From assembly GCA_031271975.1 (NCBI GenBank), contig JAISUR010000014.1, positions 1 through 63,418 on the forward strand: a stretch of DNA of 63,418 nt, in the 5' to 3' direction. Of the stretch, positions 1 through 63,418 are shown piece after piece. This DNA comes from Propionibacteriaceae bacterium. GTDB lineage: Bacteria; Actinomycetota; Actinomycetes; Propionibacteriales; Propionibacteriaceae. Numbering within the stretch: the stretch's first letter is position 1; the number at the start of each line of letters is the position of its first letter. The position numbers and the translations under genes are program-made. The notes under the pieces are model-generated. The model did not search any database. It saw only the letters and a list, made by a program, of their open reading frames with translations, and was not told the origin of the DNA.

Positions 1-1829
1 ACGAGCGTCGAGAACACCGCCGTGCCCAAGTGATCGGTCGTGAATAGGCCGGTGTCGGGGTCGTAGCTCGCGCCGTCGACAGTGATGGGGTGGGTGATGG
101 GATACGCCGCGTCGCTGACATACGCGCCGGTGTCCGCGTCAGCGTGCACCGGAATGCTCACCGTTTGCCTGGCAACACCGAATCTGGGAGTAGGCCAGCA
201 GTTGATCACACACAAGGCGACCGTGTTGTCCGCATCCTCCAGGCTGGAACCTGCGGTTGCCGATCCGCCAGGCGGATCGAAAACGATGTCGAGCAGATGG
301 TTGCCATCGACAAACAGGAACAGTACGCCCATGTCCAGCCCGGTGATGTCGAGGAAAGCGAGTTCGTTGTCGCGCAGCGACAAGTACGTGATACCTCGCG
401 AGGAGGGTTCAAATGATGTGAGTTTGTTGCCATCCAAGTAGACCCGGTACAGATACGGCTGGCCCGCCACATCTAACGACGTCAGCCGGTTATGCTGGGC
501 GGACAGCGTATCTAGACGCTTGATGCCCGCCAGCGAAAGCGATTCCAGCCCGACCATATCCAGTCCCAGCATGCTGAGGTTCGGCGCCTCGGAGAGGTCG
601 ATGGTGGTGAATTGATTGCCTCCAGATTGAGTATTGCTCAAGTCCAAGTGGTTGAGCTGGTCCATCCCCGTCAGATCAATGTGGGTCAACCGGTTGTCGC
701 CAGCTTCCAACCACGTCAACTCTGACAGCGAGGTGACATCCAGCGACTCAAGTTGGTTCCCGCTCACGTAGAGGCTTTGCAGGCCTTGCGCAGGTGCAAG
801 GTCAAGCATGGTTAGGTTGCTGTTGGCGAGCGTCAAACTTGCTGTGTATGGCGACAGCTGTACCTCGCCGGAGCTGAAGTCGTTGTCGGAAGCGACCACA
901 GTGCGCAGGTTGGGCTGTCCGTTGAGATCAAGCGAAGTCAACTGGTTGCCGGAGACGTCGAGCTTGGTCACACTGGGAGGGAGGTCTGCCACGTTCAGGT
1001 CCGTCAACTGGCATCCGCTGCAGCTGATCGTCTGCAAGGCGGGCAAGTCCGACAGATCCAGGCTGCGTACCGGATTGTTATCCAGCGAGACCAACTGCAA
1101 GTGCTGGAGGTTAGCGGCTTGGAACCCAGTCAACTGGTTGTTGTACAAGTCCAGGCGTTTAACTGCCGGTAAGCCAGACACGTCAATGTCGCTCAGTTCG
1201 TTGGAGGACGCGTCCAGTTGCGTCAAGTTTGGCAGTTGGCCCAACTTAAGCGTCCTGATGTCATTGCCGAATATTGTTAGAGTTTCCAGGCTCGTCAGCT
1301 CACTGGCGTCCAGGCTCGTCAACGAGCTCCCATATGCACTGAGCTCAGTCAACGACGGCAGTCCGGTCAGCTCGACCGACTCCAAATCGGTGCCGTCGAA
1401 CTTGGCATACTGCAACTCGGCCAAACCGGCGATCTTGACGTTGCGGAGCCTCGGATTGTTGTAGGCGTCCAGCCTGCGCAGGTGGCTCAACATGCTCACG
1501 TCCAGGCTGGTCAAGTCCAGGGTAGCCCAGTCATTGCTCGCTGCGTACAAGACCTCCAGGTTTGGAAAGTGTCCCACCCCTGTGACATCTGTCACCGGGG
1601 GGTAGATGTAGCCAGCGCCCAGGCTCATCTCGGTGACATCGCGAGTCTCGTCATCTTCCAGGTATCCGTTCCCGTTGGTGTCGTAGACCGCCGCCACCAT
1701 CGCTCGAAATGACGCATCGGGAAACTCGGTCGCATCGATCGGCACTCCGGCGGCGAAGGCCGGCGGCGCGGCCGTGAGCAGGCTGACGGTCAAAGCGAGA
1801 GCGGCTGCGAAGGAAACTGCGTTGCGCAT
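1..1829 (-). CDS. Secreted leucine-rich repeat surface protein (3' end beyond window)
   Basis: The reading frame is open to the left edge, so only the first 609 residues are visible. It starts at an ATG (1827-1829) with an AAAGGTG ribosome site just upstream. Residues 1-27 form a classic Sec signal peptide (MRNAVSF, hydrophobic core, AFAA cleavage region). An EF-hand-like stretch (DTNGNGYLEDDE) follows near residue 50. Then come about twenty leucine-rich repeats of 20-23 residues with the pattern LxxLxLxxNxLTSLDxSxLPxL, typical of internalin-like bacterial LRR proteins. Such proteins are exported and usually bind protein or glycan ligands. Near residue 575 the repeats give way to a non-repeat region (VDGASYDPDTG). 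Surface anchoring would be encoded outside the window, so the anchoring mode is unknown. It lies 25 bp downstream of the SLH-like fragment on the same strand. Confidence 0.85.
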   Translation of the reverse strand, partial: MRNAVSFAAALALTVSLLTAAPPAFAAGVPIDATEFPDASFRAMVAAVYDTNGNGYLEDDETRDVTEMSLGAGYIYPPVTDVTGVGHFPNLEVLYAASNDWATLDLTSLDVSMLSHLRRLDAYNNPRLRNVKIAGLAELQYAKFDGTDLESVELTGLPSLTELSAYGSSLTSLDASELTSLETLTIFGNDIRTLKLGQLPNLTQLDASSNELSDIDVSGLPAVKRLDLYNNQLTGFQAANLQHLQLVSLDNNPVRSLDLSDLPALQTISCSGCQLTDLNVADLPPSVTKLDVSGNQLTSLDLNGQPNLRTVVASDNDFSSGEVQLSPYTASLTLANSNLTMLDLAPAQGLQSLYVSGNQLESLDVTSLSELTWLEAGDNRLTHIDLTGMDQLNHLDLSNTQSGGNQFTTIDLSEAPNLSMLGLDMVGLESLSLAGIKRLDTLSAQHNRLTSLDVAGQPYLYRVYLDGNKLTSFEPSSRGITYLSLRDNELAFLDITGLDMGVLFLFVDGNHLLDIVFDPPGGSATAGSSLEDADNTVALCVINCWPTPRFGVARQTVSIPVHADADTGAYVSDAAYPITHPITVDGASYDPDTGLFTTDHLGTAVFSTL

Positions 1830-1854
1830 CGGGGACACACCTTTCGACGGGGCT

Positions 1855-2046
1855 TCAGCGTACCAAGGAGCGGCATAGGAACGCCGCGATCTCGTCGCGG
1901 GTGACGTTCCTGGCAGGGAAAAAGTTCGGATTCGCAGTCGCCAAACCATTCGCGACCATCCACTCAACATCCCAAGCAAACGTGTCCGTCTTGGGCACAT
2001 CCTGGAACGTCGCCGCGGCAGGCATCGCAAACGAACCAACACCCAT
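1855..2046 (-). pseudogene. Orphan SLH-like repeat fragment
   Basis: This frame of 63 codons encodes one SLH-like repeat. Key parts are TFQDVPKTDTFAWDVEWMVANGL (written here in pieces: TFQDVPKTDT, FAWDVEWMVANGL), NFFPARNVTRDEIAAFLCRSL and a stop. The pattern F.DVP....F..DI.WM...G...........P...VTRDE.AAFL.R is the actinobacterial version of an S-layer homology repeat. In actinobacteria this usually occurs as two or three copies at the C-terminus of large secreted proteins. Here only one copy exists, with no signal peptide and no Shine-Dalgarno sequence at its ATG. A stop codon lies three codons upstream of that ATG. It is best read as the 3' remnant of a larger surface protein gene lost by deletion between dinB and the LRR gene. 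A short expressed protein cannot be excluded. Confidence 0.5.
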
Positions 2047-2071
2047 GGCTAATCATGGCACATGGCGCCGG

Positions 2072-3376
2072 TCATTCCGCAGCGGGCCCGAGGTGGAGAG
2101 CCGGGTCGTCCATGTCAAAGGTGCGCACTGGGCCGGGGCCCGTCTCGGCCGTCTCAAAGCGGACAGTGACGCGGCCCAAGCCGGAGCCCCACACCCAGCC
2201 GGAGCCAAACTCGTCATGGTGGGCGTCGGCGCCAGGCAGCCACAACAGCGGGCGGCGCGTCAGCGGGGCCGACGTCTCCTCCACCACTGGCGCTTGCTCG
2301 GAGGCCTCCAACTCGAACAGCGGTTCTTGGGCGACATCCGTGAAGCCCGAGACTCCCACACCCAGCAGGCGCACTCCCCCGCTGACATCGAGCCCGTCCA
2401 GCAGCGACTCGGCCACCGACGCGATGCGTTCGGGGGAATCCGTCGCCCCTTCCAGAGTGCGGGAACGGCTGGTGTGGGAGAAATCGGGCCAGCGCGCCTT
2501 GACCGTGATCGTGCGGGCAAAGAAGCCGGCTTTCGCGAGGCGCGCGGCTACCAGGCGCGAATGCCGGACTGCGACGGCGTTCAACTGCGCACGGTCGGCT
2601 ATGTCCGCCTCGAAAGTGTCCTCGACCGAGATGGACTTGGCCTCGCGCACCGGCACCACCTCGCGGTCGTCTTCGGCGCGCGCGATGTGGAACAGGTGCG
2701 TGCCCATGGCGTTGCCCAGCTCGCGCACCAGCTCCTTGCGCGACAGCGCCTGAATGTCGGCGACCGTCTTCACGCCGAGGCGCGAGAGCCGTTCCATCGT
2801 GGCAGGGCCCACTCCAGGAACAGCCCGGGCCGGCAGCGGCGCGATTGTCTCCACCTCTTTGCCGGCCGGTACGAGGCACACGCCATTGGGCTTGGCCAAC
2901 TCCGAGGCCACCTTCGCCATGAACTTGGACGTGCCCAGGCCCACCGACGCCGTCAGCCCGCCCGTGCGCGCGGAGACTTCGGCACGCACCGACTCGGCCA
3001 AGGCGACAAGTTGCGCGTCGCTGGCGCCTTGGTGTCGCCGGGCCAAGTCCACGAAGGCTTCGTCCAGGCTCATAGCTTCGACCAGGTCGGACTGTTCGCC
3101 CAGGATGGTCATCACGATCTTGCTGGATTCCCGATAGGCGCGGAAGCGGCCCGCCAAGAAGGCGGCGTTCGGGCAGAGCCGCCGGGCCTCGTGCATGGGC
3201 ATGGCCGAGTGGACGCCGAAGACTCTCGCCTCGTAGGACGCCGTCGACACTACGCCGCGCATACCGACACCGCCGACTATCACCGGCTTGCCCCGCAACG
3301 ACGGCTTGTCGCGCTGCTCGACGGCAGCGAAGAACGCGTCCAAGTCGAGATGCATGATCGTCGGGGCGGACCGCAC
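2072..3376 (-). CDS. dinB: DNA polymerase IV (Y family)
   Basis: Y-family translesion polymerase of 434 residues, slightly longer than the usual 350-410. The palm motif HLDLDAFFAAVEQRD (near residue 10) and the SLDEAFVDL motif (near residue 104) carry the metal-binding Asp and Glu residues. SVGLGTSKFMAKVASELAKPNG and the helix-hairpin-helix region (PGVGPATMERLSRLGVKTVADIQ) follow, then the little-finger domain. The C-terminal tail after residue 370 is Pro/Glu-rich and does not show a clear beta-clamp motif by eye. It is the last gene of the rph-rdgB-thyA-folA-dinB run, starting 3 bp after the folA stop, so it is probably cotranscribed with nucleotide synthesis genes. A different family assignment is unlikely. 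Confidence 0.95.
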   Translation of the reverse strand: MRSAPTIMHLDLDAFFAAVEQRDKPSLRGKPVIVGGVGMRGVVSTASYEARVFGVHSAMPMHEARRLCPNAAFLAGRFRAYRESSKIVMTILGEQSDLVEAMSLDEAFVDLARRHQGASDAQLVALAESVRAEVSARTGGLTASVGLGTSKFMAKVASELAKPNGVCLVPAGKEVETIAPLPARAVPGVGPATMERLSRLGVKTVADIQALSRKELVRELGNAMGTHLFHIARAEDDREVVPVREAKSISVEDTFEADIADRAQLNAVAVRHSRLVAARLAKAGFFARTITVKARWPDFSHTSRSRTLEGATDSPERIASVAESLLDGLDVSGGVRLLGVGVSGFTDVAQEPLFELEASEQAPVVEETSAPLTRRPLLWLPGADAHHDEFGSGWVWGSGLGRVTVRFETAETGPGPVRTFDMDDPALHLGPAAE

Positions 3377-3379
3377 GGC

Positions 3380-3937
3380 CTACTCCGATTCTGGATCGGG
3401 CTCCGCCGGAACGACCGGGAACGGCTCCGGCGAGCCGATGCGCTGGTAGGCGACAAAGTCAAACTCGCCGTGAGGCTCGCGGGACACTTCCCGCCACAGT
3501 GCCGGGTCGATCTGGGGGAAGTGCGCGTCTCCGACCGGGGCGGCGTGAACTTCGGTGATGTCGAGGTCGCTCAGGAACGGCCAAGCCTGCTCGTAGACGC
3601 GCGCGCCACCGGCCACGAAGGCCGGCCGATCCGCCTCGGCGGCGACCTCCAGCGCCTCTTCCAGCGAATGCACCCAGACCACCTGCGTGGGCGTGCCATC
3701 CAACGCGGCGGGCAATCCGGAGAAACCCGGGGTCGGCTCACGTCGGCTCACCACGATGGACACCCGGCCCGGCAGCGGCCTTCCGATCGATTCGAAGGTA
3801 ACCCGCCCCATGATCAGCGAGGCCCCCATCGTCACCTGCTTGAAGCGGCGAAAATCCTCCGGCAGATGCCAAGGCAGGCCCTGGTCGCGGCCTATCACGC
3901 CGTTCGCACCCACCGCCGCAATCGCCGTCAGTTTCAT
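3380..3937 (-). CDS. folA: Dihydrofolate reductase
   Basis: NADPH-dependent reduction of dihydrofolate to tetrahydrofolate, recycling the folate oxidised by the neighbouring thymidylate synthase. The 185-residue protein starts MKLTAIAAVGANGVIGRD and has the DHFR motifs LPWHLPEDFRRFK (active-site Trp and acidic residue), MGRVTFESIGRPLPGR (cofactor loop), SIVVSRR and FVAGGARVYEQA. A C-terminal Pro/Glu-rich tail (EPFPVVPAEPDPESE) extends the normal fold. The stop is 1 bp from the thyA stop-side neighbour and 3 bp from dinB, placing it in one transcript with both. The thyA-folA order is the usual one in many bacteria. Confidence 0.96.
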   Translation of the reverse strand: MKLTAIAAVGANGVIGRDQGLPWHLPEDFRRFKQVTMGASLIMGRVTFESIGRPLPGRVSIVVSRREPTPGFSGLPAALDGTPTQVVWVHSLEEALEVAAEADRPAFVAGGARVYEQAWPFLSDLDITEVHAAPVGDAHFPQIDPALWREVSREPHGEFDFVAYQRIGSPEPFPVVPAEPDPESE

Positions 3938-3938
3938 G

Positions 3939-4733
3939 TCACACCGCTATCGGGGCCTTGATGCCGGGATGCGGATCGTAGCCCACCACCTCGATGTCGG
4001 CCAAGGTGAACTGGTCGATCTCGCGCACATCGGGATTGAGCACCAGCTTCGGCAAGGGGCGCGGATCCCGGGACAACTGGAGCTTGGCTTGCTCGACATG
4101 GTTGTTGTAGAGATGCGTATCGCCCAGCACATGCACGAAATCGCCCACGCCCAAACCCGCGACTTGCGCGATCAAGTGTGTCAGCAGGGCGTAGGAAGCG
4201 ATGTTGAACGGGACGCCCAAGAAGATGTCCGCCGAGCGCTGGTACAGCTGGCAGCTCAGCTTGTCCCCAGCCACATAGAACTGGAAGAAAGCGTGGCACG
4301 GCGGCAACGCCATCTGCGGAAGCTGGGCGACGTTCCACGCCGAGACGATGTGCCGGCGGGAATCCGGGTTGGTCTTGACGGACTCGATCACAGCCTTGAT
4401 CTGATCCACGTGGCCGCCGTCCGGCGTGGGCCAAGAACGCCACTGATACCCGTAGATAGGGCCCAGCTCGCCGTCCGGGCCGGCCCACTCGTCCCAGATC
4501 GTGATGTTGTTCTCGTGCAGCCAAGCGACATTCGTCGAACCGCGCAGGAACCACAGCAGTTCGCCGAAGACGGAACGCGTGTGCAGCTTCTTCGTCGTCA
4601 GCAGCGGGAAACCGGCGTTCAGATCGAAGCGCATTTGGTAGCCGAAGACAGAGCGCGTGCCCGTGCCCGTCCGGTCCGACTTCGGCGTACCGTTGGCCAG
4701 CACGTGGTCCAAGAGGTCCAAGTATTGCTTCAT
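3939..4733 (-). CDS. thyA: Thymidylate synthase
   Basis: Folate-dependent methylation of dUMP to dTMP. The 264-residue length equals that of E. coli ThyA. Visible motifs are [20 protein letters not shown], the catalytic-cysteine motif [10 protein letters not shown], and [27 protein letters not shown], which includes the dUMP-binding Arg/Ser/Asp residues. The ATG overlaps the TGA of rdgB (ATGA, 4730-4733). Its Shine-Dalgarno sequence (GGGAGG) lies inside the last codons of rdgB. That part of rdgB is derived from or adjacent to a REP-like element. Translation of thyA is therefore likely coupled to rdgB. Confidence 0.97.
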
Positions 4734-5476
4734 AGGGAGCCTCCCTCTGGTTCGGGCTTCCCCAGCCCGTCATGCCGGGCTGGGTTCGGCAGCTCCGGAA
4801 GCAGTCCGGCTGGCTGGGGTGTGGAAACGGACTGCGTCCGAGATCCCGGAACGAGTCCGGGATGACGGTTGGGTAGCATGACTGACTGCAGGATAGGCAG
4901 GAGCGCCGCCGCCGCTTTGGCACGGTGCGAAATGGCGTCCTTTTCAGCCGGCGACAGCTCCGCGTTCGTGCGGCCGTCCGCCTCGTCGGCGACGAAAATC
5001 GGGTCGTAGCCGAAGCCGTTGCCCCCGCGCGGTTCCAGGACGAGCTTGCCCTCCATCGCGGCGCGCACCACGTGTTCTTGGCCGGACGGCGTCACCAGCG
5101 CCATCGCGCACACGAAACGGGCCGCGCGGTCGGCGTATTCGGTGTCGGAAAGCTGGGCGATCAGCAGCCGCAGGTTGGCCTCGTCGCCAGCCCCCGGCCC
5201 CGCCCAGCGGGCCGAACGGACGCCGGGCATGTTGTTCAGCAGGTCAACTTCCAAGCCGGAGTCGTCGGCGATCGCCACCTCACCGGTGGCCTGGGCCGCG
5301 GCGCGGGCTTTGATCAGCGCGTTCCCCGCAAAGGTGCGCTCCGTTTCGGCGGGCTCCGGATACGGCGCGACCTCGTCCAACCCGACCACCTTCGCATCCA
5401 AGCCCGCGCGGTCGAAAATGCGCTGCATTTCCACGCCCTTCTTGGCGTTGTGCGTAGCCAGAACGATGCGGATCAC
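4730..5476 (-). CDS. rdgB: XTP/dITP pyrophosphatase (HAM1/RdgB) with REP-derived C-terminal tail
   Basis: House-cleaning nucleotide pyrophosphatase that removes dITP, XTP and related non-canonical triphosphates. The GTG start overlaps the rph stop as GTGA. N-terminal [38 protein letters not shown] and [11 protein letters not shown] are the family signatures. [14 protein letters not shown] near residue 180 marks the normal end of the domain. The protein then runs about 50 residues further than family members. This tail contains [13 protein letters not shown] and is encoded by the REP-like repeat pair at 4761-4868. The extension probably arose when the repeat replaced the original stop codon. 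The tail is unlikely to be needed for catalysis. Confidence 0.92.
4761..4868. repeat. Inverted pair of REP-like palindromes inside the rdgB 3' end
   Basis: Two copies of the window's REP-like unit lie head to head. The right copy (about 4828-4868) reads CGGACTGCGTCCG, GAGAT, CCCGGAACGAGTCCGGG, ATGACGG, i.e. two hairpins and a conserved tail. The left copy (about 4761-4812) is a degraded reverse complement starting CCCGTCATGCCGGG. Pairs of this kind resemble BIME arrangements in other bacteria. The pair is translated as the C-terminal tail of RdgB. Related units are at 7901, 19961, 24244, 34691 and 54001. Confidence 0.75.
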
Positions 5477-6198
5477 CGGGCGAGCGCCTCCTGCTGCAGG
5501 CGCGTCAACTCGGCGCAGCCCGCCATGCCCAAATCCAACAGCGCGTCCAGCATGGCCCGGTCGAACGGCTCTCCCTCGGCCGTGCCCTGCACCTCCACCA
5601 GGCCGCCGGCGCCCGTGGCGACGACGTTCAGATCGACGTCGGCCCTGGAGTCTTCCGCGTAGCAAAGATCGAGCATCGGGACGCCACCCACGACGCCCAC
5701 CGACACAGCGGCCACCGAGCCTTTCAGCGGCTCCGCGACCAGCAGGTTTCGCTCGCGGAGCCAACTGACCGCGTCCGACAGCGCCACAAAGGCCCCAGTG
5801 ATCGAAGCCGTGCGCGTGCCGCCGTCGGCTTGGATCACGTCGCAATCGAGGATGATCGTGTTCTCCCCCAGTGCCGCATAGTCGATGACGGCCCGCAGCG
5901 ACCGGCCAATCAGCCGCGAGATCTCATGGGTGCGCCCGCCGATCTTGCCGCGCACCGACTCCCGGTCGTTGCGCTCGTTCGTGGCCCGGGGCAGCATCGC
6001 GTATTCGCTGGTCACCCAGCCCAAGCCGGACCCTTTGCGCCAGCGCGGCACCCCTTCCGTGACCGACGCGGCAACCAACACCTTCGTCTTCCCGAACTCG
6101 ATCAACGCCGAACCCTCAGCTTGATCCAGCCAATTTCTGGTGATGGTGACCGGACGCAACTGATCGTCCGCCCGGCCGTCGATACGCACTTGACCCAT
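5473..6198 (-). CDS. rph: Ribonuclease PH
   Basis: Phosphorolytic 3'-to-5' exoribonuclease that trims tRNA 3' ends. Motifs include [88 protein letters not shown] and [22 protein letters not shown], all diagnostic. The start chosen (ATG 6196-6198) gives 241 residues and aligns with known RNase PH N-termini. A longer frame with an ATG at 6259-6261 would add 21 unconserved residues. The gene overlaps rdgB by GTGA. Rph-rdgB adjacency, with murI nearby, is conserved in actinobacteria. Confidence 0.95.
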
Positions 6199-6299
6199 GG
6201 GAGACAGCCTAGACGCTGGCGGGGACAATTCCGGCGAGTCGGCGATCGCGTTGCCAGACATCGAACACCAGTGGCGGCGTTTTACCGTACAATAGCGGC

Positions 6300-6560
6300 A
6301 TGTTGAAAGGTGAGCGTCTGGATTTGCGGTTGACGACCGACGAGAAGGCCGCTGTTGAGCGTGCCGCCGTGATCACGGGGAGCACGACGGCAGGGTTCGC
6401 CAAAGCGTCCATGCTCGACGCCGCCCACAGGATCATCGCGGAAGCGAACACCTGGCGGCTCGGCGAGGCCGACTGGGACGCATTCACCGCAGCCTTGTCC
6501 GGGCCTGCGGATCCCCGCTGGGAGGCGTTCTTGGCAGAGCCTTCGGTGTGGCAGCAGTGA
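6300..6560 (+). CDS. DUF1778 (TacA-like) antitoxin
   Basis: The 86-residue protein starts [27 protein letters not shown], the ribbon-helix-helix pattern of DUF1778 antitoxins. It ends in an acidic/aromatic tail ([12 protein letters not shown]) of the kind that wraps the partner toxin. The next gene is an acetyltransferase overlapping by 13 bp, which is the standard TacA-TacT/AtaR-AtaT layout. The antitoxin would neutralise the toxin and repress the operon. A TACAAT -10-like element (6288-6293) ends 6 bp before the ATG, so the transcript may be leaderless. The pair sits between rph and murI, which are neighbours in other actinobacteria, so it may be an acquired module. Confidence 0.85.
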
Positions 6561-7033
6561 CGCTGCAGGCGCCCCGTCCGTTGTCAGACGCCGACCTGCT
6601 GACCGGGTTTGATTCGGGTGTGGCCAGCTTGGACCTCTGGCTGATTCGGACAGCTCGCCGCGCCCAACGCGGCCACACCGCCGAAACGTATGTTGTCGTC
6701 AACTCAGACGCCCAGATAGTGGCCGGCTACTACTGCCTGTCCGCTTCTTCCGTCGCTCGCGCCCTGGCCAACGGCTGGCTGGCCCGCAACACGCCCGACC
6801 CGATTCCGGTGATACTGCTGGGCCGGCTGGCCGTAGATTCCCGCTACCAGGGAATCGGCTTGGGCGCGTCACTCCTGCGCGACGCCGCCAACCGCGCCAC
6901 ACAAGCCAGCAGAATCCTCGGCGCGCGAGCCCTCCTGGTCGACGCCATCGATGAAACTGCGGCTGCGTTCTACCGCAAACACATGTTTGAACCGTTTGCC
7001 GAGAATCCGCTGCGGCTCTACCACCGCCTCTAG
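6548..7033 (+). CDS. GNAT-family acetyltransferase toxin (TacT/AtaT-like)
   Basis: A 161-residue GCN5-related N-acetyltransferase starting at a GTG inside the antitoxin gene. The N-terminus (DADLLTGFDSGVASLDLWLIRTARRAQRG) and VVVNSDAQIVAGYYCLSASSV are typical of toxin GNATs. The acetyl-CoA site is LLGRLAVDSRYQGIGLGASLLRDAANRA (R/Q-x-x-G-x-G/A pattern QGIGLG). LLVDAIDETAAAFYRKHMFEPF completes the fold. Family members acetylate aminoacyl-tRNAs and block translation. The target aminoacyl-tRNA here cannot be read from sequence. The 13-bp overlap with the DUF1778 gene supports the toxin role over a housekeeping acetyltransferase. Confidence 0.85.
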   Translation: MAAVTLQAPRPLSDADLLTGFDSGVASLDLWLIRTARRAQRGHTAETYVVVNSDAQIVAGYYCLSASSVARALANGWLARNTPDPIPVILLGRLAVDSRYQGIGLGASLLRDAANRATQASRILGARALLVDAIDETAAAFYRKHMFEPFAENPLRLYHRL

Positions 7034-7041
7034 GAGGCGGC

Positions 7042-7830
7042 TCAGACCGCGTAGACCTGTTCCACTTCCGTCACGAAGTTGCCCAGCAGGCGGCGGCCGA
7101 GGGTTTCGAAAAGTTCTGGGGCGCCAGTCGTCAAGAAACGGCGAGCCGGGTTGCTGGAGGGGCTGAGCAGGCCCAGATCGGTAAGCGTGGCGTAGGTGTC
7201 GCGGGCGCATTCCTCGGCGGACGAGACCAGGGCGACGCCCTCGCCCATCACATATGAGATGACGCCGGTGAGCAGCGGGTAATGGGTGCATCCCAGGATG
7301 AGGGTGTCGATCTCCGCCTCGCGCAGCGGCAGCAGATACTCGCGGGCGGTCTGCAAGAGTTCCGTGCCGCCGGTGATCCCGGCTTCCACGTATTGCACGA
7401 AGAGCGGGCATGGCTGGGTGACCAGGTCGACGCCGGGGACAGCCGCGATAGCGTCGTCGTAGCTGAGCGAAGTGGCCGTGGCGTGGGTGCAGATGACGCC
7501 TATCCGCCCATTGCGGGTGAGCTTGACGGCCCGGCGCGCGGCGGGGAGGATCACGTCGATGACGGGCACGTCGTAGCGCTCGCGGGCGTCGCGCAGCACC
7601 GCCGATGACGCCGAATTGCAGGCTATGACAAGGGCCTTCACATCTTGGCGGACGAGGTAGTCCAGGCATTCCAGGGCGTATTCGCGCACTTCGGGGAGCT
7701 TCTTCGGGCCGTACGGCGCACGGGCCGTATCGCCGAGATAGACCATGGACTCGCCAGGCAACTGGTCGATGATCGCCCGGGCCACAGTCAGGCCGCCGAA
7801 GCCCGAGTCGAACACACCTATTGGACGCAC
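7042..7830 (-). CDS. murI: Glutamate racemase
   Basis: Converts L- to D-glutamate for peptidoglycan. The start is GTG (7828-7830), giving 262 residues. The two catalytic cysteines lie in ALVIACNSASSAVLRD and LILGCTHYPLL. The N-terminus IGVFDSGFGGLTVAR and the YLGDTARAPYGPK segment are family hallmarks. It is convergent with the GNAT toxin gene (8 bp apart) and downstream of a REP-like element. MurI near rph, rdgB and clpS is a conserved actinobacterial arrangement. Confidence 0.96.
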   Translation of the reverse strand: MRPIGVFDSGFGGLTVARAIIDQLPGESMVYLGDTARAPYGPKKLPEVREYALECLDYLVRQDVKALVIACNSASSAVLRDARERYDVPVIDVILPAARRAVKLTRNGRIGVICTHATATSLSYDDAIAAVPGVDLVTQPCPLFVQYVEAGITGGTELLQTAREYLLPLREAEIDTLILGCTHYPLLTGVISYVMGEGVALVSSAEECARDTYATLTDLGLLSPSSNPARRFLTTGAPELFETLGRRLLGNFVTEVEQVYAV

Positions 7831-7900
7831 GTGGGTGAGTTTACAGACATCCCGCTAACGCAGTCCGTGTTCCCCGCCAGGGGCACCCCTGCGGGGTGCA

Positions 7901-7984
7901 TGGGACTACGTCCCAAGATGCCGGAACAAGTCCGGCATGACGGAGTGGGGAATGATGGAACAAGGCCGGCATGACGGAGTGGGG
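7901..7984. repeat. REP-like palindromes, tandem copies
   Basis: One full unit (GGACTACGTCCC, AAGATGCCGGAACAAGTCCGG, CATGACGGAGTGGGG in succession) is followed directly by a second, truncated copy of its right half (ATGATGGAACAAGGCCGGCA, TGACGGAGTGGGG). The last bases (GGAGTGGGG) lie 8 bp before the ATG of the following lipoprotein gene and could serve as its ribosome site. Confidence 0.75.
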
Positions 7985-7986
7985 AT

Positions 7987-8679
7987 ATGCTCCCGTGCAT
8001 GAGACGGGCGGTGGTTGCGGCGGCTTTGGTGCTGGCGGGGTGCGCGCAAGTCGTGCCTGTGAATACGCCGACTGCCGTCCCCACGGCGACAGCGACGCCC
8101 GTTCCGACGGCGGCGACGCCGGCCAACGTGCTCGACTCGTTGCGGGTGATCCCGCGGCCACGCTCCGTCGACTACCAGCGGGAGGCTTTCGGGCCGGCCT
8201 GGGAAGACGTGGACAACAACGGCTGCAACACCAGGGACGACATCTTGGCCCGCGACGTGGATAAGACGCAGAAGTACGCGATGCGCAAACAGGGCTCTTG
8301 CGACCACGACATGATTTCGGGCACGTGGCACGACCCGTACACCGGAGAAACGCTCACCTTCACCGACCTCAAAGACGTGGCGCAGGCGCAGGCGATCCAG
8401 ATCGAGCACATCGTTGCGCTGTCCGTGGCTTGGCGCTACGGCGCCAACGAGTGGGACTACGAAAAGCGCGTCCAGTTCGCCAACGACCCGGACAACCTGC
8501 AAGCAGCCGGTGCGCAAGCCAATACTGAGAAGGCGGGCGCGGACGCAGCCGCGTGGCGTCCCAAGAAGCCGTACCAATGCGATTTCGCGACCCGCTATGT
8601 CGCCGTCAAGGCTAAATGGGACTTGGCCGTGGACAACTCTGAAAAGGCCGCGCTGGCCGAAATGCTGGAAACCTGCTGA
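7987..8679 (+). CDS. Secreted HNH-type nuclease lipoprotein (DUF1524/GmrSD_C-like)
   Basis: A 230-residue protein with an N-terminal lipoprotein signal ending in LVLAGC (Cys19), a Pro/Thr-rich linker (NTPTAVPTATATPVPTAAT) and one globular domain. The domain has NGCNTRDDILARD near residue 80 and the catalytic-type motif IEHIVALSVAW near residue 140. FANDPDNLQAAGAQANTEKAGADAAAWRP follows. This matches the HNH/beta-beta-alpha-metal nuclease domain found in many secreted actinobacterial proteins. The His in EHIVALS is the expected general base. The likely role is degradation of extracellular DNA for nutrients or defence. The start relies on the GGAGTGGGG stretch from the REP unit; an internal ATG at 7999 is the alternative. 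Confidence 0.85.
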   Translation: MLPCMRRAVVAAALVLAGCAQVVPVNTPTAVPTATATPVPTAATPANVLDSLRVIPRPRSVDYQREAFGPAWEDVDNNGCNTRDDILARDVDKTQKYAMRKQGSCDHDMISGTWHDPYTGETLTFTDLKDVAQAQAIQIEHIVALSVAWRYGANEWDYEKRVQFANDPDNLQAAGAQANTEKAGADAAAWRPKKPYQCDFATRYVAVKAKWDLAVDNSEKAALAEMLETC

Positions 8680-8687
8680 AAAGGGAC

Positions 8688-8744
8688 TCATTCCGGCGAT
8701 CGGAGGTTCACGAACCCCCGGACCATCTCCGACCGCCGGAATGA
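8688..8744. repeat. Long hairpin after the nuclease gene
   Basis: TCATTCCGGCGATCGGAG (8688-8705) pairs with CTCCGACCGCCGGAATGA (8727-8744), an 18-bp stem with one mismatch around a 21-nt loop. It starts 9 bp after the nuclease stop codon. There is no U-run, so it is not a canonical intrinsic terminator. It may act as an mRNA 3' stabiliser or bidirectional terminator. Confidence 0.6.
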
Positions 8745-9012
8745 ATGCTCTGGTGCGGGCTGGCCTGGGGGCTTCAGTCGGGGGTGTTCCTCGATTAGCA
8801 CCAAACGCCGGGACAGTGCCGCTAGACATAGCTTAGCGCCCCGCACAAGTCCCACGCCACATGGCGCCAAGTCTCACTACGCCGACCGCTGGCAATCAGC
8901 CGAGTTCGGCGCGAATCCTGTCCAGCACCCGCTTATTGGCCTCGTCGGCGATCTCGTCTCGACTAAAGAAGACTCAAGTTGGCTCACGGGAGTATCGGAG
9001 CGCAGCAGATGT
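8745..9012. other. Non-coding gap with a possible gene remnant
   Basis: No complete gene is seen in this roughly 270-bp stretch. On the minus strand, positions about 8899-8973 encode the segment SRDEIADEANKRVLDRIRAELG followed by a stop. It has a protein-like composition, but a stop codon precedes it and no start codon is available. It could be the tail of a deleted gene. Nothing else is recognisable. Confidence 0.35.
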
Positions 9013-9489
9013 TCAGGGTTTTGGCAGGCGGTAGCGGAATACGCACGTGGCGTCGCCGGACATGATGGTGCTGTCGCGCTCGAACTCGATTGCCGGATCC
9101 ACTCCTTTGATGAACGCGGCGTCGCGGTGGCAGCTGAGGATTTCGCCGAGGTCGCGGATGCCGAGGCGCGTGTACAGCTCGGCGTAGGCGCAGCGGGTCA
9201 CGACGTAGGAGTATTCCTCGTCGGTGGCCACCTGGACGTCTTCCTCCAACGCCCCGCCGGCGGTCCACAGCGGTTGCACGTCTATGAACGCCCGCAGGGT
9301 CTTGTCTGGCGCGACGCCAGCAGACACGGCCGCGCCGGCGCGCATCGCGTCCTTCTCTATCGCCTCGGTGAGCACGGCCTTCGCGCGTTCTTCGCCGAAT
9401 TCGCGCACCATGATCTCGTAGACGGGGGCCAGCACGCGGGCCTCGATCTCGCGCCGCTGCAGGATCGGAATTTCCGGAAAATCAGCCAT
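9013..9489 (-). CDS. ATC hydrolase-like protein (L-2-amino-thiazoline-4-carboxylate hydrolase family) coupled to feo genes
   Basis: A 158-residue soluble protein. The C-terminal half, LSCHRDAAFIKGVDPAIEFERDSTIMSGDATCVFRYR, matches the conserved signature of the ATC hydrolase family, pattern C.RD..F..G..P.I.F.R..TIM.G...C.F.Y. Characterised members open the thiazoline ring on the way to L-cysteine. Many family members in anaerobes have unknown substrates. The ATG (9487-9489) overlaps the feoC stop (9482) by 8 bp, making it the fourth gene of feoA-feoB-feoC. This points to a role linked to iron uptake or Fe-S cluster supply, which is inference. Confidence 0.7.
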   Translation of the reverse strand: MADFPEIPILQRREIEARVLAPVYEIMVREFGEERAKAVLTEAIEKDAMRAGAAVSAGVAPDKTLRAFIDVQPLWTAGGALEEDVQVATDEEYSYVVTRCAYAELYTRLGIRDLGEILSCHRDAAFIKGVDPAIEFERDSTIMSGDATCVFRYRLPKP

Positions 9490-9727
9490 GCACCAACTGT
9501 AACCGCAGCGCTACCGGCCCGCGTAGCGCACAGGCCCTGGCGGAAGCGCAGCCGCCACAACCTTGCGCGGGGCAGCCGGCCAGGGGCGTGGTGGTCAGTT
9601 CGCCGGTGTAACGCAAGTGGTCCAAAGCGGCGTTGAGGACGTCGGAAGAAAGGCCGGTGCGCCGCGGAAAATCCCGCAGCGGCGTGCCCAGGCGGAGTTG
9701 CTCGCGGACGGCGGCCAACGGCGTCAT
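9482..9727 (-). CDS. feoC: FeoC-like winged-helix Fe-S protein
   Basis: An 81-residue protein starting at ATG 9725-9727, which overlaps the feoB stop as ATGA. Residues 1-48 form a small winged helix (LAAVREQLRLGTPLRDFPRRTGLSSDVLNAALDHL). Residues 52-66 hold four cysteines as C-x4-C-x2-C-x5-C (GCPAQGCGGCASARAC). Known FeoC proteins have the same arrangement of a small winged helix and four closely spaced cysteines, reported to bind an oxygen-sensitive Fe-S cluster and affect FeoB stability. The position directly after feoB supports the call. Confidence 0.85.
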   Translation of the reverse strand: MTPLAAVREQLRLGTPLRDFPRRTGLSSDVLNAALDHLRYTGELTTTPLAGCPAQGCGGCASARACALRGPVALRLQLVHG

Positions 9728-11715
9728 ATGAACAGCCTCCCCACCTGGAAGACGGCCACGGCCAGGCACCACGCGACCACGAGTTGCATAGCCACGCCGA
9801 ACATCGTCCACTTGCCGCCGATTTCGCGCCACTGGGTGGCCAAAGTGGCCACGCACGGCGTGTAGGCGAGCAGAAACACCATGAAGGCCAACGCGGCCGG
9901 CAAAGGATGCCCTGAAGAGGATTCGGTGAAATCAGCCAGAACGCGCTCGCCGAGCGTGCCGGGCTCGTCTTCCGATTCGGGCTCCTCCAACGCGAAGGTC
10001 TGGGCCCAACTCGAAATGACGGCCTCCTTGGCGACGAAGCCGACCACCATCGTGGAAGTCGTCTCCCAGGTGCCGAAACCGGCGGGCTCGAACGCCGGGG
10101 TGATGGCTTGCGCCGCGACGGCATAGACCGAATCAGACGGGGGCACTTCGCCAAACCCGGCGTCGCCGCGGGCGGGGATGGACTGCAGCAGCCACACCGC
10201 GCAAACGGTCACCACGATGATGCCGCCGGCCGTTTCCAGGAAGCCGCGCAGCCGCAGCCACGTCACCGACGCGGTCAGGCGCAGCGTGGGCCGCTGGTAG
10301 GGCGGCAGGTCCAACACCAGCGGCTCGGCGGGCATGTCCCGCCACAGCGTGCGGCGCAAGACGAAACCGCACAGCACCACCAGGTGGATGCTGACCAGGT
10401 ACATCACGAACACGACCGTGCCCGCGTACTGCCCGAAGAACGTGGTGCCGATCATCACGAACACCGTCAGCCGGGCGGTGCAGGCCGTGAACGGGACGAG
10501 CAGCGACGTCAGCACCCGCTGCCGCGCGTTCGGCAGGATGCGGGTGGCGGAGATCGCCGGCACGTTGCAGCCGAAGCCGACGATCAGCGGCAAGAACGCG
10601 CGCCCGGGCAGGCCGATGGCGCGCATCATACGGTCGACGACCACTGCCGCGCGGGCCATGTACCCCGAGTCTTCCAGCAGCGCCAACAGAATGAACATCA
10701 GCGTCATCAGCGGCACGAACGTGAGCAGCATGCCGACCCCGGCGATGATGCCGTTCACCACCAGGCCCTCCAACCAACTGCCACCCAAGCCCACAGCCTC
10801 GAACAGGGCGACGGCGCCATCGGAGACCGGACCGGTGAACAACTGGTCGAGCGCGTCTTGCAGCGGCGCGGCCACCGTGGTGGTGACCTGGAACACCAGC
10901 CACATCACGGCCAGGAAGATGAGCGGGCCGAGCACCGGGGCCAGCACCCAGCGGTCCACGCGGTCGGAACGGGTCGGGCGGGGATCGCCGGGGCCGGTGG
11001 CAGCGGCGTCCACTGCGGCGGCGATCCAGGCGAAACGGTCGTCGTCGGCAACGCCTGACACTGGCCGCGGCTGGGGCGCGGGCCGGGTGAGCACTTCGCG
11101 CACCTGGCGGGCGAGCGCGCTCAGGCCGTCGCGGCGGCGCGGGTCTATGGCCACCACCGGGGCGCCCAGGGCATGCTCCAACGCGCCAACGTCGACGGCG
11201 ATGGATCGCCCAGCGGCGACGTCGTTCATGGTCAGCGCCACCACGAGCCTGAGAGCATGCTCGCGCAACTGCGACACCAGGTATAGGGAATGCGACAGCC
11301 GCGAGGCGTCCGCGAGCACCACGCAGACGTCGGGGCGTTCGTCGACGGGGGTGGAGATCAGCAGGTCGCGGGTGAGCGCCTCGTCGGGTGAATGCGGATC
11401 GAGCGAATATGCACCGGGCAGGTCGATGAGCGTGATGTCGAGGGTCTCCGGCTTGCAGTCGCAGGACTCGCAGGCGCACACCGACGCCGCGGCGTGCCAG
11501 ATCCCGCGCGAGACTTCGACCGTCGTTCCGGGCCAGTTGCCCATGGTGACCTTCGCGCCGGTCAGCGCGTTGAACAAGGTGGATTTCCCGGTGTTGGGGG
11601 CTCCGACCAGCGCCACCACGGGCGCGTCGGGGCCCGCCGATTCGTTGGAGACGCTGCCGCAGTGGCAGACAGCGCCAACTGAGGCGACTCCCGCCGCCTT
11701 TTCGCCAACGCTCAT
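9724..11715 (-). CDS. feoB: Ferrous iron transport GTPase/permease FeoB
   Basis: A 663-residue membrane protein that imports Fe(II). The N-terminal G domain has G1 GAPNTGKSTLFN (near residue 38), G2 WPGTTVEVSRG, G3 DLPGAYSL and G4-like TMND. A membrane region with two Gate-like repeats follows (LLTFVPLMTLMFILLALLEDSGYMARAAVVVDRMM, FGCNVPAISATRIL, FTACTARLTVF). The start was set at ATG 11713-11715, overlapping the feoA stop (ATGA). It is unusual in carrying a cysteine cluster, Cys80-x-Cys82-x2-Cys85-x-Cys87, in the strand between G2 and G3, plus Cys17-x-Cys19 near the N-terminus. Upstream in-frame codons to 11877 lie within feoA and are not part of the gene. Confidence 0.95.
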   Translation of the reverse strand: MSVGEKAAGVASVGAVCHCGSVSNESAGPDAPVVALVGAPNTGKSTLFNALTGAKVTMGNWPGTTVEVSRGIWHAAASVCACESCDCKPETLDITLIDLPGAYSLDPHSPDEALTRDLLISTPVDERPDVCVVLADASRLSHSLYLVSQLREHALRLVVALTMNDVAAGRSIAVDVGALEHALGAPVVAIDPRRRDGLSALARQVREVLTRPAPQPRPVSGVADDDRFAWIAAAVDAAATGPGDPRPTRSDRVDRWVLAPVLGPLIFLAVMWLVFQVTTTVAAPLQDALDQLFTGPVSDGAVALFEAVGLGGSWLEGLVVNGIIAGVGMLLTFVPLMTLMFILLALLEDSGYMARAAVVVDRMMRAIGLPGRAFLPLIVGFGCNVPAISATRILPNARQRVLTSLLVPFTACTARLTVFVMIGTTFFGQYAGTVVFVMYLVSIHLVVLCGFVLRRTLWRDMPAEPLVLDLPPYQRPTLRLTASVTWLRLRGFLETAGGIIVVTVCAVWLLQSIPARGDAGFGEVPPSDSVYAVAAQAITPAFEPAGFGTWETTSTMVVGFVAKEAVISSWAQTFALEEPESEDEPGTLGERVLADFTESSSGHPLPAALAFMVFLLAYTPCVATLATQWREIGGKWTMFGVAMQLVVAWCLAVAVFQVGRLFI

Positions 11716-11942
11716 GACACCGGCTCGACTAACAGTTGCTTGGAAAGCTCGGCGCCGATCGCCACCCGGGATTGGCCGACTTGGGCCATGCGCCCGCCGC
11801 CGGCCGTCTTCTGCGTCAACTGGAATTCGGCGCCCTCGCGCAGGCCCAACGCGGCGAGGCGGCGGGCGGTGCTGCAATCGCCCAAACCGCGGCTGAGAAC
11901 GAGTGTGGAACGCAACGGCGCATCCCGCAGAATCAACGGCAT
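11712..11942 (-). CDS. feoA: FeoA, SH3-like accessory protein of Fe(II) transport
   Basis: A 76-residue SH3-like protein (STLVLSRGLGDCSTARRLAALGLREGAEFQLTQKT, then RVAIGAELSKQLLVEPV). FeoA supports FeoB function, probably at its cytoplasmic side. It is first in feoA-feoB-feoC-ATC hydrolase, each junction overlapping. The start ATG (11940-11942) lies immediately next to a DtxR/IdeR-type box. No Shine-Dalgarno sequence separates them, so the mRNA is probably leaderless or nearly so. Low iron would relieve repression. Confidence 0.93.
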   Translation of the reverse strand: MPLILRDAPLRSTLVLSRGLGDCSTARRLAALGLREGAEFQLTQKTAGGGRMAQVGQSRVAIGAELSKQLLVEPVS

Positions 11943-11960
11943 AAGGTAAGGCTACCCTAA
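11942..11960 (-). promoter_or_regulatory. DtxR/IdeR-type iron box of the feo operon
   Basis: On the minus strand the sequence is TTAGGGTAGCCTTACCTTA. This fits the known DtxR/IdeR consensus TTAGGTTAGSCTAACCTAA at most positions. It touches the first base of the feoA start codon. It also lies 42 bp from the divergent clpS start, so bound repressor could influence both directions. Confidence 0.85.
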
Positions 11961-12002
11961 TCGCAAGCGCGGTGGTAGTCGGAGGGTGCGAGAATAGGGG
12001 GC

Positions 12003-12305
12003 ATGAGCGAGACGACCGTGGTCCCGGCGGGCGGCACGGCGATTGCCGACCGCCCCATCGAGGAGTTGGTCGCCGAACTGCCCTGGGTGACCATCGTGTG
12101 GGACGACCCAGTGAATCTGATGTCCTACGTCACTCACGTCTTTCAGACCCATTTCGGCTACGACAAGCCCAAGGCCCACCGCTTGATGATGCAGGTGCAC
12201 ACCCAAGGCAAAGCCGTGGTTTCGTCCGGCAGCAAAGAGCAGATGGAGTCCGACGTGGACGCGATGCACTCCTACGGGCTGTGGGCCACGATGGAGCAAT
12301 CATGA
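12003..12305 (+). CDS. clpS: ClpS, N-end rule adaptor of ClpAP/ClpCP
   Basis: A 100-residue adaptor that delivers N-degron substrates to the Clp protease. The core [47 protein letters not shown] includes the conserved DDP/N region, a Met gate position and the HxxG ligand-binding area (VHTQGKAVV). The ATG follows AGGGGGC. The gene overlaps the DUF2017 gene by ATGA, as in other actinobacteria. Confidence 0.96.
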
Positions 12306-12853
12306 AGGCGTTCTCGCGCAAAGGCTCCGTCATCCGCGCCCGGATGAGCGAGTTTGAGCGCACCATTCTGGCCTCGCTCGTGCAGCAGGTCGCCGGCCTG
12401 TTGGAGGGCGACGCGGCAGCCGCTCCGAGCGATCCGTTCGCAATGTGGCAAGCCGAGATGGGCGCAGTTGACTTGGACTTCGACGATCCAGTGCTTGCCC
12501 GCCTCTTCCCCGCCGCCTTCGCCGATGACGAGCAGGCTTCGGCCGAGTTCCGGCGGCTGACCGCCGGCCGACAGCGCCAAGAACGCCTCTCCAACGCCGG
12601 GCGCGTGCTGGATGACATCGAGAACTCCGACGAAGACATCGTGGAGATCGACGCGGCGGACTGCGACGCCTGGTTGAAAACGCTCACGTCCGTGCGGCTT
12701 GCGCTGGCTGTCCGCCTGGGCATAGAGGTGGCCGAAGACACGTCCGAGTTAGACGACCTGCCCGAAGATGACCCCCGTTCATTCGTCTACAGCGTTTACG
12801 AATGGCTCGCCTACGTGTGCGAATCCCTCCTGGGCCTGGGAGGCCAGCGCTGA
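12302..12853 (+). CDS. DUF2017 protein
   Basis: A 183-residue soluble protein ([79 protein letters not shown]). The [13 protein letters not shown] and DPVLARLFP segments are characteristic of actinobacterial DUF2017, which nearly always follows clpS. Function is unknown. Coupling to clpS (ATGA overlap) suggests a link with Clp proteolysis, but this is only context. Confidence 0.9.
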
Positions 12854-13495
12854 TCAGGGCTCGGTCACGACGGCGCTCAGGCCCACTGGGAGGCGGCTCA
12901 GGAGAGAGCGGTCCACGATCACGGCTGTTGACCAGGCTTCGCAGGCCGTGGCTGAGGCTCCCAGGACGGTCACAGACTTGAGGGGCGGTTGGGAGCAAGG
13001 GCTCGGTGGCATGCGGCGGTCGACGATGTGGCCGGAGGCGTTCGAACTGGTGGAGAGGCAACCGCCCGCGACTCGGAGAATTCGTCCGGCGTCCTTGAGG
13101 CCGACCTTCCAGTTGTCCCCGCGGAAGCCGATGGAGGATTCGCCGAAGTTGACCATGCCCCGGACCAGATCCAGTTGGCGCCAGGCGGCGAGGATCGCGT
13201 CGACGGCGTAGCCTTTGCCGATCGCTCCCAGGTCAACCGGCGTGCCGACGTCGAAAGCGCCGTCCGTGGCCGAGCGAAACTGATCGGCCAGGCGCAGCAG
13301 TTCGGCGGTGTCGCTGCTCCACTTGCCGGTGCAGATTTCCGAATCGGGGCGGAAACGGCTCAGCCGGCCCTCCAAGTCGCGGGCGATCGCCGCACCCGCG
13401 TCTACCGCTTGGTCAGCGTCGGCTCCGACCGCGGTCAGCCGCACCAGGGTGCCCATCGCCGGAAACAGCGACTCGACGCGCTCAACGGCCGCCAT
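12854..13495 (-). CDS. apbE: Short ApbE-like FAD:protein FMN transferase
   Basis: ApbE proteins attach FMN to Ser/Thr of target proteins outside the membrane. This one is 213 residues, shorter than the usual 300 or more, and has no signal peptide visible. FPAMGTLVRL, RLSRFRPDSEI, ATDGAFDVGTPVDLGAIGKGYAVDA (D/GG-x-x-KGYAxD motif) and CLSTSSNASGHIVDRR are family motifs. In the C-terminal ATACEAWSTAV motif the usual metal Asp is replaced by Glu. The ATG overlaps the stop of the FMN-lipoprotein gene (TGATG), which is its obvious substrate. It is the last gene of the iron operon. Catalytic competence of such a short form is not certain. Confidence 0.85.
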   Translation of the reverse strand: MAAVERVESLFPAMGTLVRLTAVGADADQAVDAGAAIARDLEGRLSRFRPDSEICTGKWSSDTAELLRLADQFRSATDGAFDVGTPVDLGAIGKGYAVDAILAAWRQLDLVRGMVNFGESSIGFRGDNWKVGLKDAGRILRVAGGCLSTSSNASGHIVDRRMPPSPCSQPPLKSVTVLGASATACEAWSTAVIVDRSLLSRLPVGLSAVVTEP

Positions 13496-13938
13496 CACAG
13501 CCGGGCCTTCGCCAAGGCGTCGGCGACAGCGCCGACAAAGCTCTTGTACGTGATGGACGCCCCGGTGACGACGTCCACTTGGCTGAGGTCGTCCAGAGCC
13601 TCCAACTCCTGCGCATACGTAACCTGGGCGGCTACGGCCTTCTGGGCCTGCTGGTAAAGCTGTTCGGAGAGGATCTCGCCGCCGACCTTGCCGTATTCGG
13701 CGTCTTTCAGTGTCCCGTCCGGTTGGCGCACCCGGAAGGTGACTTGCGTGATGTCGCCGCCGGCGATGGTCAACTCGACTTCGCCGGTGGCGCCCAAGTC
13801 GTCCGGGGAACTGGCCCCCGCAAACGTCCCGTCCGCAAAGCCGCCCGCCGCCACATTCGTGTCTTGCAGCAGCGCGTCCACGCCCGAACCGCAACCGGCC
13901 AGCAGCAGCAGCGCCGCGGCACCTCCCCAAGATCTCAC
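13495..13938 (-). CDS. FMN-binding domain lipoprotein
   Basis: A 147-residue lipoprotein (LLLLAGC, lipid Cys16) with one FMN_bind domain. FADGTFAG and VELTIAGGDITQVTFRVRQPDGTLKD are typical of it. The flavinylation motif VDVVTGASITYKSF sits near residue 125; the Ser/Thr after TGA is where ApbE attaches FMN in related proteins. Related domains occur in NqrC and RnfG. Here it would move electrons outside the membrane, perhaps to reduce ferric iron for the FTR1/P19 system. It lies between the ABC ATPase gene and apbE with overlapping ends. Confidence 0.9.
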   Translation of the reverse strand: MRSWGGAAALLLLAGCGSGVDALLQDTNVAAGGFADGTFAGASSPDDLGATGEVELTIAGGDITQVTFRVRQPDGTLKDAEYGKVGGEILSEQLYQQAQKAVAAQVTYAQELEALDDLSQVDVVTGASITYKSFVGAVADALAKARL

Positions 13939-14585
13939 GCCGCCTCCTTGGCTATCCGGCCGTGTTCCAGCACGATGGTGCGCTGTCCCAGGGCCGCGAC
14001 CTTCGGATCGTGGGTCACCACCACCAGCGTGGTGCCGTCGGCATGGAGCCCGGCGAAGAACTCCAGAACCCGGCGTTCGTTGTCCTCATCCAGATTGCCC
14101 ACCGGCTCGTCGGCCAACACCAGCTTTGGGTAGTTGATCAACGCCCGGGCCACGCAAACCCGCTGCTGCTCGCCGCCGGAAAGCTCGCGCGGCAAGTGTT
14201 TCGCGCGATCCGCCAAACCCACCCGTTCCAGGGCTTCCATCGCCTGCTTGGCGTCGGGCAGCGAGTGGTAGTACTGGGCCACCATGATGTTCTCCAACGC
14301 CGTAAGGTGCGGCACCAGGTGGAAGCGTTGGAAGACCAGGCCCACGGTGTCGCGGCGCAGGCGGGTCAACTCGCTCCGGGAGGCGCGGTTGGTTTCCACA
14401 CCGTCCAGCACCACGCGCCCCGACGTCGGGGTGTCCAGGCAGCCGACGAGATTCATCAAGGTGGTCTTGCCGGACCCGGACGGGCCCATCACAGACAGCC
14501 ACTCCCCGGGCGCCACGCGCAGCGACACTTCCTTCAGCGCGCGCAGATTGCCGTACGCCTTCGTCACCGATTCCAATTCGAGCAT
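13935..14585 (-). CDS. ABC transporter ATPase, MacB/LolD type, of the P19 iron operon
   Basis: A 216-residue ATP-binding subunit. Walker A is GPSGSGKTT (near residue 34), the Q loop VFQRFHLVPHLTALENI, the signature LSGGEQQRVCVARALINYP, and Walker B LVLADEPVGNLD. It closely resembles LolD/MacB ATPases, which pair with FtsX-like permeases. Two such permeases follow directly upstream in the operon. In the known Campylobacter P19 operon an ATPase of this type and two permeases accompany FTR1 and P19. It overlaps the FMN lipoprotein gene by 4 bp. Confidence 0.93.
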   Translation of the reverse strand: MLELESVTKAYGNLRALKEVSLRVAPGEWLSVMGPSGSGKTTLMNLVGCLDTPTSGRVVLDGVETNRASRSELTRLRRDTVGLVFQRFHLVPHLTALENIMVAQYYHSLPDAKQAMEALERVGLADRAKHLPRELSGGEQQRVCVARALINYPKLVLADEPVGNLDEDNERRVLEFFAGLHADGTTLVVVTHDPKVAALGQRTIVLEHGRIAKEAA

Positions 14586-14586
14586 T

Positions 14587-15693
14587 TCATTCTCCTCGCA
14601 ACACCACGGCCGGATCCACCCGGCCCGCCCGCAACACCGGCGGGTAACTCGCCGCGGCCGTCAAAGCTACCGCGGCGGCAATCGCCACCAACGGCACCGG
14701 CCATGCCAACGTCAACCCCCGCCCAAACACCTGCAAACTGACACCGGCCGCCACACCGATGCCGGCCAACACTCCAAGCACGCCGCCGACCAGGCCCAAT
14801 ACGACGGCCTCGGCCAGAAACTCGCCGCGCACCTGGGCATCGGACGCGCCAAGCGCCTTCCGCAACCCGATCTCGGTGGAGCGTTGCGCCACCAGGGCGA
14901 GCATGTTCGAGGCCACCGTGATAGCCGTCAACGCCAGCACCACCAGACTCACCAAGACCAGCATCGAACCCAACGTCGATTGCACTTTCGCCTCCGACGT
15001 AGCCAGACGTTTCACCACCGCGGCCTGCGCGTTGCCGACAGCCCCACCCAGCCGCTCGGCCAGCGGTTCCAACTCGCCGGCTTGCGCCGCGACGGAGTAT
15101 TCGATCAGGTCCACCGCCCCCGGTTCGCCGAACAACTGGGCGGCCGTGTCCTGGGTGACGACTAACTGCCCGTCTTCCGCGCCGCCCGTGGACAGCACAC
15201 CGGCGACGCGCCCGCGCACCTCCTGGGGATCGTTCGTGAGCGTGACCGAATCGCCTTCGCGCAATCCGTACGTCTCGGCCAGGTCTCGCCCGACGAGCAC
15301 TTCGCCCACTGCGGGCAGCGCGCCGGCGACGGCCCAGTACGGCCGCACCTGCGAAACAGTTCCGGTGTCGATAGCCAGCAACGGAAGGCCTTGCTGGCGC
15401 ACCTGGACCACTTCATAGCGGTAGGTCGAACGGCCCACGACATCCGCCTCTTCGAGGGCCTTGTCGAACGCCGCCAAGTCGTCGCTGGAAAGCCTCCCCG
15501 AGGTGGCTGTGACGACGAGATTGGCGCCGTAGCCGCGCAGTTGCCGGGCAAGCTGCGAGTCCAAGTCGAGCCAGATCGACGCGAGGCCGGTCAGCGTGGT
15601 GACGCCAACAGCCACCGCCAGCGCCGCGATTACGGCTCGCGACCCGCGCCGGGTCAGCGCGGCCCAAAGCATGCGGCGGGCAAAACTAGCCAT
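14587..15693 (-). CDS. FtsX/MacB-like ABC permease 1 of the P19 iron operon
   Basis: A 368-residue membrane protein with one N-terminal membrane helix (VIAALAVAVGVTTLTGLASIW), a periplasmic-type domain of about 200 residues starting with ARQLRGYGANLVV, and three C-terminal helices with ERS/QRSTEIGLRKALGASDAQV between them. This is the FtsX domain layout. The paralogue downstream in transcription shares the LRGYGAN motif, so the two probably form a heterodimer powered by the adjacent ATPase. Confidence 0.88.
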   Translation of the reverse strand: MASFARRMLWAALTRRGSRAVIAALAVAVGVTTLTGLASIWLDLDSQLARQLRGYGANLVVTATSGRLSSDDLAAFDKALEEADVVGRSTYRYEVVQVRQQGLPLLAIDTGTVSQVRPYWAVAGALPAVGEVLVGRDLAETYGLREGDSVTLTNDPQEVRGRVAGVLSTGGAEDGQLVVTQDTAAQLFGEPGAVDLIEYSVAAQAGELEPLAERLGGAVGNAQAAVVKRLATSEAKVQSTLGSMLVLVSLVVLALTAITVASNMLALVAQRSTEIGLRKALGASDAQVRGEFLAEAVVLGLVGGVLGVLAGIGVAAGVSLQVFGRGLTLAWPVPLVAIAAAVALTAAASYPPVLRAGRVDPAVVLRGE

Positions 15694-16915
15694 GCAGCAC
15701 CTCCGCGGGCCGCAGCCGGCGCAGCATTCGCACGGCCGGAGCAGAGCCGAGCAACACCACGGCCACCATCGCCGCCGCCACCACGGCGAAAACCACTGGG
15801 TTCGCCTCGGAACCGGATCCGAACACCTGCCAACTGATCGCCTGCGCCACCGCGAATCCAGCCCCGATCCCCAGCACCGTGCCCAGGGCCGCGACCAGCA
15901 TCGTCTCCGTCAGGATCAACGCCAGTACAGCCGCGTCAGTCGCCCCGACCGCCTTCAACAGGCCGATCTCGGCCGAGCGCTCCAACACCGACCGCACTAC
16001 CATGCCCGCCACACCCAAAGCTGTGCTGGCAAGGCACAACGCCGCCACCAACAGCAATAGGAGCTGCGTCCGATCAAGGACGACGCCCTCTGATTCGGAA
16101 ACTTGCCGCACCGCCCGGGCGCTCAATTCGGGCAAGGCCTCCTCGATTTGATAGGAGATCGCCGACACATAGGCCGTGCAATACCAAGTCTCCCAATCCT
16201 TGGCGGACAATCCCTCCGGGTTGGCCGCGGCGCGGCGGGACAGCTCGTTGTCGGGGGTGGTCAGTGCGGAGACTTCCACCCAATTGGCCAAGCCGGGCTG
16301 GCCCGGGACGGCGTCCAAATCGAGGATCACCGAGTCGTCGAACTCGCCGTCGGTGTCAACGACGCCAGCGACCTCGATGTCAGTGTCCGACAGGGCCAAG
16401 TGGTCCCCCGGGGCGATGCCGATGGCCGCGGCCAAGTCCTTCCCCACCAGCGCCTGGTCCGGCGTGGGCCACTCGCCGTCGACTTCCCACCATGTCCGCA
16501 GCGCCTCCACGCCGGTAGTCAACTCCTCCCCCGTGGGCAAGGACAGGTGCTTGGAAAACCAGACGCCGACCACCGGCACTTCGCGCGCGTCCAACTCGGC
16601 GGTGGTTTGCAGGAAGGGCGAGAAGTCGAGGATGTTGTAAGCCCAGAAGATGGTCTTGATCTTGGGCAAGTCGGCCACTTCCAAGGTGGCCGCCGAGCCC
16701 GCCGCGTACAGTTCGTCCAGCGCGGCGGCCTGTTTGGGCCGCAAGGTGATGTTGGCCCCATAGCCGCGCAACTCCTGATTGACCTTGTCGGAGGCATTTA
16801 CGAGCAGTGTCGCCACGGCGGTCGAGATGACGGCGCCGAGAGCCACCGTGACGACGATGAGCAGCTTGGCCCGCCACACCCGCAGCAGCGATCGCCGAAT
16901 CATCCTCCAGAACAT
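15686..16915 (-). CDS. FtsX/MacB-like ABC permease 2 of the P19 iron operon
   Basis: A 409-residue FtsX-type permease: N-terminal helix (LLIVVTVALGAVISTAVATLLV), then NQELRGYGANITLRP, a long extracytoplasmic domain, and three C-terminal helices with ERSAEIGLLKAVGATDAAVLALIL between the first two. It overlaps permease 1 by 8 bp and follows the DUF2318 gene with no gap. In Campylobacter homologous permeases belong to the p19 iron system. The transported species is not established. Confidence 0.88.
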   Translation of the reverse strand: MFWRMIRRSLLRVWRAKLLIVVTVALGAVISTAVATLLVNASDKVNQELRGYGANITLRPKQAAALDELYAAGSAATLEVADLPKIKTIFWAYNILDFSPFLQTTAELDAREVPVVGVWFSKHLSLPTGEELTTGVEALRTWWEVDGEWPTPDQALVGKDLAAAIGIAPGDHLALSDTDIEVAGVVDTDGEFDDSVILDLDAVPGQPGLANWVEVSALTTPDNELSRRAAANPEGLSAKDWETWYCTAYVSAISYQIEEALPELSARAVRQVSESEGVVLDRTQLLLLLVAALCLASTALGVAGMVVRSVLERSAEIGLLKAVGATDAAVLALILTETMLVAALGTVLGIGAGFAVAQAISWQVFGSGSEANPVVFAVVAAAMVAVVLLGSAPAVRMLRRLRPAEVLHG

Positions 16916-18034
16916 CTACACGAAGACCTTCCCCGACTCCTCCAGCGCGGACTTGGCGATGAGCAGCCGCCCGGATTCGATCCGGTAGGCGATCGGGATG
17001 GGGTTGCAGCCGCCCTTGAAGCCGATGGTGTTGATGTTCATCGCGACGTCGCAGAGCTTGCAGATCACCTGGCCGTCGCGCTCGTAGTATCCCGTCGGCC
17101 CGCAGACGTTGCAGGCGTCCAATCCGACGCCGTACGCGCGGGCGTTCTTCGCTATGACGATGAAGCGCACCTCGCACGATTGCGCGGCGTAGGCGAAGCG
17201 GTGCAAGTGCCCGTCGCTGACGGCGTCCAGGGCGACGGCGACATCCAACCCGGCGTCGACCCAATCCTCGGCCTCCGAGAGCGTCGGCTCGGCCTGGGCG
17301 AACTGTTTGGCGAGTGTCCCGGACAGCATCGTCAGCGCCGCGCCGCCAGCCACGACGCCCAAGAACCGGCGCCGCGAAATGGCCGCGGCACGCGCTTTGC
17401 GCTCCAGTGCCGGGTTGGCGGCGGGAAGCGGCCGGCGCCCCCTCCAAACGCCGGCCGCCATCGTGACCAGCGCGCTCCCCAGCGCCAGCCATGTCCAAAT
17501 GAAAGAAGTGTTGGTCAGGAACGCCACGGCGTTGAACAGCCCGGGAAGAGAAGGGATCATCCGCCTGCCCAGCAGGATGCGCGTTACGGTCACCGCCGCC
17601 GCGGCCGTCCAGCACAGCACGGCCCAACGCGTGGGCAGCGAGCGGACAGCCCAGCAGAGCAGCGCGGTCAACGCCAGCGCCCCCAGGTAGCCGCCCAGGT
17701 TGCCCAACACCACCCGGGACAGCAGCGTCTCGTTGTTGGGCACGATGGCGAGGGCTTCCAGCAGCACGTCCGGGAGTGCCGACACCGTCACGGCCACCGC
17801 CAAGACGGCCGATACCAGGCGTCCGGGGCGGATCAGCGACGCGATAGCCAGCGCGATTCCGGCACCCAGCAAGCCCAGCATCAAGAACTCGTTGTTGAGG
17901 TTGGTCAGTTTGCGGGCCAACGCCAGGCCGACGCCCAGCACCAGCGCCGAAACGCGGGCACTCATGGCCACTCCTCCCAGCGAGGCGAGCGCCGGGAGGA
18001 GTGCCAAATAGAGAGTGTCAGCGAAAACCAGCAA
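16916..18034 (-). CDS. DUF2318 membrane protein with C-x2-C pairs
   Basis: A 372-residue protein with about six predicted membrane helices in residues 1-195. A twin-arginine-like SRRRFLGVVAGGAALTML segment (near 220) leads into another helix. The extracytoplasmic domain carries CNVC (308-311) and CKLC (325-328), followed by MNINTIGFKGGCNPIPI. This C-terminal domain is the DUF2318 signature. DUF2318 proteins lie beside FTR1 and P19 in the Campylobacter iron operon and are thought to bind metal or take part in redox handling of iron. The cysteines are likely ligands. It sits 6 bp from the P19 gene. Confidence 0.85.
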   Translation of the reverse strand: MLVFADTLYLALLPALASLGGVAMSARVSALVLGVGLALARKLTNLNNEFLMLGLLGAGIALAIASLIRPGRLVSAVLAVAVTVSALPDVLLEALAIVPNNETLLSRVVLGNLGGYLGALALTALLCWAVRSLPTRWAVLCWTAAAAVTVTRILLGRRMIPSLPGLFNAVAFLTNTSFIWTWLALGSALVTMAAGVWRGRRPLPAANPALERKARAAAISRRRFLGVVAGGAALTMLSGTLAKQFAQAEPTLSEAEDWVDAGLDVAVALDAVSDGHLHRFAYAAQSCEVRFIVIAKNARAYGVGLDACNVCGPTGYYERDGQVICKLCDVAMNINTIGFKGGCNPIPIAYRIESGRLLIAKSALEESGKVFV

Positions 18035-18040
18035 GGCCGC

Positions 18041-18646
18041 CTACCACTCCCGGGGGGTGTATTCCCAGTTGTCCCATTCGGCAACCAGGGGTTCGGACCA
18101 CCAGCGACCCGTGACGCCGGTGGTCGCGTCGGTGTGGATGAGATGCCCGTTGTCCGCGCCGGACTTGATCGTGAACTTCAGGGTGTAGACACCCGCGTCG
18201 CCCATCTTGATGTTGGCGCCGTAGTGCGGGCCGTCGGAGGCGTTCATAGGCATAAACGTGCCCTTCGCCGTCTCGGCGCCGGCCGAATCGGTGACGACGT
18301 AGTCGACGGTCAAGTTGGGCACCCAGTCGCCCGCGCCGAAGCCCAGGTCGTTGCCCGCGAGCGCCGAAATGTCCGCCTCGATGTGGATGTCCGCCTCAGC
18401 GGCGGTCAGGCCCATGGCCGGGTCCATGTCGACGGGCTGGAAGTAAACCGCGACCACGTTCAGCGGCCCCGTCTCAATGTCGTCGCCTATCTGGACTTCC
18501 TCAAAGCCGGCCACCTCGCCCGGAGCCGCGGGCCCATCGGCGGGCGACTCCGGCGCGTTTGGCGAGGTAGCTCCGGTTGGCGACGCGGCGCATCCGGCGA
18601 GAACCAGGGCCGCGAGCGCGGGGATCAGTAAGCGGATGGGATTCAT
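18041..18646 (-). CDS. P19/Tp34-family iron-binding lipoprotein
   Basis: A 201-residue lipoprotein (LVLAGC, Cys19) with an acidic Ser/Pro linker and a P19 domain. Its start EVQIGDDIETGPLNVVAVYFQPVDMDP, then EADIHIEADI, VPNLTVDYVV, GTFMPMNASDGPHYGANIKM and TYTLKFTIK-like strand, are family features. The Met, His and Glu residues in YFQPVDM, EADIHIEAD and GPHYGANI are the expected copper/iron ligands. Family members bind Cu and Fe and pass iron to the FTR1 permease. It overlaps the FTR1 gene by ATGA-type contact. Confidence 0.9.
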   Translation of the reverse strand: MNPIRLLIPALAALVLAGCAASPTGATSPNAPESPADGPAAPGEVAGFEEVQIGDDIETGPLNVVAVYFQPVDMDPAMGLTAAEADIHIEADISALAGNDLGFGAGDWVPNLTVDYVVTDSAGAETAKGTFMPMNASDGPHYGANIKMGDAGVYTLKFTIKSGADNGHLIHTDATTGVTGRWWSEPLVAEWDNWEYTPREW

Positions 18647-19863
18647 TTCACTCCTTGAGTTTGCGCCGCTTGGTTTGCGGCTCGTGATTTGCTGAGGCCC
18701 AGCACTGCCAGACCGACAACCAACGCCAACGTGACCGCTTGGGCTCCCAGCGTTTCCAACGTGGGGTAGAAACCGAGCAGGTCAACGGAGGTGATGCCAC
18801 CAACCGTGGTGGTGGAGACAAGGTCCCCCTCCTGCAGTTCTTTCACGCCACCCCCGGCGAAAGTGACCGCCATGAGTGCGAGCAGGGTTGATGTGGCGAG
18901 GAAGAACGGCCTGAGGGGGACGCGGACGCTCAACAGGCGGATCGCGGCGTAGACGACGGCCAACGCGGCGGCGCCGACGCCGAGGCCCAGCCAGATCTGC
19001 TGGTGGTCGGCGCTGGAACGCGCGAACAGCGCCGTGTAGAAGATGATGGTCTCCGCGCCCTCGCGGAAGACGGCCAAGAATGCGATGAAGGCCAGCGTGC
19101 CGAGGTTGCCGCGGGAAATGGCCTGGTCGGATTGGCCCTTGATGTACCCGGCCCAAGCCCGGGCGTCGGCCTTCGACATCATCCAGTTGCTCACCCAGAC
19201 CAGCATGGCGACGGCGATCAGCATCGTGACGCCCTCGAAGATCTCCTGATACGCCCCGGCGAGCGCGCTCAACTGGCTGAACACCCAAGCCAGGCCAACC
19301 GACGCGATCAGGGCCACGACGACCCCGGCGTACACATAGCGGTTCCCGGCGGCGTTTCCGGATTTCACCAGGTAGGCCACGATGGCCCCGACGACGAGGA
19401 TCGCTTCGAAACCCTCGCGCAGGATGATGACCAGCGCGCCGAGGAACTCCGCGACCGGATTGGAATCGTTCCCGTCGAGCGTGTTCGCGTCGGCCGCCAA
19501 CATCTCGACGAGCGACTCGATCGACGCGGTGACAGCCTCGGGATCCTCTCCGGCGAGCACTTGCTTCTTGATGGTGGAGAAGAGGTATTCCACCTCCGCG
19601 GCGCGGTCTCCGGACAGGTACGCCATGACCGTCTTCTCGAACCCGGCCTTCTCGTAGTAACCGTAGTAGGCCTCGTTGACAAGGTCTTTCGCAGCAGCCG
19701 GGTCTCCGGCCCGATAGGCGGCGTCAGCATCGCGCAGCACTACAGCCATCTCGGCGGCCACGTCGCTCCAGGTCTCCGCCTCGGCATGGGCGGCGGGAGC
19801 GGCGACCAGCCAGGCCAGCAGGGCAACTCCCAATCCGACCAGGAGGCGAAGAGCAACGCGCAT
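18643..19863 (-). CDS. FTR1-family iron permease
   Basis: A 406-residue permease starting with a signal-like segment (MRVALRLLVGLGVALLAWLVAAPAAHAEAE), then a soluble N-terminal domain to about residue 135. Seven or so membrane helices follow. The two iron-binding motifs are REGFE (149-153) and REGAE (267-271). The C-terminal GGGVKELQEGDLV is also typical. FTR1 permeases move ferric iron after oxidation or with a P19 partner. It is the first gene of the eight-gene operon ending with apbE. The start codon abuts a near-perfect DtxR/IdeR-type box. Confidence 0.95.
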   Translation of the reverse strand: MRVALRLLVGLGVALLAWLVAAPAAHAEAETWSDVAAEMAVVLRDADAAYRAGDPAAAKDLVNEAYYGYYEKAGFEKTVMAYLSGDRAAEVEYLFSTIKKQVLAGEDPEAVTASIESLVEMLAADANTLDGNDSNPVAEFLGALVIILREGFEAILVVGAIVAYLVKSGNAAGNRYVYAGVVVALIASVGLAWVFSQLSALAGAYQEIFEGVTMLIAVAMLVWVSNWMMSKADARAWAGYIKGQSDQAISRGNLGTLAFIAFLAVFREGAETIIFYTALFARSSADHQQIWLGLGVGAAALAVVYAAIRLLSVRVPLRPFFLATSTLLALMAVTFAGGGVKELQEGDLVSTTTVGGITSVDLLGFYPTLETLGAQAVTLALVVGLAVLGLSKSRAANQAAQTQGVK

Positions 19864-19881
19864 AAGGTTAGGCTAACCTAA
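19863..19881 (-). promoter_or_regulatory. DtxR/IdeR-type iron box of the FTR1-P19 operon
   Basis: On the minus strand TTAGGTTAGCCTAACCTTA matches the consensus TTAGGTTAGSCTAACCTAA at all but one position. It ends on the first base of the FTR1 start codon. A CATACT -10-like hexamer lies just upstream of it, so the repressor would cover the transcription start. The arrangement is the same as at feoA. Confidence 0.92.
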
Positions 19882-19960
19882 GTATGTGCGTTCACCTAGC
19901 GGACGCTCCGAATATTGAGACGGAGTTGTTTCGTAAATACTGCCGAGTGATTCCGAGAGC

Positions 19961-20002
19961 CGGACTGCGTCCGGAGATGCCGGAACGAGTCCGGCATGAC
20001 GA
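19961..20002. repeat. REP-like palindrome
   Basis: A single full unit: CGGACTGCGTCCG, GAGATG, CCGGAACGAGTCCGG, CATGACG. It lies in the 208-bp divergent gap between the FTR1 operon and pncB. Both hairpins are intact. No gene is disrupted. Confidence 0.75.
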
Positions 20003-20071
20003 TGAGGGGAATGTGATCGGGACAGGACGCGCAAACGCGACGAGGTCAGGCCATCCACTAGGGTGTTCCAC

Positions 20072-21412
20072 ATGGATTCGACAGCCCTGATGACCGACCA
20101 TTACGAACTCACCATGGTGCAGGCGGCCATGTCCTCCGGGACCGCTTTTCGGCACTCCGTTTTCGAGCTGTTCGCGCGCCGGCTGCCCGAAGGGCGGCGG
20201 TACGGTGTGGTGGCGGGCACCGGGCGGCTGCTGGACGCCGTGGAGGCGTTCCGGTTCGATCCGGCGGCGATCGATTTCCTGCTGCGCCACAAGGTTGTGG
20301 ACGACACGTTGGCCCAATGGCTGGCCAACTACAAGTTCTCCGGGTCGATGTACGGGTACCCGGACGGGGAACTGTACTTCCCCGGGTCCCCGCTGCTGAT
20401 CGTGGAGGGGTCGTTTGCCGAGGCCGTGGTGCTGGAGACAGTCGCGCTGTCCATCTACAACTACGACTGCGCGGTGGCCTCGGCCGCCTCCCGCATGACG
20501 CTGATGGCCGGATCGCGGCCCTGCATCGAAATGGGATCCCGCCGCACGAACGAGCACGCTGCCATGGCGGCCGCCCGCGCGGCCTACATCGCCGGGTTTT
20601 CCGCCACCTCCAACTTGGCGGCTGGGCAAGCCTATGGCGTGCCCACCACGGGGACCGCCGCCCACTCCTTCACCTTGCTGCATGACACCGAAGAAGAAGC
20701 CTTCGCCGCGCAGTTGCAGACGCTGGGTGAGAACACCACTCTGCTGGTGGACACCTACGACATCGAAGAGGCGGTGCGCACCGGCGTCCGCCTGACCGAA
20801 GGCGAGTTGGGAGCGATCCGGCTCGACTCCGGCGACCTGTCCGAATTGGCCACGCAAGTGCGCGCACTGCTCGACGAACTGGGTGCGACCAAGACGCGCA
20901 TCATCGTCACCTCCGACCTGGACGAGTTCCAGATCGCCGCGTTGCGGGCCGCCCCCGTGGACGGCTATGGCGTCGGCACCTCCTTGGTCACCGGCTCGGG
21001 CGCGCCGACGTGTGCCATGGTTTACAAGCTCGTCGCCCGGGCGCAAAGCGATCGGGAGGACGCCGAGTTGATTCCCGTGGCCAAAGCCTCGATGAACAAG
21101 GCGTCCATAGGGGGCCGCAAATTTGCGCTGCGCCGCCTCAATGCGCGCGGCAAAGCCACCACGGAAGTGGTCGGCATCGGCACTCCCCCGGAAGGCGACC
21201 ACAACGACCGCCCGCTGCTGGCCACCCTGATTGACCACGGCCAGATCGTCGGACGTGAGAGCTTGGACGCCGCCCGCGAACGCCACACCGCCGCCGTGGC
21301 CGAACTGCCGATGGACGCCCGCAAGATGAGTCGCGGCGAGCCCGTGATTGAGACGATAATGCTCGATGAGAGCGGAAAACCCGCCGACAACCCCTATGCG
21401 AAGAGGGCATGA
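20072..21412 (+). CDS. pncB: Nicotinate phosphoribosyltransferase
   Basis: Makes nicotinate mononucleotide in the Preiss-Handler NAD salvage route. 446 residues. Motifs include DSTALMTDHYELTM, FRHSVFELFARRLPEGR, MGSRRTNEHAAMAAARAAYIAGFSATSN, LLVDTYDIEEAV, GAIRLDSGDL and YGVGTSLVTG. ATG 20072 was chosen because AGGGTG lies 6 bp upstream; a GTG at 20063 would place that site inside the gene. It overlaps pncA. PncB near clpS and DUF2017 is conserved in actinobacteria. Confidence 0.95.
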   Translation: MDSTALMTDHYELTMVQAAMSSGTAFRHSVFELFARRLPEGRRYGVVAGTGRLLDAVEAFRFDPAAIDFLLRHKVVDDTLAQWLANYKFSGSMYGYPDGELYFPGSPLLIVEGSFAEAVVLETVALSIYNYDCAVASAASRMTLMAGSRPCIEMGSRRTNEHAAMAAARAAYIAGFSATSNLAAGQAYGVPTTGTAAHSFTLLHDTEEEAFAAQLQTLGENTTLLVDTYDIEEAVRTGVRLTEGELGAIRLDSGDLSELATQVRALLDELGATKTRIIVTSDLDEFQIAALRAAPVDGYGVGTSLVTGSGAPTCAMVYKLVARAQSDREDAELIPVAKASMNKASIGGRKFALRRLNARGKATTEVVGIGTPPEGDHNDRPLLATLIDHGQIVGRESLDAARERHTAAVAELPMDARKMSRGEPVIETIMLDESGKPADNPYAKRA

Positions 21413-21969
21413 TGACTAAAGCGCTCATCGTCGTCGATGTGCAGAACGACTTCTGTGAAGGCGGCTCGCTGGCCGTCGCGGGCGGCTCGCAAACCGCCGC
21501 CGGGATCAACGCCTTGCTGAACGCCAACCCCGGCTACGACTACGTGGTCGCCACCCGCGACCACCACATCGACCCCGGAGCGCACTTCGGGGACCCGCCC
21601 GACTACGTTGACTCGTGGCCCCCGCACTGCGTCGTCGGCACCCCAGGCGTGGAAATCCATGAGAACCTGACCGGGCAGAGCTTCGACGCCGTGTTCGACA
21701 AGGGCGAATACTCTGCCGCCTACTCCGGTTTCGAAGGCGCGTGCGCCGGTGTCGCCCTGGAGGCTTGGCTTGCCGCCCGCAACGTGGAGGTCGTGGACGT
21801 TTGCGGCATCGCGACCGACTATTGCGTGCGCGCCACCGCACTCGACGCCGCGGCCCGCGGCTTCGCCACGACAGTGCTGCTGGGGTTGACCGCCGCGGTG
21901 GCTCCCGCCAACGTGCCCGGCGTGCTCAGCGAATTCGCCGCAGCGGGCGTAGCCGTCAAACCAGCTTGA
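21409..21969 (+). CDS. pncA: Nicotinamidase (isochorismatase family)
   Basis: Hydrolyses nicotinamide to nicotinate, the substrate of the preceding enzyme. 186 residues. The catalytic Asp lies in ALIVVDVQNDFCEGGSL, metal ligands in ATRDHHIDPGAHF, the Lys in AVFDKGEYSAAYSGFEG and the nucleophilic Cys in VCGIATDYCVRATALDAA. The start ATG overlaps the pncB stop. It is convergent with malQ, sharing 14 bp at the 3' ends. Confidence 0.95.
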   Translation: MMTKALIVVDVQNDFCEGGSLAVAGGSQTAAGINALLNANPGYDYVVATRDHHIDPGAHFGDPPDYVDSWPPHCVVGTPGVEIHENLTGQSFDAVFDKGEYSAAYSGFEGACAGVALEAWLAARNVEVVDVCGIATDYCVRATALDAAARGFATTVLLGLTAAVAPANVPGVLSEFAAAGVAVKPA

Positions 21970-24112
21970 TCCCCTGCTCCCACAACGGCGTCGGAGCGTT
22001 GTTCATCACTTCGGCCAAACGCCGCGCGCGTTCGTCGGTGAACACCTCCTCGATGTACATCGGCGTGCCGTCGGGCTTGGACAGCGGGATGCGCCAGTTC
22101 GGATACTCCTCATCCGTCCCGGGCTGATTCTGGGTGAGGCAGTCCCCCACCGCGTCGGTCAGCGCCGCGCAAAGCACCCGCGACTCGGTCGCCGTCAGAT
22201 ACTGGTGCATCGCCAGCACGATCTCCTCGACGCTCGGATCGTCGTCGTTCAGCCAGCCGCGCGCCCGCAACATGTCCACATATAGCTGTTGGTCCGCCGC
22301 GGCGATCTCCAACTCGGCCTCCAACGGCTCGCTCAACAGGCCCAGCTTCTCCTGCAGGTATACGTGCGACTTGGCCAGATAGCCCGCTGTGGGCGGCAAG
22401 TCGTGCGTGGTGACGGAGGCCAGGCAGTACTCGCGCCACGCCTCCGGAGGCAGCGGCCGGCCCTCTTGGTCCCGCTCGAACCAGGCGATCGACGTGCCCA
22501 GGACGCCGCGGTCGCGCAGGTACGCCCGCACCCATGGCTCGACCACGCCCAGATCCTCGCCCACCACCAGCGCCCCGGCGCGGTAGGCCTCCAATACCAA
22601 GATGCCCACAGCCGCCTCGTGGTTGTAGCGCACGTACGTCCCGGCGGTCGGCGGCATGCCCTGCGGAATCCACCACAGCCGGAACAGGCCCATCACGTGG
22701 TCGATGCGGATGCCGCCCGAGTTGCGCAGCAGACCCGCCACCATAGTGCGGAACGGCGCATAGCACAGTTCTTCCAGGCGGTCGGGGCGCCACGCGATCT
22801 GCGCCCAGTCCTGGCCCTTCTGGTTGAAATGGTCCGGCGGCGCGCCCACCGAGACGCCGCTGGCGAACAAGTTGCCATACGTCCACGCCTCCGAACTCTT
22901 CTTCCCCACGCCCACCGCGAGGTCGTTCATGATGCCGATCAGCATTCCGGCATCGCGGGCCGACGCCTGGGCGTTGCGCAGTTGCAGGTCGGCGATCCAC
23001 TGCAGCCAGACGTAGAAGATCACGCGATCCCGGTTGTTGGCCACGAAACTGGCCACCTCGATGGAATCCGGGTCGCGCAGGTGCAGCGGCCATTCGCGCC
23101 AGTCTTCGCCGTAATCCTCACTCAGCGCGCACCAGGTAGCGAACTGCGTCAAGGCCGGGCCCTCGCGCTGGATGAACGCGTTGAGTGCCATCTGCCGGGC
23201 AGGGCGCAGGCCGTGGTTGTAGATCACCCGCAGGGCCGCACACTTGGCCGCCCACACTTCGTCGCGGCAAATCTGGGCCGGGTCCGGAATCTGCTTCGGC
23301 AACTCCATCTTCAGTTGGAACACCGTGGCCCGCTCGTCGTCGCTCAATTCCGAGTATTCGGCGATGAACTCGGGGCGGATATACAGCGGGTTGATGAAGC
23401 GGCGCGACGCCGGTAGATACGGCGACGGCTCAATTGGCGGCACCACCTGCGCCGCGTGCAGCGGGTTGACGAGCATGAAGTCGGCGCCCTGGGCCTTGCC
23501 GGACCAGGTGGCCAAGTCGCCCATGTCGGCCAGGTCGCCCAATTCCCATGAACGCTTGGAACGCGCCGAATAGAGCTGCACGGCGTAGCCCCAGGCTCGT
23601 TTCGAGCCGAGCCGCTCCGGGAAACCCAGGAAATGCGGGCTGACCGCCAGCAGCGCCTCCGCCTCACCCGTGGCCGTGGTCGCGATGAGCGTGTGGTAGC
23701 CCAGCGGCAGGTCCGGCGGAATGTCGAACGCCGCCTCCCCGATCAGCTTGCCGTTGATATAGCGCGGGTCGACCACGTGGAACACCTGCGGCACGTCGCG
23801 CCACATGCCGTCCTCGGTGTGGACCACCAGGCGCACCCACTCGCCGTGCGGGACATGGACGAAGACCCGCCAACCCCGGCCCTGTTCCATGACGATGCAG
23901 GGCGGCAGGGTGCGCGTCCACGGCTTGTTGCGATGCTCCTCCAACGCGGCGCGGGCCTTGTCGGGACCGGACGCGTCCACGTCCATAGCCGCGAGGATGG
24001 CGATGACCGTCTCGTCCGACACTTCGGTCAGCCGGCCCTTCCAATCCCAAAACTCGGTCGCGATGCCGAACTCGGCGGCGAGTTCTTCCAAGAACGTGTT
24101 TGACAGTGCCAT
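21956..24112 (-). CDS. malQ: 4-alpha-glucanotransferase (amylomaltase)
   Basis: GH77 enzyme that rearranges alpha-1,4-glucans for maltodextrin and glycogen use. 718 residues, including an extra N-terminal domain of about 150 residues as in actinobacterial MalQ. Catalytic-region motifs are YAVQLYSARSKRSWELGDLADMGDLATW, LPASRRFINPLYI, GIMNDLAVGVGKKSSEAWTYG, RIDHVMGLFRLWWIP (nucleophile Asp), GEDLGVVEPWVRAYL (acid/base Glu) and TTHDLPPTAGYL. The gene stands alone. The LacI regulator at 25044-26132 might control it, but no operator was identified. Confidence 0.94.
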   Translation of the reverse strand: MALSNTFLEELAAEFGIATEFWDWKGRLTEVSDETVIAILAAMDVDASGPDKARAALEEHRNKPWTRTLPPCIVMEQGRGWRVFVHVPHGEWVRLVVHTEDGMWRDVPQVFHVVDPRYINGKLIGEAAFDIPPDLPLGYHTLIATTATGEAEALLAVSPHFLGFPERLGSKRAWGYAVQLYSARSKRSWELGDLADMGDLATWSGKAQGADFMLVNPLHAAQVVPPIEPSPYLPASRRFINPLYIRPEFIAEYSELSDDERATVFQLKMELPKQIPDPAQICRDEVWAAKCAALRVIYNHGLRPARQMALNAFIQREGPALTQFATWCALSEDYGEDWREWPLHLRDPDSIEVASFVANNRDRVIFYVWLQWIADLQLRNAQASARDAGMLIGIMNDLAVGVGKKSSEAWTYGNLFASGVSVGAPPDHFNQKGQDWAQIAWRPDRLEELCYAPFRTMVAGLLRNSGGIRIDHVMGLFRLWWIPQGMPPTAGTYVRYNHEAAVGILVLEAYRAGALVVGEDLGVVEPWVRAYLRDRGVLGTSIAWFERDQEGRPLPPEAWREYCLASVTTHDLPPTAGYLAKSHVYLQEKLGLLSEPLEAELEIAAADQQLYVDMLRARGWLNDDDPSVEEIVLAMHQYLTATESRVLCAALTDAVGDCLTQNQPGTDEEYPNWRIPLSKPDGTPMYIEEVFTDERARRLAEVMNNAPTPLWEQGIKLV

Positions 24113-24243
24113 CGTTCCCCCAGTGCGTTGCCATTCACTGGGAGGCTAGCAGGTACCAACCGCCGCGCGTGCTAGATCTACCTGTTTCCATCCGCTTCGT
24201 TGGGCCACCGAGTTCACACTTGGCAGTGGATGCTTATCCGAGA

Positions 24244-24335
24244 GTCCGGACTTCGTCCGAGATCCCGGACCCTACCCCACAAAGTTCTTCGATACTTTGC
24301 GGGGACCCCGGAACAAGTCCGGGATGACCGCTGGG
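24244..24335. repeat. REP-like palindrome interrupted by a second hairpin
   Basis: The left half is GTCCGGACTTCGTCCGAGAT plus CCCGGA. The right half is CCCGGAACAAGTCCGGG plus ATGACCG. Between them about 40 bp has been inserted. The insert contains its own stem, CCCCACAAAGT paired with ACTTTGCGGGG around TCTTCGAT. A related CCCCACAGAGTTCT stretch lies near 34657, beside another REP half-site. Confidence 0.7.
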
Positions 24336-24351
24336 GCTGTAGTATCGCGGC

Positions 24352-24606
24352 ATGAGTGAACAACCGCGGCTCACCACGCTTGAGTTGGAGCGGACCGAAC
24401 CGCTGCTGGAGGATCCGGAGGATCACGAACGCCTCTCCCACTACGTCCGGAAGGACAAGCTGACTGAGGCTATGGTCATGGGCACGCCCGTGATCGCGCT
24501 CTGCGGCAAAGTCTGGGTGCCCTCGCGCAACCCTGACCGGTATCCGGTCTGCCCGGAATGCAAGAAAGTCTGGGAGATGCTGCGCCCCGGGAAGCCGGAA
24601 GAGTGA
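24352..24606 (+). CDS. DUF3039 zinc-ribbon-like protein
   Basis: An 84-residue protein conserved in actinobacteria. DPEDHERLSHYVRKDKLTEAMVMGTPVIALCGKVWVP and then NPDRYPVCPECKKVWEML give a likely zinc site formed by CGK and CPEC. Function is unknown. GTGA overlap with the sixA gene suggests cotranscription. Confidence 0.9.
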   Translation: MSEQPRLTTLELERTEPLLEDPEDHERLSHYVRKDKLTEAMVMGTPVIALCGKVWVPSRNPDRYPVCPECKKVWEMLRPGKPEE

Positions 24607-25094
24607 AAACCCTGATCGTGCTGCGGCACGCCAAGTCGAGTTGGGAGACCGCGTCTCCCGATTTCCAAAGGCCGTTGGCCGAGCGCGGCGTCCAAGACGC
24701 CAAGGCGGCGGGCGCGATCCTGGCCGAATACCGCATCGACTTGCTGCTGTCTTCTTCAGCGAAGCGCGCGCGGCAAACCTGGGAATGCGCCCAACTGGGC
24801 GGCGCCACCGCGGCCCAAGCCGAATTCAGCGACGGCATCTACCACGCCTGGGCCGATGAACTCATCACCGAGCTGAACATCGTCGACGAGGCTGTCAGCA
24901 CCGTGGCGCTAATCGGGCACCAACCGACCCTCGGCGACCTGATCACCACCCTCGCCGCGCCTGGCGAACTGGTGGCCGCCGTCGCCAACCACTACCCCAC
25001 CGCGGGCTTGGCCGTGCTCACTTTCGACGGCGCTTGGCGAGACCTAGGCCCCAGCAAGGCTGCGCTGGTGCGGTTTGAGATTCCGCGCGGCTGA
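24603..25094 (+). CDS. sixA: SixA-like phosphohistidine phosphatase
   Basis: A 163-residue histidine phosphatase. The catalytic motif is LIVLRHAKSSW (RHG/RHA type) and the second His is in ALIGHQPTLGDLI. LLLSSSAKRARQTWE completes the active site. E. coli SixA acts on phosphohistidine in phosphorelay and PTS proteins; the target here is unknown. The start is GTG overlapping the DUF3039 stop. The 3' end overlaps the convergent LacI gene by 51 bp. Confidence 0.88.
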   Translation: MKTLIVLRHAKSSWETASPDFQRPLAERGVQDAKAAGAILAEYRIDLLLSSSAKRARQTWECAQLGGATAAQAEFSDGIYHAWADELITELNIVDEAVSTVALIGHQPTLGDLITTLAAPGELVAAVANHYPTAGLAVLTFDGAWRDLGPSKAALVRFEIPRG

Positions 25095-26132
25095 GCCGTT
25101 CTTCCGCGGCGGCCCGCTGGAACCGCGCACCTCCAGCGTCACCGGAAGCTGATGCCGGTTCACGCCGTGTTCGCGGTGTTCGCGCAGGCTCTCCACCAGA
25201 TACTCCGCCGCCAAACGGCCCTTGGTGGCGATGGGCTGCCGCACCGTCGTCAACGGCGGGGCGGACCACCCGGCCTCCGCGATGTCGTCAAAACCGGTGA
25301 CCGTGACATCTTCGGGCACCCGCACGCCGCGCTCGCGAGCCGAGTCCAGGATGCCCAGCGCGATGATGTCCGAGAAGGCCACGATGGCCGTTGGCCGCTG
25401 CTCGGCGTCCCAAATCTCCCCGAAAACTCTGATCCCGGACTGGCGCGTGCAGTAGGCCTCGGCTATGTCCACGTCCTCCACGCCCATGCCGAACTTGCCC
25501 AACGCCGCCACCGCGCCCCGCATCCGGGCCGAGTCAACCGAGCGCCAATACTGGTAGTTCTCATCCTCGCCGGCCATCAGACGCACCAACGTGATCCGGC
25601 GGTGGCCCAATTCCAGGACGTGTGTGACCAACTCCTCCATTCCGGTCGCATCGTCGCTCAACACCGTCGCGGCGCCGGCCGCGCCGCAAGAATCGACTAG
25701 GACGAAAGGGACCTCGCGCTGGCGCAAGGTCTGGATCTCCCCGCGATCTTCGTCCATACCCGAAACGATGAATCCATCCACCGACGCCGACGGAATCGCC
25801 CGCAGCATCGAGCCGCGGACCGGCGGCACCAGCAAGAGCGTGTAACCCTCCTGATGGCAAACGTTGCCGACGCCCATCAAGAACTCGGTGTGATACGGAT
25901 TCGACAACACCACATCCAATTGCTGCGGCAGCAGCAGGCCCAGGCTGGAAGTGCGGCTGGTGCGCAGCGCCCGAGCGGCCGCGTCGGGCACGTAGCCCAA
26001 CTCTCCGGCCAGCGCCAAAATGCGCTTGACCGTCCCTTCCGCCAGACGGCCTGGATCGTTGAACGCCAGCGAGACCGCTGTTTTTGATACCCCCGCTCTA
26101 TCCGCGACAGACTGCATGGTGATTCTGGCCAT
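25044..26132 (-). CDS. LacI-family transcriptional regulator
   Basis: A 362-residue repressor. The N-terminal helix-turn-helix is ITMQSVADRAGVSKTAVSLAFNDPGRLAEGTVKRILALAGELGYVPDAAARALRTSRT, followed by the sugar-binding core (SLGLLLPQQ, VDGFIVSG, VTVTGFDDIAEAGWSAPPLTTVRQP). The start was set at ATG 26130-26132, where family members begin; longer in-frame extensions have no support. Ligand and targets are unknown. The nearest carbohydrate gene is malQ, about 0.9 kb away on the same strand. The 249-bp gap upstream (26133-26381) holds its promoter region and no visible gene. Confidence 0.93.
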   Translation of the reverse strand: MARITMQSVADRAGVSKTAVSLAFNDPGRLAEGTVKRILALAGELGYVPDAAARALRTSRTSSLGLLLPQQLDVVLSNPYHTEFLMGVGNVCHQEGYTLLLVPPVRGSMLRAIPSASVDGFIVSGMDEDRGEIQTLRQREVPFVLVDSCGAAGAATVLSDDATGMEELVTHVLELGHRRITLVRLMAGEDENYQYWRSVDSARMRGAVAALGKFGMGVEDVDIAEAYCTRQSGIRVFGEIWDAEQRPTAIVAFSDIIALGILDSARERGVRVPEDVTVTGFDDIAEAGWSAPPLTTVRQPIATKGRLAAEYLVESLREHREHGVNRHQLPVTLEVRGSSGPPRKNGSAARNLKPHQRSLAGA

Positions 26133-26381
26133 TTCTCGACCCCCCGTGACCACCCCGCCAAAGCAGCGGGAGTGATCGTCAAGATGGCATATTCGCCAGG
26201 CAACTCGCAGACACCACACACGACTGCGAACACCTGGCAGCCACATTCTTTGGATGGTGTGTTTTCCCCGTCCACACCGCTCCAACGGACGCCCCCCACG
26301 CCCGTACGTTGAACTATAGATCAGGATGCTGGCCTTGTCTGCGGAACCGCGAAATCGACAATCCCAAGGTGTTGTCAGCGC

Positions 26382-27809
26382 TCAGTAGCGGTAGGCGTCC
26401 GGCTTGTAGGGGCCGTCGACCGGCACGCCGATGTAGGCGGCCTGCGCTTCGGTGAGCGTGGTCAGCTTGACGCCGAGCGCGTCCAGGTGGAGGCGCGCCA
26501 CCAACTCGTCCAGGTGTTTCGGCAGCACGTAGACGCCGACCGGGTAGGCCTCCGGTCGGGTGTACAGCTCGATCTGTGCGAGCACCTGGTTGGTGAACGA
26601 GTTGCTCATCACGAACGACGGATGCCCAGTGGCGTTGCCCAGGTTCATCAGCCGGCCTTCGGAGAGCACGATGATCGAATTGCCGCTGGGCAGGTTCCAC
26701 ACGTCCACTTGCGGCTTCACGTTCACCTTCGATACGCCTGGCGTCTCGGCGAGCCGGGCCAACTCGATTTCGTTGTCGAAGTGGCCGACGTTGCCCACGA
26801 TGGCCAAGTGCTTCATGCCCAGCAACTGCTCGGTGGAGATGGCGTTGAGGTTCCCGGTGGCGGTGATGTAGATGTCGGCGATCGGCAGGGCGTCGTCCAC
26901 CGTCGTCACCTGGAAGCCGTCCATGGCGGCCTGCAGCGCGCAGATCGGGTCGATTTCGGTGACCAACACGCGCGCGCCCTGGCCGGCCAACGCCGCGGCG
27001 GCGCCCTTGCCCACGTCGCCATAGCCGCAGACCACCGCGACTTTGCCGCCGATCAGCACGTCCGTGGCGCGATTGATGCCGTCGATGGCCGAATGCCGGA
27101 TGCCGTACTTGTTGTCGAACTTGGATTTCGTCACCGAGTCGTTCACGTTGATCGCCGGGAAGCGCAGCGTACCCGCGGCAGCCATCTCATACAGGCGGTG
27201 TACGCCCGTCGTCGTCTCCTCGGTCACACCCCGGATCGAGGCCGCGACCGCCGGCCAATCCATCTGCGAGCGCCGCAACAAGTCGAGCACGACGCCGTAT
27301 TCGGCGGAATCGCCAGGGCCCGGCTGCGGCACGTCGCCGTTGAACTCGGCGCCCTTGTGGACCAGCAGCGTGGCGTCCCCGCCGTCGTCGAGGATCATGT
27401 TGGGATAGCGGCCCGGCCCGAAATCGAAAATGCGCTGCGTGCACTCCCAATACTCCGGCAGCGACTCGCCCTTCCACGCGAAGACCGGCACGCCCTGCGG
27501 ATCTTGGGGGGTGCCCGCGCCCACCACGATCGCGGCGGCGGCGTGGTCCTGGGTGGAGAAGATGTTGCAGGAGGCCCAACGCACCTCGGCGCCCAACGCG
27601 ACCAGCGTCTCGATGAGGACGGCCGTCTGGATGGTCATGTGCAAGCTGCCGGCGATACGCGCGCCCCGCAGCGGCTGCGTGCCGGCGTAACGGGCCCGCA
27701 TCGCCATGAGGCCGGGCATCTCGTGCTCGGCGAGCTCGATTTCTTTGCGCCCGAATGCGGCCAGGGACAAATCAGCTACTCGGTATTCCACGAGGAGCAA
27801 GTCTGCCAC
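26382..27809 (-). CDS. sahH: S-adenosylhomocysteine hydrolase
   Basis: Cleaves S-adenosylhomocysteine to adenosine and homocysteine, removing the inhibitor of methyltransferases. 475 residues, GTG start. Signatures: [109 protein letters not shown] (NAD site GYGDVGKG). The C-terminal PDAYRY-type end ([10 protein letters not shown]) is conserved. It stands alone, 27 bp from the channel gene's stop. Confidence 0.96.
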
Positions 27810-27836
27810 GTCCGAGATCGCGGATCGAGTCTCAGC

Positions 27837-29261
27837 TCAGTAGTGCGGCACGTCATAGCGGGTGCGCAGCTTGGAGATCTCTTCACGGACGTACTCCCGT
27901 TTGCGCTGGATGGCCGCGCCGACTTCCTTGGCGATGCCTTTGTCGTACTTGACCAGCTTGTCGATCGTCGACAGCGGGATGGTCAGGACGGATGTGACGC
28001 CTTCGGAGCGGGAGGCGGCGAACGTCGGCTCGCGGGTGAACGCCGTCAGGCCGATGAAATCGCCCTCGTCCACGGTGTCGAAGGGGATTTCCTGGCCGTC
28101 GACCGGCACAGTGTCCTTGACGATGCCCGAAATGACAAAACGCATTGCCGAAGGGATCTCGCCGGAGGATTGGATGGTCTCGCCGGGCCCATAGGTCTCC
28201 AAGGTGGCCTCTTCCAGAAGCATGTTGCAGGCGTCCTCGTTCAAGTCCAGGCTGGGCGCGATGCCGGTGATGGCCGCCGCCAACTGTTCGGCCTGCTCCG
28301 CCGGGTCGGGCGTGTAGTACTCGTAGCTCAGGCCGGCGCGTGCCGAGGCGTACCACAGCCAAGTCCTGAAGGTGTCGCGGGCGGCTTGCAGAGTGAACGG
28401 CGTCGCCACGCGCAGGCCGACTTCGTACAGGCCGTTCCCGGCGTATTCCATGTCGATGGGTTTGTCGTGTTGCAGCATGGGCAGCGTCTCGGCGGTGCGC
28501 CGCAACAGGGCCTTCACCTGGTCGGGGGAATCGGTCGGAGAGAAATACACCTGCACGCCCAGGCGATAAGAGGTCTGCGGCCGGGACAGGTTCAGGAAGC
28601 TGGCAGCGGCCAACTGGGAGTTGGGGACGATCTGGGTGCCGTTGCCCACGTCGAGGTGCACCGCGCGCCAGTTCACCTCGATGACTTTGCCGCGCACGGC
28701 CCCGGTGTCGAGGAAGTCGCCGATCTTGAACGGCTGCTCGAACAGCAGCAGCAGGCCGGAGATGATGCCGCCCACCGCGTTTTGCAGGGCGAGGCCCATG
28801 ACGATGGAGGTGACCCCCAGGGCCGCGAACAGGCCGCCGACGTCGGCGTTCCACACCACTGAGAAAAGCACCGCCAAACCGATGACGATGAGCACGACCC
28901 GGGCGATGTCGACAAAGATGGAGGGGATCTTCTCCCGCCAGGTGCCCGCCTTCGCCGTGCGGAAGATGGCGACGTTGAGCACGCTCAGCAGCAACAGCAG
29001 CAGCAGGAAGCCCATCACAGTGACCAGGACTTTCAGCCAGGTGTCTTGCTGGGGTGAGAATCCGGCCACGATCAGGGCGGCCACTGTCCCGCCAACCGGG
29101 ATCACCCAGTTGCGGATCAGCTTCACGGGCTTGACGGCTGGAGAATCGCGCCGCTCCAGGTGCCCGACCAGTTCGGTGCAGACCACCATCAGCAGCGGCA
29201 CGCTGACGGCGATCACCACCACCCAGACGAACCAGTGTTCGTTGACGAAGTCCAAGTTCAC
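27837..29261 (-). CDS. MscS-type channel with C-terminal cyclic-nucleotide-binding domain
   Basis: A 474-residue membrane protein with four N-terminal helices. The MscS pore and beta domain (GLFAALGVTSIVMGLALQNAVGGIISGLLLLFEQPFKIGDFLDTG, then GKVIEVNWRAVHLDVGNGTQIVPNSQL) follow. A C-terminal CNMP-binding domain starts near residue 350 (CNMLLEEATLETYGPGETIQSSGE, RFVISGIVKD, VDEGDFIGLTAFTREP). The gene starts at a GTG 1 bp after the stop of the cyclase-like gene. This pair mirrors M. tuberculosis Rv2434c/Rv2435c in order and protein lengths. The CNMP pocket lacks an obvious phosphate-binding R-x-A-T/S, so ligand binding is uncertain. Confidence 0.9.
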   Translation of the reverse strand: MNLDFVNEHWFVWVVVIAVSVPLLMVVCTELVGHLERRDSPAVKPVKLIRNWVIPVGGTVAALIVAGFSPQQDTWLKVLVTVMGFLLLLLLLSVLNVAIFRTAKAGTWREKIPSIFVDIARVVLIVIGLAVLFSVVWNADVGGLFAALGVTSIVMGLALQNAVGGIISGLLLLFEQPFKIGDFLDTGAVRGKVIEVNWRAVHLDVGNGTQIVPNSQLAAASFLNLSRPQTSYRLGVQVYFSPTDSPDQVKALLRRTAETLPMLQHDKPIDMEYAGNGLYEVGLRVATPFTLQAARDTFRTWLWYASARAGLSYEYYTPDPAEQAEQLAAAITGIAPSLDLNEDACNMLLEEATLETYGPGETIQSSGEIPSAMRFVISGIVKDTVPVDGQEIPFDTVDEGDFIGLTAFTREPTFAASRSEGVTSVLTIPLSTIDKLVKYDKGIAKEVGAAIQRKREYVREEISKLRTRYDVPHY

Positions 29262-29262
29262 G

Positions 29263-31461
29263 TCACGGCCTTTCGACCTCGTAGACGGTCTCGGTGCCGT
29301 TCTTTGTCTCCAGGGTGCCCGCGGCGACGAAGTTGCTCGTGTCGGCCAGCCTTTCCTGGACCGCCTGCGAGACGAAAATGCCCGGCTCCTCGCCGGTGTC
29401 ATGCACGCGGTAGGCCAGCGCCACGGCATCGCCCCACAGGTCATAGGCGAGTTTCGTGCGGTCGATCAAGCCGGAACGGACCCGCCCGGTGTCCACGCCG
29501 ACACGCAGCCGCAGGTTGGCGCCGGCCTGGGCATTGAAGCGCTCCACGACGGCGACGATCTCCTCGGCGAACTCGACGGCGCGATAGGCCGAATCGACGC
29601 GCGGAGTGACCAATCCAGAGCTGGCCAGGTAGCCGCCGCGCAACGTGCGCATGGGCTCCACGCCGGTGCGCTCGGCGGCGTCGTTGAAACCGGTAATGAT
29701 CTGCCGCAGCCGCGAGATCTCGTCCTCGCTGGACATGTTGGCGGCGTAGTCGTCGAAGCCGATCAACTCCGCGAATACGACGGCCACATCCGGGCGGTCC
29801 ACGGCGATGTGGTCTTCACCGTCGCGATACTTGCGGGCGGCGGGCACCGGCATCAGCGAATGCAGCAGGTGCTCGTTCTCTTCGGTCTGCTCGTCGACGA
29901 GCTGCTGTTTCAAGCGCAGCGATTCGCCCATCTCGTTGAACGAACGCGCCAGGTCGCCCACTTCGTCCTGGGAATTGTCGTCCACCTGCACGTTCAACTC
30001 GCCCTGGCTCACCCGGTGCACGGCCACGGCGAGCCGCTCGATCGGGCGGGTGAACACCCGGGCCAGCACGATCGACAGCATCGAAATCAACAGGCAGATG
30101 AACAGCAGCGACACGATGACGACACGGGCAAAGTCGGTAGCGCCCCGGAAGGCCTCCTCGGTGTCGATGCGCGCGAAGATGAACCAGCCCAAACCGTCCA
30201 CCTCCACCGGCGCGTAGGCGACGATCGACTCGGTGCCGGTGTAGTCCACATCGACGATGGTGCCGGACTCGGGCGCGCGGTTGAGCGCCTCGGAAACGGA
30301 CTTCGTCTTAACGGGCTGGGTCAGCACGGTGGTGTTGGCGAGTTCGACCGCGTCCAGTGTGGCGGCGGCGGTGCCGTTGCCGAGCAACTGCTTGCGATAC
30401 TGCTCGGGGTTGGAGATGAACAACCGCGAACCGGAGCGCATGATCGCGTCCGGACCCACGAGGTAGACTTCCCCGGTCTCGCCCAGGCCCTGCGCCTCCC
30501 AGCCGTTCTCGCCGGTCATCACGGAATCGATCTGCCCCAACTGCACCTGGGCCGCGAGCACGCCGGTGAGCACGGATTCGTCGGAGCCGTCCGCACTGCA
30601 AGTGAACCCCTCGTCGGCGACACAGCGGATCGGCGTCAACACCCACAGCGTCGGCTGGTCGTACGACGGCGGATACCACTCGTAGTCAGTGACGATGACT
30701 TCCGAAGTCTCGGACACCAAGGCCTGCTCATAGGCTTCGGCGAGCTTGGATTCGCGGAACGGGCCGGACAATACGTTGGTGCCCAAGTCCGGGCCCGAAT
30801 AGACCGAGTAGACGACGTTGCCGTTGGTGTCCAGCAGCAGGAAATCCTCGTATTCCATGGACTCCACAAGCTGGGTGAAGTGGGAGTGGTACTTGTCGCG
30901 CACCGCCGACCATTCGCTGCCGTCGCCCGGGTTGCCCATAGCCAGCTTGGTCGGATAGTCGTTGGAAGACGCCGTGTAGTGGTATTGCAGGTAACGCCCA
31001 CCGGGCAGGGTCGGCATCAGGGCGCGCGGGGAGTACTTCTTGCCGAGGTGTTCCTCGATCTGGTCGATGAAGTTCTCCTTGTAGAAGTCCTCGATCTTGC
31101 CCAGTTGCGCGTTCGTCAGCTCGCCGGCGCTGATTTTCTTGAAGGCTTGGTTGAAAGCCACGGAAGCCTGCCGGACCATCATCAGGTTGGAGTCGATGTT
31201 GACGTCGTTGGTGACGGTCTCGAAGAAGCGCTCGATCTCGCCCGAGCGCATTTCGCGGATGGTGGTGAGCTGGTCCAAGGCGGCCGCTTCGAGCGCGTTG
31301 CGGCCGTTCCAGTACCCGAAGATGCCGATGAACGCCGATGCCGCCAGAGATACCCCGAGCATCATGATGAGCAGCTTCGACTGGATGCTCAGGCCAGTCG
31401 GCCGACGCGGGTTGACCAGGGTGGGGGGTGTGGTTTCACCTTGGGGAAGAGACTCGGGCAC
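29263..31461 (-). CDS. Membrane class III cyclase-like protein, catalytic residues degenerate
   Basis: A 732-residue receptor: membrane helix (about 28-50), extracytoplasmic double-Cache-like domain (about 55-430), second helix (445-468), HAMP (468-520) and a class III nucleotide cyclase domain (about 555-732). Key residues are altered. The first metal Asp is Glu565 (VVFAELIGF). The second metal Asp is replaced by Gly in RTLRGGYLASSG (605-616). The transition-state Asn is Ala681 in YDLWGDAVALAYR, although the Arg remains. The protein is therefore probably inactive as a cyclase. It may sense a periplasmic ligand and signal to the channel encoded immediately downstream. Cysteines 280 and 288 could form a disulfide in the sensor. 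Confidence 0.88.
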   Translation of the reverse strand: MPESLPQGETTPPTLVNPRRPTGLSIQSKLLIMMLGVSLAASAFIGIFGYWNGRNALEAAALDQLTTIREMRSGEIERFFETVTNDVNIDSNLMMVRQASVAFNQAFKKISAGELTNAQLGKIEDFYKENFIDQIEEHLGKKYSPRALMPTLPGGRYLQYHYTASSNDYPTKLAMGNPGDGSEWSAVRDKYHSHFTQLVESMEYEDFLLLDTNGNVVYSVYSGPDLGTNVLSGPFRESKLAEAYEQALVSETSEVIVTDYEWYPPSYDQPTLWVLTPIRCVADEGFTCSADGSDESVLTGVLAAQVQLGQIDSVMTGENGWEAQGLGETGEVYLVGPDAIMRSGSRLFISNPEQYRKQLLGNGTAAATLDAVELANTTVLTQPVKTKSVSEALNRAPESGTIVDVDYTGTESIVAYAPVEVDGLGWFIFARIDTEEAFRGATDFARVVIVSLLFICLLISMLSIVLARVFTRPIERLAVAVHRVSQGELNVQVDDNSQDEVGDLARSFNEMGESLRLKQQLVDEQTEENEHLLHSLMPVPAARKYRDGEDHIAVDRPDVAVVFAELIGFDDYAANMSSEDEISRLRQIITGFNDAAERTGVEPMRTLRGGYLASSGLVTPRVDSAYRAVEFAEEIVAVVERFNAQAGANLRLRVGVDTGRVRSGLIDRTKLAYDLWGDAVALAYRVHDTGEEPGIFVSQAVQERLADTSNFVAAGTLETKNGTETVYEVERP

Positions 31462-31658
31462 CTTAAATCCTCATCTACCACCATGCGGGTACGCAGTTTT
31501 CTGCGCCCTACGGAAGTGTATGCCACCTGCCGCCGCACGTCGGGGAACTGCGTCAGAAGTATCAACCCCTTGTTGAACCTACGTTCGGTGTCGCCACAAC
31601 GCGGGCACGCCGAGTCCGTTCCGCAAACTAGCGCCCATTCCTGGTATTCTTGCCCATG

Positions 31659-31676
31659 GAGTGTAATATTACACTC
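31659..31676. promoter_or_regulatory. Perfect 18-bp palindromic operator of the XRE gene
   Basis: GAGTGTAATATTACACTC is identical to its reverse complement. It lies 17 bp before the XRE start codon, overlapping the expected transcription start region, with TGGTATTCT as a possible -10 just upstream. It is AT-rich in a GC-rich background. The adjacent XRE protein is the likely ligand, giving autoregulation. Confidence 0.7.
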
Positions 31677-31693
31677 GAATGAGAGGAGGCACC

Positions 31694-32155
31694 ATGGCTC
31701 TGGACCGCGAGGGATTCATCGCAATCTGCGATGACAAGGTGAAACTCGTGCGCGTCGAGTACGGGCTCACCCAAGATTCCATGGCGTACATCCTCGGGAT
31801 CTCCAAGAAGACTCTCGTCGACATCGAGAAGGGCCGCCGCAGCCTGGGCTGGACGGGCAGCGTGGCGCTGTGCCTCATCTGCTCCGAATCCGAAGTGATC
31901 TCCGGCACCTTTGGCGGCGTCCCCACCGAACTGATACTCAACCTCGCCTTCGAAGGCAAAGCGATGCCGCGCCGCCGCGTACACGGCCGCCGGATCTGGT
32001 GGCAGCCGGTGATGGAGAACGACTTCTACATCATCCAGCAGAACATCATCTCCCAGCACTACCGCCTCGTGACCCGCGACAACACCCGGATCGCCTCCTC
32101 GTTCACCATCGACGACCTATTGCCAATTTTCAACGCCGGACTGGAAGGAGCATGA
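31694..32155 (+). CDS. XRE-family transcriptional regulator
   Basis: A 153-residue protein with a helix-turn-helix in residues 10-60 (VKLVRVEYGLTQDSMAYILGISKKTLVDIEKGRRSLGW). A C-terminal domain of unknown fold follows (RRIWWQPVMENDFYIIQQNIISQHYRLVTRDNTRI). GAGAGGAGGC lies 5 bp before ATG 31694, which fixes the start rather than the ATG at 31679. It overlaps the DUF2339 gene region by ATGA and probably regulates that operon through the palindrome at 31659-31676. Confidence 0.88.
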   Translation: MALDREGFIAICDDKVKLVRVEYGLTQDSMAYILGISKKTLVDIEKGRRSLGWTGSVALCLICSESEVISGTFGGVPTELILNLAFEGKAMPRRRVHGRRIWWQPVMENDFYIIQQNIISQHYRLVTRDNTRIASSFTIDDLLPIFNAGLEGA

Positions 32156-32157
32156 CC

Positions 32158-34707
32158 ATGGAGTTAATGAACTTAGTCGTGTTGCTCTTGGTTTTTGGGA
32201 TAACCATCTCGATCCGCAGCCAACTCAGCACCGTGGGCAACCGCATAGAGCAGTTGCACCGCGGCCAGGAGTGGATCGCCAAGCGCGTGGGGGCCTGGGC
32301 TCCAGGCGCGGCCGCCACGCCTGCCGCCGCCCCGGAATCTGGCTGGGAGGCACAACCCGCGGCGCCACCGGAGTTGGCTGCGGAAGTGGACGCTGACCTG
32401 CTCCCCGAACCGATCCGGTCGGCGGTGACCACCGCGCGGCCCGCGACGACGACCGCGGCCCCTCCTCCCCCGCCGCCAATGCCGGCGCCATCCAAGCCCG
32501 CGCCACAGCAGCTGGCCCGGCCGGACCACGAGCAACCGTCCGCGCAGCCGCAGCCAGCAGTGCGGCCGCAACCTCCTGCCACCCCACAGCCGCGCCCGAC
32601 GGGCGCCGCGGCGGCCGTCCAAGACTCGGGCATGGAGCGGCTGCTCGGCCGCAACATCGTCGGCATCGTCGCTTCGGTGCTGGTCTTCTTCGGCCTGATC
32701 TTCCTCGGCTACCAGGTCAACCAGTACATCACCGACGAGGTGCGGATCGCCTTCATGTTCGGCATCAGCGCCGTCCTCACTGGCGTCGGATACTGGCTGA
32801 ACCGCCGCTTCAACAACCACTTCACCCAGGCTTTGCTGGGCACGGGCGCGGGCGCGTTCTTCATTTCGATTCTGGTGACGCATTTGGTTTTCCATGCCTT
32901 GGGCGAGATCCCGGCCTTCAGCCTGCTGGCGGCCTGGACCGCCGCCTGCCTGATCTTGGCGCGGCACACCGACTCGTTGCTGATCGGCATCCTCGCGCAC
33001 GTCGGCATGGTCGCCTCGGTCTGCGCGGGCTACCTCGGCGCGAGCGACAACATGCTCATGCTGCTGCTGGTGTACCAGCTTGTGTCGTCGGCGATCATCG
33101 TGGTCGGCAACGTCTTCTGCTGCCGCAAGATGTACCGCTGGGGCCTGTTCGCCACGATGGCACTGCTCAACTTCTCCAGCCTCATCATGTGGACGCGTTT
33201 CAGCAGAGACGGCGTCGGCTTCAACACCGGCACCCCGATCGAAATGGTCATCGCGGCCTTCATAACGCAGTTCGTGGTCGGCACTTTCCTGTCCTACTTG
33301 ATCTTCGTGTCCTGCGTGCGCTTGAAGTCCGCGGAAGCGCAAGGCGTCCTCCAGGTCGTCAACGTCGGCTTGTGGCTGGGCCTGTTGCTCAACAACCTGA
33401 CGCAACTGGTTTACAAGCTCGGCACGGACTTCTGGGGCAATAGCTACCGCGCGGTGCCGCCCGCGGTCGGCGCGACGCTGCTGTGCCTGTTCGCGGTGAT
33501 CATCGTCGCGGCGCTCGGCCGCCGGATCATGCGGTTCAGCCAGGAATTGGAGACGGTCACCTCGGCCATCCTGGGAGTGGCGGCGGCGGGCACGCTCGGC
33601 TACAACCTGTACCAGCAGGTCGCCTATCGGGTCGAGTGGCCGCACCTGGCGTGGCTGGTGATCGTCGCGGCGGTCTTCTTCATGGCGGGGCAAATCTCCG
33701 GCAACGCCGCTTTGGCTTGGGCCGGGCGGATCGCGCTGGCCGCGGACGCCGTCTTCATGATGATTCCGTTCCACGCGCTGCGCGACGGCGCCCTGGCCAA
33801 GAGTGTCCTGGGCAACTCGGTCGTGGGTTACGCCTCGCTTTCGGCCTATTGGACGGTGTTCGCGTCGCTGGGATACCTGGCCGTCCTGCTCAGCCTGCAG
33901 CAACTGAGCTGGCGGGCTGTGCCGTCGCAGTTCCGGACGCGGTACCAGTGGCAGTTCCGCTTCATCATGTTCTGCTTGGGCGAGTTGTCGCTGCTGTCCA
34001 TCCTGACGCAGTCGGCGCAGGTGCCCTTCGGCTTCCCGCTGTGGCTCCTGGCGACAGCCATCACGCTGATCGTGTTCCACTTCCTGAAGAAAGACGTGCC
34101 AGTGGCGGTCTACCGGGCCTGCGAATACCTGCTCGCCTTGGGGATCACCTGCGCCTGCGTGTGGGGTGAAGAAGACCCGTTGGCCACGGCGTTCCGCGTG
34201 GCCGCGGCGGTGCTCTGCTTCGCGCTGTTCATCGAACGCCTGCGCCTGGTCGCCGCCGCCAACGCGTTGGCCAACCGGGACCCGGGCGCTCCGCGGGCGA
34301 ACCAGAACATCGAGTATCTGACGGCGCTGGCCATGACCCTGCTGTTCACGGCCGTGCCCGAAGACCTGTTCGCGGGATTCACCACGGGCTTCCCGCTCTC
34401 CTTGGCGCTGATGTTCATCGCCATGGCGCTGGTGGGCCTCGGCTTCTGGTCCCGCTGCCGGCCGTTGCGGCTCTATGGGCTGGGCCTGACCATCGTGGCG
34501 GTGCTGAAGCTGGCGATCTACGACGTGTGGAACGCGGACTCGATCATGCGTGTCATCGCCTTCATCGGCGGCGGCCTGATCTGCTTCGGTGTGAGCGCGC
34601 TGTACAACTTCGCGGAAAAACACTTCGAAGCCACCCCACAAATCACCCCACAGAGTTCTCCGCTGCGCTCCGACACTGAGCAAAACACCGAGTCATCCCG
34701 GACTTGA
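32158..34707 (+). CDS. DUF2339 polytopic membrane protein
   Basis: A protein of 849 residues with a short N-terminal membrane helix (MNLVVLLLVFGITISI), a Pro/Ala-rich cytoplasmic linker to about residue 155, and then some 20 membrane helices. MERLLGRNIVGIVASVLVFFGLIFLGYQVNQYI opens the membrane region and is the DUF2339 hallmark. The C-terminal FIGGGLICFGVSALYNFAEKHF is also typical. Function is unknown; envelope roles have been proposed for the family. ATG 32158 is preferred because AAGGAG lies 7 bp upstream; ATG 32152 overlaps the XRE stop. Its last residues (TESSRT) and stop codon come from a REP half-site. Confidence 0.85.
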   Translation: MELMNLVVLLLVFGITISIRSQLSTVGNRIEQLHRGQEWIAKRVGAWAPGAAATPAAAPESGWEAQPAAPPELAAEVDADLLPEPIRSAVTTARPATTTAAPPPPPPMPAPSKPAPQQLARPDHEQPSAQPQPAVRPQPPATPQPRPTGAAAAVQDSGMERLLGRNIVGIVASVLVFFGLIFLGYQVNQYITDEVRIAFMFGISAVLTGVGYWLNRRFNNHFTQALLGTGAGAFFISILVTHLVFHALGEIPAFSLLAAWTAACLILARHTDSLLIGILAHVGMVASVCAGYLGASDNMLMLLLVYQLVSSAIIVVGNVFCCRKMYRWGLFATMALLNFSSLIMWTRFSRDGVGFNTGTPIEMVIAAFITQFVVGTFLSYLIFVSCVRLKSAEAQGVLQVVNVGLWLGLLLNNLTQLVYKLGTDFWGNSYRAVPPAVGATLLCLFAVIIVAALGRRIMRFSQELETVTSAILGVAAAGTLGYNLYQQVAYRVEWPHLAWLVIVAAVFFMAGQISGNAALAWAGRIALAADAVFMMIPFHALRDGALAKSVLGNSVVGYASLSAYWTVFASLGYLAVLLSLQQLSWRAVPSQFRTRYQWQFRFIMFCLGELSLLSILTQSAQVPFGFPLWLLATAITLIVFHFLKKDVPVAVYRACEYLLALGITCACVWGEEDPLATAFRVAAAVLCFALFIERLRLVAAANALANRDPGAPRANQNIEYLTALAMTLLFTAVPEDLFAGFTTGFPLSLALMFIAMALVGLGFWSRCRPLRLYGLGLTIVAVLKLAIYDVWNADSIMRVIAFIGGGLICFGVSALYNFAEKHFEATPQITPQSSPLRSDTEQNTESSRT

Positions 34708-34712
34708 TCCGA
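34691..34712. repeat. REP half-site shared by two convergent gene ends
   Basis: AGTCATCCCGGACTTGATCC plus GA is one arm of the REP-like unit without its partner hairpin. The TGA read on the plus strand (34705-34707) stops the DUF2339 gene. The TGA read on the minus strand (34693-34695) stops menC. The two genes overlap by 15 bp here. Confidence 0.7.
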
Positions 34713-35643
34713 CCAACCCGCTGGCTCGGCGTTCCCAGGCGGCGGCCGACTCGGCGGTGGCGAGCCACGTCGCCGGGTCGGCCAACTCCAACTCGCGCAG
34801 CTTGATCTCGCCGTCTGTGGCGAGCAGCGGGCGGGTGACGACGTCGCGCTCCAGCAGCGCGGCGGTGTTGAGCCCGCAGGCGTAGGGCAGCTCGGGAAGC
34901 GCGGCGGCGAGAGCCAAGCCGGCGCGTAGACCGACAGAGGACTCCAACGCGGAGGACACCACAACGGGCAGTCCGAGGCGTTCGGCGAGTTCCAAGCAGC
35001 GACGCACACCGCCGAGCGGCTGGACTTTGAGCACGGCGATGTCGGCGGCTTGGGCCGCCACGACGCGTTCGGGATCCCCGCTACGGCGAATGGACTCGTC
35101 GGCGGCGATGGGCACGTCCACCCCGGCATGGGCCAGGCGTAGCCGCAACTCGGCAAGCTCGGCGACGCTCGCGCAGGGCTGCTCGGCGTATTCCAAGCCA
35201 AGACGGGACAACTCGCGCAAGTGGGCGAAGGCCTCATCCACACTCCAGGCGCCATTGGCGTCGATCCGCACCCGCCCCGCCGAGCCCAGCGCGTCGCGCA
35301 CGGCCTCCACACGGGCCATGTCGTCGGCAAAACTCTGTCCGCGTTCGGCCACTTTCACCTTGGCGGTGCGACATCCCGAAGCCGCCGCGACTTCGCGGGC
35401 CCGCTCAGGGCCGACTGCGGGTACGGTGGCGTTCACCGGAACGCTGTCGCGCACCGGCGCGGGGAATCCCAGGTTGGCGGCCTCCCACGCCGCCCGCCAC
35501 CAAGCGTCGATTTCGGGCCGGGTGTATTCGGCGAACGGACTCCATTCGGCCCAGCCCGCCGGACCCCGCACCAGCATGCCTTCTCGGACGGTGATGCCGC
35601 GGAACCGCATCCGCAACGGCAGACAGTAGACCAGGCGTTCCAT
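34693..35643 (-). CDS. menC: o-Succinylbenzoate synthase
   Basis: Enolase-superfamily enzyme of menaquinone synthesis that dehydrates SHCHC. 316 residues. KVKVAERGQ carries the catalytic K-x-K, RIDANGAWSVDEA the first metal Asp, EYAEQPC the Glu, IAADESIRR the next Asp/Glu, and VLKVQPLGG the second Lys. The last residues (GLVGSSPG) are read from the REP half-site and are not family-typical. It lies 9 bp after menA, with menE upstream, forming a partial menaquinone cluster. Confidence 0.93.
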   Translation of the reverse strand: MERLVYCLPLRMRFRGITVREGMLVRGPAGWAEWSPFAEYTRPEIDAWWRAAWEAANLGFPAPVRDSVPVNATVPAVGPERAREVAAASGCRTAKVKVAERGQSFADDMARVEAVRDALGSAGRVRIDANGAWSVDEAFAHLRELSRLGLEYAEQPCASVAELAELRLRLAHAGVDVPIAADESIRRSGDPERVVAAQAADIAVLKVQPLGGVRRCLELAERLGLPVVVSSALESSVGLRAGLALAAALPELPYACGLNTAALLERDVVTRPLLATDGEIKLRELELADPATWLATAESAAAWERRASGLVGSSPG

Positions 35644-35652
35644 GGCGCCGCG

Positions 35653-36537
35653 TCAGTGCGCGATTACCAGCCCCACGAGCAGCCCCAGGGCGCAAACCGC
35701 CTCGGCGAAGCCGGTCTGCTTCAAGACAGGGATCAGCTCGCGCCCGGTGACGCCCTTGGATACTTCCCAGACCGGCCCCACCAAGGTGACCGTCATGCCC
35801 AAACCCATCAGCGCCCACCAAGAACTCGTCAGCGCCACGGCGAACACAGCTCCGTACGCCACCAACAGCGTGCCGCCGAAGAAGAAGCGCGTGCCCATGT
35901 CGCCCAGGCGGGTGGCCAGCGTCAGCTTCCCCGTCGCCCGGTCGGACTCGATGTCACGCAGATTGTTGGCGATCAGGATCGCGCAGGCGAGTGCGCCGAT
36001 GGCCACCGCCGCCCACCAGGCCGCCGCGGAGACTTCGCCCACCTGGATGTAGACCGTGCCCGCCACAGCGACCAGGCCGAAGAAGACAAAAACGAACACT
36101 TCGCCCAAGCCGATGTAGCCGTAGGGATGCTTGCCGCCGGTGTAGAACCAAGCCGCCAGGATGCAAGCCGCGCCCACCAGAAGCAGCCACCACTGGCCGG
36201 TCATGAACACGATGGCCAGGCCGGCGGCAGCCGCCACGCCGAAGCTGAAAAATGACGTGCCGCGCACTTGCGCCGGGGTGGCTGCCCCTGACCCGACCAG
36301 GCGCATCGGGCCCACCCGGGCGTCGTCCGTGCCGCGGATGCCGTCGGAATAGTCATTGGCGAAGTTGGCCCCGATCTGCATTCCGAGGGCAACGACCAGC
36401 GCCAGGGTGGCCAGCGGCCAGGAGAACTTACCCTCGAACCAGGCGATGCCCGTGCCGGCCAACACCGGTGAGATCGCCGCGGGGAGGGTGCGCGGACGCA
36501 GGCCCTCGATCCAATCTGCTGGAGTCGCCATCGTCAC
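35653..36537 (-). CDS. menA: 1,4-dihydroxy-2-naphthoate polyprenyltransferase
   Basis: UbiA-family membrane enzyme that attaches the polyprenyl chain in menaquinone synthesis. 294 residues with about eight membrane helices. Motifs: EGLRPRTLPAAISPVLAGTG, the first Asp-rich motif NFANDYSDGIRGTDDARVGPMRLV, GKHPYGYIGLGEVFVFVFFG, and the second Asp motif NNLRDIESDRATGKLTLATRLG. The stop overlaps the menE end region (start/stop overlap at 36534-36537). Confidence 0.95.
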   Translation of the reverse strand: MTMATPADWIEGLRPRTLPAAISPVLAGTGIAWFEGKFSWPLATLALVVALGMQIGANFANDYSDGIRGTDDARVGPMRLVGSGAATPAQVRGTSFFSFGVAAAAGLAIVFMTGQWWLLLVGAACILAAWFYTGGKHPYGYIGLGEVFVFVFFGLVAVAGTVYIQVGEVSAAAWWAAVAIGALACAILIANNLRDIESDRATGKLTLATRLGDMGTRFFFGGTLLVAYGAVFAVALTSSWWALMGLGMTVTLVGPVWEVSKGVTGRELIPVLKQTGFAEAVCALGLLVGLVIAH

Positions 36538-37619
36538 CTAGCCTCAAATTCCGCGCGAAGTAATGCTCGGTCGATTTTGCCAGTAACCGAGGCCCCAGCG
36601 CCAACCAGGCGCGCCAACTCCTTCGGAACGGCGGCCGGCTCCACGCGGTCCCGCAACCGTTCGCGGACCTCGGCGTACGCGACATCACCCGTCGTGGCGG
36701 CCACAATCCGGGCGCCCCAGCGCTCGTCGGGCACGTCAAACACGACCACCCGCCCGTCTCGCACGCCCCACAACTCGTCGCACACGGCTTGCAACTGGGC
36801 CAAATCGACGTTCACGCCACCTGAGATGACCACGTCGTCGTCGCGGCCGAGAACCGTGAGCCGGTGTCCGTCCCAAGCGCCGCGGTCGTGGGTGATGACC
36901 GTGCGTCCACGCAGGGTTTGGGCGGTGAGCGCCGGTTGCATCCGGTAGCCGGAGAACGCCACGTCGCCGGACAACTCGATGCGGCCGGCCATGATGTCCA
37001 CCGCCACGCCATCCAGCGGAACTCCGTCATAAACACATCCGCCGCAGGTCTCGCTCATCCCATAGCTGACGACCACATTGAGCCCGCGGCCGCGGGCACG
37101 GCGCAACAGCGTTTGCGGCACCGCCGAGCCGCCGACCAAGATGGCGTCGTATGCGACCAGGCGCGCGGCCAAGGCGCCGTCGTCCAGCGCGCCGCCCAAC
37201 TGCGCGGGCACCACGGACAGATAGCTGCGACCCAACGGCGCGGGCAAATCATGCAGGTCGGAAGCGCACGACGCGGTGCCGCCGCCACCGACGATGCCGC
37301 GCGCATGGGTCATCAATCCGGCGACATAGTGGGGCGGCAACGCGCAAACCCAACTTCCTGGCCCACCCAGCCGCGCGTGCGTCGCGTTGGCGGACGCCCG
37401 GATGGCACGTGCGGAAAGCACCACGCCTTTGGGCGTCCCGGTGGAGCCGGAGGTGGCCACGATCACGGCGGCGTCCGGATATTCCAGCGGCTCGTCCAAG
37501 TGGAGCATGCTCCGGTAACGCCCGTCATCGTGCTCCGGGAGCACGGCCAGCGTGGTTTCGCCGGCGAGAGCTGCCGCCAGCCCTTCCGGAATTGCCTGGC
37601 CGGCGGCGGTGGTCAACAC
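36534..37619 (-). CDS. menE: o-Succinylbenzoate-CoA ligase
   Basis: AMP-forming acyl-CoA ligase of menaquinone synthesis. Motifs: AAVIVATSGSTGTPKGVVLSARA (P-loop), VVSYGMSETCGGCVYDG, ISGGVNVDLAQLQAV and a C-terminal GKIDRALLRAEF with the catalytic Lys. The start is uncertain. GTG at 37619 gives 361 residues; no good ribosome site is seen and TTG at 37616 is possible. The N-terminal region ahead of the P-loop is about 60 residues, shorter than usual. It runs divergently from the PLDc_N gene. Confidence 0.88.
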   Translation of the reverse strand: MLTTAAGQAIPEGLAAALAGETTLAVLPEHDDGRYRSMLHLDEPLEYPDAAVIVATSGSTGTPKGVVLSARAIRASANATHARLGGPGSWVCALPPHYVAGLMTHARGIVGGGGTASCASDLHDLPAPLGRSYLSVVPAQLGGALDDGALAARLVAYDAILVGGSAVPQTLLRRARGRGLNVVVSYGMSETCGGCVYDGVPLDGVAVDIMAGRIELSGDVAFSGYRMQPALTAQTLRGRTVITHDRGAWDGHRLTVLGRDDDVVISGGVNVDLAQLQAVCDELWGVRDGRVVVFDVPDERWGARIVAATTGDVAYAEVRERLRDRVEPAAVPKELARLVGAGASVTGKIDRALLRAEFEAR

Positions 37620-37643
37620 AACTAATAAGGCTACACTGGCTCC

Positions 37644-37895
37644 ATGCCTAGGGTATTGCCGCTCATCGCCATAGCACTGCTGATGATCTATTGCGTCGTC
37701 GAAGTGGCGCAGGCCGATCCGAACCGGGTCCGCCGCGCGCCCAAGTGGCTGTGGGCGGTCGCCGTGATCTGCCTCCCCGGCGTGGGATCGCTGGCCTGGC
37801 TGTTCCTGGGCCGTCCAGCGCGCGAGGTGACCATCCGGCAGCAGCGCAAGCCGCAAGCCCCAGATGACGACCCAGACTTCTTGCGCAAGCTTTGA
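37644..37895 (+). CDS. PLDc_N-domain small membrane protein
   Basis: An 83-residue protein with two membrane helices (VLPLIAIALLMIYCVVEVAQ and WLWAVAVICLPGVGSLAWLFLG). The RRAPKWLWAVAVICLPGVGSLAWLFLGRP segment is the phospholipase D N-terminal-type domain common in actinobacteria, beside menaquinone genes in several genomes. No catalytic HKD motif is present. Function unknown. Confidence 0.85.
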   Translation: MPRVLPLIAIALLMIYCVVEVAQADPNRVRRAPKWLWAVAVICLPGVGSLAWLFLGRPAREVTIRQQRKPQAPDDDPDFLRKL

Positions 37896-37899
37896 ACCC

Positions 37900-38343
37900 A
37901 TGAGCGAACCGCTGCCCAAAGTGCCCGGTTGGGACGAGTATTTCCTCGGCATCGCGGAGGCGGTCTCGGCGCGCGCGAAGTGTGTGCGCAGACGCGTCGG
38001 GGCCGTGTTGGTGATGGACAAGCGGATCATCGCCACGGGCTACAACGGGGCCGCACCCGGACACCCGGATTGCCTGGAAGGCGCTTGCCCGCGCGGCCAG
38101 TTGAGCTACGACCAAGTGCCCGGATTGGGCGACTACGACCGCCCGGGAACACCGGGCTTCTGCATCGCCATCCACGCCGAGGTGAATGCCCTGCTATTCG
38201 CCACGCGGGACACCAAGGGCAGCACGGCCTACATCACGGATCCGCCCTGCCCCGGCTGCCGCAAGGCGCTCGCCGCCGCCGGGATCATCCGCGCGGTGTG
38301 GCCCGACGGCGAGTACGACGCCGCCGGACTCGTCGCCTGGTAG
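37900..38343 (+). CDS. Deoxycytidylate deaminase family protein
   Basis: A 147-residue zinc deaminase. The zinc/catalytic motif is HAEVNALLFA with PPCPGCRKALAAAG (PCxxC). RVGAVLVMDKRIIATGYNGAAPGHPDCLEGACPRG is typical of dCMP deaminases, which make dUMP for thymidylate synthase. ATG 37900 was taken as the start; an in-frame ATG at 37864 would overlap the previous gene. Neither has a strong ribosome site. Confidence 0.88.
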   Translation: MSEPLPKVPGWDEYFLGIAEAVSARAKCVRRRVGAVLVMDKRIIATGYNGAAPGHPDCLEGACPRGQLSYDQVPGLGDYDRPGTPGFCIAIHAEVNALLFATRDTKGSTAYITDPPCPGCRKALAAAGIIRAVWPDGEYDAAGLVAW

Positions 38344-38350
38344 GGCTCTA

Positions 38351-39361
38351 CTACTCCCCCACCTCGGTCAGATCTTCGACGGCGGCCGCGGCGTCCGCCG
38401 GCTGGGCCAACACCCCCGCCGCCAGCAGGAAATCAGCCATAGCGGCGAAGTTGTCCGCGTCCAGGTGGCCCGGGTCGCCTGTCGGGGCCATGATCAGCAG
38501 CGTCGCGTCGAGGGTCGCGCGGGCGGCGTCGGCCTGCTCGGACATGCCGGGCACGTAGTCGCCCGAAATCTCCACCGCCTTCGCCGGGTCGGCCGCAGCG
38601 GCGCGGATGCCGCCCTGGATGGCCGCGACCACCTGGCGGGCGACTTCCTGGTTTTCGTCCAGGAAAGAGCGGGTGGTAATGATGGATGCCCCGACCAACG
38701 GCGGGTTGCCGGCCGCGGTGATCGGGAGCTCGGCGACGTCCATCCCGGCGAGCCGGAATTGCACCAAGTCGTTGTTGGAGAATCCCACCACGGCGTCTAC
38801 TTTGTCGGTGGCCAGAGCCGCGCTGGCGGTGTAGCCGATCTCCATGATCTCCACGTCGGCCTCGGTGAGCCCGGCAGACTGTAGGGCGACCAGCAGCCCG
38901 AACCAAGATTCGCCATACCGGCCCGGTATCCCGATGCGCTGGCCGCGCAGGTCTGCCAACGTCGCGATGGACTTGTTGGTCGGCGCGATAATCCGCACGG
39001 GATACTCCTGGTAGTACGGCGCCACTGCCACCAGGTCCAACCCTTGCTCGCGGGCCTGCATGGCCTCGTCGGCGCCGGCGATGACGAAGTGTTCCTGGCC
39101 AGCTCCCAACGCCGTGAAAAGCCCCTCCGACGAGCCGTGATGCCGCAGGGTCACCTGGGCGTCGACGTCTTGGAACATGCCGTTCGCCTCGGCCACATAG
39201 CAGGGCGCGAACTGGATGTTGGGTATGTAGCTCATGCCGATGACCACTTCTACCGGCGGTGCCGGGCTGTCCGGCGGGACCGAAGCTGGAGTGGTCTGGG
39301 CGGGAGCGCAGGCGGCCAGGGGCAAGATCAGGAGCGCGGCCGCAACCCGGATTGATTTCAT
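38351..39361 (-). CDS. ribY: Riboflavin/thiamine-precursor type ABC substrate-binding lipoprotein (RibY)
   Basis: A 336-residue lipoprotein (LPLAAC, lipid Cys18) of the NMT1/ThiY family: GMSYIPNIQFAPCYVAEANGMFQDVDAQVTLRHHG, VIAGADEAMQAREQG, RGQRIGIPGRYGESWFGLLVAL. This family binds pyrimidine precursors or riboflavin-like ligands. The operon has an FMN riboswitch, and known ribXY systems are controlled that way, so flavin uptake is the better call. It lies 2 bp after ribX. No ATPase gene accompanies the pair in this window. Confidence 0.82.
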   Translation of the reverse strand: MKSIRVAAALLILPLAACAPAQTTPASVPPDSPAPPVEVVIGMSYIPNIQFAPCYVAEANGMFQDVDAQVTLRHHGSSEGLFTALGAGQEHFVIAGADEAMQAREQGLDLVAVAPYYQEYPVRIIAPTNKSIATLADLRGQRIGIPGRYGESWFGLLVALQSAGLTEADVEIMEIGYTASAALATDKVDAVVGFSNNDLVQFRLAGMDVAELPITAAGNPPLVGASIITTRSFLDENQEVARQVVAAIQGGIRAAAADPAKAVEISGDYVPGMSEQADAARATLDATLLIMAPTGDPGHLDADNFAAMADFLLAAGVLAQPADAAAAVEDLTEVGE

Positions 39362-39363
39362 GT

Positions 39364-40125
39364 CTACCTCGTGGATTCGATGATTCGGGAGCGGCGCTCC
39401 CACAGTTGGATGAGTGAATAGAGGGTGGCCGCGACCACGCACAGCACGATGATCGTGGCGAACATGCCCGCGGTGTTGGTGGCGTCGCGCTGTACGGTCA
39501 GCAGCGAACCCAAGCCCAAGGTGGCGCCGCCGCCGATGACCATCTCGCCAACAACGGCACCGGTAATGGACAGTGTGAACCCATTGCGCAAGCCCGCCAG
39601 CATGGTGTGCAACGCGAGCGGGACTTCGATGTTGAGCAGCAGTTGCAGCGACCCGGCGCCGTCCAGCCGCGCGGCTTCGACGATGGGCGCCGGGACGTGC
39701 CGCAAGCCCACCACCGTCGAGATCAGGATCGGGAAGAACACCATCAGCCCGCAGAGCAGCACGATGGAACTCCAGCCGTAGCCGGCCCACATGGCCAGCA
39801 GCGGGGCCAACGCGACCGCCGGTATGGCCTGTGTGGCGCCCAGGAAAGGGTTGACGGCGTCCGAAACCCACTTGGAACGGTGGATCAACACAGCCAGCGG
39901 CAAAGCGACCGCGGCACCGAGGACGCATCCCCCCAAGGCCTCGGCCAGCGTGACCCCCAAGTACGGCGCGATCAGGCCCGACGAGACCGAGGTGACCAGC
40001 CGGTCCCAAACCGCGCTCGGGCTGGGCAACACGATCTGGGGCACGCCCGTCGCCCAAGTGAACGCGGCCCACCCGAAGACGAGAACGCACGCCAACAGCA
40101 CTGGTGCTGCCAATGTCCGTTTCAT
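39364..40125 (-). CDS. ribX: Riboflavin-type ABC permease (RibX)
   Basis: A 253-residue permease with six helices and the inner-membrane signature VEAARLDGAGSLQLLLNIEVPLALHTMLAGLRNGFTLSITGAVVGEM (EAA loop). VLPSPSAVWDRLV is typical of the SsuC/ThiX/RibX family. ATG 40123-40125 follows GGAGGAGAT. The FMN riboswitch ends about 70 bp upstream, so RibX and RibY are predicted to be turned off by high FMN. Confidence 0.83.
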   Translation of the reverse strand: MKRTLAAPVLLACVLVFGWAAFTWATGVPQIVLPSPSAVWDRLVTSVSSGLIAPYLGVTLAEALGGCVLGAAVALPLAVLIHRSKWVSDAVNPFLGATQAIPAVALAPLLAMWAGYGWSSIVLLCGLMVFFPILISTVVGLRHVPAPIVEAARLDGAGSLQLLLNIEVPLALHTMLAGLRNGFTLSITGAVVGEMVIGGGATLGLGSLLTVQRDATNTAGMFATIIVLCVVAATLYSLIQLWERRSRIIESTR

Positions 40126-40195
40126 ATCTCCTCCGGCTCTGCGGTGAACCGGGGAAATTGGCACAATGCCAACTGGTCGGCCAAGACAGCCGCCA

Positions 40196-40312
40196 GCACG
40201 CGCGCCTCCCATCCGGACTTTAACCGTCGGCCTCGGAATTCCACCGAGTCAACCTGCCAGGCAGGGTCGCGGGCTATAACCGCCGGTTCGGAGTTTCACC
40301 GACCCCGGAACA
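40196..40312 (-). promoter_or_regulatory. FMN riboswitch (RFN element)
   Basis: Read on the minus strand, the element begins GTTCCGGGGTCGGTGAAACTC and continues with CGAACCGGCGGTTATAGCCC, GCGACC, GACTCGGTGGAATTCCGAGG, CCGACGGTTAAAGTCCGGAT and GGGAGG. These are the conserved blocks of the FMN aptamer, including the GGTGAAA loop, CCGGCGGT, AGCCCGCGA and CCGACGGT...AGTCCGGATG. The 3' conserved arm pairs with the first arm region. It lies 70 bp ahead of ribX. The expression platform probably masks the GGAGG site of ribX; no U-rich terminator is seen. Confidence 0.95.
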
Positions 40313-40370
40313 CGTTTGGCACAAAGCCTATACCATTTCGCGACGGGCCCAGAATCGGCAGATCCGAGGC

Positions 40371-42224
40371 TCAATCCTCGGCGAGCACCAGGAAGGAATC
40401 AGTGGCCTTGAACCTGATCCGGTCGGCTTTGGGCGGGTTGACGACGACGCGGAAGCCGCCCTCCTCCGCGGGCGCCTCGGTGCGGTATCCGACAAACGCC
40501 TCGTCGAAACGGGCCGCGGCCGCGCACGCGGTGTAGAAGTCGACTTCGGCGCCCGGCTTGAGGTAGCGGGTGACCGGGCGCAGGTAGATCTCGGAGCCGC
40601 CCGCGGAGAGCAAGTCCTGGAAAATGCGTCCCACCTGCCGGGTGCGGGCGATCTGGGCGGTGATGAGCGAGGACAGGTGGGAGCTGACGACGAAGTCGTT
40701 GACGCGGGATACCCGGGCCAACTCCTGGTTGTCGATCAACCGCATCTCCGAAGTGATCGTGAAGTCGAATTCGGGGCTCGCCACCAGCCCACGCAGCAAC
40801 ATCAGCACCAGCAGCGTGCGGGCGTCGGCCGCCGCGTCGTCGAGGGCGGGGTCAGCCAGAATGAGCACGTTTTCCGGGTTGTCGGCCAACAGTTCCTTGA
40901 GCACGTCCGGATCAGTGATGGCGGCGTCCCGGAAACGCAGTTTCAGGTTCTTGAAGTCCGGCGGTTCCGGCAGGTCTTCTTGCCCGCTCAGGCCGGGGGC
41001 CGCGACCGTCACCGTCGAGCCGGCGATCAAGTAATGGTCCTCCTCGGCCAGGATGTCGTACAGCAGCGGGCTGTATCCCAGAACGAGCAGCCGTTGTGCC
41101 TCGGCCTCATCCGGGACGGTGGCGAAAGCTGTCTCGTCGACGGGCGCGGGCGCGGTGGAAGCGATCGTCGTGCCATGATGCTCGGCCACCACGATGTAGC
41201 GGTCGCTCGCCTCCAGCGGCGTGCTGGCAGGCGGGTTGAGCCATGGCACACCGCCGCGGACCAGGCCGATGACCGACGAGCAGGGCAGATAGCGGTTGGC
41301 CTCGGCGATCGTCTTGGCGACCAGCTTCACCACCGGCTCGACATAGATCTCGTGGCCGGAAGCGTTGAACAACTCGGTGAAGACTTCGGAGATGCCGGGC
41401 TGGCGGCAGGCGTGGGCGATCACCTTGGCGATCGTGGTGTTGAAGTGGAGTATTTCGGCCCGCGCTCCCCCGGCGACGCGGGCGGCCGTGACGTTGTCTT
41501 GGTCGTGCATGACGGCGGTGATGTGCGCCTTGGCGTCCGGCGTTTCGTCCAGCACGAGGTTGCAAGCCAAAACGGCTTTGACCCCGAGGAAGTCGTCGCT
41601 GGCGTTGATGAGGATCGAATGGGCCGTGCCGAGGGACAGGATGCGCAGGTCCACCGGAGAACCGATGTTGCCGGTCCGGCAGATGACGCGGCCGGCGCCG
41701 AGGTTGGGGAGCCTTTCGCGGATGGCGTCTTCCATCTCGTCCTTGGCCCTTTCGTCCATCACGACGACGACCGCCCCGCGATGCTTTTCGTCGAAGGTCG
41801 CGAACTCCTCCAAGATCGTGAAGGTGGCCTCATTGAAACCGAGGATGACGACGTGGTCGCGGGCCAGCACGCGAGAGCGGCCCTTGCGCAGGGAAGTCAT
41901 CTTCGCCTCGACTCCCGCCGTGATGAGGCCGATCAGCACCGAGGTCACCAGCACGCCGAAGATCGTCACCAGCGACAGCACCACCATGTAGGGCACCGAG
42001 CCGGAGTCGGCCTCCAGGTAGCCGGGGTCAAGCGCGCGGTTGAAGCTCGTCCAGATGACGCGCAGCACGCCCGTCCCGTCCGGTTTGAACAGCCACGCCA
42101 ACACGCCGCCCACGACCACCACCACCAAAGTCAGCGCGAACAGCACCAGCATCACCGCGCCCGTACCCCGCGACATCAGGTTGTCGAAGTGGTAGCGCAG
42201 CCTGTCCAACCAAGCGATTCTCAT
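40371..42224 (-). CDS. CASTOR/POLLUX-type ion channel protein
   Basis: A 617-residue protein with two membrane segments near the N-terminus (VMLVLFALTLVVVVVGGVLAWLF; YMVVLSLVTIFGVLVTSVLIGLITAGVE) around a pore-loop-like stretch. Two RCK-like cytoplasmic domains follow (DHVVILGFNEATFTILEEF; a second at LLVLGYSPLLYDILAEEDHYL). This is the architecture of bacterial homologues of plant CASTOR/POLLUX channels. The start ATG 42222-42224 has GGAGG 7 bp upstream. Ion selectivity is not evident. It stands between the riboswitch and the giant surface protein, with its own promoter presumably upstream. Confidence 0.88.
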   Translation of the reverse strand: MRIAWLDRLRYHFDNLMSRGTGAVMLVLFALTLVVVVVGGVLAWLFKPDGTGVLRVIWTSFNRALDPGYLEADSGSVPYMVVLSLVTIFGVLVTSVLIGLITAGVEAKMTSLRKGRSRVLARDHVVILGFNEATFTILEEFATFDEKHRGAVVVVMDERAKDEMEDAIRERLPNLGAGRVICRTGNIGSPVDLRILSLGTAHSILINASDDFLGVKAVLACNLVLDETPDAKAHITAVMHDQDNVTAARVAGGARAEILHFNTTIAKVIAHACRQPGISEVFTELFNASGHEIYVEPVVKLVAKTIAEANRYLPCSSVIGLVRGGVPWLNPPASTPLEASDRYIVVAEHHGTTIASTAPAPVDETAFATVPDEAEAQRLLVLGYSPLLYDILAEEDHYLIAGSTVTVAAPGLSGQEDLPEPPDFKNLKLRFRDAAITDPDVLKELLADNPENVLILADPALDDAAADARTLLVLMLLRGLVASPEFDFTITSEMRLIDNQELARVSRVNDFVVSSHLSSLITAQIARTRQVGRIFQDLLSAGGSEIYLRPVTRYLKPGAEVDFYTACAAAARFDEAFVGYRTEAPAEEGGFRVVVNPPKADRIRFKATDSFLVLAED

Positions 42225-42428
42225 AGCTGAACCTCCTGCCCGGAAGCCTAGAGCCAAGTGAGCCGCGAGCGATAGGAGCGCCGAACACTGAGGCCCGACG
42301 CTGATTACACCACACGGAACCAGAGCGCAGCGTAGAGCTTTGTGACATGACCAGGGCAGGGGACATGAATACGCAACTCTTATGCCTTACTACGCAACAT
42401 GTACCGATTTAGTACTTAGGCAACCGGC

Positions 42429-42457
42429 TTTACATACTTAGTTGGCGGGTCTAAAGT
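42429..42457 (+). promoter_or_regulatory. Candidate promoter of the giant surface protein gene
   Basis: TTTACA (42429-42434) and TAAAGT (42452-42457) are 17 bp apart, the optimum for a housekeeping promoter. They sit in an AT-richer patch (about 42370-42460) unlike the surrounding GC-rich DNA. The gene start is 33 bp downstream, preceded by GGGGGGAA. Confidence 0.4.
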
Positions 42458-42489
42458 GAGTTCGATATCACGTCACGGGGGGAACGTTG

Positions 42490-45400
42490 ATGGTTGACGC
42501 GTTGTCGCGCTTGCGACGCAATTCTGTTCGGGTGCTCACTGTCCTACTGGTCAGCGGCACGCTCGCACTCAGCCCGCTGGCGGCGCCGGTGGGGCAGGCC
42601 GAGGAAGGCAGCGAAGAAGCTGTTCGCACCACCGAGCCGGCACCCGAGCCAGAGGCTGAACCGGCGCCGGAGCCGGAAGCGGAACCTGAGCCTGCCGCGC
42701 CTGCTCCAGCGGAAAGCGAAACGGAGGCGGGCGGGGAATCCGCCGAACCGGAGCCGTCCACGCCAGGAGCGATGCAGGAGACGGCGCCAGGCGAAGACGT
42801 GCCGGGCGCCGGGGCCACCGACCAGTACCTGGTCACCTATCTCAACGGCGACCAGTCGTCGGTGGTTTACACCACGCTGGAATCCAGCGGCGTGACAGTG
42901 CCCAAGCCCAGCATCTACTTGCTCGAATCCCAAGGCTTCACCTACCCGGACGACAAATACTTCGAGAACACCTGGGAATACGCCGACGACGGCCGCCCGG
43001 TGGATTTCTCCAAGGACCTGGTCACCTCGGACATCACGCTGCGCCCGATCCTCTACGACGCGGTGCGCATCTCGTTCGACACGGGCACGGCCAATCCGCC
43101 CGCCACCATCCGCGCCAAGAAGGGCAGCACGCTGGGCGAGGTCATCTTGCCGCTCGCCTCGTCCGTGTCGCGGCCGGGCTACATCCCGCGCTACTGGCAA
43201 CTGCCCGGCGGCTCCGGTGCTGTGCCGTTCGATCACGTGCTGAACGCCGACATCACGCTGGAAATGAAATACGACCCGCTGGAAGACGGCGTCCCCTACC
43301 AGATCGTCTACTGGGTGGAAAAGCCCAACCTGGGCGTCAACTTCGCGCCGCGCCCCGGCAACCCGACACACTACGACTACGCCTACACCGAAACGCTGGG
43401 CGGCGTCGGCACGCCCGGCGAGATCATCGGCGGCCCCGGCATCGGCGCCGACATCGAGATCAACTCCATCCCCGGCGCGAGCTACTTCGACTATGAAGAT
43501 CCGATGCGCTGGGCCAAATGGCAGGCCACCGAGCCCACCACGCTGACCGGGGACGGGCTGACGATCGTCAACGTATATTGCACTTTGCGCACCTACCGGA
43601 TCATCTTCGACATCGACCCGGACGGCGAGACCGGGCGCACCATGTCCGGCGACCCGGACGGGGACGGCACGTCCACCAGCTACGGATTGATTCCGTACAC
43701 CTTGACGTTCAAGTTCGGCGACAACGTGGCTGCCCGCTGGCCGCATCCGTCCCGGGGCTGGGAGTTCATCGACCCGGACGGCCAGTTCTACTCCTACTGG
43801 GAGCACCCCACGCTGGCAGTGGCCTCCGGTGACTGGCAGACCACCCGCACCGACATCACCGGCGCCATGATGCCGGTCGACCCGGCCAGTTCGGGCTACC
43901 GCCTCAAGCTGGTGTGGACCAACGTCACCGACACCGTGACGATGCACTACTGGGGCGAGGAGTTGCCGGAGCAGGCCAACGACGACACGCTCACCCGCCG
44001 GGAATGGAACGGGCGCACATGGGTGCTGCTGCCCAGCTACACCGCGTCGATCCCACCCGCCACCGACTTCCAGTCGAAGGCAATCCCGGGTTTCCTGCCC
44101 GGCACGCAGGGCGACTATTCCGACGAGGTGACCACGACCAGCTTCCCGACGGCGCAGACCTCCGAAGGCCGCTGGCACAACTACGTCAACCACTACTACA
44201 TGCGCCGCACAAACCCGCTCAGCTACGACGTCCGCGGCCACGGCACGGCGCCCGAGACCGCCAACGTGCCGTTCGGCGCGAGCCTGGCCGACTACGACAT
44301 CGTCCTGCCCAACGAGCCGGGTTGGACGTTCAAAGGCTGGTACGCCGACGCGTCCGGCACCCTGCGGTATCCATTCGAGCACACCATGCCGGCCTACGAC
44401 GTGACGCTGTACGCGAAGTGGGAATCCACCGACCACACCGTCACGTTCGTGGATTCCGACGGCACACCGCTGGCCAGCGATGGGTCCCAAGTCCAAGGCG
44501 TCCAGAACGGCCACACGGTCAACTTCAACAACCTGACCATCGGCGGGCAGCGCTACGTCGCCAAGGAAACCAACGACTCCGCGCGGGGGGCGTTGGACGG
44601 CTGGGACCGCAAGGCGACGCCAACCTCGCCCAAGCAGGCTTTCGACCCTGACACCGCACTGTTCGGCGACCTCGTGCTCTACGCGCGCTGGCAGACCACA
44701 GAGTTGGCGATCACCTACCACCAGCTCGACGGCACCCTCGTCGGCACAGACGACTCCGACGGCAACGGTTACCGCAACGGCGTCATGGCGGTCGTGCGGG
44801 ATGGCACCGGCGTGGAATGCCCCGAAGACACCGTCTTCGTCGGCTGGCGCATCGACGCGACTGGCGCCGTCTACCTGCCGGACGCCGGCTTCCGGGTGGC
44901 GGGCAACCCACACTTCTATCCGTTCTGCCCGGCGTCGGGCGGCGACTTGGACGATGTCACCTACGTGGCCAATGGCAACTGGGTGGTCTCGTTCCTAGAC
45001 GGCTACGGCTCGGTGATCCTGACTGAGGAGGTGGCGCCGGGAGCGACCGCCACTATTCCGCTGCGCGAAGACCTGAACGCCGCCGGATTCTCCATACCCA
45101 CAGGCACCACGTTCGAGGACGACTGGGCATTGGACGGTGTCGAGTACAACTTCTTGACGCCAGTCGAAGGGCACCTCGTGCTGCGGCCGATCCTGTACGA
45201 CGTCGTCCACCTCTATTTCGAGACGTTGGGATCGCCCGTCGACGCGATGACCGTGCGCAAGGACTCCCTGATCGGCATGCTCACCATCCCCGATATCCAC
45301 TCGATCGAGCGGCCGGGCTACAACGCCCTGTACTGGACCCTCGACCCGCCGACGGCGCGCACCCGCGCGCCGATCGAAGACGACTATGTGGTCAGCGAAG

Positions 45401-48400
45401 ACACCACCTTGTTCCTGGTTTGGGAGGCGGTGGAGAACGGCTCGCCATACCACGTCGTCTATTGGGTGGAACGGCCGAATCTGGGGCCCTACACCTCGCC
45501 CACGCCGGGCAACCCGGATCACTATGTCCTGGGCTACCAAGAACCGGCCGCTCGCTACGCGACCGCGGGGCAGACTGTCGGCGGGACGGGCGCGGAAATA
45601 GCCATCGACTCGCTGCCGAGCACCAACCCGTTCGAAGCCGACGACCCGATGCGCTACGCCCAGTGGCAGCAAACTGAAACCACGGTTGTGCGCGGCGACG
45701 GCGCCACCATCGTGAACGTGTACTGCCAGTTGCGGGTGTATTGGTTCCAGTTCAAGCTGACCGACTCGCACCAAGTGCTGACATTCGACTCCGACTTGGA
45801 CGGTGTGCCCGAGGATTACACGACGAAAAAGCCACTGGAATTGCCCTACAAGTTCGGGCAGCAGTTCGGCAACACCTGGCCGCACCCGGACACGGGAGCG
45901 GTATTCACCGTGACCAGCGGCATGATGTACAACTACTGGAAGGCTCCTTCGGACACCACGCTGGTCGCGTCGACGGCCAGCAAGCTTTGGTCCACGCCGC
46001 GAATCTCCGCCACGGCCGAACTGATGCCACGCACTCCGACCCGCTCCACTCCGATCACGCTGACGTTGTCGCTGGTCAAATCCGAGCAGCCGCGCGAAAT
46101 CCGCTACTGGGCCGAACCTACGCCAGAGCAGACCGCGGGCACCCAGCGCAGCTATGCCGGCCAGCCGTACTACCTGATGGAAGACCTGAACGCGCAAATG
46201 CGCTGGTCAGCCTCCTACCTGCCAAAGGCGGTGCGCGGTATGAGCGTGGTGCTCACCGAGTACCAGGTGTCCGCGCAGGAACGCAGCGAAACTGAAACCA
46301 GCGAAGCTATCTATTTAGCGGACGGAACCATCGATTACAACCAGCCTTATGTCCACTTTTACTACAGCCGCGACCCGGCGGACTTGATCTATGACACCCG
46401 CGGGCACGGGAGCGTGGACACAGTGAACCTCAAGTTCGGCTACTCGATGGCCAACTACAACATCACCCTGCCCAGCACCGAGTCCGCCAAGTTCCTGGGC
46501 TGGTATGCGGATTCCAATCTGACGTTGCCGTTCGACTTCAACCAGACCATCGGCACCTCGAATGTCATCGTCTACGCGAAATGGGAGTCCAACGACCACA
46601 CCATCACCTTCGTCGATTCTGATGGCTCGCCCCTGGCTACCGACGGCTCCGACACCCAAGGTGTGGCCAACGGGGACCCCGTCAACTTCAACGCGCTCAC
46701 CATCGGCGGGCTGCACTTCCTGGCCAACTACCTCTCCGACCCAATCCGGGGCGTGTTCACCGGCTGGGCCTACAAGCCGACCGGCAAGGACACGCTGCAC
46801 ACCTTCCCGACGGACACGAAGGTTTACCGCGACTACACGCTCTACGCGCGCTGGAAGACAACCGGGCTATTCGCTTACTACCATGCCCTGACCGGTCCGA
46901 CCATCGGCATCGACAAAGGCCCCGACGAGGCAGGTTACGCGCAAGGGGCGTCCGTCACCGCGTGGGACACCGTGGGAATCGACCCCGGCTGTGTGGGGGG
47001 CCAGACGTTCATCGGCTGGCGGATCAACGGCAAGGGCGCCATCTACGCGCCCGGCGCGTCATTCGTGATGGCTGGCGAGCCGCACCTGTATCCGTACTGC
47101 AAACCGGCCTACGACGACGGGGCGCTGGTGCGGGTCACGTTCGCCTCGAATACCGGTTCCGGCTGGGGCTTGGACGTTGACGGCGACGGCATCGACGACC
47201 CCACCTACCAGATGGTGCGCGGCAACAACGCCAACACCTTGGTGCCCGCCGAAGTGCCCGCTTTCACGCGGAAGGGCTACCGCATGACCGGCTGGAACAC
47301 GGCCGCGGACGGCTCCGGCACCCAGTACGGATTGGGAGCGGAGTTCATCGCCACAGCCAGCACCCAGACGCTCTACGCGCAGTGGGTGGAAGACCGGGCC
47401 CTGCTCGCCTACACGGTCTCCAACCGGGACTACGGACACGTGCTGCACTGCGGTGAGGGGGATCCGCTGGCGGGCACCTCCGAATCGCTCGGTGTGGTAA
47501 CCGGGCAGCCTTGCGGCGCCCTGGCCGAACCCGCGTCCGAGGGCTACCGCTTCGCCGGCTGGTACTCCGACGGCAAGTTGGTTTCCACCGACCCGCTGCT
47601 GGTGCCCGGCAAGGGCAGTGACGGCCTGTACGCGTCGGCCACCTACGAGGCCCGCTTCGAACCGGTCATGTACGACGTCACCTTCCGGATCGTCTTCGTG
47701 GACCTGGAAGGCAACCAGCGCCGCGAACCTGTGGTGCTCGGAACGCAGGCCGTGGCGCACGGTTCGCCGGCGACCGCGCCCATGGTGAACGTGCCGGAAG
47801 GCTACGACTTCACCGCTTGGGATAAGGCGTTCAGCAACGTCACCGGGAACATGGTCGTCACCGGCACGTTGGTGTTGAAGCGCTTCACCGTGATTTTCGC
47901 CGACTACGACGACCGGGTCATCTCCACGCAGAAGGTGTACTGGGGCGAGGACGCGGTGGCGCCACCAGACCCGACCCGCGCCGGCCATCGCTTCACAGCA
48001 TGGGATCCGGCGGGTTGGACGAACGTGAAACGCGACTTGCTGATCCACGCGCAGTACGACACCGTCACCCACATCGTCATCTTCGTGGACCAAGACGGGA
48101 ATGAGATTGACCGCGAAATCGTGGCCGACGGCGGATCGGTGAACCCGCCGCACGATCCCGAGTGGGAGGGCCACGAGTTCGAAGGCTGGGACAAGGAAAA
48201 GGAGTTGGAAAACGTCACCGAGGACCTGATCGTGTCGCCGATCTTCCACCCGCTCAGCTACACGGTGACTTTCCTGGACCACGACGACACGGTGCTGTCG
48301 GTGCAGCAGGTGCTTTGGGGAGACGCGGCCACGGAAGTGCTGCCGGACCATTCCTCTCACCACTTCGTGGAGTGGGACCAAGACTTCTCGGTGGTCAAGT

Positions 48401-48636
48401 CCGATCTGGTGGTCCGGGCCCGCTGTGAGGCATTGCGCGGATCAGTGCCGCATGGAGGCGGGGACGACGAACCTGCCGAAACCGCGTCGCCCACCTTGCC
48501 TTACACCGGGTCCGACCCGTGGTTCGCGGTGTTCCTGGGCGTGGCGATGGTGCTTTGCGGGGCGGGTATCCGGGTGATCGGAAGGCCGCGCCGCCAGAGC
48601 TTCGACCTTGACGACGAATTCCACGGGGACCACTAG
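42490..48636 (+). CDS. Giant LPYTG-anchored surface protein with InlB/Listeria-Bacteroides repeats
   Basis: A 2048-residue cell-wall protein. It has an N-terminal signal peptide (MVDALSRLRRNSVRVLTVLLVSGTLALSPLAAPVGQA), a Glu/Pro/Ala-rich stalk to about residue 108, two copies of a large module (see separate entries), and several InlB B-repeat/List-Bact-type repeats to about residue 1990 (FTRKGYRMTGWNTAADGSGTQYG; AGHRFTAWDPAGW; GHEFEGWDKE). The sortase signal is LPYTG (2003-2007), then a membrane helix and a short tail (RVIGRPRRQSFDLDDEFHGDH) that is not as basic as usual. Such proteins act in adhesion. ATG 42490 has GGGGGGAAC upstream and a TTG lies one codon earlier. It stands alone; no sortase is in the window. 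Confidence 0.93.
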   Translation: MVDALSRLRRNSVRVLTVLLVSGTLALSPLAAPVGQAEEGSEEAVRTTEPAPEPEAEPAPEPEAEPEPAAPAPAESETEAGGESAEPEPSTPGAMQETAPGEDVPGAGATDQYLVTYLNGDQSSVVYTTLESSGVTVPKPSIYLLESQGFTYPDDKYFENTWEYADDGRPVDFSKDLVTSDITLRPILYDAVRISFDTGTANPPATIRAKKGSTLGEVILPLASSVSRPGYIPRYWQLPGGSGAVPFDHVLNADITLEMKYDPLEDGVPYQIVYWVEKPNLGVNFAPRPGNPTHYDYAYTETLGGVGTPGEIIGGPGIGADIEINSIPGASYFDYEDPMRWAKWQATEPTTLTGDGLTIVNVYCTLRTYRIIFDIDPDGETGRTMSGDPDGDGTSTSYGLIPYTLTFKFGDNVAARWPHPSRGWEFIDPDGQFYSYWEHPTLAVASGDWQTTRTDITGAMMPVDPASSGYRLKLVWTNVTDTVTMHYWGEELPEQANDDTLTRREWNGRTWVLLPSYTASIPPATDFQSKAIPGFLPGTQGDYSDEVTTTSFPTAQTSEGRWHNYVNHYYMRRTNPLSYDVRGHGTAPETANVPFGASLADYDIVLPNEPGWTFKGWYADASGTLRYPFEHTMPAYDVTLYAKWESTDHTVTFVDSDGTPLASDGSQVQGVQNGHTVNFNNLTIGGQRYVAKETNDSARGALDGWDRKATPTSPKQAFDPDTALFGDLVLYARWQTTELAITYHQLDGTLVGTDDSDGNGYRNGVMAVVRDGTGVECPEDTVFVGWRIDATGAVYLPDAGFRVAGNPHFYPFCPASGGDLDDVTYVANGNWVVSFLDGYGSVILTEEVAPGATATIPLREDLNAAGFSIPTGTTFEDDWALDGVEYNFLTPVEGHLVLRPILYDVVHLYFETLGSPVDAMTVRKDSLIGMLTIPDIHSIERPGYNALYWTLDPPTARTRAPIEDDYVVSEDTTLFLVWEAVENGSPYHVVYWVERPNLGPYTSPTPGNPDHYVLGYQEPAARYATAGQTVGGTGAEIAIDSLPSTNPFEADDPMRYAQWQQTETTVVRGDGATIVNVYCQLRVYWFQFKLTDSHQVLTFDSDLDGVPEDYTTKKPLELPYKFGQQFGNTWPHPDTGAVFTVTSGMMYNYWKAPSDTTLVASTASKLWSTPRISATAELMPRTPTRSTPITLTLSLVKSEQPREIRYWAEPTPEQTAGTQRSYAGQPYYLMEDLNAQMRWSASYLPKAVRGMSVVLTEYQVSAQERSETETSEAIYLADGTIDYNQPYVHFYYSRDPADLIYDTRGHGSVDTVNLKFGYSMANYNITLPSTESAKFLGWYADSNLTLPFDFNQTIGTSNVIVYAKWESNDHTITFVDSDGSPLATDGSDTQGVANGDPVNFNALTIGGLHFLANYLSDPIRGVFTGWAYKPTGKDTLHTFPTDTKVYRDYTLYARWKTTGLFAYYHALTGPTIGIDKGPDEAGYAQGASVTAWDTVGIDPGCVGGQTFIGWRINGKGAIYAPGASFVMAGEPHLYPYCKPAYDDGALVRVTFASNTGSGWGLDVDGDGIDDPTYQMVRGNNANTLVPAEVPAFTRKGYRMTGWNTAADGSGTQYGLGAEFIATASTQTLYAQWVEDRALLAYTVSNRDYGHVLHCGEGDPLAGTSESLGVVTGQPCGALAEPASEGYRFAGWYSDGKLVSTDPLLVPGKGSDGLYASATYEARFEPVMYDVTFRIVFVDLEGNQRREPVVLGTQAVAHGSPATAPMVNVPEGYDFTAWDKAFSNVTGNMVVTGTLVLKRFTVIFADYDDRVISTQKVYWGEDAVAPPDPTRAGHRFTAWDPAGWTNVKRDLLIHAQYDTVTHIVIFVDQDGNEIDREIVADGGSVNPPHDPEWEGHEFEGWDKEKELENVTEDLIVSPIFHPLSYTVTFLDHDDTVLSVQQVLWGDAATEVLPDHSSHHFVEWDQDFSVVKSDLVVRARCEALRGSVPHGGGDDEPAETASPTLPYTGSDPWFAVFLGVAMVLCGAGIRVIGRPRRQSFDLDDEFHGDH
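42823..44970 (+). repeat. Surface protein module, copy A
   Basis: Residues about 112-827 of the surface protein. Landmarks, in order: YLVTYLNGDQSS, LVTSDITLRPILYDAVRISF, GVPYQIVYWVEKPNLG, DPMRWAKWQATEPTTLTGDG, VNVYCTLRTY, WPHPSRGW, YDVRGHGTAPET, YDVTLYAKWESTDHTVTFVD, GWRIDATGAVYLP and HFYPFC. The same landmarks recur in the same order in copy B. Confidence 0.85.
44971..47130 (+). repeat. Surface protein module, copy B
   Basis: Residues about 828-1547. Landmarks parallel copy A: NWVVSFLDGYGS, GHLVLRPILYDVVHLYF, GSPYHVVYWVERPNLG, DPMRYAQWQQTETTVVRGDG, VNVYCQLRVY, WPHPDTGA, YDTRGHGSVDTV, NVIVYAKWESNDHTITFVD, GWRINGKGAIYAP and HLYPYC. The copies are diverged along most of their length, so the duplication is old rather than a recent tandem event. 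Confidence 0.85.
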
Positions 48637-48645
48637 ACTTGCCGC

Positions 48646-48918
48646 ATGCCTGAACAGCACTTGCAGGTCCGGATACCGCCCGAGTTGGCGGCGGGGAATT
48701 TCGCCGATTTCATCCGCGCCTGGCACACGTCCGACGCGTTCGTCTTGGACTTCGCGGCCTTCACCGATCCGCCCCGAAAGGAAGACGACCGCATCGTGCG
48801 TGATGCGGCCGTCGTTTCACGGGTGCGTATCCCGCCGGCCCAAGTCTTCGAGTTGATGAAAGCGTTGGAGCAGCAGTTGAGCGCCTGGGAGAAGGAAAAC
48901 CCAGGGCGTAAGGCCTGA
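48646..48918 (+). CDS. DUF3467 protein
   Basis: A 90-residue protein (QVRIPPELAAGNFADFIRAWHTSDAFVLDFAAFTDPP, then VSRVRIPPAQVFELMKALEQQLSAWEKENPG). The pattern Y/F-x-x-x-H-T-x-x-x-F-x-L-D-F and the final helix are typical of DUF3467. No function is known. It starts 9 bp after the giant surface gene and is probably independent of it. Confidence 0.85.
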   Translation: MPEQHLQVRIPPELAAGNFADFIRAWHTSDAFVLDFAAFTDPPRKEDDRIVRDAAVVSRVRIPPAQVFELMKALEQQLSAWEKENPGRKA

Positions 48919-48921
48919 GCC

Positions 48922-49218
48922 CTACGCGTGCGCGGCCGCTTGGCGGCGGCCGAGCAACACAGTCACGCCCCAAGCTGCCAAAGCCAAGGCCAGCACAGCC
49001 AGTCCCAGCAGCGCGTCGTCGGCGACCGCGGCAAGGTCGGCCAACTCGACGAACGCCTCACCTTCGGCCAGCGCCGCGAAACCGTCCACGCACCACATCA
49101 GCGCCGCGCCCCACAGCATGAGAGCGAGCACGCCGAGGCGGTACTTGGCGAACTGCGGCCTGGCGAAACGCAGGACCGTCACAATCAACGCGGCCAACGC
49201 CGTGAGGATGAGGGTCAC
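48922..49218 (-). CDS. Small membrane protein next to hyp genes (98 aa)
   Basis: Three hydrophobic segments (LILTALAALIVTVLRFA; LGVLALMLWGAALMWCVDGFAAL; LLGLAVLALALAAWGVTVLLG) with a short acidic loop (EGEAFVELADLAAVADDA). GTG start overlapping the stop of the next membrane gene as GTGA. I do not recognise the family. Its coupling to the 118-residue membrane protein and position after hypA-hypB suggest one transcript. Confidence 0.75.
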   Translation of the reverse strand: MTLILTALAALIVTVLRFARPQFAKYRLGVLALMLWGAALMWCVDGFAALAEGEAFVELADLAAVADDALLGLAVLALALAAWGVTVLLGRRQAAAHA

Positions 49219-49571
49219 GGTGCGCTCTTCGTCAGCGCCGCGCGCACCGCCGGAACATGGTCGGCGACCAGAACCATGGCGGCCCAGGCGAGCAGGACGA
49301 TGACAGCCATGCCCACGCCGACCGTGCCGACTTCCTGCAGCATGACGGAGGTCTGCTCAGCGGAAGCCATCGCCGTCAGGAACGGCGGCGCGAAAACGAC
49401 TTCGCCGTGCCAGATGTGCTCCAGCGCCAACAGCAGGGCGCCGCCCCACATCATGGTCAGCAGCCAGGTGAACTTGGTGCGCCAGGAGACGCTGCCGCCC
49501 TTCTCGGGAACCTTGCCCTTGACTGCGGTCGCGACCAGCGCGGCAGCGGTGGGAACCAGGAAACAAGCCAT
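49215..49571 (-). CDS. Membrane protein with conserved HIWHGE motif, downstream of hypB (118 aa)
   Basis: Residues: ACFLVPTAAALVATAVKGKVPEKGG, a membrane helix with LLTMMWGGALLLALEHIWHGEV, and a C-terminal helix (VGVGMAVIVLLAWAAMVLVADHV). The paired His and Glu in LEHIWHGE look like metal ligands. ATG 49571 was chosen because AAAGGAG lies upstream; an ATG at 49589 lies before that site. It follows hypB by 63 bp on the same strand. I do not recognise the family with confidence. A nickel- or hydrogenase-related role is suggested only by context. Confidence 0.75.
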   Translation of the reverse strand: MACFLVPTAAALVATAVKGKVPEKGGSVSWRTKFTWLLTMMWGGALLLALEHIWHGEVVFAPPFLTAMASAEQTSVMLQEVGTVGVGMAVIVLLAWAAMVLVADHVPAVRAALTKSAP

Positions 49572-49634
49572 TGGGGGAACTCCTTTCATGCGGCTCTGTG
49601 GCGAGCCCTCTCAGCTATGTCTTTGAGCCCGACT

Positions 49635-50456
49635 CTAGACCGCATTTGTTTCAGGTGTGTTTAACAGCCAATCGACCCACTCGGCTACGCCGTCGCCGGT
49701 CTTAGCAGAAGTGAGTAGGACTTTCGCGTGCGGGTTGATCGCGGCCACGTTCGCCAGGAACAACCCCATGTCGAAGTCGAGGTATGGCAGCAGGTCGGTC
49801 TTGTTGACGACGATCGCCTCGACGTTGCGGAACATGACGGGGTATTTCAGCGGCTTGTCCTCGCCCTCGGTGACCGACGCCACCATGGCCCGCCGATGCG
49901 CGCCGACGTCAAATTCGGCTGGGCAGACCAAGTTGCCGACATTCTCGACGATGACCAAGTCCAGCTTGGCCAAGTCGAGCCGGGTCAAGGCATGGGCGAC
50001 CATGGGCGCGTCGAGGTGGCATTCCCCGCCGAACCCGTCGGAGGTGTTCAACAAGCTGATCTGCGCCCCAAAACCGCGCAGCCGGTCGGCGTCGATGGCG
50101 GTTTCCACGTCGCCTTCGACGATCCCGACGCGGGTCTTGTCGCGCAGGGCCGCGAGCGTCTTGGCGAGCAGCGTCGTCTTGCCCGCGCCCGGCGACGACA
50201 TCAGGTTGACAGCGCGCACGCCGGCGGCGTCGAGAGCGGCGCGGTTGGCCGCGGCCGCCCGGTCGTTCTCGTCGAAAATGCGCTCCAACACGGAGATTCG
50301 CTCCGTGCCGGTGGCGTAGTTCGAATGATCTCCTACCAAGTCCTCATCATGGGTGTGGTGGTGGTCATGGTCGTGGGAGTGCCCGTGGCCGTGTTCGCCG
50401 TGTTCGTGATCGTGTTCGTGGACCGTGCCGTCGTCATGCCTGTGAAACCGACCCAT
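49635..50456 (-). CDS. hypB: HypB, nickel-insertion GTPase
   Basis: GTPase that delivers Ni to [NiFe]-hydrogenase precursors. 273 residues. The N-terminus has a His-rich Ni-storage stretch (HEHDHEHGEHGHGHSHDHDHHHTH). The G domain has NLMSSPGAGKTTLL (Walker A), VGIVEGDVETAIDADR, VIVENVGNLVCPAEFDVGAH (metal-linked GTPase motif) and VVNKTDLLPYL. It overlaps hypA by 23 bp. The His stretch lies in the overlap/early region of the gene. Confidence 0.96.
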   Translation of the reverse strand: MGRFHRHDDGTVHEHDHEHGEHGHGHSHDHDHHHTHDEDLVGDHSNYATGTERISVLERIFDENDRAAAANRAALDAAGVRAVNLMSSPGAGKTTLLAKTLAALRDKTRVGIVEGDVETAIDADRLRGFGAQISLLNTSDGFGGECHLDAPMVAHALTRLDLAKLDLVIVENVGNLVCPAEFDVGAHRRAMVASVTEGEDKPLKYPVMFRNVEAIVVNKTDLLPYLDFDMGLFLANVAAINPHAKVLLTSAKTGDGVAEWVDWLLNTPETNAV

Positions 50457-50796
50457 TTGAGACCTCCACGTCTATGGACCTGACTAGGAACTCTTCCCCG
50501 CTGCGCACCGTCACATCCGCCGAGCCGCAGGAAGCGCATCTCAGTATAGGCGCGCCGCGCAGGCGCGTGTCCTGGCCGCAGACTGCGCAATTGATCACCC
50601 CCGGGATGTGGTTGATCTCCAGTTTCGACCCAGCCAATGGGCCGCCGGCGCTGACGATGTCCCAGGAATACTCCAAAGTGGCCGGCACGACTTGCCGCAA
50701 CTCCCCCACATCCAAGGCGATCCTCGCCACCGGGGCTCCTTTGGCGGCCCGGGTGACGATGCCGCTGATGGAGCGGCAAAGCGCCAATTCATGCAC
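50434..50796 (-). CDS. hypA: HypA, nickel chaperone
   Basis: Passes Ni to hydrogenase together with HypB. 120 residues starting GTG as VHELALCRSI, with His2 being the Ni ligand after the initiator. The zinc site is CAVCGQ and CASCGS. It overlaps hypB at the 3' end. The ECF sigma gene starts 118 bp away in the opposite direction. Confidence 0.95.
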   Translation of the reverse strand: MHELALCRSISGIVTRAAKGAPVARIALDVGELRQVVPATLEYSWDIVSAGGPLAGSKLEINHIPGVINCAVCGQDTRLRGAPILRCASCGSADVTVRSGEEFLVRSIDVEVSNGSVSQA

Positions 50797-50913
50797 GCCG
50801 CCAGTGTGGCACATCCGGCCCGAGACCCGCGCTGCCAGACGGGACGTTCGCCGACCGGGCAACGTTTCGGGTAGGTTCTCGCATTAGACAGGTATACGGC
50901 GCAGGAGTAGGCC

Positions 50914-51405
50914 TTGGCCGAGGTGGAGACACCCCAGGCGGAGTCTTTCGACGACTTCGTCCATCGGCGTTCGCCCGCACTCCTGCGCTTCGCGAAAATG
51001 ATCACGGGGAACGACCATGACGCCGCAGACGCTGTACAAGAGGCGCTGATGGCCGTCTATTCCCGCTGGCAACGCCTCAGCCCGGACGGCAACCCAGAGG
51101 CGTACGCGAAGCGCTGCATCGTCAACACCCACCGGATGCGGCTGCGCAAGTACCGCCGCGAAACGATCGGCGATGTTCCCGAGCAGTCCCGCGCGGACAG
51201 CTACGCCGTCGAATCCGACAACCTGATGGCCAGCGATGTCTTCGGCGCGCTCTCCACCCGGCAGCGCGCGGCCGTCGTCCTGCGTTTCAACGAAGACCTC
51301 GCCTTTGCCCAAATCGCCGAGGTGTTGGGCTGCACCGAAGCGACCGCGCGCAGCCTGGTCCACCGGGCCCTGGAGCAACTGCGGAAGGAGGTGCGCCGTG
51401 GCTGA
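50914..51405 (+). CDS. ECF sigma factor, SigE family
   Basis: A 163-residue sigma factor: region 2 (LLRFAKMITGNDHDAADAVQEALMAVYSRW) and region 4 (ALSTRQRAAVVLRFNEDLAFAQIAEVLGCTEATARSLVHRALEQL). The TTG start has GCAGGAGTAGG upstream. It overlaps the next gene by 8 bp. The pair sits between hypBA and hypFECD. It might control those genes, but no matching promoter was recognised. Confidence 0.93.
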   Translation: MAEVETPQAESFDDFVHRRSPALLRFAKMITGNDHDAADAVQEALMAVYSRWQRLSPDGNPEAYAKRCIVNTHRMRLRKYRRETIGDVPEQSRADSYAVESDNLMASDVFGALSTRQRAAVVLRFNEDLAFAQIAEVLGCTEATARSLVHRALEQLRKEVRRG

Positions 51406-52756
51406 CGAACAAGATTGGGCGGAAGACGCCTACCGCGGATTCCTGGACTCCGTGCAGGACCCACAACCGGTCGCCTTCGACCCCGCCGACATCCGCCGCC
51501 GCGTCGCCAAGCGCCGCCGCAACCGGGCGGTAGCCGCAGCGATGGCCGTCATAGCGTTCGTCAGCGCCATGCTGATCCCTTGGAACGGCCAGCAACCGCC
51601 GATCGCCTCGTTCTGGCCCTATGACCCGCCGACGGCGACTCCGGAGGTGACCGAAACCCCGCAGACCACGCCGGACCAGCAGGTGTACACGCCCGAGTTG
51701 CCGAAGGAATCCGCCGGCTGGGAGCGCACCGCAGACTATCCCGAGGGCATGGCGGAGCCGCCCGATGACCTGGCGTGGATCAACGGGGCGTTTTACGCCG
51801 TCCATGACGCCGGCACCAGCGATTTCGCCAAGTACGACCCGGTCGGCGACACCTGGACATATCTGCCGCTGCCGCCCAGCAACACCGACATCACGCTGGG
51901 CACCGCCACCGCGTTCCACGATGGCAAGATCTACCGCGCGGACAGCGACGGCGAAAACGTCGCAGTGCAGGTGTTCGACACCAACACCGCCAGCTGGGAA
52001 CTGCTCAGGTTGGTCAAGGTGGGAGCGCAACTGGATCTGGACATGAAAGCCACGCCCGGCGGCATCCTGGTTTTCGGGTATCTCTACGACCAGGTGTGGT
52101 GGTATTCGAACACCTCCAAGACTTGGACGCAGCATCAGGTCCGCCCGATCACCGGTTTGGCCACGGCGACGCCCGGCGGCTACTGGGCCCAAGACACCTT
52201 TGTGATTCAGTACACCACGCAGCCCGACTGGGAGGTTGTCACCTGGAGCGCCGCCGCCGGCGAAAAGACCCTGTTCACAAGCGACGCCGACGCGGAATGC
52301 TGGGAGTCGGAGGAGGAAGACCCGGAGCCGGCGCAGGTAACCAGCGACGGCTTCGTGCAATTCCCCAACTGCGATCTCTACAACGCGGCCACCGGGCAGT
52401 TGGGGGCGGTGGACGGCATGTTCCAACCGATGGGCAGTCCGGTGGGCAGTTCCCCTGATGCCGACATGACCTGGGTGTGGCGCTATCCCCTGGAAGGGCT
52501 CCGCGCACGCCTGATCATTGTGGGTGGCGGGGCAATCGACATCAACGCGGACACGCAATACACCGCGGACCTCCCGGTCTCGCCGCTGCGACAGCTGGGC
52601 TATGGGTCCGAAAGCACCTTGGGGCTGCCGGCCGGCGGCCCCTGGGGCGTGAGCGCGGGCACTGACTCCATCCTGCAGTGCGCCAGCCACACGGGCATCA
52701 ATGCCTGCTACCGCTACGAGTTGGGTTCCTTGGAAGACCACCTCGTCAAGCAGTAG
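51398..52756 (+). CDS. Membrane anti-sigma-like protein with extracytoplasmic Kelch/beta-propeller-like domain
   Basis: A 452-residue single-pass protein. Residues 1-40 form a short cytoplasmic segment (DEQDWAEDAYRGFLDSVQDPQPVAFDPADIRRRVAKRRRNR), followed by a membrane helix (AVAAAMAVIAFVSAMLIPW), a Pro/Thr linker and a large outer domain with repeated beta strands (KYDPVGDTWTYLPLPP; VFDTNTASWELL; YSNTSKTWTQH), propeller-like. GTG start inside the sigma gene. The layout suggests an anti-sigma factor, but the cytoplasmic part lacks the zinc-type HxxxCxxC motif, so this is inference. Confidence 0.75.
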   Translation: MADEQDWAEDAYRGFLDSVQDPQPVAFDPADIRRRVAKRRRNRAVAAAMAVIAFVSAMLIPWNGQQPPIASFWPYDPPTATPEVTETPQTTPDQQVYTPELPKESAGWERTADYPEGMAEPPDDLAWINGAFYAVHDAGTSDFAKYDPVGDTWTYLPLPPSNTDITLGTATAFHDGKIYRADSDGENVAVQVFDTNTASWELLRLVKVGAQLDLDMKATPGGILVFGYLYDQVWWYSNTSKTWTQHQVRPITGLATATPGGYWAQDTFVIQYTTQPDWEVVTWSAAAGEKTLFTSDADAECWESEEEDPEPAQVTSDGFVQFPNCDLYNAATGQLGAVDGMFQPMGSPVGSSPDADMTWVWRYPLEGLRARLIIVGGGAIDINADTQYTADLPVSPLRQLGYGSESTLGLPAGGPWGVSAGTDSILQCASHTGINACYRYELGSLEDHLVKQ

Positions 52757-52774
52757 CTCGTAGACTTGGGCCTC

Positions 52775-55132
52775 ATGATCCGCAGACGTATCGAACTGCG
52801 CGGGGTGGTGCAGGGTGTGGGATTCCGGCCGCACGTCGCCCGCGTGGCCACCCGGTTCGCGGTCACAGGCTTTTGCGGAAACGACGACGAGCGCGTCTTC
52901 ATAGAGGTGCAGGGCGAGCCGGACGAGGTTGCCGCGTTCGCAGCGGCTGTGGTTGCCGAAGCCCCGCCCCTGGCCCGCATCATCGATTCGCGGGCCGCCG
53001 ATTTGCCGCCCATCGCCGAGACCGGCTTCCGGATAACCGCCTCGCGACGCGCGCCCGGCGCGGTCACGCTGATCTCTCCCGACATCGCCACCTGCGGCGA
53101 CTGCCTGCGCGAAATGAACGACCCAGCCGACCGCCGCTACCGCTACCCGTTCATCAACTGCACCAACTGCGGCCCCAGGCTCTCGATCATCCAAGACGTG
53201 CCCTACGACCGCCCGCTGACGACGATGTCCGCTTTCGCGATGTGCCCCGCCTGCCGCGCCGAATACGAAAACCCGGAAGACCGCCGCTACCATGCCCAGC
53301 CAATAAGCTGCTGGGATTGCGGCCCGACCATCTGGCTGGAAGCACCACCAGGAGCAGACCGCCAACCCGCCGACGCTCACCTCGCCGCCGCCCGCCAACT
53401 CATCTCCCAAGGCAAGCTCGTGGCCGTCAAAGGCATCGGCGGCTTCACCCTGATGTGCGACGCCCGCAACCCGGAAGCCGTCGCCCGCCTGCGCGAACGC
53501 AAACGCCGCCCGGCCAAACCGCTCGCGGTGATGGCCGGTTCCCTGCGGGCGGCCCAGCAGATCGCCGACGTGGACGCCGGCCTGCTCACCGACCCGGCAG
53601 CCCCGATCGTGTTAGCCCCGATGGCCGCGGGCTACGACCTGGCCCCCCAGGTGGCCCCCGGCCTCGACGACGTCGGCGTGATGCTGCCCTACGCGCCCGT
53701 CCACCACTTGCTGCTGGGCCCCGACGACGTCTGGGTGGCGACATCGGCCAATTCGTCATCGCTGCCCCTGACGTACACGAACGCGGATGCCCGCCGCGAC
53801 CTCGCCTTCGCGGACGCGCTATTGATGAACGACCGCGACATCCATGTGCCCGTGGAGGATTCGGTGCTGCTGGGCGAGATCCCGATCCGGCGTTCCCGCG
53901 GCTACGCCCCGCTCCCCGTCCCGCTCGCCAATCCCACCTCCTCCGGCGCCAATCCCACCTCCTCCGGCGCCGAACCCAACGCCATCCGCACCCCCCAACC
54001 CGTCATCCCGGACTTGTTCCGGGATCTCGGACGAAGTCCGACACCGGGCGGACAAGCGATCCTCGCCGTGGGCGGAGAGTTGAAGAACACGTTTGCCCTG
54101 GTCCGGGACAGCATGGCGTTCTTGTCCGCGCACATCGGCGACATGGGCTCCCTGGAAACCCAGGCCGCATTCGAGCGGTCGGTGGCCCAACTGTTGACAA
54201 CGCACCGCCGCGCCCCCGAACTCGTCGTGGTGGACAAGCACCCCGGCTATGCGACCAGCGCTTGGGGACGCCGCTATGCCTCCCGGACGGGCGCCCGGCT
54301 CCTGGAAGTGCAACACCACCACGCGCACGCCCTCAGCCTGCTCGCGGAATCTGCCGGGACGCACGTGCGGACATTCTTGGTCGTGGACGGTACCGGCTAC
54401 GGCGACGACGCCACGATTTGGGGTGGCGAACTGCTGTGCCTCGGCCCCGATCCGCTCACCTATGAGCGCGTCTGGCACCTGCCCGGCTTCTGGTTGCCGG
54501 GTGGCGATTCGGCGATTCGGCACCCCTGGAAATGCGCCTTGGCGCTGCTGGGCGAGTACGGCATCGATCCGGTTGGGCTGCCCCCGGCCGACGCTCCCGC
54601 TGACGAGGTGCGCTTGGTCCGCTCGCAACTCGCTGGCGGCGTCGGCATCGTCCGCACGTCGTCAGCCGGGCGGTTGTTCGACGCAGTCGCCAGCTTGTTG
54701 GGCATTTGCCACACCGTGCGCTACGAAGCGCAGGCGGCGATGGAGTTAGAAACGTTGGCGCGCAACTGCCCGCACGAGCCAATACGAGCCCAAGTGGGAG
54801 ACGCCGAGCCGGTCGCCGAGCTGACCGCGCTCCTCGTCGCCGGTGTCCGGGCCGGAACGTCGACCTGCTGCCTGGCGCGCGCCTTTCAACGCGGCTTCGC
54901 CCAGCTTTGCGCCGACGCCATCGCCAGGCACACCCGCGCGGGGCACCGGGTCGGAATCACCGGCGGTGTGGCCTGCAACCGGCTGTTGGCAAGCGACTTG
55001 GCGGCGATTCTGGAAGACCGGGGATACTCACCATTACTCCATCGCATCGTTCCACCCAATGACGGGGGGCTAGCCTTAGGCCAGGCATTGGCCGGATATT
55101 TGACGCTGGCCCGAGGAACGGAACCGACATGA
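52775..55132 (+). CDS. hypF: HypF carbamoyltransferase with REP-derived insert
   Basis: Makes thiocarbamate for the CN ligands of [NiFe]-hydrogenase. 785 residues with acylphosphatase (1-90), zinc fingers (CGDC, CTNC, CPAC, CWDC), YrdC-like and Kae1-like domains (QHHHAHALSLLAE metal site). Residues about 386-425 are abnormal: two tandem NPTSSGA units, then a REP-encoded VIPDLFRDLGRS. They lie between RRSRGYAPLPVPL and ILAVGGELKNTFAL, where relatives have a linker of about 10 residues. The frame is kept. ATG 52775 is used; a TTG lies at 52766. It overlaps hypE by ATGA. Confidence 0.95.
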   Translation: MIRRRIELRGVVQGVGFRPHVARVATRFAVTGFCGNDDERVFIEVQGEPDEVAAFAAAVVAEAPPLARIIDSRAADLPPIAETGFRITASRRAPGAVTLISPDIATCGDCLREMNDPADRRYRYPFINCTNCGPRLSIIQDVPYDRPLTTMSAFAMCPACRAEYENPEDRRYHAQPISCWDCGPTIWLEAPPGADRQPADAHLAAARQLISQGKLVAVKGIGGFTLMCDARNPEAVARLRERKRRPAKPLAVMAGSLRAAQQIADVDAGLLTDPAAPIVLAPMAAGYDLAPQVAPGLDDVGVMLPYAPVHHLLLGPDDVWVATSANSSSLPLTYTNADARRDLAFADALLMNDRDIHVPVEDSVLLGEIPIRRSRGYAPLPVPLANPTSSGANPTSSGAEPNAIRTPQPVIPDLFRDLGRSPTPGGQAILAVGGELKNTFALVRDSMAFLSAHIGDMGSLETQAAFERSVAQLLTTHRRAPELVVVDKHPGYATSAWGRRYASRTGARLLEVQHHHAHALSLLAESAGTHVRTFLVVDGTGYGDDATIWGGELLCLGPDPLTYERVWHLPGFWLPGGDSAIRHPWKCALALLGEYGIDPVGLPPADAPADEVRLVRSQLAGGVGIVRTSSAGRLFDAVASLLGICHTVRYEAQAAMELETLARNCPHEPIRAQVGDAEPVAELTALLVAGVRAGTSTCCLARAFQRGFAQLCADAIARHTRAGHRVGITGGVACNRLLASDLAAILEDRGYSPLLHRIVPPNDGGLALGQALAGYLTLARGTEPT
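53930..53971 (+). repeat. Two tandem 21-bp units inside hypF
   Basis: The 21-bp unit starting AATCCCACCTCCTCCGGCGC plus C occurs twice without a gap (53930-53950 and 53951-53971), encoding NPTSSGA twice. It is a perfect duplication directly upstream of the REP unit at 54001. Confidence 0.85.
54001..54043. repeat. REP-like palindrome inside the hypF coding sequence
   Basis: CGTCATCCCGGACTTGTTCC, GGGATCTCGGACGAAGTCCG, ACA is the reverse orientation of the intergenic units, with both hairpins intact. It is read in frame as VIPDLFRDLGRS. Its junctions with the tandem 21-bp units suggest insertion by recombination at a GC-rich linker. Confidence 0.85.
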
Positions 55133-56127
55133 CCGAGGTGATAACGCTGGCCCACGGGGCAGGCGGCAAGGCTTCTGCCAAGCTGATCGACACCGTTTTC
55201 CTGCCTGCGTTCGGCTCCCCCGCCGAACTCATGGACGCGGCCTGCTTCGCCCCCGCGGGGCGTTGCGCCTTCTCCACGGATTCCTACGTCGTGAACCCGA
55301 TCCGCTTTCCGGGCGGTTCCATTGGAGACTTGGCCGTCAACGGCACGGTCAACGACTTGGCCGTTTGCGGGGCTCGGCCCAGATGGCTGTCCGCGGCGTT
55401 CGTTATCGAAGAAGGTTTGCCTGTCGCCGAGCTGGAGGCCGTCGTCGCCGACATGGCGGCAGCCGCTGAACGCGCTGGTGTCGCCATCATCACCGGTGAC
55501 ACGAAGGTGGTTCCGAAAGGCGCCGCCGACAAGGTGTTCATCACAACGGCTGGGGTTGGTGAAATTCCGGACGGACGCGCCTTGGGCGCGGGGCGGATCC
55601 AGGCTGGGGACGCCGTCCTGATTTCAGGGCCGATTGCGAATCACGGCATGTCGGTTATGCTCGCCCGCGGCAACCTGGCACTGACCGCGGAGATCGAGTC
55701 TGATTCCGCTCCGGTGAACGGCTTGGTGGAAGCGCTCTACGCCGCGTTGGAAGCGTCCGAGGTGCGCTGGATGCGGGATGCCACGCGGGGCGGTTTGGGC
55801 ACCGTGCTCAACGAACTCACAGCGGCCAGCGGGCTGGGAGTGCTGCTGGACGACGCCGCGATCCCGCTTGACGAGCTGACCCGCGGCGCCTGCGACATGC
55901 TCGGGATCGACCCGCTCTACGTCGCCAACGAGGGCTGCTTCGTGGCGGTCGTCCAAGGCGGGTCCGCCGAGCGGGCAGCCCGCGCGTTGCGGATGGCTGG
56001 AGCAGACCGGGCCGCGGTCGTGGGCCAAGTGATCGCCGAGCCGAACGTTGTCGCGATCCGCAACGCCTTCGGCGGCACCCGGTTGGTGGACATGATGATC
56101 GGCGACCCGCTGCCGCGGATTTGCTGA
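55129..56127 (+). CDS. hypE: HypE, thiocyanate-forming maturase
   Basis: Dehydrates the thiocarbamate on its own C-terminal cysteine to thiocyanate. 332 residues. LAHGAGGKASAKLI, FSTDSYVVNPIRFPGGSIGDLAVNGTVNDLAVCGARP, IITGDTKVVPKG and the conserved C-terminal PRIC (modified Cys332) are present. ATGA overlap with hypF. Confidence 0.97.
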   Translation: MTEVITLAHGAGGKASAKLIDTVFLPAFGSPAELMDAACFAPAGRCAFSTDSYVVNPIRFPGGSIGDLAVNGTVNDLAVCGARPRWLSAAFVIEEGLPVAELEAVVADMAAAAERAGVAIITGDTKVVPKGAADKVFITTAGVGEIPDGRALGAGRIQAGDAVLISGPIANHGMSVMLARGNLALTAEIESDSAPVNGLVEALYAALEASEVRWMRDATRGGLGTVLNELTAASGLGVLLDDAAIPLDELTRGACDMLGIDPLYVANEGCFVAVVQGGSAERAARALRMAGADRAAVVGQVIAEPNVVAIRNAFGGTRLVDMMIGDPLPRIC

Positions 56128-56142
56128 TCGGGAAGGGACGAT

Positions 56143-56403
56143 ATGTGCTTGGGAATCCCCGGTGAAGTGGTCGAGTTGCTCGGCGAAGACTTGGCAACGG
56201 TCGCGGTGAACGGCGTGAAACGCGACATCTCGATCGGCTTGCTGGACGGCGTGAAGGTTGGCGACTGGGTGCTGGTGCACGTCGGATTCGCGCTGTCGGC
56301 CATCGACGAAGCCGAGGCCACCGAAACCTTGGACCAGATCAAGAAACTGGGCCGGGTCTGGGACGAAGAACTGGACGCGTTCAAAGAAACGGCGATCCGG
56401 TGA
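56143..56403 (+). CDS. hypC: HypC chaperone
   Basis: Binds HypD and the hydrogenase large subunit. 86 residues beginning MCLGIPGEVVEL, whose Cys2 is essential. LGEDLATVAVNGVKRDISIGLL and VGDWVLVHVGFALSAIDE are family hallmarks. GGGAAGGGAC lies upstream. Confidence 0.97.
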   Translation: MCLGIPGEVVELLGEDLATVAVNGVKRDISIGLLDGVKVGDWVLVHVGFALSAIDEAEATETLDQIKKLGRVWDEELDAFKETAIR

Positions 56404-56416
56404 CCCAGGAGACGAC

Positions 56417-57538
56417 ATGCGTTTCGTAGACGAATACCGCGATCCGGCTGCGGCGAAATCCCTGGTGAACGCCATCACCCGGCTGAGTGGGGAGTTGGGC
56501 CGCACACTGCGTTTCATGGAGATTTGCGGCGGACACACGCACACCATCTACCGCCACGGCCTGGAGCAACTGTTGCCGGAGGCCGTCGAGTTCGTGCACG
56601 GCCCGGGCTGCCCGGTGTGCGTGATCCCGATGGGCCGTGTGGACGACGCGGTGTGGCTGGCCCACCAGGACGTGATTTTCACGACGTTCGGCGACATGAT
56701 GCGCGTGCCGGGCACGGGCGGATCGCTGTTGCAGGCGCAGGCGAACGGCGCGGACATCCGGTTTGTCTATTCGCCGCTGGACGCGCTGAAGATCGCCCGC
56801 GACAATCCGGGCCGCGAGGTCGTCTTCTTCGCCGTCGGTTTCGAGACGACCGCGCCGTCGACCGCGGTCACGGTGGCCCAAGCGGCGAAGCTGGGCGTGG
56901 AGAATTTCTCAGTGTTTTCCAACCACGTGCTGATCCGGCCGCCGTTGGAGGCGATCCTCGGCACAGGCGGACTCCAGTTGGACGGGTTCATCGGACCAGG
57001 CCATGTGGCGACGGTCGTCGGCAGCGATCATTTCCAGTTCATACCGGCCGAGCACAAACTGCCGATCGTGGTAACCGGCTTTGAACCGCTGGACATCCTC
57101 CAGGCCGTCGACATGTTGCTCACGCAATACAGCGAAGGACGCTGCGAGGTGGAGAACCAATACGCCCGCGTGGTTCGCCCGGAGGGAAACGAAGCCGCGC
57201 GGCGCTTGCTGGACGAGGTGTTTGCGACCCGGGAAACCTTCGAATGGCGCGGGCTGGGCTACATTCCGCATTCGGGCTACCAGTTGGCCCCAGCCTATGC
57301 GGAGTTTGACGCGGAGCGGCGTTTCACGCTGCCCGGAGCCCGCGTAGCAGACCATCCGGCATGCCAGTGCGGCTTGGTGTTGACAGGACAGTTGAAGCCG
57401 TGGGAGTGCCGGGTATTCGGGCGCGGCTGTACGCCGGAACGCCCGATCGGCACCTGCATGGTTTCCCCGGAGGGTGCCTGCGCGGCGTATTACAACTTTG
57501 GCCGGCTGCACCGCGAGGCGGCGGCGATCAAGCTGTAA
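56417..57538 (+). CDS. hypD: HypD, Fe(CN)2CO assembly scaffold
   Basis: Iron-sulfur scaffold for Fe(CN)2CO assembly. 373 residues. MEICGGHTHTIYRHG, GPGCPVCVIP, TFGDMMRVPGTGGSLLQ, FFAVGFETTAPSTA and the C-terminal cysteines (CQCGLVLTG, CTPERPIGTCMVSPEGACAAYY) for the [4Fe-4S] cluster are visible. It follows hypC by 13 bp and ends the hypFECD run. Confidence 0.97.
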   Translation: MRFVDEYRDPAAAKSLVNAITRLSGELGRTLRFMEICGGHTHTIYRHGLEQLLPEAVEFVHGPGCPVCVIPMGRVDDAVWLAHQDVIFTTFGDMMRVPGTGGSLLQAQANGADIRFVYSPLDALKIARDNPGREVVFFAVGFETTAPSTAVTVAQAAKLGVENFSVFSNHVLIRPPLEAILGTGGLQLDGFIGPGHVATVVGSDHFQFIPAEHKLPIVVTGFEPLDILQAVDMLLTQYSEGRCEVENQYARVVRPEGNEAARRLLDEVFATRETFEWRGLGYIPHSGYQLAPAYAEFDAERRFTLPGARVADHPACQCGLVLTGQLKPWECRVFGRGCTPERPIGTCMVSPEGACAAYYNFGRLHREAAAIKL

Positions 57539-57547
57539 AGCTGAAGC

Positions 57548-57733
57548 CTACTTTTCGACCTCGACGATTTCGGCTCCGTCCGACGCCTTGATGACGGCCT
57601 CGGCGCCCTTCTTGGCGGATGCCTTCGAGTTGTATGCCTCGCTGGTGGCGATGATTTCGCCGTTGCCAGCCTTGAGGCGGAAACGATAGTGGGCGCCGCC
57701 CTTTTCCGGATAAATCTCGAACTTGCCGCTCAT
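57548..57733 (-). CDS. DUF1508 (YegP-like) protein
   Basis: A 61-residue protein: GKFEIYPEKGGAHYRFRLKAGNGEIIATSEAYNSKASAKKGAEAVIKASDGAEIVEVE. This YegP-type domain is common and usually duplicated; here there is one copy. The ATG follows GGGAGGATCCCC. It is convergent with hypD. Function unknown. Confidence 0.9.
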   Translation of the reverse strand: MSGKFEIYPEKGGAHYRFRLKAGNGEIIATSEAYNSKASAKKGAEAVIKASDGAEIVEVEK

Positions 57734-58257
57734 GGGGATCCTCCCTCGCCGTTGCAGGAATGTTCACAGTGTACTTCGATCTGCGGCGGAAGGTGCCCGA
57801 TGTGGCGGGAAAACTGGGATGTGAGAGGCAGCGCGGGAAATGTGGGGAGGAAGGCGCCGGCTTCCCTGCTTAGGCAATCGGACCGTCAGGCGGCGGCACG
57901 CTCTCAAATCCCCCGACTTGAGCGGCCACCAGCTCACGACTGGCACCGATTGCCACCCTCAAGGTGAGGGAAGCCGGCACGTCTATGTTAAACCCCTTGC
58001 GGGTGTCCCAAAGAACGCCAAGATTGTCGCCGGGCCGACCGGCTGGTGTGGATGGGAACGGGATCCGGTCGGCCCAGCTGGCGAGTGAGGCTTACGCCTC
58101 GGAGTCCTGGTCACGCAAGCGCATTAGCGTGAGTCTTTGGAACAAACACCGGTAATGAACTTAGCCCGTCCACGGCTGCGTTAGGCACCGCGGACGTCAC
58201 GGTGAGTATTTACCAGGCCGAGTTTGAGTGGTCGAAGCCGCTGGACCGGGGGCTATT
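57734..58257. other. Non-coding region between the DUF1508 gene and the LuxR gene; strong nested secondary structure
   Basis: No convincing gene is found in about 520 bp. Nested inverted repeats are visible: GCCGGCTTCCCT (57856-57867) with AGGGAAGCCGGC (57967-57978), and inside it GGCAATCGG (57873-57881) with CCGATTGCC (57946-57954). A separate 11-bp stem, GGGCCGACCGG (58032-58042) with CCGGTCGGCCC (58065-58075), follows. Smaller hairpins are at 58087-58100 (GAGGC/GCCTC) and 58112-58131 (CACGC/GCGTG). The short frame at 57840-58088 lacks gene-like features. A structured RNA or mobile-element remnant is possible. Confidence 0.45.
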
Positions 58258-60777
58258 TCATTCCGAAGCCCCGGCCAACCAGGTGCTCATGATCTCCATG
58301 AGCCGCGGCCGCGAGCTGACACCCAGTTTGCGGTAGACGTTCGAGATGTGGTTCTCCACCGTGCGCACGCTCAGGGAAAGGCTCAGCGCGATGTCGTTCG
58401 GAACCATGCCTTGCGTGACCATCGTGGCGATCTCGAGTTCCCTGGGTGACATGTCGATGGCGTCGATCAACGGCTGGAACAGTCCTCGCCGCACTTCCGG
58501 AGGGGCGTCCACCGAGTACCAGGCCTTGTCAGCCTGAGCGGTTGACTGCGCGAAGTCGCCCTCCTTGCGCAACACCACCGCCAGCCGCACGCCGGCGCGC
58601 AGCAGGTGGACAGCGGTGCCGGTGGCTTTCAGTTGGGCCAGGGCCGCCCGCAACTCGTCCGCCTTCATCGACGACGCCGCGCGGATGTACGCGCCCAAGG
58701 CGCGCAGGAGCGCGCTTTGGCAACCCTGCGACACCTCGTAGACACGCTCGGCCAACGCCGCGTCAGGCCGCTGCTCGACGGCGGCCGCGCCGACCAAAAT
58801 GGCGGCCATCGTATAGCCCCGGTCGAGGCGGTCCGCGGTGGCTTCCCACAGGGTGTCGGCGGCTTCCGGGCCGCGTTCGTAGACGACCGAGGGCGCCACC
58901 CGAGAGAGCATGGCTGGCAGCGGGCCCAGCTTGTCGTAAATCCGCGCTTGGTCGGCCAGCGTCCGGGCATAGTCGAGGCGTCCGTCCCAACCTGCCGCGA
59001 TGCCGGCCAGCGTCAACAGGCCACGCTGGAACTGTTCGTACAGCGTGGTCGAACCGGTCAGGGTGAGGATCGACGCCGCGATGGTGTCCACTTCGTGGAA
59101 CCGTCCGAGCAGTGCCAGGCCGAAGGCGGTCACGTAGCCGTGCGCTTGGATGAGCCCCGGCTCCAGCGAATCCATGGCCTGTTTGAGGTGTTCTTGCGCG
59201 TACTCGACGCCCTCTTCCATGCGGTCGTCGAACAGTAGGGCCAGGCCGCGGAAGATCGGGCCGTGATCCGCGTACGTGGGCAGGCTCGGATCGTAGGTGT
59301 CCAAGATCTCCAGCGCGTCTGCGATGCGACCCTGGCCGAGAAGGCATTCGACGCGGACAGCGCTGACGACGTCGGTCCCAAGCTCGTCGGTGCCCGACCC
59401 GATCGACTCGAAATCCGGCATGCGGTCTTCGAGGAAGGTGATGTGCGCCCCGGTCGCGTCCAGGGTCGGCGCGAACTGGGGCAGCGCCGCCCGCTGCTTC
59501 TGGAGCACAGCAAGCCCATCGTCGACTCGGCTCTGGGCGATGGCCAAGTACATGGCTTCCCAGAGCGTAAGCCGGGCCCACCACAGTGGCGCGGACTTCT
59601 TCCGGTTTGTCTCGGCGACCACCTGCAAGATCTCCTCCGACGCGGCCGATGCGGAATGCAGGGCGAGCAGCAGCGGCACGGCGTTCTCCGCGGTGGGATG
59701 CGCTTCCCAGTCAGCGCGCAGCAAAGCGGCTTCCGCGTTCCAGTGTTCGTGGATGCGGGTGCTCAGAATCGTCGAGTCGTAGATGGAGAATCCAGAGTTG
59801 GCCAGCGCCGCTTCAGGCAAGTCCATGCCGAGTTCGCGGCTGACTTCCATGCGCCGCGACAGGCTGGATTCGCGCCGCAGGTATTCGGCCACCAGCGGCG
59901 GGAAAATGGCGACAACCGGGTCGGACTCGCATCCGAGGACCTGCAACAGGCCCGCGTCGTCAAGCGAGTTGAGGGCTTCGGCGCCGATGATGTCCTCGAC
60001 GTCGGCCGCCCGGGTGCTGCCGAGCAGGGCCAGTTTGGTGAGCGCGGAAACGTCGGTGTCGGAAAGGTCGGTCAGAAATCGGGACAGCACTTCGCCCAGT
60101 TCTTCCGAATACAGGTCTTCGACGGCCCGCCACCGGCCGTCCACCTGCACAATGCGGCCGTTGCGCCGCCCAAGCCACACGACCGCGCGCAGCAGCGCCG
60201 GCAGGCCTCCCGTGGCGGTGGCGATGCGGGCGACAGTGTGGGATTCGACCGTTCCGGGAAGGAAACCGTGCACGAGGCGGTGCAGTTCGTCGAAACGCAG
60301 CGGCTTGACGATGATGCGCACGGCGGGCTGGATTTGGGCGTTGAATGGTGCAGTGGCCAACTGCCGGTTGCGGCCGAGTCCGGAAACCATCAGGACGGGA
60401 AAGGGCCGCTGCACGTGGGCCGCGACGATCGCGCCGATGCTGGTCCGGTCGAGGAAGTCGGCGTCGTCGACCACCAATAGCGGATGTGGCGCGGCCATCG
60501 CCTTGGCCAACGCAGCGACCGCGTTGGCGATGGCGTTGGGATTACCCGGTGACGACAGGTCGATGCCGGAAGCGGCGATCGCGCCGAGCGGGCGGTCCTG
60601 TAGGGCATGCACACCGCAAATGCGGAGCACCGAGTACTTGCTTTCCGCAAGCCGATCGGCGACCTTGGTCGCGATTGTGGAACGGCCGGAACCATACATC
60701 CCCACTAACGAGACGCTGACCCCGTCCCGCAGGTAGCTGACTACGTCTTCTACGTCACCACGTCCCCGTTCGTCCAC
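58258..60777 (-). CDS. Large LuxR-type ATPase transcriptional regulator (LAL/MalT-like)
   Basis: An 839-residue STAND-type regulator. The N-terminal NTPase has Walker A GMYGSGRST (near residue 26) and Walker B LLVVDDAD. A long helical/TPR-like region follows. The C-terminal LuxR helix-turn-helix is SPRELEIATMVTQGMVPNDIALSLSLSVRTVENHISNVYRKLGVSSRP. GTG start (60775-60777). The closest known types respond to sugars or phosphates, but the ligand here is unknown. The UroD-fold gene upstream on the same strand is 100 bp away and could be a target or neighbour. Confidence 0.92.
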   Translation of the reverse strand: MDERGRGDVEDVVSYLRDGVSVSLVGMYGSGRSTIATKVADRLAESKYSVLRICGVHALQDRPLGAIAASGIDLSSPGNPNAIANAVAALAKAMAAPHPLLVVDDADFLDRTSIGAIVAAHVQRPFPVLMVSGLGRNRQLATAPFNAQIQPAVRIIVKPLRFDELHRLVHGFLPGTVESHTVARIATATGGLPALLRAVVWLGRRNGRIVQVDGRWRAVEDLYSEELGEVLSRFLTDLSDTDVSALTKLALLGSTRAADVEDIIGAEALNSLDDAGLLQVLGCESDPVVAIFPPLVAEYLRRESSLSRRMEVSRELGMDLPEAALANSGFSIYDSTILSTRIHEHWNAEAALLRADWEAHPTAENAVPLLLALHSASAASEEILQVVAETNRKKSAPLWWARLTLWEAMYLAIAQSRVDDGLAVLQKQRAALPQFAPTLDATGAHITFLEDRMPDFESIGSGTDELGTDVVSAVRVECLLGQGRIADALEILDTYDPSLPTYADHGPIFRGLALLFDDRMEEGVEYAQEHLKQAMDSLEPGLIQAHGYVTAFGLALLGRFHEVDTIAASILTLTGSTTLYEQFQRGLLTLAGIAAGWDGRLDYARTLADQARIYDKLGPLPAMLSRVAPSVVYERGPEAADTLWEATADRLDRGYTMAAILVGAAAVEQRPDAALAERVYEVSQGCQSALLRALGAYIRAASSMKADELRAALAQLKATGTAVHLLRAGVRLAVVLRKEGDFAQSTAQADKAWYSVDAPPEVRRGLFQPLIDAIDMSPRELEIATMVTQGMVPNDIALSLSLSVRTVENHISNVYRKLGVSSRPRLMEIMSTWLAGASE

Positions 60778-60877
60778 GTTCGGGACTCTAGCAGCGCGGC
60801 GGCGGTGTCGCGGGCGAAACCGCCATTTCGCGGACGAAGTAATGTTGTTGAGCCCACGGAAGGGCGAAGATCCCGGA

Positions 60878-62227
60878 TCAGTAGTAGCGGTCCAGGACCG
60901 ATTCGACCAGGGTGGTCCAACTCGTCAGGTTGTCCGGGTTGCCGCCGACTGTGGAGATGTCCTTGAGGACGATCTCGTAGGGACAGCCGTATTCCAGACA
61001 GGCCTCCACCACCTGCGTGATCTCCGCCTCGACGACCGCCGGGTCAAACCGCATCGCGACGTGCGCCGGGTTCGGCTTATGTGACAGGACGTAGTCCGGG
61101 CCGGATTGCTCGCACAGGCTCGGGATGTTGGCCCACGGCGTCGCGCCGATCTTGCGGAGATTCGGGATCGTCCGCAGGTATTCCATGCAGGTGTCCAGCG
61201 GCTCGCAGCAACCGTAGTAAACCAGGCCGCAGCGGGCCATCAGTGGACGGGCGTACTGCAAGTCGAACTCATCGCGCATCGCCGGAGACGCGGACACGAA
61301 CAGTTGCGCCATGGAGCGATACCAGACGTCTTGGAGCCGGACATCGCCGCTGAAACCCGCAGCGGGCAGGCCGTCGGCCCACGGCGGCGTGGAGTGGATG
61401 TTCGCCAGGTCAAAATCGAGCAGGCCCTGGGCTTCGAATTGCGTCATGCGGACATCGGTGTAGTGGCTCAGCCGGGCCACAATCGAGTGGGTGAAATCGG
61501 GGCGGTCCAACAGGTCGATCAGGCAATTCTCTATGCCGCGCAGCGCGGAGATGTCGTCCCAGGTGGGCGCGTATACCTGGTGGCCGTGCAGTTCCACGGG
61601 AAGCTCGCCACCGAGCAGCTCCGACACCGCGGCGCAGATCGCGGCGTCGATGTCGGGCCGGGCTGTGGCCACGGGCTCGCGGGTCTTGTCCAGCGCCGCC
61701 TCGTGAGGCAGTTGGTCCACGTAGTGATGGGAAACCACGGGGTTGCCGGGGTCGGTGGCCAAGATGTCGTCCGTGACAGCCAGGCCGATCCCCGTCTCGT
61801 CAACTGCCTTGCCGACGCGGAAGAACGGCTCGACGTAAACATCGGCCGGAAAATGCCGCCAACGATAGATAACCCGGCGCAGGACCTCCTCGACTTCGCG
61901 GGCCAAACCTGACTGGCAGGAGAGATCGAGGTCTGCGCCGGCGAACTCATGCCACGGCACCTCGTCCAGCCAGACCAGCGGGCGCCCTGGCTGCAAGCTG
62001 TTGGCGGCCCGGCCCCGTGCGGCACGCTCAGCGTTGGCCGGGTCAGCGGCCAACTCCGCCACCTGGCGAGCCAGTTGGCGCACCGTGCGGCGGTCCGTTT
62101 CCGGGACAGCCTCTGCCAACCTGGCCAGTCCGGCCGGCGTGTCCGGCCAGAACTGCCCATTGCCCGCCGACAACAACCCGAATGGCGTCCTCCCCGACAA
62201 CACCGGGCCCGCATCCACATCCGTCAC
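60878..62227 (-). CDS. UroD-superfamily protein (uroporphyrinogen decarboxylase-like methyltransferase family)
   Basis: A 449-residue protein resembling the UroD/MtaA/MtbA superfamily. Near the C-terminus, GLVYYGCCEPLDTCMEYLRTIPNLRKIGATPW has cysteines in a position where methyltransferases hold zinc ligands. The final KDISTVGGNPDNLTSWT is typical of a group of uncharacterised anaerobe proteins. True HemE is shorter and lacks these elements. GTG start with AAGGGA upstream. Substrate and corrinoid partner are unknown; no corrinoid protein gene is near. Confidence 0.65.
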   Translation of the reverse strand: MTDVDAGPVLSGRTPFGLLSAGNGQFWPDTPAGLARLAEAVPETDRRTVRQLARQVAELAADPANAERAARGRAANSLQPGRPLVWLDEVPWHEFAGADLDLSCQSGLAREVEEVLRRVIYRWRHFPADVYVEPFFRVGKAVDETGIGLAVTDDILATDPGNPVVSHHYVDQLPHEAALDKTREPVATARPDIDAAICAAVSELLGGELPVELHGHQVYAPTWDDISALRGIENCLIDLLDRPDFTHSIVARLSHYTDVRMTQFEAQGLLDFDLANIHSTPPWADGLPAAGFSGDVRLQDVWYRSMAQLFVSASPAMRDEFDLQYARPLMARCGLVYYGCCEPLDTCMEYLRTIPNLRKIGATPWANIPSLCEQSGPDYVLSHKPNPAHVAMRFDPAVVEAEITQVVEACLEYGCPYEIVLKDISTVGGNPDNLTSWTTLVESVLDRYY

Positions 62228-62282
62228 CGACGTTCCCTTCCCGCAGCGGCCAAGCAGCGGGCATCCCCGCCTGGCTCCTCTA

Positions 62283-62360
62283 TTTCGGCCACCCTACACG
62301 GGCGCGGCCAAGACAAAGTCGAAGGGAAAGTGTTTCGGCCGCCACACACGGGCGTGGCTA
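62283..62360 (+). repeat. Two direct 28-bp repeats at 50-bp spacing
   Basis: TTTCGGCC..CC..ACACGGGCG.GGC.A occurs at 62283-62310 and 62333-62360 with four to five differences. The copies lie in the 143-bp divergent gap between the UroD-like gene and the DUF218 gene. They could be tandem regulator sites. Confidence 0.5.
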
Positions 62361-62370
62361 CCATGGACTC

Positions 62371-63096
62371 GTGGTTCGGGTGTTGATTCGCGCGCTGCTG
62401 GTGGCCGCTGGGCTGTTCTTGATCGGCAACGCCGCCTATCTGGCGCTCACAGCCAACCTCAACCTGGGAGTGGGTTTGGAAGCCCTGCTCGGAGTGGCGG
62501 CAGCTTGTTTCGGGGTTTTCAAGCAATTGACGGCCCACCGCTGGCTGAACCGGCTCTGCCTGGCCGCGTTGGCGGTCCTCTTCGTCTGCGCGTCACTGCT
62601 GGCCGGATACGGCATGTCGGACGATTCGGAATACGACGAGGACGCCTTGATCGTGCTGGGCGCCGCAATGCATGGCAGCCAGGTGTCCCCTTCGCTGGCG
62701 AGGCGCTTGGACGTGGCGGTCGCCTACCACCGCCGAAATCCGCAGGCCCTCATCGTCGTATCCGGCGGCCAAGGAGCCCAGGAGGACATCTCAGAAGCCG
62801 CGGGCATGCGCCAATACCTGCTCGACCGCTCAGTGCCCGACGACCTGATCGCCATGGAGGACCGCTCGACGTCCACAGCCGAGAACTTCGCCTTCTCGAA
62901 AGCGATCCTGGACGCCCGTCTGGACCCCGGATACCGGGTGGCGTTCATCACCAACGACTTTCACGTCTGGCGCGCCAACCAGCTCGCCACACGGGCAGGC
63001 CTGGACCCGACACACCTGCACGCCGGAATCCTGTGGTTCACCGTGCCATCGGCCTACCTGCGCGAAATCACCGCCTGCGGGCAACTCCTCTTCTGA
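62371..63096 (+). CDS. DUF218 (YdcF/SanA-like) membrane protein
   Basis: A 241-residue protein with three membrane helices (LLVAAGLFLIGNAAYLALTA; GLEALLGVAAACFGVF; LAALAVLFVCASLLAGYG) and a DUF218 domain (DALIVLGAAMHGSQVSPSLARRLDVAVAYHRRNPQALIVVSGGQGAQEDISEA, then EDRSTSTAENFAFSKAIL, FITNDFHVWRANQLA). Family members affect cell-envelope integrity. The start is uncertain between GTG 62371 and GTG 62380; no clear ribosome site separates them. Confidence 0.85.
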   Translation: MVRVLIRALLVAAGLFLIGNAAYLALTANLNLGVGLEALLGVAAACFGVFKQLTAHRWLNRLCLAALAVLFVCASLLAGYGMSDDSEYDEDALIVLGAAMHGSQVSPSLARRLDVAVAYHRRNPQALIVVSGGQGAQEDISEAAGMRQYLLDRSVPDDLIAMEDRSTSTAENFAFSKAILDARLDPGYRVAFITNDFHVWRANQLATRAGLDPTHLHAGILWFTVPSAYLREITACGQLLF

Positions 63097-63116
63097 CCGG
63101 GTACACTGTGTCCGCT

Positions 63117-63189
63117 GGGCCCATAGCTCAATTGGCAGAGCTTCGGACTTTTAATCCGCAGGTTCCGGGTTCGAGTCCCGGTGGGCCCA
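63117..63189 (+). tRNA. tRNA-Lys (anticodon TTT)
   Basis: A 73-nt cloverleaf. The acceptor GGGCCCA pairs with TGGGCCC, with discriminator A. The D arm is AGCTCAATTGGCAGAGCT, the anticodon loop CTTTTAA gives TTT, and the T arm is CCGGG-TTCGAGT-CCCGG. No CCA is encoded. A GC-rich hairpin (63191 on) follows. Confidence 0.97.
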
Positions 63190-63245
63190 CCCGGGATCGG
63201 CTCCGCCGAACCCGGATGGGCCGGGAGCCCACTGTGTTGAATTAT

Positions 63246-63264
63246 GTGGGGGACAATCCCCCAC
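63246..63264. terminator. Hairpin downstream of tRNA-Lys
   Basis: GTGGGGGA (63246-63253) pairs with TCCCCCAC (63257-63264) around a CAA loop. It is followed by a C-rich rather than U-rich tail, so termination strength is uncertain. Confidence 0.5.
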
Positions 63265-63385
63265 ACCCCCTTACCGTGACAAAGTCGATGCCACCGGTCC
63301 AAGTCCACTCGGGACCACACGAGTCGACTGGGTAGACTTGGGTACCCAGGAATCAGCAACACTGCCCGAAGGCGGTTGTCCCGAC

Positions 63386-63418
63386 GTGTACGAGGACTCT
63401 GCACATGATCCGAGGCTG
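63386..63418 (+). CDS. Possible 5' end of a gene (cut by window edge)
   Basis: GTG at 63386 with GAAGGCGG about 9 bp upstream opens VYEDSAHDPRL, running off the edge. TAGACT (63333-63338) could be its -10. Eleven codons are too few for identification. The rest of 63265-63385 holds nothing else recognisable. Confidence 0.25.
   Translation, partial: MYEDSAHDPRL

Follow-up and report, generated by a model that had tools for sequence, protein, structure and literature searches.

CGTC REPs, as described by Di Nocera et al. in 2013 (PMC3733652), carry an unpaired CGTC (or TGTC, CCTC) at one end of a stem of 8 or 9 bp with A-T pairs at the first and second positions, and the stem closes on a loop of 4 or 5 nucleotides. 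A short tail fits CCA in most, not all, elements, and the elements occur predominantly as head-to-head dimers, given there as a tendency and not as a definition. That description includes in-frame insertions in genes, with DnaE2 among the listed targets, and reports different REPs at about the same recB site in Xanthomonas campestris and X. oryzae. Since RepRanger (PMC12306157) gives REP counts for Actinomycetota, REPs are not new in that phylum. The name hypF has no occurrence in the main text of PMC3733652 (Additional file 3 aside), and our literature search returned no report on the repeat described here or on HypF inserts of this sort.

We analyzed a stretch of 63,418 nucleotides from a Propionibacteriaceae bacterium, hereafter the window, in which a REP copy is read in frame as part of HypF. 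The preliminary description of this DNA likened the case to Rickettsia palindromic elements (RPE), aptly so, as PMC3733652 equates RPE-4 and RPE-6 of Rickettsia conorii with CGTC REPs and describes in-frame insertions. We consider it highly probable that a CGTC-type REP multiplied in this genome and inserted in hypF where the YrdC-like and Kae1-like domains join, and that HypF is tolerant of it.

Results

The hypF gene and its neighborhood

The hypF frame is open and stop-free over 788 codons, and Pfam places its domains in the usual order (Acylphosphatase, residues 8-90; zf-HYPF; YrdC, 212-368; HypF_C, 430-528; HypF_C_2, 538-773). The protein passes the NCBIfam model TIGR00143 (hypF) with 640.8 bits against a cut-off of 466.1. 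Of 184 alignment columns with a conservation of 90% or more across 45 other HypFs, it matches 182, the exceptions being residues 355 and 708. A coding signal is present on both sides of the REP copy, and genes of the HypA, HypB, HypC, HypD and HypE families surround hypF, HypB being recognized by Pfam as cobW and the HypE-like gene by its AIRS domains. These features argue against hypF being a decaying pseudogene or the insert an artefact of assembly, as does the recurrence of REP insertions in HypFs of independent assemblies. The genome is, however, a draft of 49 contigs, and an exact tandem duplication beside a high-copy repeat is where assemblers err, such that the 21-bp duplication described below could be an assembly product. 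The reading frame is nonetheless intact in the assembly, with none of the frameshift at the site that the preliminary description had allowed for, and we regard decay or artefact as very improbable.

The part of the window from 40377 to 63418 holds hyp maturation genes, yet no hydrogenase was found among the genes scanned: hydrogenase large-subunit motifs are absent from the 39 genes called with a start in the first 40 kb, and a Pfam scan of 10 genes after 40 kb returned no hydrogenase. The client enzyme of the hyp genes must be encoded elsewhere or among the unscanned genes.

A composite insert in the interdomain linker

Protein alignments and linker lengths define an in-frame insert of 38 residues (Table 1), in keeping with the extra segment of about 35-40 residues first proposed between the YrdC-like and Kae1-like domains. 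It lies between the end of YrdC (residue 368) and the start of the Kae1-like part (residue 430). The distance from RRSRGxAP to GGELKNTF is 53 residues in this HypF; among the 74 measurable loci of 80 named HypF loci fetched, it is 15 in 59, 16-21 in 11, and 31, 44, 49 and 52 once each. By sequence, about 5 residues separate the two aligned blocks in the solved HypF 3vth. Alignment with close relatives, suggested at the outset as a check for a clean insertion, bears it out: the linker is short in the nearest ones (18 residues in G029 and 19 in G023). An empty-site alignment at the DNA level misplaced the insert and was set aside in favor of the protein alignments; the nearest HypFs are ~70% identical, so the time of insertion is not closely datable.

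Table 1 Features of hypF, its insert and the other REP copies in the window
Feature	Position	Strand	Basis
REP copy within a Ham1-family gene (4733-5476, -), predicted C-terminal tail	4842..4865	-	Pattern search, gene calls, Pfam
REP copy, intergenic	7917..7940	-	Pattern search, gene calls
REP copy, intergenic	19976..19999	-	Pattern search, gene calls
REP copy, intergenic	24304..24327	-	Pattern search, gene calls
hypF, host gene of the insert, 788 codons	52766..55129	+	ORF, Pfam, TIGR00143, fold match 3vth_A
Exact 21-bp tandem duplication (NPTSSGA twice), not REP-like	53926..53967	+	Repeat search, genome search, flank alignments
In-frame insert of 38 residues (390-427), YrdC/Kae1 linker	53933..54046	+	Protein alignments, linker lengths, pLDDT <50 at 394-419
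C-rich leader (CCGCACCCCCCAACC), partly common to other copies	53985..54000	+	blastn extents, local alignments
49-nt core identical to genomic copy G000:C32:8146-8194	53992..54040	+	blastn
CGTC tag and first REP hairpin (8-bp stem, 5-nt loop)	54001..54026	+	Sequence, genome and window copies, copy statistics
Second small hairpin of the element, CGGAC-GAA-GTCCG	54028..54040	+	Sequence; present in 48 of 80 sampled copies

The insert is composite, its 3' half being one REP copy and its 5' half the 21-bp duplication with a spacer, such that the REP accounts for only about half of it. In the REP half, the tag CGTC (54001-54004) is followed by the stem ATCCCGGA/TCCGGGAT around the loop CTTGT (54005-54025). 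Stem and loop are exact, and the palindrome is thus intact at the nucleotide level, as had been stated. A general inverted-repeat search did not list it, its 8-bp stem being shorter than the search minimum of 12 nt. The copy translates as VIPDLFRDLGRS. A known RNA family was considered for the palindrome and rejected, as a search of 53700-54300 against Rfam gave nothing at E 0.1.

The two 21-bp units (53926-53946 and 53947-53967) are identical, and the duplication has no further occurrence in the genome with up to three mismatches. Membership of the NPTSSGA duplication in the REP was rejected: when 53926-53985 was aligned with the 90-nt flanks of the 79 other copies, the top local score was 22, against 25-26 for the controls, which were reversed flanks and pieces of other intergenic and of coding DNA. 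Because the flank scores do not exceed the controls, the blastn extensions into the duplication part are not taken as homology; in the upstream part, only the leader just before the tag is shared with other copies. The preliminary description placed a REP next to a 21-bp tandem duplication; the duplication and the palindrome are both exact, but the duplication does not look like part of the REP.

Predicted fold and proposed course of events

An AlphaFold model computed from 46 sequences has a mean pLDDT of 87.7 and a pTM of 0.89, and matches the solved HypF 3vth_A with a TM-score of 0.87. The only segment below pLDDT 50, residues 394-419, belongs to the insert, and a weak helix is modeled at 415-422. 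The model supports an intact HypF fold in which the insert would form a disordered loop; the position between YrdC and HypF_C, together with the disorder that AlphaFold leaves there, agrees with the interdomain linker first assigned.

We propose that a CGTC-type REP multiplied in the genome and then entered hypF at the YrdC-like/Kae1-like junction. The gene would have stayed open because five of the six frames of the copy lack a stop and the added length as a whole is divisible by three. The REP peptide, beside the separately duplicated PTSSGAN segment, would form a disordered loop, and HypF most likely still folds and works because this loop would lie in a linker where length is not critical. 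Tolerance and intact function of HypF are what we infer from these data.

The REP family in the genome

The pattern TCATCCCGGACTTGWTCCGGGATC, with up to two mismatches, occurs 242 times in the 2.70-Mb genome (128 copies on the plus and 114 on the minus strand), and the reversed control pattern occurs 0 times. The window holds five copies, against a mean of 0.00 in 100 shuffles. Repetition of the palindrome is therefore not due to chance, and the claim that a dispersed repeat codes for part of HypF in frame holds, given these counts and the short linker of the relatives.

The survey of copy locations covered the window and 18 further stretches, each 20 kb long and set at round coordinates, for a total of 423,418 bases; these stretches came mostly from contigs known from earlier matches and are hence not strictly random. 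A custom codon-usage caller gave 391 genes in this sample, and a looser pattern gave 80 hairpins. Although 90.8% of the sample is coding, 74 of the 80 copies lie outside called genes. The six inside are in HypF (one), a LicD-family gene (three, the first of them right where the called gene begins, in a segment that shows no coding signal), the C-terminus of a lactonase (one) and the C-terminus of the Ham1-family protein (one). Extragenic copies lie in 27 convergent, 24 unidirectional and 22 divergent positions, with one at a stretch end; gaps of at least 60 nt in the sample comprise 21 convergent, 103 unidirectional and 49 divergent ones. In high copy number and mostly extragenic location, the family has the general properties of REPs.

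The tag is CGTC in 66 of the 80 copies, TGTC in 3 and another sequence in 11. The search pattern dictated the lengths of stem and loop; given these, the stem is paired throughout its eight positions in 70 copies, counting G-T as a pair, and matched C/G exchanges on both arms are seen, 29 copies having ATCCCGGA:TCCGGGAT and 20 having ATGCCGGA:TCCGGCAT. A second hairpin, in versions that include CGGAC/GTCCG, TGGGAC/GTCCCA and CGCAC/GTGCG, accompanies 48 of 80. Five frames are stop-free in 53 copies, four in 22, three in 4 and six in 1; the HypF copy has five. Single copies within 150 nt number 29, the HypF copy among them, and the 35 neighboring pairs comprise 20 in the same orientation, 11 in +- and 4 in -+ arrangement.

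The TCATCCCGGACTTGWTCCGGGATC pattern is present in 7 of 60 genomes, all of one genus: the window's own and G009 (67 copies), G018 (95), G021 (9), G005 (7), G012 (1) and G014 (1). Each of six HypF-carrying relatives (G006, G013, G017, G020, G023 and G029) has 0 copies. High copy number and absence in near relatives suggest that the REP has been mobile. A RAYT-type mover in the window's genome was rejected for want of any match to PF01797 (Y1_Tnp), the transposase domain that was also absent from G009, G011 and G019. It was found in 10 of the 36 genomes searched, including G007, G008 and G018; 5 of 14 control genomes matched.

Other genes that carry copies

In the Ham1-family gene, the final 45 or so residues of the predicted product come from the REP copy: the copy begins at 352, past the end of the Pfam domain at 342 of 396. 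A DnaE-like gene outside the sample (G000:C16:162001-165414) also contains a copy in frame, read in a different frame from that in HypF and with coding signal on both sides. The copy sits in a loop of variable length near the HHH_6 region, and this loop varies in relatives too. The product is probably a DnaE-like second polymerase subunit of the error-prone type, though at 565.6 bits it falls below the cut-off of 939 of the NCBIfam error-prone polymerase model. In the LicD-family gene (G000:C33, 1926-4295, plus strand), two inverted copies precede the LicD domain in frame, and coding signal flanks them on either side.

Palindromic repeats in HypF of other lineages

The preliminary description had set against an insertion any close relatives whose linker has the same length but an unrelated sequence. 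On the face of it G019, G007 and G008 are of this kind, with 44, 50 and 52 residues at the same linker, but these are built on CTTCGACAAGCTCAG palindromes of another abundant repeat (family B), and the nearest relatives have short linkers. Searched as CCTTCGACAAGCTCAGG with one mismatch, family B occurs in 15 of 36 genomes (152 copies in G007, 223 in G008, 31 in G019, 228 in G009 and 61 in G003) and 0 times in the window's genome; it also occupies HypF loops other than the YrdC/Kae1 linker. Family C, a GGTTGAGGAGCGGCGAAG repeat, lies in other HypF loops of G019 and G025; it is not numerous (18 copies in G019, where a control pattern gave 2), G025 being outside the genome count. CGTC hairpins of family D are found in the loop before RRSRG of the G011 HypF, with 237 copies in that genome, and those of family E in the Zn-finger/YrdC linker of a further HypF (L104), whose genome G060 holds 68 copies.

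The HypF tree places the window's gene in a group with L112, G029 and G023 (97/92), all three without such a repeat in the linker. L104 groups with G020 (98/95), which is without the repeat; G007, G008, G019 and G025 fall within a clade of six (100/99); and G011 stands alone (nearest fork 89/88). From this placement of the repeat-bearing HypFs it follows that, besides the insertion in the window, three other lineages were hit by palindromic repeats in HypF.

Among seven further HypF inserts checked, only those of L104 and L138 contain an inverted repeat of at least 7 bp, and HypF loops thus also gain non-palindromic sequence. In L138, a Chloroflexi HypF, an 11-bp inverted repeat (4156-4206) codes for DWRLAINEEIANRQSTI in the loop before RRSRG. 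The Zn-finger/YrdC linker of the G008 HypF (L041/L214) contains seven near-identical QLAEPVEAP units in a row. The arrangement there differs in the close relative G007, which points to fast turnover of HypF loops.

The sample of G008 comprised 16 stretches (320 kb, 286 called genes), one of them chosen for HypF, and 13 of its 40 elements lie inside five genes. A class I tRNA synthetase (L209, 11633-14875, minus strand) has two palindromic repeats between its catalytic domain and its anticodon-binding domain, and the match within an AMP-binding gene (L211) lies in a domain without extra length and may be due to chance. HypF itself holds six elements at three sites, in three loops, where the rates in the other sampled genes predict 0.0674 elements and 0.0385 sites. 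In this post hoc test of one genome, the Poisson tail is 1.2e-10 for elements and 9.2e-6 for sites. In 80 kb of G011, one of eight elements is in a gene, and that gene is HypF, in a stretch chosen for HypF.

This excess, and the presence of families B, D and E in HypF of three other lineages, in whose genomes they are abundant where counted, could mean that HypF is a preferred target, with hypF DNA, its transcription or relaxed constraint drawing several kinds of palindromic repeat repeatedly. We judge this possible but doubtful: HypF is long and has several loops, such that tolerance would produce a closely similar pattern, inserts are missing from several related HypFs, and five of the seven further inserts lack an inverted repeat of at least 7 bp.

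An insertion could instead be adaptive if the mRNA hairpin or a longer disordered linker altered co-translational folding, the amount of HypF or active-site coupling. The hypF hairpin is intact at the RNA level (-25.8 kcal/mol, z -2.08; 7 of 200 shuffles do equally well) and falls exactly where two domains meet, and unrelated repeats recur at the YrdC/Kae1 linker. The z-score is modest, however, the insert is missing from most relatives, the linker repeats differ in sequence and length, and the same REP is found in unrelated proteins in other frames, which leaves little credence for adaptation. Nor do we think it at all probable, though we give it a slightly better chance, that HypF linkers are a convergent hot spot, where separate lineages of Propionibacteriaceae and their kin load their own palindromic family into the same loops because an added disordered segment or mRNA hairpin at a domain joint changes the making of HypF or its active-site coupling. 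The best reading of the HypF cases is tolerated insertion into disordered linkers.

Discussion

A selfish-looking repeat has, on this reading, become part of a protein that matures metal enzymes. Repeated capture of different palindromes in HypF raises the interest of the finding: one gene with several loops and several unrelated repeat families offers a natural series, for which insert-free related HypFs serve as controls. One non-essential, assayable protein thereby allows a test of how such elements get into proteins and of whether linkers do no more than tolerate them. With this case, Propionibacteriaceae join the hosts of CGTC-type REPs that have copies inside genes, and the genomes with many REP copies and no PF01797 transposase gain one more member.

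Of the systems compared, GTAG REPs with RAYT transposases resemble the present family as small dispersed palindromes; the latter has no GTAG tag, and PF01797 is absent here and in G011, which among the other genomes has the most copies of a CGTC repeat. As in the recB gene of Xanthomonas (PMC3733652), where different REPs lie at about one gene site in two species, HypF has received more than one repeat, but several families are involved, at four or more gene sites and in four lineages. The RPE share with the HypF copy the property of palindromic repeats read in frame inside protein genes, and the element here is contained entirely in an open gene frame and is absent from relatives of that gene. 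In contrast to the RPE, only 6 of 80 sampled copies are in called genes, the target is HypF, and the host has a genome of free-living size and belongs to another phylum.

The likeness is greatest to the CGTC REP superfamily as set out in PMC3733652. Shared features are CGTC at one end, an 8-bp stem starting with AT and a 5-nt loop, all found in the HypF copy (ATCCCGGA-CTTGT-TCCGGGAT), together with high copy number, mostly intergenic location, some in-frame genic copies including DnaE2, and no dedicated transposase. The differences are that the HypF copy continues with CTCGGAC, compared with a CCA tail in most elements of the superfamily; that a second small hairpin is common in this genome; that close pairs are not predominantly inverted, unlike the head-to-head tendency described; and that the host belongs to Propionibacteriaceae (Actinomycetota), the word "Actinobacteria" being absent from the text of PMC3733652. 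By its sequence, the element of the window fits the type with an 8-bp stem and a 5-nt loop most closely. In-frame CGTC REPs have already been described (PMC3733652), and the HypF case adds to them.
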